Assembly: GCA_026419455.1 (NCBI GenBank) | Contig: JANZZJ010000261.1 | Location: 1-43,311, forward strand | Length of the DNA stretch: 43,311 bases | From: Candidatus Sumerlaeaceae bacterium | Lineage (GTDB): Bacteria; Sumerlaeota; Sumerlaeia; Sumerlaeales; Sumerlaeaceae | Reading direction: 5' to 3' | In this document: positions 1 to 43,311 of the stretch, one piece after another | Layout: every line of letters begins with the position of its first letter | How positions within the stretch are numbered: position 1 is the stretch's first letter | Made by a program: the position numbers and the translations under genes | The notes under the pieces: generated by a model | The model's input: the letters and a program-made list of their open reading frames with translations, nothing else | Told to the model about the DNA's origin: nothing | The model's database searches: none

Positions 1-1101
1 GTGGTGGGTATAAGCACGGTCGCGCCGGCGGCCGAAGATGGTGCGCCGGCGGTGCCAGCGGCTGCCACTCCTGCACCGTTACAGCCACCCCCTGGGGCGG
101 GAGCACCTGCGGCGGCTGGGGCTCCTACCTTGCCAGCGCTCCCGGGACTTGGATCTGATGTTTCGGGCGCAGGGGCCGCAGGGGCTGTCCCAACTCCCCC
201 TCCATTACCGAGCCTTGGTCAGGTGGCAAGCGAAGAAACAGGCACGACGCCAAGTGCTGCCGCACCTGCTGCGCCGGTCGAATTGTACGAGTTTCTTTTC
301 ATGAAGCACGACGAGTACGGACCAGTGCGGCTTAAGCTGACCCCTCAAGAGGCAGAAAAGATACGCGAAAAAGAAGTTAATTTGTTAATGAAAGAGTTTC
401 CTGCATCAGCTCAGGTTCAACAGGGCGGGCAGCCACAGCAGGATGCGACAAGGGCCATTGCCGAGTGGGACTTTTACTGCGAACAACTCGAACTTTACTC
501 GGATTACGTTAAAGAGGTTGTACTTCCTGAAAAGAAAGACGAGCTGGATACCCCGAATTTCGATTTTACGAAACAGGAAGAGCCTGCTCAGTGGCGAAGT
601 GACCTCAAGACAACATACGAGAAAAAGGCTCAGGAACTTACGAACGAGCAGCGCGATGAAAACATTGCGTTCTATGAGCGGCTTCAGCAGCGTGAGGATA
701 GGCGAAAACGCTACTACGAATGGATAGCCTCGCAACAGCGTGAGCTTGATGAATGGGCAAAAGTGTGGGCGCGACGAGCTAATGCCACGCAATGGGTCAC
801 GGCAAGTGGAGAGATTCGTCGCGATGATTGGTATTACGGGAAGAACTTTAATGCGCGCGAGCCGGTGGCAACCACCATTGATGGGCAAACTTACGTTTTC
901 TCGGCGGAGCCTGTAGCCGGTGTGCGACGCGACGAGCTTAACGTTATTTCGACGAATTTGACGCCATACGATATTCTCGATAAGAACGGTGTTTTGAAGA
1001 ACCCTGCGACAGAAAGGCAGCGTGGGACGTTGGTGGAACCGCCAGCTCAGCCGACGCCAACGCCAGTTCAGGGCATCATACAAGTTCTCGGCAGCCAGTA
1101 A
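1..1101 (+). CDS. Hypothetical protein with Ala/Pro/Gly-rich N-terminal stretch (probably truncated by window start)
   Basis: Open from base 1 to TAA at 1099-1101; low-complexity PAAATPAPLQPPPGAGAP... stretch followed by a charged Glu/Lys/Arg-rich region; no family recognised. Confidence 0.7.
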   Translation: MVGISTVAPAAEDGAPAVPAAATPAPLQPPPGAGAPAAAGAPTLPALPGLGSDVSGAGAAGAVPTPPPLPSLGQVASEETGTTPSAAAPAAPVELYEFLFMKHDEYGPVRLKLTPQEAEKIREKEVNLLMKEFPASAQVQQGGQPQQDATRAIAEWDFYCEQLELYSDYVKEVVLPEKKDELDTPNFDFTKQEEPAQWRSDLKTTYEKKAQELTNEQRDENIAFYERLQQREDRRKRYYEWIASQQRELDEWAKVWARRANATQWVTASGEIRRDDWYYGKNFNAREPVATTIDGQTYVFSAEPVAGVRRDELNVISTNLTPYDILDKNGVLKNPATERQRGTLVEPPAQPTPTPVQGIIQVLGSQ

Positions 1102-1147
1102 CCAATTTAAATTTTGGCGGCGTGCAATAAACGGAAGACGGCCGGTG

Positions 1148-1153
1148 TATAAT
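1148..1153 (+). promoter_or_regulatory. Candidate -10 box (TATAAT) for the leuA T-box leader
   Basis: Exact TATAAT upstream of the T-box stem I; -35 region (CAATAA at 17-nt spacing) is weak. Confidence 0.4.
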
Positions 1154-1184
1154 CGCACAAAACTACGTTCTTTGACTTCACGTT

Positions 1185-1455
1185 AAAGGCGTTGAAGAGG
1201 AGTAGTAGGAACAAGCTCGGCCTTGAGAGAGCCGCTGGATGGTGCGAAGCGGTGGCGAGCCTTCCGAACTCGCCTTGGAGCCGCGATGGTGAATAACCGG
1301 CAAATGAGCCGGGGGTAGCTGTCGCCGCGAGCTCGGCGTAAAAGGAGCAAAGGAAGGCGTTTCGGCGGTTTTTCAACCCCCGACGCGAAGCTGGGTGGTA
1401 CCACGAATAAAAGGTTCGTCCCCGCGACTGAGTTCAGTCGCGGGGCTTTCTGTTT
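1185..1455 (+). promoter_or_regulatory. T-box leader (tRNA-sensing riboswitch), predicted Leu specifier CUC
   Basis: AGTAGTAG (S-turn-like), AGAGAGCCGCTGGATGGTGCGAAGCGG (stem I distal region), GAA-CTC-GCCTTGGAG (specifier loop, CTC at 1269-1271), GGGTGGTACCACG at 1393-1405 (antiterminator T-box), TTCGTCCCC then GC-rich terminator; leuA downstream. Confidence 0.95.
1420..1455 (+). terminator. Intrinsic terminator of the T-box leader
   Basis: CCCCGCGACTG-AGTT-CAGTCGCGGGG followed by CTTTCTGTTT. Confidence 0.9.
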
Positions 1456-1679
1456 AGGGATCCATGAAGACGAATGAAAAAATAGCTAGCAGGTGGCAAA
1501 GACCGAAATTCGGGTGGGTGGGTTGTACTTCATCCGCCCAGAGGGTTTGTTTCGCGTTTCGCAGCCGTAGCACCCTCGCCCTATGATGCCCGGAACGTCG
1601 TCAGCATCTAGTAGCTCGATGTTTCCACGTCAACGTTACCGCGCAACGCACTACAGCAGCTTGGCTAAGGAGAAATCTT

Positions 1680-3248
1680 ATGACAAACAACATTAACGAC
1701 CCAAATCGTGTGATCATTTTCGACACCACGCTTCGTGATGGCGAACAATCGCCTGGAGCCACCATGAATCTTCAGGAGAAACTCGAGATTGCACGCCAGC
1801 TCGCCCGCTTGGGGGTAGATGTTATCGAAGCGGGATTTCCGATTTCATCTCCGGGAGATTTCGAAGCGGTGTGTGCTATTGCCGAGGAGATTAAAGGACC
1901 AGTGATTTGCGGGCTCGCCCGCGCCATCGAGAAGGACATTGTTCGCTGTGGTGAGGCAGTTACACGGAATAAACGCGGGCGGATCCACACGTTCATTGCC
2001 ACGTCCCAAATCCACATCGAAAAGAAGCTGCGCATGACAAAAGAAAAGGTTATCGAAACGGCTGTCAACGCGGTCAAACTGGCGAAAACTTTCACGCCGG
2101 ACGTCGAGTTCTCCTGCGAAGATGCAGGCCGAACTGACTGGGATTACATGGTGGACGTGATCAATGCAGTTATTGAAGCCGGGGCCACAACCATTAACAT
2201 CCCGGATACCGTAGGCTACTGTAATCCTTGGGAATTTGGCGAGTGCATTGCTTACCTTCGCAAGAAGGTCAAGGACGCGGACAAAGTCGTGTTTAGTGCT
2301 CACTGTCATAACGACCTGGGATTGGCCGTGGCGAACTCACTGGCAGCCTTGCGTGCAGGTGCCCGCCAAGTCGAATGCACGATAAACGGGATTGGTGAGC
2401 GTGCAGGAAATGCGTCGCTCGAAGAGATCGTCATGAACCTGAAGGTTCGCCAAGATTTCTTCGGGCTGACAACAGGCATTAATACGAAGGAAATTTACCG
2501 GACATCGCGCCTCGTTTCAGAGATTACTGGCATTCGGGTCCAGCGCAACAAGGCTATCGTTGGAGCCAATGCGTTTGCCCATGAGGCAGGAATTCACCAG
2601 GACGGTGTGCTGAAGGAGCGCTCCACGTATGAAATCATGAGGGCGGAGGACGTTGGCTGGACAGGAGAGTCTATGGTGCTTGGTAAGCACTCAGGCCGCC
2701 ACGCCTTCAAAACGCGACTCGCTCAGCTCGGCTACGACACTCTCTCTGAAGAAGAGATCAATAAGGCGTTTGAGCGGTTCAAAGAGCTGTGTGACAAGAA
2801 GAAAGAGGTACTGGATGAGGACCTTTATGCCATCGTTGAAGACGAGGTTTTTCATGCGCCCGAAATTTACCAGCTCGAGTATCTTGGCTTCACGAGTGGC
2901 ACGTCGACTATTCCCACGGCAACAGTGCGGCTGCGAAAGGGCGAACAGGTCATGCAGGAGGCTAGTTGCGGCGACGGGCCGGTAGATGCCGCTTTTCGGG
3001 CAGTTGAGCGATTAGTCAATGTCGAGACTGAGCTAGTGGAATACACCGTAGATGCTGTGACGGGTGGGACGGATGCACAGGGACAAGTCTCGGTGACAGT
3101 GCGCGTTAATGGAAAGAAAGTCCGTGCTCGCAGCTCCCACACCGATATTGTTACGGCAAGCGTCAAAGCTTATCTCCATGCTATAAACAAAGCACTCCAA
3201 TTAAAAGATGCTGGGGCTGGAAATGATGTGCCGAAAACGGGTATGTGA
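1680..3248 (+). CDS. leuA: 2-isopropylmalate synthase
   Basis: [49 protein letters not shown]-terminal regulatory (LeuA dimer) domain present; RBS AAGGAG upstream. Confidence 0.97.
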
Positions 3249-3293
3249 ACGCTTGTCGGTGTCGCGGAGCACGTAGAGATAGGATAAAATTTC

Positions 3294-3325
3294 AGCGGGG
3301 GGCAAGTATGTCCCGCCGCTTTTTT
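3294..3325 (+). terminator. Probable intrinsic terminator downstream of leuA
   Basis: AGCGGGGGG / CCCGCCGCT imperfect hairpin followed by TTTTT. Confidence 0.6.
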
Positions 3326-3453
3326 ATGTTTGCGGCCTCCCGACGTCCCGCCGTCATTCGCGTCGCAACATCGTCACAGCAGACAGCTTGGAAGTGAATT
3401 AGCGTGTTTGAGGAACTAGACCGCAGTGCAGATCGGATGCATTCTGGTAATAG

Positions 3454-4089
3454 TTAGGCTTTAAGGTCTATCGCCGCTAGGCGCAGCTGGTTTATCCTAC
3501 GCATCATCTCTTGGGCCAAAGCATCGTAGGCTTCGCGCTTATCAACCGAGTGGAACAAGACTTCACAAGCTCGAAAGGGAGAGCCATAATACACCCGGAC
3601 TTTTCGTAGGCAGGGCCAAGTTTTACCGCGAGGTAAGGCTTCATACGTGCCGTCGATATAAACTGGCACAATGGGAACGTCCGCCAGTAAAGCAATCATT
3701 GCTGCGCCGGCTTTCGCCGGCTGTAGCTCTCCATTCCGCGTGCGAGTTCCTTCCGGAAAAAGAAGAAGGACATTACCAGCCTTGAGTGTATCAATGCACT
3801 CTTTGAGTGCTCGACGATCGACACCCGCGCGGTCGATGGGATGAGCATAGAGACGCCGGATAGCCCAGCCTAACACTGGAAGATCAAAAAGCTCGCGTTT
3901 TGCCAGGGTATGGCACGCCCTGGGCACACCAACGGCGACTAACGGTGGATCAAGGTTACTGGCGTGATTGGAGACCAAAAGACATCCGCCTTCTGGGGGG
4001 ATGTTTTGTCGTCCAATGTGCTCTAGCCTAAATAGGACGCGTGCGAGCCAAAGAATCAGTGCGCGCACCAAGCGATAGAAAGGACTCAT
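3454..4089 (-). CDS. plsC: 1-acyl-sn-glycerol-3-phosphate acyltransferase (PlsC family)
   Basis: NHASNLDP (HX4D) and FPEGTRTRNG motifs; overlaps the upstream cmk-containing ORF by 4 bp. Confidence 0.92.
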   Translation of the reverse strand: MSPFYRLVRALILWLARVLFRLEHIGRQNIPPEGGCLLVSNHASNLDPPLVAVGVPRACHTLAKRELFDLPVLGWAIRRLYAHPIDRAGVDRRALKECIDTLKAGNVLLLFPEGTRTRNGELQPAKAGAAMIALLADVPIVPVYIDGTYEALPRGKTWPCLRKVRVYYGSPFRACEVLFHSVDKREAYDALAQEMMRRINQLRLAAIDLKA

Positions 4090-5303
4090 GATGGAGCACC
4101 AACGCTGCCGCCGACAAGTGCTGCGACAATTTCCACTGCTTCCTCCAAGGAAATGCCAGTTGTATCGAGTATGGTAGCCGTGGGTGCCAGGCGCAACGCT
4201 CCATGGGTTCGAATCCTGTCGCGGCGATCGCGCTCAATGATGTCCATCCGCAGGCGTTCAACGTCCACGGCATGGCCCTCCTGCTGGTGTTGCACCAGGC
4301 GCCGCCGAATCCGTTCTTCAAGACTGGCAACGACGTAAAATTTCCAATGCGCTTCGGGCACCACTACAGTTCCAATGTCGCGACCGTCGAGCACACACCT
4401 GCCGCGGAGAGCCATTTGGCGTTGCAGACGTACCAGCTCGGCTCGTACGTTCGGAATATCTGCCACGGGACTCGTATTGCGGGAAACCTCGGGAGCACGG
4501 ATAGCTTCGGTAACGTCTTCGCCATTGAGCAGGACACGACCAGGCATGTCATCGGGCTGTTCAACATATCGAATGTCCAGCGAATGTGCCAGCTCGGCCA
4601 ACGCATCTTGATCGTCAAGCGGGATCCCCCGACGCATGGCTTCAAAAGCGACGCACCGGTACATGGCTCCCGTATCAATGTGCATAAAGCCAAGGCGCTT
4701 TGCCACCTTTTTAGCGAGAGAACTTTTGCCAGAGGCCACTGGGCCATCAATAGCGACGATGGTGGCAAAAACATCCTCTTCTTCGTCTTTGTAGCGCTCA
4801 TGAAGCTCCTCAAGGATGCGTGCCGCTATTTCTTCTGGTGTATGTTCGGTAGTGTCGAGGTGGATGTGAGACGTTTCCGCATAGAGATCTCGTCGCTCGT
4901 GCAAAAGCTGTGTAAGTTTTTTTAATGGCTGAGAACGGGACAGAAGAGGTCGATCGGGATCTTCCCCAATTCGCTCTGCGAGAACTTCGGCGGGAGCATC
5001 GAGCCAGACAACGAGTCCCAAATCGCGAAGGAGCTGACGATTTTCGGCCCTCTTGACGATTCCTCCCCCCGTTGCAATCACAGCGTGGCGACTAGAAGCG
5101 ATCTCCTCGAGAACTTGGCTTTCAAGGTCACGGAAGTGTTCTTCTCCATGGCCTTGAAATATTTCGGCAATCGTCATCCCGGCTCGTCGTTCGACTAGTT
5201 CGTCGAGATCGATGAACTCCATGCCGGTTTTTTCAGCGAGGAGGCGGCCAATCGTTGTTTTGCCGCTACCCATCATACCTATGAGAACAACGTTCGTGTC
5301 CAT
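4086..5303 (-). CDS. Bifunctional fusion: shikimate kinase (N-terminal) - cytidylate kinase (C-terminal)
   Basis: N-term VVLIGMMGSGKTTIGRLLAEKTGMEFIDLDE..., GGGIV (AroK); C-term IVAIDGPVASGKSSLAKKVAKRLGFMHIDTGAMYR, GRDIGTVV (Cmk); one uninterrupted 405-aa ORF. Confidence 0.94.
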   Translation of the reverse strand: MDTNVVLIGMMGSGKTTIGRLLAEKTGMEFIDLDELVERRAGMTIAEIFQGHGEEHFRDLESQVLEEIASSRHAVIATGGGIVKRAENRQLLRDLGLVVWLDAPAEVLAERIGEDPDRPLLSRSQPLKKLTQLLHERRDLYAETSHIHLDTTEHTPEEIAARILEELHERYKDEEEDVFATIVAIDGPVASGKSSLAKKVAKRLGFMHIDTGAMYRCVAFEAMRRGIPLDDQDALAELAHSLDIRYVEQPDDMPGRVLLNGEDVTEAIRAPEVSRNTSPVADIPNVRAELVRLQRQMALRGRCVLDGRDIGTVVVPEAHWKFYVVASLEERIRRRLVQHQQEGHAVDVERLRMDIIERDRRDRIRTHGALRLAPTATILDTTGISLEEAVEIVAALVGGSVGAPS

Positions 5304-5306
5304 GCT

Positions 5307-6533
5307 TCAATAAGCGTCCAGATATTCAATGTAATTGCAGTAATTTGCTTTAATTTCAGCAACTGAGTCACCACCGAATTTTTCTAGAAACGCCTGAGCA
5401 AGCACGAAAGCGACAATAGCTTCACCCACAACGGCGGCTGCAGGTACGGCGCACACATCGCTGCGCTCGCGTACTGCTTCGAAAGAGTCTTTCGTTTTTA
5501 AATCGACACTCTGCAAAGGACGCATGAGTGTGGCGATGGGCTTCATGACGGCGCGCACGATGATAGGCTCACCATTGCTCATTCCCCCCTCAATCCCACC
5601 GGCATTATTAGATAAATGAAAAAATCCGCCGGAGGGCCCGCGCCCTCGCTCACGGACGAGTCGTTCGCGTTCCGCTGGGTCGTCGGTAAAAGCGATGGGA
5701 TCGTGCACACTTGAGCCAAGATTGTCAGCCACATCAAATCCCATGCCCACGCTCACACCCTTAATTGCCTGGCAACTCATCAATCCGTACGCAAGGCGAG
5801 CATCAAGTTTTTCGTCCCAGTTCATCGTGTTTCCTAAGCCGACTGGCACACCGGTGGCAATAACCTCGTAAACGCCACCTACTGTGTCGCCATTTTCTTT
5901 CGCCTTGCGGATGAGCTCCTTCATCTGGGACTCGACTTCTGGACGAGCCACACGCAAATCGCTGTTTTCAGCGCATGTTCGTATGGTTTCAAAGTCGAGG
6001 CCTTTGGTATTCACTCGGATTCCGCCGATGTTCACGACGTGGCTGAAAATGGATATCCCAAATTCTTCGAGAAGCCTTCTGCAAATTGACCCGACCGCGA
6101 CACGGGCAGCTGTTTCGCGAGCGGAAGCCCTCTCTAGGATATTCCGAGCGTCGCGCTGGCCAAATTTGAGCACTCCCGGCAAGTCCGCATGACCGGGGCG
6201 TGGTCGCGTGACAACTCTTTGGTCGTCAAGCTGGCCGGGTTCCGGATCCATTTGCTCGCGCCACACTTGATAGTCTTGGTTGGTAATCACCAGTGCGATG
6301 GGAGAACCGAGCGTGTAGCCTTTTCGAACTCCGCCAACAATTTGCACAGTGTCCTTTTCTATTTTCATGCGGGCCCCACGGCCATAACCCTGCTGGCGTC
6401 GCGCAAGGTCCCGGTTAATGTAATCGGCTGAGAGGTAAAGTCCTGCAGGCACTCCACGAATAATGGCCGTGAGTTGTGGACCATGGGACTCGCCCGCTGT
6501 GAGGTAATCAAGTCGTTTCACAATTTGAAACAC
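5307..6533 (-). CDS. aroC: Chorismate synthase
   Basis: LTAGESHGPQL, GRGARMKIE, RPGHADLPG, NNAGGIEGGMSNGEPI. Confidence 0.97.
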   Translation of the reverse strand: MFQIVKRLDYLTAGESHGPQLTAIIRGVPAGLYLSADYINRDLARRQQGYGRGARMKIEKDTVQIVGGVRKGYTLGSPIALVITNQDYQVWREQMDPEPGQLDDQRVVTRPRPGHADLPGVLKFGQRDARNILERASARETAARVAVGSICRRLLEEFGISIFSHVVNIGGIRVNTKGLDFETIRTCAENSDLRVARPEVESQMKELIRKAKENGDTVGGVYEVIATGVPVGLGNTMNWDEKLDARLAYGLMSCQAIKGVSVGMGFDVADNLGSSVHDPIAFTDDPAERERLVRERGRGPSGGFFHLSNNAGGIEGGMSNGEPIIVRAVMKPIATLMRPLQSVDLKTKDSFEAVRERSDVCAVPAAAVVGEAIVAFVLAQAFLEKFGGDSVAEIKANYCNYIEYLDAY

Positions 6534-6590
6534 CTCCCGGATAAGAAATGTAACCAGATGAGCGGAAGGAGATGAAGCTCATCAGCTTAA

Positions 6591-7304
6591 TCACAAGCGG
6601 TCTGAACGAAGTATCTGAGCCAAATCGCCAGTCTTCACCCCCAAAGCGTTGGCATCGTCGGTATCGAGGTGGAGCTCCGCGCGAAACGTTTCCGCCACTC
6701 GAACTTGGACGTCGAAGAGAATCGCAGGTCTTTCGCCTTCGATTCGCACTGCTACTACGTCCCTATCCCGTAATCCTAGCACACTGGCTTGGCTTGGGTG
6801 CATGTGAATATGGCGGTTAGCTCGTATCACTCCAGCGGCAATGGTTATGGAACCAGCAGGACCTACAAGCGTTATTCCAGATGTGTCGCGGTGGTCACCG
6901 CTAGGACGAATAGGTGGGAGTCTCTTAAGGCCAAGGCCGTAACAATCTGTAAGCGAGAGCTCGACTTGAGTGGTAGAACGCAGGGGCCCTAACACGCGAA
7001 TCGGCCCCAGACAACGGCCTACTGGCGAAACAATCGTGACCTGCTGCTCACTGGCATACTCCCCTACTTGCTTGAGAGGGCGCAATACAGTGAGTTGCGA
7101 ATCTGCTCCAAAGAGAATGGCATGGTGTTCCCGACTCAAATGCACATGCCGCGCGGAAACGCCAATGGGTACCCGCCCGGCTTTAATGTCCTCGCTAATA
7201 AGCCCATTATCCGATTGAGGCATTAGCGACGATGCATTCCCACGGCTACTAGCGAGACGCTCGAGGACGCGCGCCACTATTGTATCCACCACACGTTCAT
7301 CCAT
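6591..7304 (-). CDS. pduL: Phosphate propanoyltransferase (PduL-type phosphotransacylase) with N-terminal amphipathic extension
   Basis: VPIGVSARHVHLSREH...RPLKQVGEYASEQQVTIV...RANRHIHMHPSQA; N-terminal MDERVVDTIVARVLERLAS plus linker. Confidence 0.93.
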   Translation of the reverse strand: MDERVVDTIVARVLERLASSRGNASSLMPQSDNGLISEDIKAGRVPIGVSARHVHLSREHHAILFGADSQLTVLRPLKQVGEYASEQQVTIVSPVGRCLGPIRVLGPLRSTTQVELSLTDCYGLGLKRLPPIRPSGDHRDTSGITLVGPAGSITIAAGVIRANRHIHMHPSQASVLGLRDRDVVAVRIEGERPAILFDVQVRVAETFRAELHLDTDDANALGVKTGDLAQILRSDRL

Positions 7305-7336
7305 ACAGGGATGGAGTATGAAGAAGGGTTAGAGAA

Positions 7337-9757
7337 TCACTCAAGATCGAAATGAGGATGTTCGGCTGTTTGGCTGACTGTTTGAGCTTCGATAAGGTGA
7401 CCATCGGTCTGGATAAGAATAGCGCCATGCTGGTCGGTGCGATAAACTCTCGCCCCGTGTGCGTTCAGACGCTCGACGACCACCTGCGAAGGATGACCGT
7501 AACGATTCTTACGTCCGCAGGAGATCACTGCAATTTGCGGTGACAGCACATTCAGAAAGTCGTCCGATGTGCTTGAGGCACTGCCATGGTGGGCAACCTT
7601 AAGAACGTCACATTTGGGAACGCCGTCCCGCAACAGAGCGCTTTCGGCTTTTCTCTCTGCATCCCCTGTCATGAGGATAGAGAAGTCTTTATAAGTGACT
7701 GTGAGGACAAGTGAGTCGTCGTTTTCCGATGCTACTGTCGCTGTCGTCGAGCAGTCTGGGTTGAGAACCCTGACATCTAGGCCTGGACTAACAAGCGTCC
7801 TGTGGCCAGCACACACACGAACGACGCGCGGCAATTTGTCTGCTTGTGCGCCCTGGGGCAAAAGTCGATCCAGCTCAGCGACATTGTTTCCGATGACGAG
7901 GGTTCCGACCTGCCATTCTTCCAGCACTGCCTGCACACCACCCGAATGATCGCTGTCAAGATGAGTGACAACGAGATAGTCGAGAGGGTAGCAACCGAGA
8001 GCCTGGAGGTGAGGAACGACCACCAAACGTCCGACATCGGGCAGGGAGTTGCCCGCATCCACAAGGATATTTTGGCCAGTCGGGAGCTGAAGAAGAGCTG
8101 AATCCCCCTGGCCGACATCGAGAAACCATATCTTTAGGCGCCGGTCAGCCCTTTGCCAGGCCATAGCCACGAGAAGAACGAGAAGAGCCCCAAGACAATG
8201 GAGAGTTAGCCGTGCCCGTGCCTTGGGGACAAATTCAGGGGAATCGCGTCGTACAAAATAATATCCTGACAAAAGAATGACATAGTAGCCGCCGACAGCA
8301 ACGAGAGGACAGTGGCCAGTCCGTGCTATTGCCCAACTTTGGTGGGCGGTCATTTCAATAACTCCCATAAGAGCCCGCGCTAACATGGCTGTGGAAGCGC
8401 CAATGATGTTGGCCAGTGGGGCGGAGACGAGTGACGCTCCCACAGTAAGAAGCGAACTCACGATCACAGGACCTGCCAGAATTGCCCCGAGCACGTTCGC
8501 AAGTGGGGACAACATGTTGACCTGATGGAAATAATAAAGCTGGAGCGGGAAGATCAGTAAGGACACAGCGATTGTAACCCGGACGGTGTCGGTCAAAAGC
8601 TGCCAACATGAATTTAGCCATGTTGGAAAGTGGGATAACTGACCGACCGGCAGAATTTGTTTCAAGAGGGGGTAAAAAGATACAATACCAAGAACTCCTA
8701 CGGCTGAGAGGATAAATCCAGTCTGGTAAATGAGGGTTGGCTGCGCCAACAAAAGCGCCAAGCATGCCAGGCCGAGAGCACCTATGGGATCAATTTCTCT
8801 GCGAAACCATGTACTGGCGCCGTACGCAGTGAGCATCGTTCCGGCGCGCAACGCCGACGGCACAAATCCCGTCATAGCGACGTACGCCCACATAATGATC
8901 ACAGTAACGCCCCACGAAAGAGGCCACGACAGGCGTAGCGCTCGAACGGCCATCAACACGAAGGCAGCGAGCGCGCCTACGTGAAGGCCGCTAACGGCAA
9001 ACAGGTGAAACATGTTGCTATCGCGCAGCCAGCGGATTTCATCACGAATGAGGAGCCGCCGGTCGTTAAACAGTAAACTACCTACCCACCGGCTTTCTTT
9101 CCCCGACAACGTTTCAGACAGAGCGTTTAAAGCGTAGCGACGAACATCCCCTAGCCCCTCGTCAATAGTGCCAACGATGCCGCGGGGACTCAAGGCAGTC
9201 CATGAGCTGGTTCGAAGCACTGCGTAAATTCGCTGACGCGCTAGTCGTTCTCCGTAATCCAATACGAAAAAATTCCTATAGCTTTGAGGTTCATCCAAAA
9301 TTCCGCGGACTTCGATCCTCTGCCCCACTGTGGGGCATTGTGTCGTCAATTCTTCTCCGCGCGCGGTCAATGTGACAAGTACACCACCCTCCAGCGAAAC
9401 CGTGCCCAGGGCAGTCCTAATCACAGCCTGCCGCAGAACAAACCGCCTGCCAGTATCGCTCGTTGGCTCGATAAATGACACCGTGCCTTCGACTGTTGCT
9501 GACGTTGGGGGAGCAAGCGAGCGCAGAGAGTTTGTCGCCTGATGTGCTTCTCGAACCAAATTCCGGCTTACAGCACCACCTAAAAGGAAGACTACCCCCA
9601 TTATTGCGGGTGTGATGTCGCGGCGCAACACACCCCCTACGCAAGCAACGGCCCCAGCTCCCACGAGCAGATAAATCAGGGGTACATAGCGCCCAATTGC
9701 TAACCCAAACCCGTAGAGACATAAGAGAGGAATGATTGGGCGCTTGAAATAGGTCAT
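7337..9757 (-). CDS. comEC: ComEC/Rec2-family DNA internalization protein with C-terminal metallo-beta-lactamase domain
   Basis: Competence domain (FAVSGLHVGALAAF...ALRAGTML) with multiple TM helices and C-terminal WFLDVGQGDSALLQLPTGQNILVDAG, THLDSDHSGG. Confidence 0.94.
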   Translation of the reverse strand: MTYFKRPIIPLLCLYGFGLAIGRYVPLIYLLVGAGAVACVGGVLRRDITPAIMGVVFLLGGAVSRNLVREAHQATNSLRSLAPPTSATVEGTVSFIEPTSDTGRRFVLRQAVIRTALGTVSLEGGVLVTLTARGEELTTQCPTVGQRIEVRGILDEPQSYRNFFVLDYGERLARQRIYAVLRTSSWTALSPRGIVGTIDEGLGDVRRYALNALSETLSGKESRWVGSLLFNDRRLLIRDEIRWLRDSNMFHLFAVSGLHVGALAAFVLMAVRALRLSWPLSWGVTVIIMWAYVAMTGFVPSALRAGTMLTAYGASTWFRREIDPIGALGLACLALLLAQPTLIYQTGFILSAVGVLGIVSFYPLLKQILPVGQLSHFPTWLNSCWQLLTDTVRVTIAVSLLIFPLQLYYFHQVNMLSPLANVLGAILAGPVIVSSLLTVGASLVSAPLANIIGASTAMLARALMGVIEMTAHQSWAIARTGHCPLVAVGGYYVILLSGYYFVRRDSPEFVPKARARLTLHCLGALLVLLVAMAWQRADRRLKIWFLDVGQGDSALLQLPTGQNILVDAGNSLPDVGRLVVVPHLQALGCYPLDYLVVTHLDSDHSGGVQAVLEEWQVGTLVIGNNVAELDRLLPQGAQADKLPRVVRVCAGHRTLVSPGLDVRVLNPDCSTTATVASENDDSLVLTVTYKDFSILMTGDAERKAESALLRDGVPKCDVLKVAHHGSASSTSDDFLNVLSPQIAVISCGRKNRYGHPSQVVVERLNAHGARVYRTDQHGAILIQTDGHLIEAQTVSQTAEHPHFDLE

Positions 9758-9943
9758 GCGACGATGTGTAAGCTTCGATGGGAAGAGATTGCAAATTATT
9801 ATCCCTCCTTTGTTGAGGAAACTACTCGGGACGATCGTGAAAGAAGCGGGGTAGAACTACGCGCTGGCAGTGGTAAAGCGATAAAAAAGATAGTTTTGTT
9901 ATTGAAATGTTAAACTGCTTAGCGTTGCTAGAGGATCACAAAA

Positions 9944-11173
9944 ATGCTTTTCTGGACGATCGTCAAAGTTGCTCTCCGAAGCTTGGCCGCAAATAAATTG
10001 CGGTCCTTTCTCACGATGCTTGGCGTGATCATTGGGGTTGCCGCTGTGATTGCGATGCTTGGTCTGGGCGCTGGCACACGTGAAAAGGTCATGGAGTCGG
10101 TTCGCACGATGGGGGCGAATTTGCTTGTTATTCGGCCCGGAATGACAGGCGGGGGAAGCGGCGTTTTTACGGCTGAGCGAGTGAATCTGCGTGTGGAAGA
10201 CGCTGAAGCTATTTTAGCACATGTCCCTGAAATTGAAATGGTTTGTCCAGAAGTCACTGGGCGTTATCAAGTCAAGTTCATGAACAAAAATAGTCGCCCC
10301 AGTGTGCAAGGCGAAGCTGTAACCTACTTCCCAGTCCGTAACTACGTGGTAGAAAAGGGGCGTGCTTTCACCGAAAGTGACGTTTTACGCAGTGCTCGTG
10401 TGGCTGTCATAGGACCTAAAACTGCTGAAGACCTTTTCGGCGAACTGGATCCAATCGGTCAGACGATCAAAGTGCGCGGGATTAATTTTCTCGTGGTTGG
10501 GGTGACGAAACCAAAGGGCGATCAGGGATGGTTCAACCCTGACGATCAGGTTATAATCCCATACACGACAGCGATGAACCAAGTGATGGGACGCGACTCG
10601 CTGAGTAGCATCTACTGCAAGGTGAAAAACGGGGCAGACATGGCCAAAGCCCAAGAAAAGGTGGCGGAAGTCTTGCGACGCCAACATAGAATTCAGCCTG
10701 GCGCCCCCGACGATTTCACCATCAGAAACCTCCAAGAAATCTCTGATTCACTTAATCAGGTATCCCAAGTTTTCACTATGCTTTTGGCCGGAGTTGCAGC
10801 CGTGTCGCTGCTTGTCGGCGGAATTGGCATTATGAATATCATGCTCGTAACGGTGACAGAGCGGACTCGTGAGATAGGGGTGCGCAAGGCACTGGGAGCT
10901 CGGGCTATTGATCTTATGAGCCAGTTTCTGCTGGAAGCTGTGGTGATTAGCCTAACAGGCGGAATTATTGGGGTAACGCTGGGAATAGGAGCTATTGTCG
11001 CTTTCAACAAGATAACGGAAGCAGTCTCGGGAACGGCGTATGGAGCGCAGGTTCAAATGCTCCCCGTTGTCATCTCATTTGGTTTCTCGGTGCTCGTAGG
11101 AGTGTTTTTCGGTTGGTATCCGGCGAGAAAAGCTGCGAAATTAGACCCGATTGAGGCCCTTCGTTATGAATAG
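9944..11173 (+). CDS. MacB/FtsX-type ABC transporter permease
   Basis: ALRSLAANKLRSFLTMLGVIIGVAAVIAM...GIGIMNIMLVTVTERTREIGVRKALGAR...GWYPARKAAKLDPIEALRYE. Confidence 0.95.
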   Translation: MLFWTIVKVALRSLAANKLRSFLTMLGVIIGVAAVIAMLGLGAGTREKVMESVRTMGANLLVIRPGMTGGGSGVFTAERVNLRVEDAEAILAHVPEIEMVCPEVTGRYQVKFMNKNSRPSVQGEAVTYFPVRNYVVEKGRAFTESDVLRSARVAVIGPKTAEDLFGELDPIGQTIKVRGINFLVVGVTKPKGDQGWFNPDDQVIIPYTTAMNQVMGRDSLSSIYCKVKNGADMAKAQEKVAEVLRRQHRIQPGAPDDFTIRNLQEISDSLNQVSQVFTMLLAGVAAVSLLVGGIGIMNIMLVTVTERTREIGVRKALGARAIDLMSQFLLEAVVISLTGGIIGVTLGIGAIVAFNKITEAVSGTAYGAQVQMLPVVISFGFSVLVGVFFGWYPARKAAKLDPIEALRYE

Positions 11174-12956
11174 GTTCCGAGTCTTTGCCCGTGTTGCAGC
11201 TGCTGCAACGTTCTGTTTTTTTCTAGCGATTCGTCTTTGTGCCGAGGACTTCACGTCACCTCCAGTGACAAGAAGCGGATCAGTAACCGTTGCCAGGTTG
11301 GTCGAGCGTGGTGACCAACTCGATCCGCTAGAGCTTTTGCAGGAGGTGACGGAATCCCCAACGGAGGCTACGCTCGAGACGAGTGGGCCTACATTTGGAT
11401 TCAACCGGGAGGACTATGGCACGTCGGTTGGCCGGCATAGCTTGCAGTTGTTGCCTGATACTCCATTGCCAGTCGCAGAGCTTGACGCCGTGAGTACTTC
11501 AGGAATGGGTGCCAAGCCAGTTTCGTTGCTAGAAGCCATTTGCTGGGCACTGGAGTCAAACCAAAACCTGAAAATTGAGAGGTTGCGTCCTGAGATTTCC
11601 GCTACGTCTATCGAAAGTGCATGGGGGGCTTTCGACACGCGGCTTTCGGCGCAGGCGTCAGCGGGAAGCGTGCACTCCTCGACGCTGGGCCCCCGTTCAA
11701 AGAGCGCTCCATCGAGTCCACGAGAAGAAAACGAAAATATCTCACGAGCACGTAACTTGTCCGCTGACCTGAGTGGCCGGCTGCCCACGGGAACCGACTA
11801 TGATCTGGGAATCACGCTTAACCGCTCTGCCACGAATTCGAGTTATCCTTTTTACTCCTCGGCAGTAAACCTAAACATTACCCAGAATCTGCTCAAGGGC
11901 GGTGGCTCGCGGGTTAATCTCGTCCAAGTGCGAGTTGCCGAAAACACGTATCTCATATCTCTTTATCAGCTGCAGCAGGCTCTTATTAACCTTATAGCGA
12001 ATGTGGAAACCGCTTACTGGGACTTGTATCTTTCTTATAAGACTCTCGAGATCCGGCTTGAGGCATACCGGCTGGCAAAGGAACAGCGCCGCCGAACGGA
12101 AGAATTTGTTCGGGTGGGGCGGGATACCCCTCTGGGGCTATTTGGTGCACACGCGGAAGAAGCAGCCCGAATCTCCGACGTCATCAATGCGGTGGCTGAG
12201 GTTAAACGGCGCCGGATAGTATTCTTGCAGCTTGTGAATCCCGAGCGGGTTCCCAAGGGGTGGGAGACGCGAGTTTTTCCCAGAGAGGACCCTGTGGTTC
12301 CCAGCGAACCCCTTATACCGGAACAACACGTTGCCGTGGCGATGAAACACCGGCCTGACCTTCAGCAGGCACGTCTTGACCTTGCGAATGGTGAGCTGGA
12401 AGTAGTGCGGACAAAAAATGGGCTTCTCCCGTCCCTAGATTTTTTTACAGACCTCGGTCTGGCGTCGCGAGGAGATAATCCCAGCGATGCTAATGCCAAA
12501 TTGGGAGACTATCCGAGTTGGCGGATAGGGCTTCAGTTTTCCTACGCTTTGCAGAATCGGACAGCGCGTGCAGCTTTTAGGCGTGCCGAGTTCAATCGTG
12601 CGATCGCGGAGGAGGCCATCGAGAACTATAGGCAGATCATCGAAGTGGACGTACGCTTGGCAATTAATGAGATTGAGCGGACAAAACGGCTAATAGAGTC
12701 CACGCACATTACGCGGTTGCTGCGCGGGGAAGAACTTGCTGCGGAAATCGAAAAGTTTCGCGTAGGACGTTCTACGCAACTGTTGGTGGCACAGGCGCAA
12801 CGTGACCTGACTGCCGCGCGGGTGGATGAAATTTCCGCCATTGTGGCGCATGTAAAGGCTTACCTGACCTTGTTCAAAGCGGAAGGGAGCATCCTGCAGC
12901 GTCGCGGCATCCAGCCTGTCGTAAATACGGCTAGAAATGGAGTAAAGGGACATTGA
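11166..12956 (+). CDS. TolC-family outer membrane efflux protein
   Basis: Signal peptide, coiled-coil outer-membrane efflux repeats (NLLKGGGSRVNLVQVRVAENTYLISLYQLQQALINLIANVETAYWDLYL); ATG overlaps the permease stop. Confidence 0.9.
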   Translation: MNRFRVFARVAAAATFCFFLAIRLCAEDFTSPPVTRSGSVTVARLVERGDQLDPLELLQEVTESPTEATLETSGPTFGFNREDYGTSVGRHSLQLLPDTPLPVAELDAVSTSGMGAKPVSLLEAICWALESNQNLKIERLRPEISATSIESAWGAFDTRLSAQASAGSVHSSTLGPRSKSAPSSPREENENISRARNLSADLSGRLPTGTDYDLGITLNRSATNSSYPFYSSAVNLNITQNLLKGGGSRVNLVQVRVAENTYLISLYQLQQALINLIANVETAYWDLYLSYKTLEIRLEAYRLAKEQRRRTEEFVRVGRDTPLGLFGAHAEEAARISDVINAVAEVKRRRIVFLQLVNPERVPKGWETRVFPREDPVVPSEPLIPEQHVAVAMKHRPDLQQARLDLANGELEVVRTKNGLLPSLDFFTDLGLASRGDNPSDANAKLGDYPSWRIGLQFSYALQNRTARAAFRRAEFNRAIAEEAIENYRQIIEVDVRLAINEIERTKRLIESTHITRLLRGEELAAEIEKFRVGRSTQLLVAQAQRDLTAARVDEISAIVAHVKAYLTLFKAEGSILQRRGIQPVVNTARNGVKGH

Positions 12957-14341
12957 GTAAGAGGACCGTCATTATTATAATTCTCGTGGCAGGAGTTGTT
13001 GCTGCGTATTGGAAATGGGGACGTGCCGCGAAATCCCCGGTACAGGAGGCTGAGCAGGCAACCCGCACGGTCAAGGTTGAACGTGGGACGATAGAACTGA
13101 AAGTCTCAACGACGGGTCGTGTGATTTCCAACCGTGACGTTGACATCAAGTCCAAGGCGAGCGGTCAAATCGTCCGATTTCCCTTTGACATCAGCGACCA
13201 GGTAACAAGTGGCGCCCTGCTAGCTGAGCTCGATCCAGTTGACGAAATTCGCAACGTAACTCAGCGCGAGGCAGCGCTCGCATCGGCAAGGGCGCGTCTC
13301 GAACAGGCAAAGCAGGAGTATCAGGTGGCGCTCGTCAATCTGGAGACACAGACGTCGAGCGCTTTGGCCGAACTTGCAGCAGCCACCATTCGCGAGCGAG
13401 ACGCCCGAGCACGATTAGCCCGCGAGGAAGAACTTTATCAGAAGGGGCTCACGACAAAAGAATCGCTTGATGCTGCACGCAGCGAGGCGGCAAGCGCTGC
13501 GAATCAACTTCGGCAGGCCGAGGTCAAGGTGGCGCAAACCAGGAATTTACCGCGCACGGTTGAAATGAGGCGGCAGGATGTTGTGTTGGCGGAATCCGAC
13601 GTCAGGCGCGCTGAAGTGGATCTTCAAAATGCCCAACAGCGCTTACGCGAGACTAAGATCTTTGCCCCCATGGACGGCGTAGTGACTGCGAAGATGGTCC
13701 AGGAGGGGCAAATCATTTCATCAGGAATCTCAAATGTGGGGGGAGGAACAACGCTTCTCACACTTAGCGATCTCTCACGAATTTTCGTTAGCGCGAGTGT
13801 GGATGAATCCGACATAGGCAAAGTGAAACTGGGTCAACGTGCGATCATAACGTGTGATGCTTATCCGGGACGCCGCTTCCGCGGAAAGGTAGTCCGGATT
13901 GCCACAAAGGGGACAAACAACAACAATGTTGTGACTTTTGAAGTGAAAATCGAGGTGGAGGGTGAGGGCAAAGAGCTGCTGCGTCCGGAGATGACGGCAA
14001 ACGTCGAAATCCAAGCCGACCGGAAGGAAGATGTCTTGCTCCTTCCAAATGAAGCTGTTCAGTTTGGACGGATGGGCTATTATGTTGAAACAAAGAAGGC
14101 CGATGATCCCACCACCACCGTGCGCAAACCCGTAAAAACGGGCATCACCGACGGGCTAATGACCGAGATCGCCGAAGGCGTCCAAGAGGGTGAAGAAGTT
14201 CTGGTGCCAAGCACCGTGCAAAGTCGCTGGGTACAGGGACAAGCTGGTGGCCCTGGCCAGCGTGGTGCGAACTTCGATCGCGGCATGCGGATGGCCACAT
14301 TCCGGCTGAGCGGGGCAGGTGGGGGCGGAGGGAGACGCTGA
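12953..14341 (+). CDS. MacA/HlyD-family periplasmic adaptor (membrane fusion protein)
   Basis: N-terminal TM, VERGTIELKVSTTGRVISNRDVDIKSKASGQI, long coiled coil, beta-barrel; TTG start overlaps tolC stop. Confidence 0.93.
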   Translation: MSKRTVIIIILVAGVVAAYWKWGRAAKSPVQEAEQATRTVKVERGTIELKVSTTGRVISNRDVDIKSKASGQIVRFPFDISDQVTSGALLAELDPVDEIRNVTQREAALASARARLEQAKQEYQVALVNLETQTSSALAELAAATIRERDARARLAREEELYQKGLTTKESLDAARSEAASAANQLRQAEVKVAQTRNLPRTVEMRRQDVVLAESDVRRAEVDLQNAQQRLRETKIFAPMDGVVTAKMVQEGQIISSGISNVGGGTTLLTLSDLSRIFVSASVDESDIGKVKLGQRAIITCDAYPGRRFRGKVVRIATKGTNNNNVVTFEVKIEVEGEGKELLRPEMTANVEIQADRKEDVLLLPNEAVQFGRMGYYVETKKADDPTTTVRKPVKTGITDGLMTEIAEGVQEGEEVLVPSTVQSRWVQGQAGGPGQRGANFDRGMRMATFRLSGAGGGGGRR

Positions 14342-14342
14342 C

Positions 14343-15068
14343 GTGAGCCGCTGCATCGAACTACGTGACATTGTGAAAATCTATCGCATGGGCGATCAGG
14401 ATGTACGCGCTGTTGACGGCGTGAGCTTCTCCGTGGAAAGCGGTGAAATGGTGGCCATCACGGGCGCTTCTGGAAGTGGGAAGACGACGCTGATGAATAT
14501 TATAGGCTGCCTCGATCGTCCGACGTCGGGTCAATACTTTCTCGATGGGGAAGACGTCAGCCGTCTGAGCGAGAATGCTTTGGCACGCATTCGCAACCGA
14601 AAGATCGGTTTCGTTTTTCAGAATTTTAATCTTCTTCCGCGTATGACGGCACTCGAAAATGTTGAGGTGCCGCTGCTCTATGCCGGGTTCCATCACGCTA
14701 AAGAACAGGCGATGGCAGCGCTTGAAAGGGTTGGACTCGCCTCGCGTGCAAATCACGAACCCAACCAACTGTCGGGTGGACAACGACAGCGCGTGGCCAT
14801 TGCGCGCGCCCTGGTGACAAACCCCACAATTATCCTAGCAGACGAACCAACGGGTAACCTCGACAGTAGGACAAGTGTGGAAATCATGGAACTGTTTAGT
14901 GAACTGAATACTCAGGGTGTGACACTGATTATTGTGACGCACGAGCACGATATAGCCTCGTGGTGTCGTCGCATTATTCAAATGCGCGACGGCAAAATTC
15001 TTGATGACCGCCCAGTGGAGCCGAAACGGATCGTTCACAGCACGCTGACGGCACCTAATTCAAAATAA
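14343..15068 (+). CDS. MacB/LolD-type ABC transporter ATP-binding protein
   Basis: [59 protein letters not shown] start at 14343 favoured over the longer ORF. Confidence 0.95.
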
Positions 15069-15138
15069 CAAGTTCTCGTTTTTTGTTTGCTCTCAAGCCG
15101 ATGCGAGGACATGTTTGGGGATCGGAAGGTGATGTGGT

Positions 15139-16221
15139 GTGCCGACAATCAGCAACAAACAGAAGACCTTAGGCGGCAAACGAGAACGGGAAAATGCGGT
15201 TACGCGCCTGTTGACCGTTGTGTGTGCGCTGGCAAGCAAGAAAGGCGGGCTCACCTATGCGGAGATCCAAGATTACCTTGCGAGAGCCAATCATAAAGTT
15301 AGTCGCCGAACCATCGAACGCGACATTGATACACTGATGCGCTTTTGGGAGATTGAACGTGTTCGAAAAGGAACGACGGTGCGATGGAAGCTTCTGGGGC
15401 CGATTGAAAGTGAGCTTCCTTTTCCGCTCGAGACCCTGGAACTCTTCGCGCTAACCATCGCATATCAGGCGCTTGCGGTAAGTGATTTGCGGTGGCTAGC
15501 TCCGTACCTAAAGAATCTCGTTGCACGCCTGCGGCCAGAATTTTCGCGTTCGTATCAGAAATTTTTCGATTTTTTGGAAAATAAGTTTACCAATGCCACA
15601 ATAGCCACCCCCAATCCGCCCGGATGTTGCGGCCGTTACGACTCCCTTATGGAAGCCATCATACAGCGCCGCCGGGTGATTATAAGTTATCGTGACAGCA
15701 AAGACCAGTTAACAAAGAATCGTGAGATAGCGCCGCTTCTTATTGTTCATGAGCGTGGAGGAACATACCTAGCAGCGCACTGCTTTCGAAGAAATGGACA
15801 TCGACTATTTCGTCTCTCGCGCATCCAAAATCTCGAGGTAACGGACAAAACATTCGACGATGGGCTGCTTGAGGGACTTAAAGAAAAACTTGGGACATCG
15901 CTCGGCGCGTTCCATGCTGAACCCGAGAAAGTAGTCGTCGAAGTTGATAAATTGTTAGCTCGGTATCTTGAGGAAAATCCCATCCATCGCAGCCAGACTT
16001 TGAAAAAAGAGAAGGGTCGTTATTACGTGCACCTTTTCGTCGGTCTTAATGAAACCCTTTTCCACCAATTGATGGGATTTGGTCCCCACGCACGCGTCAT
16101 CGAACCTCAGAAACTGGCCAGCCTGCTTCTCGAGCGACATCGAGAAGCACTGGAGTACCAAACTGGCGTCATTACGGAAAACAGGATCCAGCCTGATTTG
16201 CCACTAAGTTACAAGGACTGA
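15139..16221 (+). CDS. HTH-WYL domain transcriptional regulator
   Basis: N-terminal HTH (SRRTIERDIDTL), WYL-like middle domain (IIQRRRVIISYRDSKDQ...REIAPLLIVHERGGTYLAAHC...RLFRLSRI). Confidence 0.88.
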   Translation: MPTISNKQKTLGGKRERENAVTRLLTVVCALASKKGGLTYAEIQDYLARANHKVSRRTIERDIDTLMRFWEIERVRKGTTVRWKLLGPIESELPFPLETLELFALTIAYQALAVSDLRWLAPYLKNLVARLRPEFSRSYQKFFDFLENKFTNATIATPNPPGCCGRYDSLMEAIIQRRRVIISYRDSKDQLTKNREIAPLLIVHERGGTYLAAHCFRRNGHRLFRLSRIQNLEVTDKTFDDGLLEGLKEKLGTSLGAFHAEPEKVVVEVDKLLARYLEENPIHRSQTLKKEKGRYYVHLFVGLNETLFHQLMGFGPHARVIEPQKLASLLLERHREALEYQTGVITENRIQPDLPLSYKD

Positions 16222-16265
16222 TTTACGGGAAGCTTGGGTTTCATAAATCAGTCATCGCAAAACAA

Positions 16266-16455
16266 GTATGACCTAAACTGTCGGATGCCCGGCAACCCAT
16301 AATGGTACATTATCGCGTAAGACATCTGCGGCTAGTACGCTTTATGGCAAGTTCTAGCCAGGAGAAAACAAGTCCCGAGAAGGAGACGGGGAGAGGAAAA
16401 CGGGGCAGGGGGGAAAAGAGAGGCGCCGACTGGGGGGACGGCGCCTCTCGCGTTT
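16266..16455 (+). ncRNA. Putative small RNA unit 1 (tandem family)
   Basis: Shares 21-nt GTATGACCTAAACTGTCGGAT, TAAGACA, GGCT/AGCC hairpin, GACGGGGAG..GAAAAC and an identical 11-bp terminal stem with the unit at 16512. Confidence 0.55.
16418..16455 (+). terminator. Terminal hairpin of tandem unit 1
   Basis: GAGAGGCGCCG ... CGGCGCCTCTC perfect 11-bp stem, followed by GCGTTTTC. Confidence 0.7.
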
Positions 16456-16511
16456 TCACGGCAGTGGGTCCGAGTTGCAATACACGATTCTTACGGAACT
16501 ACGAAAACGAT

Positions 16512-16700
16512 GTATGACCTAAACTGTCGGATACTCGGGATGAAGCAACAGTATAGCTAAGACAAACGCGTGCAGTTTTGGCTTCACCGACAAGCCACAT
16601 CCTGCCAAATAAGAGTCAGGGGCGAGTTGGGAACAGTAAAGACGGGGAGGAGAAAACGAGAGGCGCCGGCTGGGGAGGAGGACGGCGCCTCTCTCTTTTT
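16512..16700 (+). ncRNA. Putative small RNA unit 2 (tandem family)
   Basis: Second copy of the same architecture; TAAGACA-to-stem distance is 100 nt in both copies. Confidence 0.55.
16658..16699 (+). terminator. Intrinsic terminator of tandem unit 2
   Basis: Same 11-bp stem GAGAGGCGCCG/CGGCGCCTCTC followed by TCTTTTT. Confidence 0.85.
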
Positions 16701-16798
16701 GCACAGGACGAAAAGCACAGCTGTGCGGTGTAGGCTTAGAGAGCAATTTAACCAAATTTTTCTTTACCGCCATCGCCACAGCCCCCAGAACAGCCAGC

Positions 16799-17923
16799 AT
16801 GCGAGTGGCACTAGTCCATGATTGGCTCAACGGGATGCGGGGGGGAGAAAAGGTTTTTGAAGTGCTTTGCGAACTTTATCCCCAAGCTGACGTGTTCACC
16901 CTGTTTTTCGAACCCAGGCGCGTGTCGCCGATCATCCGAGCGATGAAAGTTCACGAATGGTGGGCTGCCCGTCGCATTCCCTTTGCACGTCGCTACTACA
17001 GATGGTTTCTACCATTTTTTCCGAGGGCAGTCGAACATTTTTCTATTACGGGATATGATCTCGTCATTTCGACGTCACATTGTGTTGCTAAAGGGATTTG
17101 TCCCCGCCCTGAGAGCACAGTCCATATCTGTTATTGTTTCACCCCCATGCGCTATTTGTGGGATAAATTCGACGACTACTTTGGAAACCCGTGGCACTTC
17201 AGCTCATGGGTTATGCGAGCGTTGCGCGAACCGCTAAGGCGCTGGGATGTAGAAACGGCGTCCCGGGTGACGCATTTTCTTGCGCCGTCGGAATACGTGC
17301 GGGAGCGAATACGGCGGCATTATATGCGTGATGCTGTTGTCATTCCGCCCCCTGTGGACTGGGGAAGGTACTCGGTGGTCGAAAGGGTTCCTGCGGATTT
17401 CTTCTTGGTCGTTTCAGCCCTTGAACCGTATAAGCGTGTGGATATTGCCATCGAAGCCTGCAATCGGCTCAAAGTACCTCTGAAAATTGTCGGCACCGGC
17501 ACGCAAGAGAAGCGCCTTCGGCGACTTGCGGGGCCCACGATCGAATTCCTCGGTTGGGTTTCTGACACTCAGTTGGCAGCATTGTATTCGTGTGCGCGAG
17601 CACTGCTATTTCCATCGGATGAGGATTTCGGTATTGTGCCCGTGGAGGCCATGGCGTCGGGTTGTCCGGTGATTGCATTCCGCAAAGGTGGAGCCTTAGA
17701 GACTGTTGTTGAGGGGCACACGGGGATTTTTTTCGACGAGCAGACACCTGACTCGCTCATAGTTGCCATGCAACAAATGGAAACTTTCCAGTTTGATGAA
17801 GAGTTCGGGAGACGTCATGCACAGCGATTTGCGCGCGAAACGTTCATGGCCCGACTGCGCGAAGCGATAGAGAAACTGGCAGGACTATCGTCGGGATCTT
17901 TTCGGGCTGTGAAAAACGACTGA
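16799..17923 (+). CDS. Glycosyltransferase family 4 (GT-B)
   Basis: MRVALVHDWLNGMRGGEKVFEVLCELYP, VSALEPYKRVDIAIEACNRL, FPSDEDFGIVPVEAMASGCPVIAF. Confidence 0.93.
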   Translation: MRVALVHDWLNGMRGGEKVFEVLCELYPQADVFTLFFEPRRVSPIIRAMKVHEWWAARRIPFARRYYRWFLPFFPRAVEHFSITGYDLVISTSHCVAKGICPRPESTVHICYCFTPMRYLWDKFDDYFGNPWHFSSWVMRALREPLRRWDVETASRVTHFLAPSEYVRERIRRHYMRDAVVIPPPVDWGRYSVVERVPADFFLVVSALEPYKRVDIAIEACNRLKVPLKIVGTGTQEKRLRRLAGPTIEFLGWVSDTQLAALYSCARALLFPSDEDFGIVPVEAMASGCPVIAFRKGGALETVVEGHTGIFFDEQTPDSLIVAMQQMETFQFDEEFGRRHAQRFARETFMARLREAIEKLAGLSSGSFRAVKND

Positions 17924-17997
17924 CGCAGAAGCTTAGCCTTGCATGCCGCTCCTGAATGGCGCTAAATGTTGTCGATACTCACGGAGGCTGGTGCACA

Positions 17998-19295
17998 TGA
18001 CAGTCGTGGCAATGCTGTTGGCCGGCGGACAAGGATCTCGCCTTTCGATACTCTCGCAACACCGGGCAAAACCTGCTGTCCCGTTTGGTGGAAACTATCG
18101 GATTATTGATTTCACACTGAGCAACGTCATGCATGCGGAGATTCCCTACATAGGAATCCTTACGCAGTATAAGCCCTATTCGCTGATGGAGCATTTTGGA
18201 AATGGCGAGTGGTGGGGTTTTTCCGGACGTGGTAGAATAGGCCGCATTCTACCACCGGCAACAGGCGAAGAGGATAGCGATTGGTACGCAGGGACAGCAG
18301 ATGCCGTATGGCAAAATCGGAATTTCTTGGCCCGCTTCGATCCAGACCTTGTCCTGGTGCTTTCAGGAGACCACATTTACCGGATGGATTATGCGGACCT
18401 CATCGCATTTCATCGTGAGCGCAAGGCGGATTTGACAATTGCAATGCAGCGGGTGCCATGGGAGGAAACATCGCGGTTTGGCGTTGCGGAAACGGACAAA
18501 ACCGGCAGGATTATCCGCTTTCAAGAAAAGCCAAAGAAAGATCCTATTAGCAACTTAGCTTCGCTGGGGATCTACGTGTTCGACACGGACGTTTTGTTGC
18601 GGCGATTGGCTGAAGACTCTGAACGAGCCGACAGCAAGCATGATTTTGGAATGAACGTTATTCCTAGTATGCTTGGTCGCGACAAAGTTTTTGCTTACGA
18701 GTTTTCGGGTTATTGGCGCGACGTGGGTACTTTGCAGTCCTATTGGGACGCGAACATGGAATCGCTTGATCCGAATTCTGGCTTGGACTTGCTAGGCTGG
18801 CAGCTCCACACAAACTATTACGAGCCTCGCCCGCACAATGAGCTCCCACCGCGCGTTAGCCGAGGAGCAGTTGTTGAAGATAGTTACATTGCCCGTGGCT
18901 GCGTTGTGGAGGGAAAGGTTGTTCATTCTATCTTGTTTCCAGGTGTGCGCGTCGAGCGCGATGCTGTCATACGAGATTCGATTGTTATGAACAATTCGTG
19001 GGTCGGACCAGGGTGTGTGATCGAGCGAGCAATTCTCGATAAGAACGTTGAAGTGGCAGCTTGCTGCAAAATTGGTACTGGCGGCGAGAACGTGCCAAAC
19101 AAGCAGTTCCCGCATCTCCTCGATACGGGGTTGGTTGTGATTGGGAAAAATGCAAAACTTCCAGCTGGCCTGGAGATCGGCAAGAATGTTTTGATTTACC
19201 CCGACACTGCGCATTCGGATTTTGCCGCCGGCAAACTTGAATCGGGAACGACCATCTTTTCTTCGAAAAAAAGCAAAGGAGTCTTCGAGATTTGA
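17998..19295 (+). CDS. glgC: Glucose-1-phosphate adenylyltransferase
   Basis: MLLAGGQGSRLSILSQHRAKPAVPFGGNYRIIDFTLSN, GTADAVWQN, LSGDHIYRMDY, FQEKPK; ATG 17998 preferred over the ORF start at 17943. Confidence 0.95.
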
Positions 19296-20305
19296 AACCA
19301 CGTTTGTGGCGACATGGGCTCTCCATTCTTGTAGTGTTGAATTTGTGGGCGGCGCTCGTCGTGGTTGGCGAAGTGATTCAGAGCGGCCCATGGAGTGGGC
19401 GAACTCTCTTGCCAATTGGACCTAGCGATCCCGCAATTGCAGAAAGTGCATTTGCTGCAGCCATTGTGTGCCGCCATGCGAGCTCGAATTACGAAAGGTT
19501 AGCGCTTTTCGAGTCTCTGTCGCAAACGACGTCCACCATGGGGACGCCGTTCTTCGCTGTAATCCAGGTAGCAAACGAAGATCAGATTGATGTGGTCGAA
19601 GAGGTAGCGAATCAGCGAGGAATTCGAATTCCGCTCTTTGCGACAACGGATGATTTCCTTGGCAGCCGCGACTTTGCTGTGTTTCTTTTGACTCAAGGTA
19701 GAGTCGAAGAGATTCCGGAATTCAGCGCAGACAGGCTAGTGGGAGCAATTGCGTCGAAGCGCCCCTCTTTCTCTGCAGTGCAGGTTGGAGAGGCCCCAAC
19801 GACATCTTCGGTTGTGTTACCGGCAAGAAATCCCCTGTACGTGAATCAGCGCTACGAGTTTTCTGTGCGGTGGCCAAAGGGGTGGAATTATAAGATTGCG
19901 CGCAATAATGATGGGGCAGTGGGTGTGCCGCCCTCGGGGAGTGCCCTCGAGGCCCGTGTTTGGGCGGCACCGGAACTCAAAAGTAGCGATCCGACAGATC
20001 CCCCTGCATACGTTCAAATCAAAGATTATTTAAACTATCTAAAATCTCAGGCCCGCGGCGATATCAAAGTAGAAACGAAGCTTAAAGTGTTCGACGGCGA
20101 CATCGAGGGACGGGACTACACTTATACTTACATACGGGCAGGAAAGGATGGAAAGCCGGATGAAAAGTACAGGGGTCGCGTTCAGGCCTTTGTGGTTGAT
20201 GGTGTTGCCAAAATGATAAGCGTGGAGGGGCCTGAGGACGAGTTCAAGCGCGAGGAAGACACAATCGACAAGTTTATCTACTCATTTCACCCGACAATCG
20301 AATGA
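19292..20305 (+). CDS. Hypothetical membrane-anchored/secreted protein with C-terminal PsbP/MOG1-like segment
   Basis: N-terminal hydrophobic segment; YVNQRYEFSVRWPKGWNYKIA... resembles PsbP/DUF1795-like region; TTG start overlaps glgC stop. Confidence 0.6.
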   Translation: MKPRLWRHGLSILVVLNLWAALVVVGEVIQSGPWSGRTLLPIGPSDPAIAESAFAAAIVCRHASSNYERLALFESLSQTTSTMGTPFFAVIQVANEDQIDVVEEVANQRGIRIPLFATTDDFLGSRDFAVFLLTQGRVEEIPEFSADRLVGAIASKRPSFSAVQVGEAPTTSSVVLPARNPLYVNQRYEFSVRWPKGWNYKIARNNDGAVGVPPSGSALEARVWAAPELKSSDPTDPPAYVQIKDYLNYLKSQARGDIKVETKLKVFDGDIEGRDYTYTYIRAGKDGKPDEKYRGRVQAFVVDGVAKMISVEGPEDEFKREEDTIDKFIYSFHPTIE

Positions 20306-20367
20306 AAGTGGCCTGGCAACTCTCCGGCCTTCGTGTCCGTGCGGGGCATGGATGAGAAGGGGATGAG

Positions 20368-21180
20368 TTAGACGTTTAAGTCTCGCCGGAGAAAAACATA
20401 AAAGCCAACGGCAAGACACACGACAATGGCTGTGAGACTTGTTCCCAACATGTAGTAAGTGCTTTCCTGGAACCACGTCTCGTACATCCCCCCTATTTTC
20501 GCCAAGGCGATTTTCATCGGCTGGTCATAATACGTGCTGAACACGAATTGCCGAATTTCATACCCCCCAATGCTAATAAACTGTTTGGCCGCGGTGACTG
20601 TAAGGAGAAGTCCAAGTGCAATTCCTACGGCAGAGCCCCCTGAGCTAGCTAGAACGCTCACCAAAAAGGCAAATGCGATAGTTGCCAGTTGCGGGAGAAG
20701 CGACAACAGTATCCCCATAAAACAGAGCGCCATTTGGACGAGAAACGGAGGGGATTCGATCATAGCGTCGAAGCTAGTGCGCGTTGGGTAGCCCTGAGCA
20801 ATAAATGCGGCGACCACCGCATTGGCGACAAAAAGTAATACGAGGTAGAATACGGAAGAGAAAGCTTTTGCCACAAGGAAGTGGGTACGAGTCACCGGGC
20901 GAACCAGGATTGTTCGCAAGGTGCCCCCTGAAGTTTCCGAAGCTATACTAAGAGCAGCGTACACAGTAGCAAAGATGGGAGTGGTCAGCGTGGCGCTTAG
21001 AATGATGGAAGAGATGAAGTAAGTGAAAGATGTTACCTCACCAGGCTGGGCAAAGCTTTCCACACTTTGCTTTGCCACAAGTGCCATAAGCGCACTACAC
21101 GCCAGGCCTATGTATGGCAGTTTGGTCCGCCATACTTTCACCATTTCGCAGATAAACAGGCGCCGCACTTCCGATAACAT
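20368..21180 (-). CDS. ABC-2 type transporter permease (no adjacent ATPase)
   Basis: FICEMVKVWRTKLPYIGL, multiple TM helices, ASETSGGTLRTILVRPVTRTHFLVAKAFSSVFYLV. Confidence 0.8.
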   Translation of the reverse strand: MLSEVRRLFICEMVKVWRTKLPYIGLACSALMALVAKQSVESFAQPGEVTSFTYFISSIILSATLTTPIFATVYAALSIASETSGGTLRTILVRPVTRTHFLVAKAFSSVFYLVLLFVANAVVAAFIAQGYPTRTSFDAMIESPPFLVQMALCFMGILLSLLPQLATIAFAFLVSVLASSGGSAVGIALGLLLTVTAAKQFISIGGYEIRQFVFSTYYDQPMKIALAKIGGMYETWFQESTYYMLGTSLTAIVVCLAVGFYVFLRRDLNV

Positions 21181-21411
21181 TCCGCTATCTAGGCTAAGAA
21201 CTTTGTGCGGTGCCTTGTAAAGCTAGAAAACAGGGCGTCCCAATTGAACGGAGGTGGCTTTAATGCCACGGGGGAATGGCAGAGCGGATTGAGGTCCACC
21301 ATTCGGTTTGCCAAGAAAGCAGAAAACGTTGATGCCGGGCCCTTAATTATACGCCGAATTTTAGAGTCTTCAAAATGAGAAGGAGTTCAACGGGTGGCCA
21401 TTCTGGGCAGG

Positions 21412-22191
21412 ATGATCATTGATACGCATGCGCATTTGCACGACCAAGAATTTGATTATGACTTCAGGGAAGCCCTAGAGAGGGCTAGCGAGGCGGGAGT
21501 TAGCCGCATCGTTCTTATAGGCGAAAATGTGCAAAACAGTGTGCGAGCTATCGAAAAAACTCAAATGGCACCGGCCAGGTGGGCAACAGTTGGAATCCAC
21601 CCCCACCACGCTAAGGAGTTTTCTGCTACTTCGATAAGTAAGCTGCGTGAGTTAGCAACCCACCATCGCGAAACGGTTGTTGCGATTGGCGAAATCGGTC
21701 TCGATTTCTATTATGATTTTTCACCGCAGGCAATACAGGAGCGGGCGTTTCGCGCACAGATTGAACTTGCTATGGAGTTGCAGCTGCCTGTGGTCATTCA
21801 TTGTCGAGAAGCCTACGACCAATCCCTAGAAATTTTGAGGAGTTATTGTGCCAGCTTTGGAAAAGCACCGTGGGGGGTCATGCACTGCTATTTTGGAACT
21901 GTTGAGCAGGCTTGGGAGTTTTTTGAATTGGGGATGCTCATCGGCGTAGGCGGTTCAGTGACATTCAAGAAGGCTGAGACAGTCCGCGCGGTTGTGCGAG
22001 AACTTCCTCTGGAAGCTTTCGTATTAGAAACCGATGCGCCATACCTTGCGCCTGTTCCCTACCGCGGCAAGCGCAATGAACCCAGCTTTCTGCCGCTCGT
22101 CGCTCAACGAGTCGCTGAAATCAAGGGCATAACCGCCGACGATGTTGCTACCGCGACAACGCAAAACGCACAAAGGTTGTTCTGGCCATGA
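21412..22191 (+). CDS. tatD: TatD-family metal-dependent hydrolase / DNase
   Basis: MIIDTHAHLHDQEF, IGEIGLDFYYDFSP, PVVIHCREA, LETDAPYLAPVPYRGKRNEPS. Confidence 0.95.
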   Translation: MIIDTHAHLHDQEFDYDFREALERASEAGVSRIVLIGENVQNSVRAIEKTQMAPARWATVGIHPHHAKEFSATSISKLRELATHHRETVVAIGEIGLDFYYDFSPQAIQERAFRAQIELAMELQLPVVIHCREAYDQSLEILRSYCASFGKAPWGVMHCYFGTVEQAWEFFELGMLIGVGGSVTFKKAETVRAVVRELPLEAFVLETDAPYLAPVPYRGKRNEPSFLPLVAQRVAEIKGITADDVATATTQNAQRLFWP

Positions 22192-22624
22192 AAGACAAAC
22201 ACGCGATTTCTGATCGAGGGCAGACCCTTGCAAAGACACGCATGGGGCCATCGGCTTCCCGTTGCACCACATAGCACCCACACTCGTTTAATGCTAATTC
22301 AAAACGGCTAGGCGTATGCCCACCGGTCTTTTGCCAGACTGACAAATACCACCGTTTCTTTACCAGCAGTAAGATCAAAACAAGATAACCAATAATTGTG
22401 GACTGCTCGTGCGGATGTCTTGATGCCCCAAAAGGGGGTGATAAGGCGATTTCTTGTCACCGTTTTCGCTGGAGACAACCCCTATATCTGCCTCTTCAGG
22501 GACCTGCTTTGGGAACACGGGCATTGCAGGCTTGGTCATGTGTGGTGCCAGAATGGATCTCTACAAGGCATCTCGGCGAGATTTCTATGAGAAGCTAGAA
22601 CTGGACGTTATTCTTCAGGTCGAT

Positions 22625-22641
22625 GCGCACTGCTAGTGCGC
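22625..22641. other. Short perfect hairpin
   Basis: GCGCACT-GCT-AGTGCGC in the gap between tatD and the convergent membrane-protein gene. Confidence 0.4.
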
Positions 22642-22834
22642 CTTCAGAATACTCTTTGTGTATAAGATCATAACATGTGCCCCCTGAAAACGTCGAATAC
22701 AAAATAAAGCTTGGGTTCGGCCGGCCTACGGCGAACAAACTTCATAAAGTGCGTTTTCGAAAACAGAATTGCATCGAAAAATGTTTCACAAGGTTTTGCA
22801 ATTCGGCAAAGGGTATCCGCGATGAATGATCCCT

Positions 22835-25420
22835 TTAATCGTTTTTGGTCGGCATCTTCGAGGTCCGTCGGTAAAGAACATTTTTATTGGGCGGAATTGA
22901 ATGGTACGCAAGTCCATCGCGCCAGCTCCGCTGGGACGAGTCGCTGCGAAAAATTTCGCGAAAATACTCCTGCCCAATAAGTTCGTCCATTCCGAGCCAT
23001 GAATTCGCGCGGTGCTTGTCTTCATTGGGCACGTAGAGGTAATATTTTATCCCTAGTGAGTCGAGAATCCGAACCCGCTCCTCAATGGGCTTATGGTAGG
23101 CCTTCTGCACCTCCCAGTCGTCAAGATGAACGATTCGTATTTGTGGCTCGAGGAGGAGGTGACGGTTTTCATGGGTAAGGACCGTTGTTCCAGGTGCGAG
23201 AGAATTGACCTGGCGAAACATAAGCATGTCGCCGTTGAACTCCATACGGTAAAAGAGATCTCGATCTATGAAAAGATTTTTTAGGGCAGAGAGAGTAATT
23301 TGAGAGTAATTCTGAGTGCCGAGAGTTCCGCTCGTTTTGAGCTTGAATCCCATGAGTGCCATCAACAGGCCCGGCGCCAGACCAATAATGAGGGTTGCAG
23401 CATAAAGTTGGCGACGTGTTCCGACTGTCGGGCATAATTCGAAAACCCTCGCGGCGAAGATTGCGAAAAGAGGCAAGATGACGATGATCTGGTACAGATA
23501 CATGTCGGCGACAGCATAAGCATAAAACCAGAGGAGACAAAAAAGGAGTGCCGCACACAGGGAAAACTTAGTCCAATCGTCCCAAATTACCGGTAGATCA
23601 TCTTCCTCCTGTCCCTGTCTACGCCCCCGCCGACGCTTCTCGGCGCGGATTAAAAAACCAGAAAGAAAGAGGACAAATCCTGAGGCCACAAAAGCCATGA
23701 AAACTGGGCCAAGTTTCCAGTGATGAGGCCCTGTGACGAAATAATACCACGAATTTAGAATTTTTTCGGCGAGGGTGCTTCCTACCCGGCTAAGCCCATC
23801 GCCATTGAGCCGCCACTCCACTTCCGCGGACTTCATGACTTCTGGATTAACATTTTTACTAGGGAAAATGTTATAAAAGAAAGCATAGACGGGGTTCCCT
23901 GTCACAACTATGTTGCGAATGTACCATGGAGAGGCGATTAGGAGAGAGAGCGCAACAGTTACGACGAACTGACCTGACCTGAAGAACTTGCGAAGTTGTA
24001 GCCGCTCGGTCATCTGTAGCTCCTGCCAGGCCTTTTGGTCGTAGGGAACAAGCTGGATCTCGCCCGTAGCACTCCAGTCATCCTCCCAATCTTCTTCAGC
24101 CCATCGCTTGGGAGTAATGGCTGAAAGACGATCCACCAGTTGCTCGCAGGAGCCGCCTCGAACGTGGGCAAGGGCAGTCGCAAGTAATGCCACAGGCCAA
24201 AGCACCCACATCAAATAATTTATATGAACCGCAAAGGCAGGAATGAGCCACAGGAGCAATAACGCCTGATATGTTCCCCTGGTTATGTATTGGGCGGCGG
24301 CATACAGAAAGGCAGCGGTGTAGAGGATTGCCACAGCATAGTCGCTGGCATATTGAAAATAGGCGATCCCATAGGGAACGGCCCGAAACAGCAGTGCACA
24401 CGAGGCGGAGAGCAACTTATCTCGGGTGAACTCGAGGACTATAGCGTAGACGAGAATCGTAGCAGCTAGTCCCACCACAGGCGGTAGCAGTTGGGCGTAA
24501 ACGTCGTGCCACTCGCCAACAAGGGTTGCTGTTTGCGCTGTGAGAAGAGGATACAAATGCGGATAATTTGCGCCAAGCCCTATGCCTACTTGGCCGCAGA
24601 CTTTAATGGGAAAAGAGTGCTGCAAAAACATCATGCGGGCATAGCCCACGTATAAGATGAGCGAATCCCAGTAAGTTTCGGGCAAGCCCACGGCATGGAG
24701 CATCACAAGTAAGGAAATCACACCAATGAGCAACCAGGTGCCTAAGTAATAGAGGCCCTCAGTTTGGTTAGTGGGCGCGAGGCTATTGCGACGGAAATAG
24801 GCAATGGCATTTCCCCGCCTGCGGTCCCGAACGAACTGTCCTTCCTCATGGGGATATAGGGGATCTGGGCGCCGCCGCCGCCACCACCTGATTCCTCCGG
24901 CGAGAACAAAGAGCAAAACCCACACGACGAGGACAATCGGTTGGTATAGCGCCTTGACGAGCGTGACCAATTCAAACGTCACACCAGCGACCCCCGAGCC
25001 AACGACCAGCGCGATACAGGCACGAGGTATAGTTGGCATGCAATCTTCGAACCAATCGAGGATAAGCCAACCAAGAATAATATAAAAGGTAATCATCAGA
25101 GCCGAAACGGTCAGCGCAAACCATGGGATATTGTCCCACCAAATGCGATAAGGACCTTGAAAAAGGCTTTGAATAATAAGGGGATAGGCGCCGGGGCTCG
25201 TTTGGTCACCGATAAGGAAAGGCGGAATGAGGCGTCCGATGCTCGGCCAGTACGAAACAAGGCCGGAAAACCGTAGCAGTCCTTCGCGCGCAAGAAAGTA
25301 GATGAGGAGAATCCAAATCCATGCTAGCACGACCGCGCGCGCCGTGCGCACCCCGATGTCTTCGCGGTACGCGACCTGCTGCCTTTCCGTTCTCTGTGTT
25401 TCCAGTGGAGAGTTTTCCAT
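22835..25420 (-). CDS. Large multi-pass membrane protein, GT-C/ArnT-like glycosyltransferase fold (tentative)
   Basis: 861 aa with many TM helices and a soluble C-terminal segment containing VLTHENRHLLLEPQIRIVHLDDWE... Confidence 0.6.
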   Translation of the reverse strand: MENSPLETQRTERQQVAYREDIGVRTARAVVLAWIWILLIYFLAREGLLRFSGLVSYWPSIGRLIPPFLIGDQTSPGAYPLIIQSLFQGPYRIWWDNIPWFALTVSALMITFYIILGWLILDWFEDCMPTIPRACIALVVGSGVAGVTFELVTLVKALYQPIVLVVWVLLFVLAGGIRWWRRRRPDPLYPHEEGQFVRDRRRGNAIAYFRRNSLAPTNQTEGLYYLGTWLLIGVISLLVMLHAVGLPETYWDSLILYVGYARMMFLQHSFPIKVCGQVGIGLGANYPHLYPLLTAQTATLVGEWHDVYAQLLPPVVGLAATILVYAIVLEFTRDKLLSASCALLFRAVPYGIAYFQYASDYAVAILYTAAFLYAAAQYITRGTYQALLLLWLIPAFAVHINYLMWVLWPVALLATALAHVRGGSCEQLVDRLSAITPKRWAEEDWEDDWSATGEIQLVPYDQKAWQELQMTERLQLRKFFRSGQFVVTVALSLLIASPWYIRNIVVTGNPVYAFFYNIFPSKNVNPEVMKSAEVEWRLNGDGLSRVGSTLAEKILNSWYYFVTGPHHWKLGPVFMAFVASGFVLFLSGFLIRAEKRRRGRRQGQEEDDLPVIWDDWTKFSLCAALLFCLLWFYAYAVADMYLYQIIVILPLFAIFAARVFELCPTVGTRRQLYAATLIIGLAPGLLMALMGFKLKTSGTLGTQNYSQITLSALKNLFIDRDLFYRMEFNGDMLMFRQVNSLAPGTTVLTHENRHLLLEPQIRIVHLDDWEVQKAYHKPIEERVRILDSLGIKYYLYVPNEDKHRANSWLGMDELIGQEYFREIFRSDSSQRSWRDGLAYHSIPPNKNVLYRRTSKMPTKND

Positions 25421-25553
25421 CGTATCTTTATTTGCGCAACTTCAACTGTGGTTCTACGAAAAAATGTCGTGATAAAAACATTGCACGGATTTTATGGGTC
25501 AACCGTATTGACGTAGAGTAATGTGAGAAAAGCGCCAGCAAAGGAGGTCACAG

Positions 25554-25862
25554 ATGCGGAATCCGCGTCACGGCAATTTAGCCTTTTTATCAGCGGTCCT
25601 TCGTGTGATTGGAATACTGCTGATCATTGCTGGATTCTGCCATGCAGCTGTGTATTTTGCACTCCAGTACAAGACGGCGCCTTCGCTAATGGAGCTTGTG
25701 GTGGGAACAGTAGGCAGACTAATGCGCAGTTTACTGACGGGCGTTTTGGCCATGGCTGTGGCACAGGCTTTTTTAGTCCTACTCGACATTGAAGAAAGTG
25801 TCCGGCGCACAGCCGACGCCGTCGAGGGGAAGAAAACGGTCCCTACCCCACGCATGGAGTAA
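25554..25862 (+). CDS. Small two-TM membrane protein
   Basis: 102 aa, two hydrophobic helices, AAGGAGGT RBS just upstream. Confidence 0.6.
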   Translation: MRNPRHGNLAFLSAVLRVIGILLIIAGFCHAAVYFALQYKTAPSLMELVVGTVGRLMRSLLTGVLAMAVAQAFLVLLDIEESVRRTADAVEGKKTVPTPRME

Positions 25863-25904
25863 TGAGACCAGGAAAGGCAGAGAGATTGAAAGGAGCGGCT
25901 TGAT

Positions 25905-26876
25905 TTGACTCATGTATTAGTCACCGGAGGCGCAGGTTTCATTGGGTCCCATCTCGTGGAAGCCTTGTTGGCGCGTGGGTATGAAGTCACTGCCATTGAC
26001 GACCTCTCGACGGGCAGTATTCGAAACCTCGACGAAGCCCGCAAACACAAGAGGTTTTCGTACTACATTGACTCAGTCATGAATGAGCGTCTGATGGCAG
26101 AATTGATTGATCGCGCAGACATGGTCTACCATTTGGCTGCAGCCGTGGGCGTGCGGCTCATTGTAGAGAAGCCCGTGCACACAATTGAGACTAACATCCG
26201 TGGCACCGAAATTGTTCTCGAGCTAGCCGCCCGCAAAAGAAAAACTGTCCTCATCACGTCAACCAGTGAGGTCTACGGGAAGAGTTCCAAGGTACCGTTC
26301 AACGAAAACGACGATTTGGTGCTGGGCTCCACTACCCGGCCACGGTGGGCCTACGCGTGCTCTAAGGCTATAGATGAGTTTCTTGGATTAGCCTATTATC
26401 GTGAATTCGGCATGCCCGTGGTGATTGTGCGCTTATTTAATACCGTGGGGCCACGCCAGACAGGCCAATATGGGATGGTAGTTCCGCGATTTGTGACGCA
26501 AGCGTTAAAAGGCGAACCGCTTACGGTGTATGGGGACGGGACGCAAACGCGCGCATTCGCGTACGTTGGAGACGTCGTCGAAGCGATGATCGCGCTTACG
26601 GAGAACTCGCTAGCTTATGGACAAGTGTTCAACATTGGAAACGACAAGGAGATCTCCATTGCCGAGCTGGCGCAACTCGTCATCCAACGGACCGCAAGCA
26701 CAAGTCCAATAGAGTACATTCCTTTTGAAAAAGCTTACGATGAGAACTTTGAAGACCTTCAGCGGCGGGTGCCAGACCTGACAAAAGTCCGCAAACTTAT
26801 TAACTATACTCCGAAGGTCTGTATTGAGGAGATCATTGATAGAGTTGCAGCGTCAGTGAGGTCAACGCTTCGATGA
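25905..26876 (+). CDS. NAD-dependent epimerase/dehydratase (NDP-sugar, extended SDR)
   Basis: VLVTGGAGFIGSHLVEALLARGYEVTAIDDLSTG; TSTSEVYGK; YACSKAIDEF (YxxxK). Confidence 0.93.
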   Translation: MTHVLVTGGAGFIGSHLVEALLARGYEVTAIDDLSTGSIRNLDEARKHKRFSYYIDSVMNERLMAELIDRADMVYHLAAAVGVRLIVEKPVHTIETNIRGTEIVLELAARKRKTVLITSTSEVYGKSSKVPFNENDDLVLGSTTRPRWAYACSKAIDEFLGLAYYREFGMPVVIVRLFNTVGPRQTGQYGMVVPRFVTQALKGEPLTVYGDGTQTRAFAYVGDVVEAMIALTENSLAYGQVFNIGNDKEISIAELAQLVIQRTASTSPIEYIPFEKAYDENFEDLQRRVPDLTKVRKLINYTPKVCIEEIIDRVAASVRSTLR

Positions 26877-28381
26877 GCAAGAACAAGAAAACGAATGTGC
26901 AAGTCTGGGGCGAGCGAATGAAGGAGCCGCCGGATTCGGCAACGGTTGCTTATTGCGCAGGCCGCGATGTGGCGGCGCGCCCCATGGCTGATGCAGTGCT
27001 CGTACCCTATGACCTTTGGCAGAATCGCGCCCATGTCACAATGCTTGCCCGCCAAAAGATCATCGAATCACCGGCAGCGATTCGTATTCTTCAGGCCCTC
27101 AGCGATTTCGAGCGACGTTGGTTTGAAGGAAAGATTGCACTCGACCCGCAGAAAGAAGATGTTCATATCAATATTGAACACTTCGTTGCCGCCCTGGTGG
27201 GGGAAAACGTTGCGGGCAAATTGCACACGGCTCGCAGTCGCAACGACCAGTCAGCCACGGTGGTGCGCATGTACGTGCGCGACCAGCTTCTGAGCTTCGG
27301 CGAAAATCTATGCCGGACGACCGAGGCCGTGGTCCAACTTGCTAGTCGCCATCTCAAAACTGTTGTTGCCGGATTGACCCATTACCAGCCAGCGAGCGTG
27401 ACGACGTTTGGCCATTGGTTCGCTTCCTACGCTCAGGCTTTGCTGCGCGACACTGAGCGAATATTGGCAAGTTACGATCGGATCAATGTTTCGCCTCTGG
27501 GCGCAGCAGCATCATTTGGAACGTCGTGGCCGATTGATCGTCATTTCGCGGCGAAGTGCCTTGGTTTCGCTGATGTGCAGGAGAATTCCTTGGACTGCAT
27601 TACCAATCGGTGGGAAATGGAGGCCGATGCGGCGTCGGCGGTGGCTTTTGCGATGACGCATTTGAGTATCATGGCCCAGGACTTGATTTTGCTAAGTCAG
27701 CCACAGTATGGTCTTTTGGAACTGGCGGACCGGCATACCACAGGAAGCTCCATTATGCCGCAGAAACGGAATCCGGATTTTGCCGAGGTGACACGTGCCA
27801 AGACTGTGGTTGTCCAACAGCTCATGACGGCGTTGCTGGGGATTGCGAGGGGACTGGTATCGGGCTACAACCGCGACACCCAATGGACAAAGTATCTCAT
27901 TATGGATATTTTCGCAGAAGTGGAAACCGCACCCGCAGTCTTTCGGTCGGTATTTGAAACTTTGCGCATCAACAAAGAGCGTGCCTACGCGACAGCGTCT
28001 GCGCACTTTGTTAATGCCGTCGATGTAGCTGACACCCTCGCCCGTCAAACAGAATTGTCGTTCCGCGAAGCTTACAAAATTATTTCGCGCGCGGTGCGGG
28101 AATGCGAAGCGAGCGGGGCTTTGGACAACGAAACCGTTTTAAATCTTTGCCGCGAAGAGGCTCAACAGCTCCCAAGTGGCCCGGTGGTATGCGATCCACT
28201 CTCTGTTGTCGGCCAGAAAAACCACGTCGGGGGCCCTGCTCCCGAAGCAGTAGGTGAAACGCTGAGGAGGCTCAAGACGAATGCCCGAGCGCTGGCAAGA
28301 GAATTTGCGGTGCGTCGGCGACACCTGGAACGCGCGCAAGAGTACTTGAGACAGGCTATAAGTAGGCTCAAGGCGAACTGA
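26873..28381 (+). CDS. Argininosuccinate lyase-like protein (diverged ArgH/fumarase superfamily)
   Basis: HTARSRNDQ, THYQPAS, ENSLD, GSSIMPQKRNPD signature; non-canonical substitutions at other ArgH motifs. Confidence 0.85.
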   Translation: MSKNKKTNVQVWGERMKEPPDSATVAYCAGRDVAARPMADAVLVPYDLWQNRAHVTMLARQKIIESPAAIRILQALSDFERRWFEGKIALDPQKEDVHINIEHFVAALVGENVAGKLHTARSRNDQSATVVRMYVRDQLLSFGENLCRTTEAVVQLASRHLKTVVAGLTHYQPASVTTFGHWFASYAQALLRDTERILASYDRINVSPLGAAASFGTSWPIDRHFAAKCLGFADVQENSLDCITNRWEMEADAASAVAFAMTHLSIMAQDLILLSQPQYGLLELADRHTTGSSIMPQKRNPDFAEVTRAKTVVVQQLMTALLGIARGLVSGYNRDTQWTKYLIMDIFAEVETAPAVFRSVFETLRINKERAYATASAHFVNAVDVADTLARQTELSFREAYKIISRAVRECEASGALDNETVLNLCREEAQQLPSGPVVCDPLSVVGQKNHVGGPAPEAVGETLRRLKTNARALAREFAVRRRHLERAQEYLRQAISRLKAN

Positions 28382-28465
28382 CTTTGGGGCGCGCCAGCAA
28401 GCGAACATTTGCTTCCCAGCACTGGCATGGCACTGCTAGTATACTTTGAGGGAATGGTGCCAGTG

Positions 28466-30973
28466 TCAGTCAACTCCACATACCGCTGCCTTGAGCCACA
28501 ACTGCGAAGCGGCTTTCGCTCCTTTGCCGAGTTCGAGGGGAGGACCCACGCACGAAGGACAGCCATCGCGACACGGGCACTGTTCCACAAGCTCCAAAGC
28601 AGCACGGAAAATTGTGGCATACGACTCAAAAACCTTTCGAGCGAGTCCTGTGCCACCGGGGTATTTGTCGTACACAAATAGAGTGGGGAGGGCAGTATGT
28701 GGATCGCGCAAATTGGGAACAACGCCTACATCCTTTGGGTCGCACAGGACATAAAGCGGGACAACGTTCGTAAGGACATTGGCGACCCCCTGCAAACCAG
28801 CCGCTGCATCAAGCATCCGCTGCTCAAAACCGTGCAGAAGCGATGCGTCGTAGCAAAACCATGCGGCTTCAGTCTGCATTTCTAACGGCGGCACGTTAAC
28901 TTCACCGTAACCAACGTTTTCGTGAGTTTCAAAACGAAGCTTCTTATACTTTGCGATAACCGTGATGACAGCGACATTTCCGAACGACCGAAAACTAAGG
29001 GCGCTAGCGGAAGGCGCAGACGCACGCTTGCCGTTACCACTTTCCGATTCAAGTGATCGGCGGGCTCGCTCGTGACTGTCGTCGACAATGTCGCGCGACG
29101 CAGGAACCACATCAGCAGATGTTGGCAGAACGGGGTATTCCTGAGACTGGGCAGCAAGTTTCGTTGAGATGGGCGGTGCTATTTCGACCGAGGTGTCAAT
29201 AAAGTCCCCGGTTTTCACTTTTTCAGTCATGTCCTCGTAGAGAATACGAATATCCGTTTTTGCGAGGGCCTCTGTATAGTAGTCACTTTTGTGAGGTCGA
29301 ACGAACGCGGTGCGGCGATCCCAGTCCAGAAGGTCAACGTGGTAAACTTCTCCCAGGTGCATGTAAATAGCTTCGGTGTGGATGAGGAAGGGAGCAGAAT
29401 CGTAATCAATCTCAGCTATGACCCGGTTTTTGTCAGTAACATCAACAACGACGAAGTTTTCAGCGCTTGCGCTCCGTAGGGAAATATTTTCGCTCGGATA
29501 AATATCAGCGGACCAAAACCATTTTTCCCCGACGTGGCGGACAAGATGATCGGCCGCAAGGTATTCTAAAAACGAGCTGGGGTCGATTTTGCCGAATCGC
29601 TCACCATTGGAAAAAGGCAGCTCGAACGCAGCGCATTTGATGTGCGCAGCAAGAATGCTAGGATTGTCTGGATTTACGATGGCCATTTCCGGCGGCTTGC
29701 CGAAAAAATAATTGGGGTGAGTAACGACGTATTGATCGATAGGAAGAGAGCTTGCAATGAGCACGGCAACGGCCGTGTCGGCCTTGCGTCCGGCGCGTCC
29801 AGCTTGCTGCCACGTGCTAGAAACTGAGCCGGGATAACCGGCAAGAATGGCCGCACGTAGTTGCCCAATATCAATGCCGAGCTCGAGAGCGTTGGTGCTT
29901 ACGATACCTAGAATTTCGCCGGACTTTACCGCTCGCTCGATGATTCGGCGCTCGTTGGGAAGATAGCCGCCGCGGTAGCCGGCGATGCGGTCAGGATTTT
30001 GCCTGATGCGGCGCATGGCTTTTTTCAGATAATTCACGAGGAGCTCGACGCGCATGCGGCTCCGTGCGAAGATGATCGTCTGGATATTGTCAGCAAGAAA
30101 CCGTGTGGCAAGGCGGCGCGCTTCGTTAATTACATTGCGCCTTATCCCTAAGGCCTCGTTCACGACAGGCGGGTTATAGAATACGAAAAACTTTTCACCA
30201 GTGGGCGCTCCACTCTTGTCGATCAGACTGAATTCTCGCTCGCACAATTTTTCGGCTATCTCTTTAGGATTGGCTATTGTAGCGGAGCAGCAAATGTACT
30301 GCGGGTGGGCGCCGTAGAATTCACAAATCCGCTGCAGGCGCCGCAAAACGTTGGCAACATGCGAACCAAAAACGCCGCGATAATGATGAATTTCGTCAAT
30401 GATCACAAAGTCAAGGTGCTCAAAGACCCGGCTCCATGCAGTGTGGTTAGGCAGGATGCCAGTGTGTAGCATATCCGGATTGGTGAGGATGATGTTGCCT
30501 GCAGTGCGAATGGCTTTGCGAGCAGAAGCTGGGGTGTCTCCGTCGAACGTAAAGAATTTTACGTGACCGCCTGTGTCGGCGGCTAGCTCCTCTAGCTCGA
30601 TGTACTGGTCCTGGGCAAGTGCTTTAGTCGGGTATAAGTAGATAGCACAGCGCTTCGGATCCGTGAGTATTCGCTGGAGGACAGGGAGATTGAAGCAGAG
30701 GGTCTTGCCCGACGCTGTGGGGGTTACTACGACAACGTTTTTTCCTTCCAGAACCTGGGCCACGGCTTCAGCTTGATGGGAGTAAAGCTTATCAATGCCA
30801 CGGCGTTTTAACGCTTCGCGCAGACGAGGGTCGAGAGGCGTGGGAAAATCAGCATAGTTCGGCGCTTGAGCGGGAATGTGGGCAACATAAGTAATGTTGC
30901 GTGCGAGATGCGGAGTGGACAATATGCGATCGATAACACTGCGGAGATTTGGTTGGGATGGCCTAGAGGACAT
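28466..30973 (-). CDS. DEAD/DEAH-box helicase with DUF1998-type C-terminus (MrfA/YprA/Hrq1-like)
   Basis: TPTASGKTLCFNLPVLQ, DEIHHYRG, NALELGIDIGQL, QQAGRAGR; C-terminal CPCRDGCPSCVGPP cysteine cluster. Confidence 0.93.
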   Translation of the reverse strand: MSSRPSQPNLRSVIDRILSTPHLARNITYVAHIPAQAPNYADFPTPLDPRLREALKRRGIDKLYSHQAEAVAQVLEGKNVVVVTPTASGKTLCFNLPVLQRILTDPKRCAIYLYPTKALAQDQYIELEELAADTGGHVKFFTFDGDTPASARKAIRTAGNIILTNPDMLHTGILPNHTAWSRVFEHLDFVIIDEIHHYRGVFGSHVANVLRRLQRICEFYGAHPQYICCSATIANPKEIAEKLCEREFSLIDKSGAPTGEKFFVFYNPPVVNEALGIRRNVINEARRLATRFLADNIQTIIFARSRMRVELLVNYLKKAMRRIRQNPDRIAGYRGGYLPNERRIIERAVKSGEILGIVSTNALELGIDIGQLRAAILAGYPGSVSSTWQQAGRAGRKADTAVAVLIASSLPIDQYVVTHPNYFFGKPPEMAIVNPDNPSILAAHIKCAAFELPFSNGERFGKIDPSSFLEYLAADHLVRHVGEKWFWSADIYPSENISLRSASAENFVVVDVTDKNRVIAEIDYDSAPFLIHTEAIYMHLGEVYHVDLLDWDRRTAFVRPHKSDYYTEALAKTDIRILYEDMTEKVKTGDFIDTSVEIAPPISTKLAAQSQEYPVLPTSADVVPASRDIVDDSHERARRSLESESGNGKRASAPSASALSFRSFGNVAVITVIAKYKKLRFETHENVGYGEVNVPPLEMQTEAAWFCYDASLLHGFEQRMLDAAAGLQGVANVLTNVVPLYVLCDPKDVGVVPNLRDPHTALPTLFVYDKYPGGTGLARKVFESYATIFRAALELVEQCPCRDGCPSCVGPPLELGKGAKAASQLWLKAAVCGVD

Positions 30974-31004
30974 CGTCGTTTCCTTCGCAAATACTGCTTT
31001 TCAA

Positions 31005-31047
31005 AAGTGGTGCTCACTAGAGTGTAGGGCGGAGCAAGTGGTGCTCA
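31005..31047. repeat. 12-bp direct repeat AAGTGGTGCTCA (31005-31016 and 31036-31047); dyad GAGCA-N5-TGCTC on the second copy
   Basis: Two exact copies 31 bp apart in the divergent promoter region between the helicase and lpxL-like gene. Confidence 0.75.
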
Positions 31048-31067
31048 ATGCCAAATGTTAGACGACA

Positions 31068-32012
31068 ATGAAAGAGATTATGAGGAAAGATCGTGGGCGA
31101 AAGTCAGTTGGCACGCTCAGGCACTGGCTCGAGTACGCCGGATGGTTGGCGATGGCAATGGTACTGCGCTGGCTGCCGCGCCGCGCCCTTGTATTGTTGG
31201 CAGATGCGCTCGGCTGGTTGCTCTATCGTGTCGCACGGGTGCGTCGCTCTGTGGTGGAGGAAAATCTGAGGCGCGCCTTTGGCACAACCAAGTCGAGGCG
31301 AGAGCTTGATCGCATTGCGCTTCGGGCCTACCAGAACGCTGTTCTTACATTCTGCGAATTTGTACGGCCTGACTACGTGGGCCAAACAGCAGTTGCACTT
31401 TATAGCGACGTGATTGGCCTAGACCATGCACTTCCGTTCATCAAGAAACCAGCTGTGTTTCTCACGGCACATATGGGCAATTGGGAATTACAGGGGGCAG
31501 CGATCTCCGCGATGGGCTTTCAAGTGGACGCTGTTCTGAAACCGCTGCATAATCCCTTTATTGACGGGTGGGTTGCGCGCCGACGGCAACAGGCAGGGTT
31601 TGGGCTCATTCCGACGACGGGGTCGCTAAAACGCATTGTCAGCTCAGTACGCCGCGGACGCCACCCAGTATTCCTCGCGGACCAGGATGCGCGCCGTTCG
31701 GGGCTGTTCGTAGATTTCCTCGGCTCCCCTGCTTCTACCGCAGCTGGACCGGCCTTTTTTGCCCTTAAGTTGGGCGTGCCCATTGTTGCAGGATTCTCCG
31801 TGCGTAACTGGGACCGACTTCGTACGTTGCGACTTCTAGTTTTTCCTCCACTTCACGCCGATCCCGATGCGCCTTTTGAAGAGGAAGTGGAGCGGCTTAC
31901 CAAGGCTCACGTGCAACTACTTGAGCAAGTGGTCAGGGAGCATCCCGAGAGCTATTTTTGGCTTCATCGCCGTTGGAAAACACGGCCCAAGGCGAAAGCC
32001 GGTAGTCTGTAG
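31068..32012 (+). CDS. LpxL/HtrB-family lipid A acyltransferase
   Basis: RVRRSVVEENLRRAFG, LTAHMGNWELQG (HX4E-type), FLADQDARRSGLFVDFLGSPASTAAGPA. Confidence 0.92.
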   Translation: MKEIMRKDRGRKSVGTLRHWLEYAGWLAMAMVLRWLPRRALVLLADALGWLLYRVARVRRSVVEENLRRAFGTTKSRRELDRIALRAYQNAVLTFCEFVRPDYVGQTAVALYSDVIGLDHALPFIKKPAVFLTAHMGNWELQGAAISAMGFQVDAVLKPLHNPFIDGWVARRRQQAGFGLIPTTGSLKRIVSSVRRGRHPVFLADQDARRSGLFVDFLGSPASTAAGPAFFALKLGVPIVAGFSVRNWDRLRTLRLLVFPPLHADPDAPFEEEVERLTKAHVQLLEQVVREHPESYFWLHRRWKTRPKAKAGSL

Positions 32013-32125
32013 TAAGTGAACTCGGTGGCCCTGAGCTCCGCAGGAAGCAGGAAATGCGCCAGGCTGCCAGGGCGGGAGAGGACGTTTTCGCGTTGCATTA
32101 ACAGAAAGGGGGCCAGTTATAGTCG

Positions 32126-33166
32126 GTGGCGATGGTTCGCGTAGAGCACGTATCAAAGTATTTTGGTGACATCAAAGCTGTGGACGACCTGAGCTTTGAG
32201 GTTCTCGAGGGCGAGGTTTTAGGTTTCCTCGGACCCAATGGCGCGGGCAAAACCACAGCCATGCGGATTTTGACGTGTTACTTTCCCCCCTCGCAGGGAC
32301 GCGTGACCGTGGGGGGATTTGATGTCGTTACTGACTCTGACGAAGTACGTCGCATCGTCGGTTATATGCCAGAACACGTGCCAGTTTACCGTGACATGAC
32401 AGTAGAGGACGCGCTGGACTTTGTGGCTCATGCAAAAGGCTATGGCCCTGCTGCGAGACGACGCTTTGTTGATTCAGTGATCGAGGAGACAGGTCTGGGG
32501 ACGGTGCGCAAGCGCCTGATCGGACACCTGTCGAAGGGCTACCGCCAGCGTGTGGGTTTAGCCCAAGCTTTAATTGGTGAGCCCAAGGTGCTTATCTTAG
32601 ATGAGCCCACAGTTGGGCTCGACCCGCGCCAGATTGCAGAAGTCCGCCAGCTGATCAAAAATATGGCAGGTCGCCGAACAGTGATACTGAGCACTCATAT
32701 TCTGCCCGAAGTGCAGATGACGTGTTCACGGGTCGTCATTATCAATCAGGGGCGGATTGCAGCTAGTGGGACGCCCCAAAAGCTAACCACCCAGATGCGC
32801 GGGGGCACGCAGGTTGTTGTTAAGGCCATCGCACCGGAGCAAAAGCTGCGGGAGATGCTCGAACAACTCCCTCAGGTGAAAAAAGTAATTCCGCGGGAAA
32901 CCTTGCCGACGCAAGCCAGCGATGATGGGACGATAGGTGATCGGCTTTGCGAATTGGTTGTCGAAACCAGTTCACTCTCGCCCGAAATAAATACCACAGT
33001 GGCTGATGCAGTGGTGCGACGCGGATGGCGCCTTGTGGAACTCTATGAAGCAGGCATGACGTTAGAAGAGATCTTTCTCAGAGTTATCGCGAGTGATACG
33101 GCTGAAGCTTCCACAGGTAAGGCCGACCTGCAGGAGAAAGCATCCGCGGAGGTCATGAAGTCATGA
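32126..33166 (+). CDS. ABC transporter ATP-binding protein (GldA/NosF-like)
   Basis: FLGPNGAGKTTAMRILTCYFPPSQG, LSKGYRQRVGLAQALIGEPKVLILDEPTVGLDP; start GTG 32126 or ATG 32132. Confidence 0.94.
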   Translation: MAMVRVEHVSKYFGDIKAVDDLSFEVLEGEVLGFLGPNGAGKTTAMRILTCYFPPSQGRVTVGGFDVVTDSDEVRRIVGYMPEHVPVYRDMTVEDALDFVAHAKGYGPAARRRFVDSVIEETGLGTVRKRLIGHLSKGYRQRVGLAQALIGEPKVLILDEPTVGLDPRQIAEVRQLIKNMAGRRTVILSTHILPEVQMTCSRVVIINQGRIAASGTPQKLTTQMRGGTQVVVKAIAPEQKLREMLEQLPQVKKVIPRETLPTQASDDGTIGDRLCELVVETSSLSPEINTTVADAVVRRGWRLVELYEAGMTLEEIFLRVIASDTAEASTGKADLQEKASAEVMKS

Positions 33167-33939
33167 GGGTGCACTTTTATCCAATACTTCGCCGAGAACT
33201 TAAAAGCTATACGACGAGCCCAACAGTCTACATAGCCGCTGGACTGTTTCTCTTTATGAGCGGTTTGCTTTTTTACGGCATTCTGGAGAATTTCTCCCTA
33301 TTATCAGGCGACGCGCAGTACCGGCGGGAGATGGGCTTTGAGAAGCTCAATTTTACACGCCACGTCGTATCCAATCTTTATTGGATCATTAACTTTCTCC
33401 TGCTATTTGTAGTGCCAGCATTTACCATGCGCCTGATAGCGGAAGAAAAAAAGACGGGAACTTTTGAACTGCTGGTTTCACTTCCCTTTCGTGACTGGGA
33501 CATTGTCGTTGGGAAATTCCTCGCCGCCTATGCCGTTCTCGGCGTTATCTTGGGTATTTGCGGCTACTATGTTCTCATTATGATGCGCTTTGGCACACCA
33601 GAATTGCCAGTTGTGGCAGTTGCGTACCTGGGGAGTTTTATCGTTGCAGCTGCGTATGTGGCGATAGGTCTTTTTGCGTCGTCGCTGACGGAAAATCAAA
33701 TAGTTGCGGCAATTCTGGCTTTTGTGATCTTGTTGGGGCTTTATCTTATAGGCGACTTCACGACGCCGGCAGCGGGAGGGATTTCGCGTGTGCTTGAGGC
33801 CCTTTCATTTCGCTACCACAGCGAACAATTTACCCATGGTTTGTTGAGGGTGCAGGACGCGGGGTATTTTGCCGTTGTAGTTGTTGCAGCTCTATTTATG
33901 ACGTGTCGAGTTCTGGAACTGAGGAGGTTGCGCCCCTGA
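33163..33939 (+). CDS. ABC-2 type permease (GldF-like)
   Basis: RRELKSYTTSPTVYIAAGLFLFMSGLLFYG..., RLIAEEKKTGTFELLVSLPFRDWDIVVGKF; overlaps ATPase gene. Confidence 0.9.
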   Translation: MRVHFYPILRRELKSYTTSPTVYIAAGLFLFMSGLLFYGILENFSLLSGDAQYRREMGFEKLNFTRHVVSNLYWIINFLLLFVVPAFTMRLIAEEKKTGTFELLVSLPFRDWDIVVGKFLAAYAVLGVILGICGYYVLIMMRFGTPELPVVAVAYLGSFIVAAAYVAIGLFASSLTENQIVAAILAFVILLGLYLIGDFTTPAAGGISRVLEALSFRYHSEQFTHGLLRVQDAGYFAVVVVAALFMTCRVLELRRLRP

Positions 33940-35537
33940 TGCGTCCTCTTCGTCTCTTATCTTACCTTGGTCTGTTGATGCTTCTCAGTGGATTGGTAGC
34001 AACTGGTCTCCACGGACGCTTTACAGCTGTGACCGCCCCAGTTTGCATCGTCGGTCTGTTGTTGGCACTTTTGTTTTTTGCTCCCCAAACGACGCGCAAC
34101 CTGAAGCTCTACAGCTATTTTGGTGCGTACAGCACGCTTGTGATCGGAACGCTGGTTCTCCTTTTTTTGATTTTGGAGCGCCACGGCTGGCAGTACGATG
34201 CCACACGTAATAAACGCTACAGCCTGACGCCCATAACACTCAATTTTCTCAAGCGTCTTCCCCAGCCGGTGCACATCACGGCCTTTGTTGCCGAAACGGA
34301 AAAAGATCAGGCACGGCTGCTATTGGAACAATACGCTGCAGCCTCGCCTAAGGTCAGTTATACCATTGCCAATCCTTTTCGTGAAGCGATGTTAGCGCGC
34401 CGCTACGGGCTGCAGGTAATGCCTGGGGACATTTTTATTGAGGCTGTGACAAGTTCCACTCAGGCAAACACGCGGGTGACACGAGTCAATCGCATTAGCG
34501 AGCAGGACATCACCAATGGGATAGTGCAGGTTTTGCGAGATCGAGACATTGTGCTCTATTTCCTGATAGGACACGACGAGCTCCCGTTGGAAAGAAGCAC
34601 AGCTCTCGCGACGCTCGCGGGCCAGAAGGTATCTTTGCGAGATCTTGCGTGGGTTCGAGATCAGCTAGAACGGATGGGGATGCGGGTGGTTCCCCTCTCG
34701 TTAGCGCAGCGAGGGCGGGTGCCAAGCGATGCTAGCGCCGTCGTGTGGGTTGGCCCGCGCAGCGATCTCTCGGGTTTAGAGGCTCAGCTTTTGCGGCAGT
34801 ACCTGGAGGAAGGTGGACGCGTACTCTTACTCTTGCCCCCCGACCTTCCGCAAACAACGGGGGAAATCAGTTCGGTTTTTCGCAATGTTGGCGAGCTCCT
34901 CGGACGTTTTGGCATCATTTTGCCTAATGAGTTAGTGGTGAGAGTGGGTGCCGGCCAGCCGAGCATGGACCATTTCAGTGTCCCAGCGATATTCCTGCCT
35001 CACCCGATCACCGATATCTCACTAGAGGAGCCACTATTTTTTACTTACGCGCGACCGGTTCAGCCAGCATCCCTGCTTCCTTCGGATATGCGTGTGGACA
35101 CCATCGTTCAAAGTCCTGGCGATTGCGTGCGTTTGAGTAGCGCTGAGGTTGCCACTGCGATCGTTCGCCGTCAGGATCTATCCAAAGCGTTTTCCCCCCA
35201 GGAAATTGGAGCCGTACCGTTGGGAGTTGCAGCACTGAGAGTGGACCCCAACAAACCAGAGGAAAAAGCCGCACGCCTGGTGGTTTTTGGGAATTCCGAC
35301 TTTGTGTCGAGTGAGCGCATCAACCAGAAAGGGTGGCTGCTTTTTAGCAATGCCGTAAACTGGCTAGTACAGTCAGGGGAGCTTCTGCCCATTCCGTCCG
35401 TGGACATTGAAAATACGCCAATTGTTCTCAGCGAGGGAGAGCGGCAGTTTTTGTTTCTCACGATGGTGATTTTCGTGCCTACTTTTGTTGGTTTGATCGG
35501 CCTAGGCTACAGCTTAGCGAGGCGGGAGCGGCAATGA
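33939..35537 (+). CDS. GldG-like ABC-type auxiliary component
   Basis: TM segment, ATRNKRYSLTPITLNFLKRLPQPVHITAFV..., C-terminal TM; TGATG overlap with the permease. Confidence 0.85.
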   Translation: MRPLRLLSYLGLLMLLSGLVATGLHGRFTAVTAPVCIVGLLLALLFFAPQTTRNLKLYSYFGAYSTLVIGTLVLLFLILERHGWQYDATRNKRYSLTPITLNFLKRLPQPVHITAFVAETEKDQARLLLEQYAAASPKVSYTIANPFREAMLARRYGLQVMPGDIFIEAVTSSTQANTRVTRVNRISEQDITNGIVQVLRDRDIVLYFLIGHDELPLERSTALATLAGQKVSLRDLAWVRDQLERMGMRVVPLSLAQRGRVPSDASAVVWVGPRSDLSGLEAQLLRQYLEEGGRVLLLLPPDLPQTTGEISSVFRNVGELLGRFGIILPNELVVRVGAGQPSMDHFSVPAIFLPHPITDISLEEPLFFTYARPVQPASLLPSDMRVDTIVQSPGDCVRLSSAEVATAIVRRQDLSKAFSPQEIGAVPLGVAALRVDPNKPEEKAARLVVFGNSDFVSSERINQKGWLLFSNAVNWLVQSGELLPIPSVDIENTPIVLSEGERQFLFLTMVIFVPTFVGLIGLGYSLARRERQ

Positions 35538-37306
35538 GCGCGAAGAGACTTATTTTTGCAACCCTAGCGTTCATTTTGGCGCTTGGGCTGTATCTTGTGG
35601 ACCGCATGCAGGCAGAAAAAGCGGTGTATGCCGCGGTGAACGAGGCCTCTTTAGCTCCTGGCATTAACGCTAGTGAAGTGCAGGAAATAGAGCTCCAGAA
35701 CAGGTTCGGAGTGATCCGGCTTCAGCGCGACAAAAAAGACTGGTGGATGCGTTCTCCGGTCGATGCCCCTGCCGACAGAGAAACGGTTGAGCAGCTTCTT
35801 GTGAACGTCACGGGAGCACGCAAGCGCAACGAAATCTCTGCGGAAGAGCTGGAGCAATATGGGCTGGATAATCCAATTGTTCGCCTAACGCTAAAAACCT
35901 CGAAGGGTCAGATATTTGAACTTCTGATAGGCTTAACGTCCACATACACAGGACAAGTGTTTGCCACCTATCCTCAGTCGAAGCGCGTGTTTACCATCAG
36001 TGAAGGTGTGAAGAACACTTTGCTTCGCCAGCCCTTAGATTTCCAAAGAACGCGACTCGTGGAAGTCGATGTAGGAGCACTGGATTCCTACACAACGATC
36101 CGGTTCGAGCAACCCAATAGAACTCTGGAATTGCGCAATGAGCGCGGCCATTGGCAGATTGCGATTCCAGAAACGGCGCCAGCGGAAAACGCTGTGGTGG
36201 AAGAATTCCTTCGTCGCGTGAGCATGTTGCGAGCGTCGGGATTCGTGACTCAGGATTCAGACAAACCGACAAGTTTAGCTGCAGCACTTGAGGCCTTATC
36301 GCGCCCAGTGCTGAAATTCGAGCTCAAACATGCTACTCAACCGGCGCAGCAGCTTGTGGTTGGCCGTTTGGGGCCAGGGGAGCGGCCAATTTACGTTGCA
36401 AAAACTAACAATGCGCCCGAGATTCTCCACTTTGGCCACGAGAAATTCGCCGAGTTCGATGTAGATGAGAATCACTTTCGGTCGCGTAATCTGTTCACGC
36501 TGCGCCCCACCGATGTGGGCTACGTGATTTTTGAAATCGGCCGCGCACGAACGGATCTCATGCGCAACGAAAAAGGTGAGTGGGAGTTTGTCGGCGATGC
36601 GACGCGGCGAGTGGATCAGGATAAGGTTAACGCGCGGCTCGAATCGCTGCTGGGCCTCAAAATACGCGAGTACGTGGATAGCGACCCGCGCGATGCCTCG
36701 GTTTACGGTTTAGCTCCGCCACGATTTCGCTTTACGGTGACAGCGCGCGACAAATCGCGCAGCGAAATTCTCGAAATTGGCAAAAGCGAGCCACAGAACG
36801 TCACCAGCGTTTATGCGCGTAAGGGGGGAGACGCAAAAGTTTTCACTATTGAGATGGGACGGGAATTGATCGTGCTCCCTGAGAGCTTAGCGGATCCCCA
36901 TTTCGCTGCCTTCGACGACAAAAAGGCCGTACGTGTGACGATTGAACTAGGTGGGGAAAAATACGATCTGCGGCGCGACGGCCCCGAATGGAAGGTACTG
37001 AGACCTGGACACAACGTTTACTCGCCTGTAGACCTTGGAAAGTGGCGCCGTGTAGTTGAGACTTTGCAACGCCTAAAATTTGAGAAAGATTTCACAGCCA
37101 GCGGGGAGCAGGTTATTGCCCCAGTGGAACAGCAGACACTGCGGCTGACGGCCTACGGCGACAACGAAACAGTGCTCGTCTCCTTTGAGGTCGGCAAACG
37201 CCTGCCCAAGACTTCTTTTGTTACGGACGGACAGAAACGCGTTTACGAAGTGTTGAACTCCGAGCTGGATCTTCTGCTTTCACAATTGCGCTCACTACTG
37301 GAATAA
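35534..37306 (+). CDS. DUF4340 domain protein
   Basis: N-terminal TM then repeated VQEIELQNRFGVIRLQRDKKDWWMRSPVDAPADRETVEQLLVNV-type modules; overlaps the GldG-like gene. Confidence 0.82.
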   Translation: MSAKRLIFATLAFILALGLYLVDRMQAEKAVYAAVNEASLAPGINASEVQEIELQNRFGVIRLQRDKKDWWMRSPVDAPADRETVEQLLVNVTGARKRNEISAEELEQYGLDNPIVRLTLKTSKGQIFELLIGLTSTYTGQVFATYPQSKRVFTISEGVKNTLLRQPLDFQRTRLVEVDVGALDSYTTIRFEQPNRTLELRNERGHWQIAIPETAPAENAVVEEFLRRVSMLRASGFVTQDSDKPTSLAAALEALSRPVLKFELKHATQPAQQLVVGRLGPGERPIYVAKTNNAPEILHFGHEKFAEFDVDENHFRSRNLFTLRPTDVGYVIFEIGRARTDLMRNEKGEWEFVGDATRRVDQDKVNARLESLLGLKIREYVDSDPRDASVYGLAPPRFRFTVTARDKSRSEILEIGKSEPQNVTSVYARKGGDAKVFTIEMGRELIVLPESLADPHFAAFDDKKAVRVTIELGGEKYDLRRDGPEWKVLRPGHNVYSPVDLGKWRRVVETLQRLKFEKDFTASGEQVIAPVEQQTLRLTAYGDNETVLVSFEVGKRLPKTSFVTDGQKRVYEVLNSELDLLLSQLRSLLE

Positions 37307-37348
37307 GCTTCTCATGCGACATTGCGGCACCAGGTAATAAAATAAGTG

Positions 37349-37372
37349 AGGGCGCCTCTGATCGGGCGCCCT
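37349..37372. terminator. Candidate bidirectional terminator between convergent DUF4340 and gltA genes
   Basis: AGGGCGCC-TCTGATCG-GGCGCCCT hairpin; T-rich tail on the minus strand (TCACTTATTTTATT). Confidence 0.65.
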
Positions 37373-37403
37373 GTGCTTAGCAATCGTTGGGGGTTACGCC
37401 AGT

Positions 37404-38690
37404 TCAGCGTTTTTCCATGGGGACATAGTCCGTTATGGTTTCCCCAATGTAAATCTGCCGCGGCCGCGCAATGCGGGCCGTCGGGTCGTCGTGTTGTTCT
37501 TTCCATTGAGCAATCCAGCCCGGCAAGCGGCCAATGGCAAACATGACTGTAAACATGTTTAACGGGATTCCCAGAGCACGCATGATAATGCCGCTGTAGA
37601 AATCCACGTTGGGGTAGAGCTTGCGCTCGACGAAATAAGAATCCTGAAGGGCAAGTTCCTCAAGTTTGCGAGCAATATCAAGCAAGGGGTCGTTCACGCC
37701 AAGTTTGGCGAGCACTTTGTCGCACTGTTCTTTGAGGATTTTGGCGCGCGGATCGAAGTTCTTGTACACGCGATGGCCAAAGCCCATCAGCCTGAAGCCG
37801 CTGTCTTTGTCCTTTGCCATTTTCAAGCACTGCTCGGGCGTCAAGCCGCCCTTGTACATAGCTTCAAGCATCTCGATGACGGCGACGTTCGCTCCGCCGT
37901 GAAGTGGCCCCCACAAAGCACAAACACCCGCCGCGCAGGAGGCAAACAGATTTGCCCGGCTGGAACCAACCATGCGCACTGTGGATGTGCTGCAGTTTTG
38001 CTCGTGATCTGCGTGAAGAATGAGCACAAGATTTAACGCGTCCTCTACTTCGTGGGGGACCTCGTACTCGGCGTAGGGCATGGAGAACATCATATGGAGG
38101 AAGTTTGCACAGTAGCGACGCTTCGGATCAGGGTACATGAAGGGGAGGCCACGCGAACGCCGATACGAGTATGCTGCGATGGTGCGCACCTTACTGATAA
38201 GCTTTGCTGCCGCGTGCTCGAAGGCTTCATCGTCTTCAAACTTTGAAAACTGCGGCTCAAAGCATGACAGAGTGTTTATCATCGCAGACAAAATTGCCAT
38301 GGGGGGCGCATCAACGGGGAAACCCTCGAAGTGGTGCTTCATGGCTTCGTGCAAGGGAGCATACTCGGTTAGTAAAGCACTAAAGCGTTCAAGCTCTTCT
38401 TTCTTAGGGAATCGCCCGAATATGAGTAGCCACGCTACTTCGACAAAATTGGGGTGGTCGACAAATTGTTCAATGGGCACTCCGCGATAACGAAGAATCC
38501 CCTTTTCGCCGTCGATAAAAGTGATAGTGCTTTTGCAGCTGCCGGTATTTCCAAATCCGGGATCGTAGGTAATATAGCCAGTCTTGGAGCGGAGGTTCGT
38601 GATGTCGATGGCTTTTTCACCCTCAGTTCCCACAATCACAGGCAATTCGATTGTCTGATCGCCGAGGATTAATTTCGCCGTTTCTGTCAT
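37404..38690 (-). CDS. gltA: Citrate synthase
   Basis: GILRYRGVPIEQF, LILHADHEQNCSTSTVRMVGSS, LWGPLHGGANVAVIEML, GFGHRVYKNFDPRA. Confidence 0.97.
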   Translation of the reverse strand: MTETAKLILGDQTIELPVIVGTEGEKAIDITNLRSKTGYITYDPGFGNTGSCKSTITFIDGEKGILRYRGVPIEQFVDHPNFVEVAWLLIFGRFPKKEELERFSALLTEYAPLHEAMKHHFEGFPVDAPPMAILSAMINTLSCFEPQFSKFEDDEAFEHAAAKLISKVRTIAAYSYRRSRGLPFMYPDPKRRYCANFLHMMFSMPYAEYEVPHEVEDALNLVLILHADHEQNCSTSTVRMVGSSRANLFASCAAGVCALWGPLHGGANVAVIEMLEAMYKGGLTPEQCLKMAKDKDSGFRLMGFGHRVYKNFDPRAKILKEQCDKVLAKLGVNDPLLDIARKLEELALQDSYFVERKLYPNVDFYSGIIMRALGIPLNMFTVMFAIGRLPGWIAQWKEQHDDPTARIARPRQIYIGETITDYVPMEKR

Positions 38691-38755
38691 AGCTGTTTAC
38701 TCTCCTCTACTCTTTTATTGGGGTAAGTTGCGACGCCTCATTTTAGTTAAAGGCC

Positions 38756-38788
38756 AAAAAGGGGACAAATTCAATCTAAAAAGGGACA
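38756..38788. repeat. Short direct repeat AAAAAGGG(G)ACA
   Basis: AAAAAGGGGACA at 38756-38767 and AAAAAGGGACA at 38778-38788 between divergent gltA and PFOR genes. Confidence 0.6.
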
Positions 38789-38977
38789 TATCAGTGGGTT
38801 GTGAGCCGGGAGATAGAACTTCTTTCACTTCTATTATTTTTCGCTTGCGGCACGCATGTAACGGCTACGGAATGCCGCGCGGGAAGCGTAAACTTGGGGA
38901 GTAATTGCGGTTACGGTTGCAGTGTTGCTGCTGCACCCCCCAAGCTAGCAAAAACAACTGTGTGAAAGGAGCAGCGC

Positions 38978-41900
38978 ATGGCTGATCGAATTATGATCGC
39001 CGTTGACGGCAACGAAGCGGCAGCAAGTGTCGCTTACCGTCTCAACGAGGTGATCGCGATCTATCCAATCACTCCGTCGTCGCCAATGGGCGAGTTGTCG
39101 GATGAGTGGGCAGCAAAGGGAAAACCGAATTTGTGGGGAACTGTGCCCCAGGTCACTGAGATGCAGTCCGAAGGAGGTGCAGCGGGCGCCGTCCACGGCG
39201 CACTGCAGGCCGGAGCCCTGACGACCACATTTACTGCAGCGCAGGGTCTCCTGCTTATGATCCCTAACATGTACAAGATTGCCGGTGAATTAACTGCTAT
39301 GTGCATGCACGTGACGGCGCGCACGGTGGCAACACATGCGTTGTCCATCTTCGGCGATCACTCCGACGTCATGGCGTGCCGGCAAACAGGATTCGCCCTG
39401 CTTGCATCCGGAAGTGTGCAGGAGGCGCATGATTTCGCGTGCATCGGTCAGGCAGCGTCGCTTCATTCGCGAGTCCCATTCTTGCATTTCTTTGATGGGT
39501 TCCGCACATCACACGAAGTTTCGAAGATTTGCTACCTGACGGACGATGAACTTCGTCAAATGGTGCCAGATGAGCTTATCGCTGCTCATCGAGCGCGGGC
39601 CATGAATCCAGAGAAGCCTGTCCTTCGAGGAACGGCTCAAAATCCGGATGCTTTTTTCCAAGCACGAGAAGCATGCAATCCGTTCTATTTTGCCTGCCCC
39701 GGCCACGTGCAGGCGGTGATGGATCAATTTGCGAAAGTCACGGGAAGAGCTTATAAGTTGTTTGATTACGCTGGTGATCCTGAAGCCGAGCGCGTAATCG
39801 TGATCATGGGTTCCGGCGCTGAGACCACCCATGAGACAGTCGAGTGGCTGATGAGCCGTGGCGAGAAAGTGGGTGTGGTAAAAGTCCGCCTGTATCGTCC
39901 GTTTGACGTGAAGGCTTTCGTTGAAGCTCTGCCGGCAACGACCAAAGCTATCGCGGTGCTGGACCGGACAAAGGAGCCCGGCGCTGTTGGTGAGCCACTA
40001 TATCTTGACGTCGTAGCAGCTCTCGATGAGGCAGAAGCTCTCGGAATCTCCAAATTCGCGGCTCAGCCTAAAGTCATTGCCGGGCGCTACGGTCTCTCCT
40101 CAAAAGAGTTCACTCCGACGATGATCAAGGCTGTTTACGACGAACTCTCGAAGGAAAAACCGAAACGGCACTTCACCGTCGGAATTATGGATGACGTGAC
40201 CCACCTGTCGCTGTCCTATGACGCAGATCTCGACATTGAGCCGGACGATGTTCAGCGCTCAGTGTTCTTCGGTCTCGGGTCCGATGGTACGGTGGGGGCC
40301 AATAAGAACTCCATCAAGATCATCGGTGAAGAGACGGATAACTGGGCACAGGGTTACTTCGTCTACGACTCAAAGAAGGCTGGAGCCGTGACCATATCCC
40401 ACTTGCGGTTCGGCCCACGCCCGATCCGAAGCGCCTATCTTGTCAGGAAAGCCCAGTTTGTTGGCTGTCATCAGTACAACTTCCTCGAGAAGTACGATGT
40501 GCTTGACTATGCGGCGCCTGGGGCTGTTTTCCTGCTTAACTCCCCACTAGGGCCTGACAAGGTCTGGGACGATCTGCCACGAGAAGTGCAAGAGCAGATC
40601 ATCGAGAAAAAGATCAAGTTCTACGTGATCGACGCTTACGATGTGGCGGCTAAAACGGGTATGGGGCGCCGCATCAACACCATCATGCAAACGTGCTTTT
40701 TTGCAATCTCCGGGGTGCTGCCGCGCGATGAGGCTATCGCTCAAATCAAAAACGCCATCGAAAAGACTTACGGCAAGAAGGGGTCGGAGGTGGTTAAGAA
40801 AAACTTTGAAGCCGTGGACCAGACGCTTGCCAACCTGTTTGAGGTCCCGGTACCTGCGCAGGCCACATCTCAGAAACGGCGGCCGCCGATCGTCGCAGAT
40901 GAAGCTCCGGACTTCGTAAAGCGCGTGACTGCTGTGATGCTGGCTAACAAAGGCGACCTCTTGCCCGTGAGTGCTTTCCCAGTGGACGGCACGTGGCCTA
41001 CTGGCACAGCAAAGTGGGAGAAGCGAGCCATTGCGCTTCAAATTCCTGTATGGGATCCGAAGATTTGCATCCAGTGCAACAAATGCTCGCTGGTGTGCCC
41101 GCATGCAGCGATTAGGCCTAAAATCTATGATCCGTCGTACCTCGAGAAGGCGCCGGCAACGTTCAAGAGCGTGGACTTCCGCTCGCCAGAGTTCAAGGGG
41201 CTCAAGTACACGTTGCAAGTGGCCCCTGAGGATTGCACCGGCTGTGAGGTGTGCGTAGCCGTTTGCCCGGCGAAAGATAAAACCAACCCGAAGCACAAAG
41301 CTCTCGACATGAGTCCGATGCCGCCGTTGCGGGAAAGTGAGCGTGAGAATTTCAAGTTCTTCCTCGAGCTTCCTGAGTTTGATCGCGCAAAGCTGGAGAT
41401 CTCGGTTAAAGGCACTCAGTTCATGGAGCCGCTCTTCGAGTTTTCGGGAGCTTGCGCCGGCTGCGGCGAAACACCCTACGTGAAACTGCTCACGCAGATG
41501 TTCGGCGATCGTGCCCTTATCGCCAACGCAACCGGATGCTCCTCAATCTACGGCGGCAACCTTCCGACGACACCCTACACAACGAACCGCGACGGCCGCG
41601 GGCCCACGTGGAATAACTCGTTGTTCGAGGATAATGCGGAATTCGGGTTCGGCTTCCGGCTCGCGATTGATAAACAAAAGGAATTCGCTGAGGAGCTACT
41701 GAAGAAATTCGCATCGCAGATTGGCGAGCAACTGGTTAACGAGATTCTCACAGCCGATCAGAACACCGAGACCGGCATCGCTCAGCAGCGCGAGCGGGTG
41801 AAAGTGCTGAAAGAAAAGCTCGCGAAGATTGACAGTGACGATGCAAAGCGCTTGGCGCTACTTGCTGACTACCTTGTAAAGAAGAGTGTGTGGATCGTTG

Positions 41901-42553
41901 GCGGTGACGGGTGGGCGTATGACATCGGTTACGGTGGACTCGACCACGTCTTCGCCATGAACCGCGACGTGAACATTTTGGTACTCGACACAGAAGTCTA
42001 TTCGAACACGGGTGGTCAGCAATCGAAAGCCACACCACTGGGCGCAGCAGCGAAATTTGCGATGGCAGGTCGTGAGCTAGCAAAGAAGGACCTTGCACTC
42101 ATGGCGATGAGCTACGGCAACGTCTACGTTGCCCGCGTGGCGTTTGGCGCCCGCGATAACCAGACCGTTCTGGCGTTCAAAGAGGCAGAATCCTTCCCGG
42201 GAACGTCGCTCATCATCGCGTACTGCCATTGCATCGCCCACGGATACGACCTTGTCCACGGCCCAGAGCAGCAGAAGCTGGCTGTTGAGAGCGGTTATTG
42301 GCCGCTGTTCCGGTTTGACCCACGGCGTGCTGCTGCCGGTGAATCGCCACTGAAGCTGGATTCACCTCCGCCGAAATACGATGTTGCCGAATTCATGCGC
42401 AATGAAACGCGCTTCCGGATGGTTGAGCAAATGAATCCAGAGCGATTCAAGAAGCTTGTGGAGGCGGCTCGCCATGAGGTGCGGACTCGTTACCATCTCT
42501 ACGAGGAATTGACGAAAGCTTTTGCGGCTGACGGCGGAAAGAAAGACAACTAA
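38978..42553 (+). CDS. nifJ: Pyruvate:ferredoxin (flavodoxin) oxidoreductase, single-chain
   Basis: YRLNEVIAIYPITPSSPMGE, two ferredoxin Cys motifs (CIQCNKCSLVCPH; CTGCEVCVAVCP), TPP-binding GDGWAYDIGYGGLDH. Confidence 0.97.
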   Translation: MADRIMIAVDGNEAAASVAYRLNEVIAIYPITPSSPMGELSDEWAAKGKPNLWGTVPQVTEMQSEGGAAGAVHGALQAGALTTTFTAAQGLLLMIPNMYKIAGELTAMCMHVTARTVATHALSIFGDHSDVMACRQTGFALLASGSVQEAHDFACIGQAASLHSRVPFLHFFDGFRTSHEVSKICYLTDDELRQMVPDELIAAHRARAMNPEKPVLRGTAQNPDAFFQAREACNPFYFACPGHVQAVMDQFAKVTGRAYKLFDYAGDPEAERVIVIMGSGAETTHETVEWLMSRGEKVGVVKVRLYRPFDVKAFVEALPATTKAIAVLDRTKEPGAVGEPLYLDVVAALDEAEALGISKFAAQPKVIAGRYGLSSKEFTPTMIKAVYDELSKEKPKRHFTVGIMDDVTHLSLSYDADLDIEPDDVQRSVFFGLGSDGTVGANKNSIKIIGEETDNWAQGYFVYDSKKAGAVTISHLRFGPRPIRSAYLVRKAQFVGCHQYNFLEKYDVLDYAAPGAVFLLNSPLGPDKVWDDLPREVQEQIIEKKIKFYVIDAYDVAAKTGMGRRINTIMQTCFFAISGVLPRDEAIAQIKNAIEKTYGKKGSEVVKKNFEAVDQTLANLFEVPVPAQATSQKRRPPIVADEAPDFVKRVTAVMLANKGDLLPVSAFPVDGTWPTGTAKWEKRAIALQIPVWDPKICIQCNKCSLVCPHAAIRPKIYDPSYLEKAPATFKSVDFRSPEFKGLKYTLQVAPEDCTGCEVCVAVCPAKDKTNPKHKALDMSPMPPLRESERENFKFFLELPEFDRAKLEISVKGTQFMEPLFEFSGACAGCGETPYVKLLTQMFGDRALIANATGCSSIYGGNLPTTPYTTNRDGRGPTWNNSLFEDNAEFGFGFRLAIDKQKEFAEELLKKFASQIGEQLVNEILTADQNTETGIAQQRERVKVLKEKLAKIDSDDAKRLALLADYLVKKSVWIVGGDGWAYDIGYGGLDHVFAMNRDVNILVLDTEVYSNTGGQQSKATPLGAAAKFAMAGRELAKKDLALMAMSYGNVYVARVAFGARDNQTVLAFKEAESFPGTSLIIAYCHCIAHGYDLVHGPEQQKLAVESGYWPLFRFDPRRAAAGESPLKLDSPPPKYDVAEFMRNETRFRMVEQMNPERFKKLVEAARHEVRTRYHLYEELTKAFAADGGKKDN

Positions 42554-42564
42554 GGGAGCGGACT

Positions 42565-43311
42565 ATGGACCTTTCGACAACCTACCTTGGACTGAAACTG
42601 GCTCATCCGTTCATGCCGGGTGCATCACCGTTGGTGGACGACCTCAGCGTTGTGAAGCGCTTGGAAGACGCCGGTGCTTCCGCGATTATCATGCACTCGG
42701 TGTTTGAGGAACAAATTCTGCGCGAGGGGATGGCGACCCTAGGTGCCATTGAAGAAACGTCTGAGGCTTACGCCGAAGCACTCAGTTTTTTCCCCAAGGC
42801 AGATGAATTCAGGCTAGGCCCCGATCAGTACCTCGAGCAGATTCGTAAGATCAAAGAGTGTGTCAGCGTACCGGTTATCGCCTCGCTGAACGGCTCCACG
42901 CCGGCGGGCTGGATCGAATATGCAAAACTCATCGAACAAGCAGGAGCTGACGCGCTAGAGCTCAATGTCTACATCCTTGCCACCAACCCGTGGGAGACAG
43001 GAGAGACCATAGAGCAGCGTGTGCTCGACATCGCCCGCGGAGTAAAGAAGGCGGTCAAAATTCCCGTCGCGGTGAAACTCTCGGTTTTCTATTCGTCGCT
43101 GGCTAATCTGGCGAAAAAGCTCGACGAAGTTCCGGTCGATGGCCTTGTGCTCTTCAATCGCTTCTATCAGCCGGATATTGACATCGAGAATTTAGAAGTT
43201 GTGCCCACGCTGCATCTGACCGATTCGTCGGAGCTTTTTATGCGCCTGCGCTGGAACGCGAGTCTCTACGTCAACGTGAAGGCAACGCTAGCGATTTCTG
43301 GCGGAGTACAC
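42565..43311 (+). CDS. Dihydroorotate dehydrogenase-like protein (truncated by window end)
   Basis: MDLSTTYLGLKLAHPFMPGASPLVDDLSVVKRLEDAGASAIIMHSVFEEQI...ADALELNVYILATNP; RBS GGGAG. Confidence 0.88.
   Translation, partial: MDLSTTYLGLKLAHPFMPGASPLVDDLSVVKRLEDAGASAIIMHSVFEEQILREGMATLGAIEETSEAYAEALSFFPKADEFRLGPDQYLEQIRKIKECVSVPVIASLNGSTPAGWIEYAKLIEQAGADALELNVYILATNPWETGETIEQRVLDIARGVKKAVKIPVAVKLSVFYSSLANLAKKLDEVPVDGLVLFNRFYQPDIDIENLEVVPTLHLTDSSELFMRLRWNASLYVNVKATLAISGGVH

Follow-up and report, generated by a model that had tools for sequence, protein, structure and literature searches.

Tandem putative small-RNA genes with DriD-type operators next to a WYL regulator gene in Candidatus Sumerlaeota

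Two units of ~190 nt, alike at their ends and different in the middle, sit between a gene for a WYL-domain regulator and a GT4 glycosyltransferase gene in a metagenome-assembled genome (MAG) of Candidatus Sumerlaeota (BRC1). The locus raises the question of what these units encode and by what they might be controlled. The window, i.e. the whole stretch of 43,311 nt of DNA analysed, belongs to an assembly that is 80% complete (G000), and the assemblies compared with it are mostly MAGs. The gene order in the window is MacB-like permease, OEP, HlyD, ABC ATPase, WYL, units, GT4 and GlgC.

Reading and alignment of the sequence bore out the organization proposed in the earlier note. Both units open with the identical 21-mer GTATGACCTAAACTGTCGGAT, an exact repeat whose copies are 246 bp apart, which is far beyond chance. 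They continue with TAAGACA (16318 in unit 1, 16558 in unit 2) and a hairpin, formed by GGCTAG..CTAGCC in unit 1 and by TGGCTT..AAGCCA in unit 2, and they end with the same 11-bp stem GAGAGGCGCCG/CGGCGCCTCTC (16418-16428/16439-16449 and 16658-16668/16683-16693). The distance from TAAGACA to the stem is 100 nt in both, as the intervening 3-nt gaps cancel out in the alignment. Unlike the identical starts and terminator stems, the middles of the units have diverged. The motif GACGGGGAG..GAAAAC, previously described as another shared component, is indeed present in both units but out of register, its distance to the stem being 33 nt in unit 1 and 17 nt in unit 2. Terminator stems are more stable than those of shuffled sequences (Table 1), and the stability of the bodies, measured from operator to terminator, is no better than in shuffles (z -0.5 and -0.7).

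Table 1. Coordinates of the units and flanking genes in the window
Feature	Position	Strand	Basis or remark
WYL-WCX regulator gene, DriD-like	15139..16221	+	Pfam WYL + WCX; profile match to DriD; PADLOC models; proposed operator binder
Operator 1, pseudo-palindrome GTATGAC-CTAAACT-GTCGGAT	16266..16286	+	sequence; DriD consensus (PMC12340889, excerpts)
Possible -10 of unit 1, CATAAT (weak)	16298..16303	+	13 bp after the 17-bp operator core
Unit 1, putative non-coding body	16287..16417	+	hairpin 16330-16359; GGGGCAGGGGGG at 16402-16413
Unit 1, predicted terminator: 11-bp stem, loop, only GCGTTTT as tail	16418..16456	+	z -4.8 vs shuffles
Operator 2, same as operator 1	16512..16532	+	sequence
Possible -10 of unit 2, TATAGC	16552-16557	+	sequence
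Unit 2, putative non-coding body	16533..16657	+	hairpin 16579-16597
Unit 2, predicted terminator: 11-bp stem as in unit 1, then TCTTTTT	16658..16700	+	z -3.8 vs shuffles
GT4 glycosyltransferase gene	16799..17923	+	flanking gene, judged independent of the units

Known identities were searched for at several levels. No further copies of the units were found in the window's assembly (80% complete), and a mobile or dispersed repeat was rejected on this ground. The Rfam scan gave no family at or above the gathering threshold. Neither of the two identities that could have spoken against a new RNA, a known mobile repeat and an Rfam family, thus came to light in this assembly and in Rfam. The BLASTN search suggested in the earlier note as a way to homologues, run against 97 relatives, phages and plasmids, returned none, and relatives of the units were disclosed by synteny instead.

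The order WYL, unit, GT4 recurs in G001 (QZM1.54, a genus-mate of the window organism) and in G005, with one heavily diverged unit in the same gap of each. In both neighbourhoods gene sizes and order match those in the window, and a protein search confirmed the identity of WYL and GT4. In all four units, two in the window and one each in G001 and G005, the palindrome is followed after 39-47 nt by a hairpin and further on by a strong terminator that has a T-run (z -3.8 to -5.9 vs shuffles). The motif GGGCAGGGG stands just 5' of the terminator in three of the four, being missing from the second window copy, and its shared length was reached in none of 5000 shuffles. Unit bodies barely align between species, and only that of G001 folds better than shuffles. 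What is kept is the layout, operator, G-tract and terminator position, not the sequence. A fixed plan with bodies too diverged to align suggests a fast-evolving RNA locus rather than a sequence-conserved RNA. In this form the description of the units as terminator-ended intergenic RNAs is upheld: they look like non-coding transcription units that lack an Rfam match and have counterparts by synteny in two other species.

By its sequence, the 21-mer is an operator, a pseudo-palindrome of the form (A/G)TATGAC-N7-GTCGNAT that closely resembles the operator published for DriD. DriD is a WYL activator switched on by ssDNA that binds ATACGAC-N7-GTCGTAT overlapping the -35 element (PMC12340889, cited here, like the other papers below, from excerpts). 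Window operators fit 11 of the 14 specified positions of the DriD consensus. The best fit within the ~190 kb examined, 12 of 14, is shown by a site in the helicase/GNAT region of the same assembly. This site is also identical in 16 of 21 positions to the DriD site in the promoter of Caulobacter CCNA_03891. Sites in G001 and G005 keep the GAC-N7-GTC core and fit only 7-9 of the 14 positions. The operators of their units, GTGACAGTCCTTGTCAC in G001 and GTGTGACCTACTTTGTCACAC in G005, are located at the same place as the window 21-mer.

The regulator encoded next to the units agrees with this assignment. It carries WYL and WCX domains according to Pfam, and its profile matches DriD (8tp8) over the full length with an E value of 2.8e-20, covering DriD residues 16-340, the HTH included. 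It thus has the DriD-type architecture, in which the wHTH, linker bundle, WYL and WCX are combined in one chain. Matches were also obtained to PADLOC models of CRISPR-associated WYL proteins and to the N-terminal part of a Cas3c model. The full-length alignment with DriD and the fit of the operator to its site are the grounds on which we read the units as putative WYL-operated RNA genes.

To follow the distribution of the operator, its pattern was built from five sites, of which two belong to the window units, two are in G005 and one is the helicase/GNAT site of G000. Seven exact matches were found in eight genomes of the family, while ~0.2 would be expected by chance according to our own estimate; when two mismatches are allowed, counts do not exceed those of a reversed-pattern control. 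Two of the exact matches come from outside the pattern-building set, one upstream of cas8e in G000, where it precedes the Cse1 gene of a type I-E system, and the other 109 bp upstream of the WYL gene in G003. In G005, a copy of its own RNA operator, identical in 16 of 17 positions, lies immediately 5' of the type I-C cas3 (cas3c). G001, which was left out of pattern building, served as a further test genome. In this genome, GTGACAACCTTTGTCAT is found in the pyrH/cas8e region and GCGACAATCCTTGTCATGGGTTGTG in the helicase/GNAT region; they are identical to its own RNA operator in 13 and 14 of 17 positions, respectively. We estimated at ~0.004 the chance that an intergenic region of this length contains a 13/17 match. 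Within the 86 kb of G001 that were examined, 13-14/17 is reached at three more places, two of them selected because they match the palindrome. These data from G000, G001 and G005 indicate that each species has its own version of the operator at the RNA gene, a type I cas operon and the helicase/GNAT region. The cas genes behind it are cas8e, cas8e and cas3c. TATGAC, formerly considered a possible -10 element, is not supported as such and forms half of a DriD-type operator, which is met again at cas and helicase/GNAT regions. In the window, no operator was found in front of the operon of the WYL gene.

Several other matches were treated as chance. Most of the exact GTGAC-N7-GTCAC matches whose surroundings were inspected lie inside genes. 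One site in G005 a single mismatch away from the operator pattern (G005:C1:2681583, L169 ~19582) falls inside a CRISPR spacer, and the one-mismatch matches G002:C3:157353 and G006:C130:70304 are within long open frames.

Concerning promoter elements, a TA dinucleotide follows the operator core by 10 bp at four sites, those of the RNA genes of G001 and G005, the G005 cas3c and G003. Window units have no -10-like TA at this spacing, and their candidate hexamers are listed in Table 1. A promoter of the PafBC type was first considered for TTGTC..N8..TA and was dropped in favour of the palindromic DriD site.

Taken as WYL-operated RNA genes co-regulated with cas, an interpretation that we regard as probable on sequence grounds, the units would represent two tandem paralogous small-RNA genes, each comprised of its own DriD-type WYL operator, a non-coding body of ~125-130 nt and an intrinsic terminator. 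The neighbouring WYL-WCX protein would most likely be the one that binds the 21-mer. Through ssDNA sensing like that of DriD, the RNAs would be turned on together with the type I CRISPR-cas operon and the helicase/GNAT region. Activation rather than repression, the ssDNA signal and the target of the RNA are proposed by analogy with DriD and PafBC (PMC11804915), and for activation of the window regulator by ssDNA the chances appear evenly balanced. Since the same switch stands before a CRISPR-Cas operon and near a helicase gene, the RNAs appear to belong to a common damage/defence response. Within it they would, in their most likely mode, act in trans, a regulatory role that we put forward tentatively, at somewhat below even chances.

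Proximity to the regulator gene in three species would also fit an RNA that is itself the ligand or titrator of the WYL protein. WYL domains have an Sm/Hfq-like nucleic-acid-binding fold, and an RNA ligand has been suggested for it (PMC6789036), and the regulator might therefore be bound by the purine- and G-rich tract in a feedback loop. This tract, located before the terminator, is strongest in the window units, but in G005 it is not unusual, and the ligand demonstrated for DriD and PafBC is ssDNA (PMC12340889, PMC11804915). We consider such a role unlikely, and give the same low weight to the combined scheme in which a DriD-type ssDNA response drives CRISPR-Cas in Sumerlaeota while the adjacent RNA serves as feedback ligand of the WYL regulator. 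Units might instead be attenuated leaders of the GT4-GlgC operon, mostly terminated and with conditional read-through into GT4, in accordance with their position, which in three species is on the same strand as GT4 and directly 5' of it. A leader is made quite unlikely by the serial arrangement in the window, where either unit is complete and has an operator and a strong terminator to itself, and by a motif that GT4 has of its own. This TTTTCTTTACC-like motif is located directly 5' of the GT4 start (~16755-16768 in the window), is conserved in four genomes (window, L006, L007, L008), and is likely the gene's own promoter region. It precedes GT4 also in G006, although that genome has no unit.

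The apparent co-regulation with cas operons of type I in three species brings to mind RNAs of the CreR or scaRNA kind, which would act like guides and by which the cas operon would be repressed or tuned. Nothing in the units resembles the I-E repeat ATCGTCCCCACGCGCGTGGGGGTGAACC, and their match to the cas promoter is no better than in shuffles, which leaves a guide of this type unsupported and very improbable. Even less credible is that the units encode small proteins. Unit 1 contains an ATG frame of 71 codons and the G001 unit one of 35 codons preceded by GGGG, but the former runs through the terminator, the frames are dissimilar on inspection, and the G005 unit is without any frame of at least 18 codons. 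Several GGA motifs, noticed by eye in the window units, would suit sponge RNAs for CsrA/RsmA. As CsrA (PF02599) was not found in any of the eight genomes of the family, which are incomplete assemblies, while control genomes were positive, a sponge is excluded in this Sumerlaeota family as far as the assemblies go, and its probability is negligible.

The preferred reading, WYL-operated RNA genes co-regulated with cas, can be compared with several described systems. With the DriD regulon of Caulobacter crescentus the locus shares the operator half-site, the N7 spacer and full-length homology of the regulator. Targets described in the excerpts of that source are protein genes (didA, bapE, recJ, dnaG and others; PMC12340889), in contrast to the RNA gene, cas operons and helicase/GNAT region found here, and outer half-site positions differ from the DriD site in G001 and G005. 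PafBC of mycobacteria is likewise an ssDNA-activated WYL regulator with profile homology to the window protein (PMC6789036, PMC11804915), but it is a heterodimer that recognizes a non-palindromic -26 motif (PMC6789036), whereas the sites studied here are palindromic. A link between WYL proteins and defence through inverted repeats, as in our case, is known from BrxR, CapW and Sll7009, the last a repressor of a CRISPR locus of type I-D (as cited in PMC9122601). Their operators are different, and no RNA gene is among the targets described in the excerpts of that paper. Like CreR, the units would be small RNAs tied to cas expression, but they lack a repeat-like handle and a cas-promoter match.

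In the literature searched, no paper joins Sumerlaeota and small RNA, and the titles and abstracts retrieved mentioned neither cas operons controlled by DriD nor an RNA gene under a DriD-type operator. Many WYL regulators exist, often in the vicinity of CRISPR or other defence genes, and few of their operators and ligands are known. Here, an operator defined by sequence links a DriD-like regulator with cas operons of types I-E and I-C, a helicase/GNAT region and a small-RNA gene in three species. If the proposed scheme is true, CRISPR immunity would be under the control of ssDNA sensing, independently of LexA and with an RNA branch. The defined operator makes testing in vitro directly possible.

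Some additional observations concern the regions inspected. In G005 (L169, G005:C1:2662001-2682000), cas9 and a cas operon of type I-C diverge from one operator-bearing intergenic region, and a Cas1 fragment is located between them at 2675103-2675255. The cas8e gene of G000 is apparently shortened (L166 14934-16880, G000:C236), with a 267-aa N-terminal part of Cse1 followed by a 378-aa frame that has only a weak match to Cas11e, at the contig end. In G003, the operator upstream of the WYL gene is faced by an orphan frame of 276 aa for which no family was matched (L170 6599-7426, G003:C27). Another, well conserved terminator-ended element, CTGTC..GACAGTTTCCATAACCTCCTAACCTCAAGAT(A/T)AGGCC, was observed upstream of GT4 in G004 (L010 ~1315-1395) and G002 (L011, reverse strand), two genomes without the WYL-GT4 pair. 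It has no match in Rfam and is probably another unnamed RNA. Finally, the window contains a T-box leader (RF00230) at 1183-1426, scored at 103.6 bits, in a diderm phylum.
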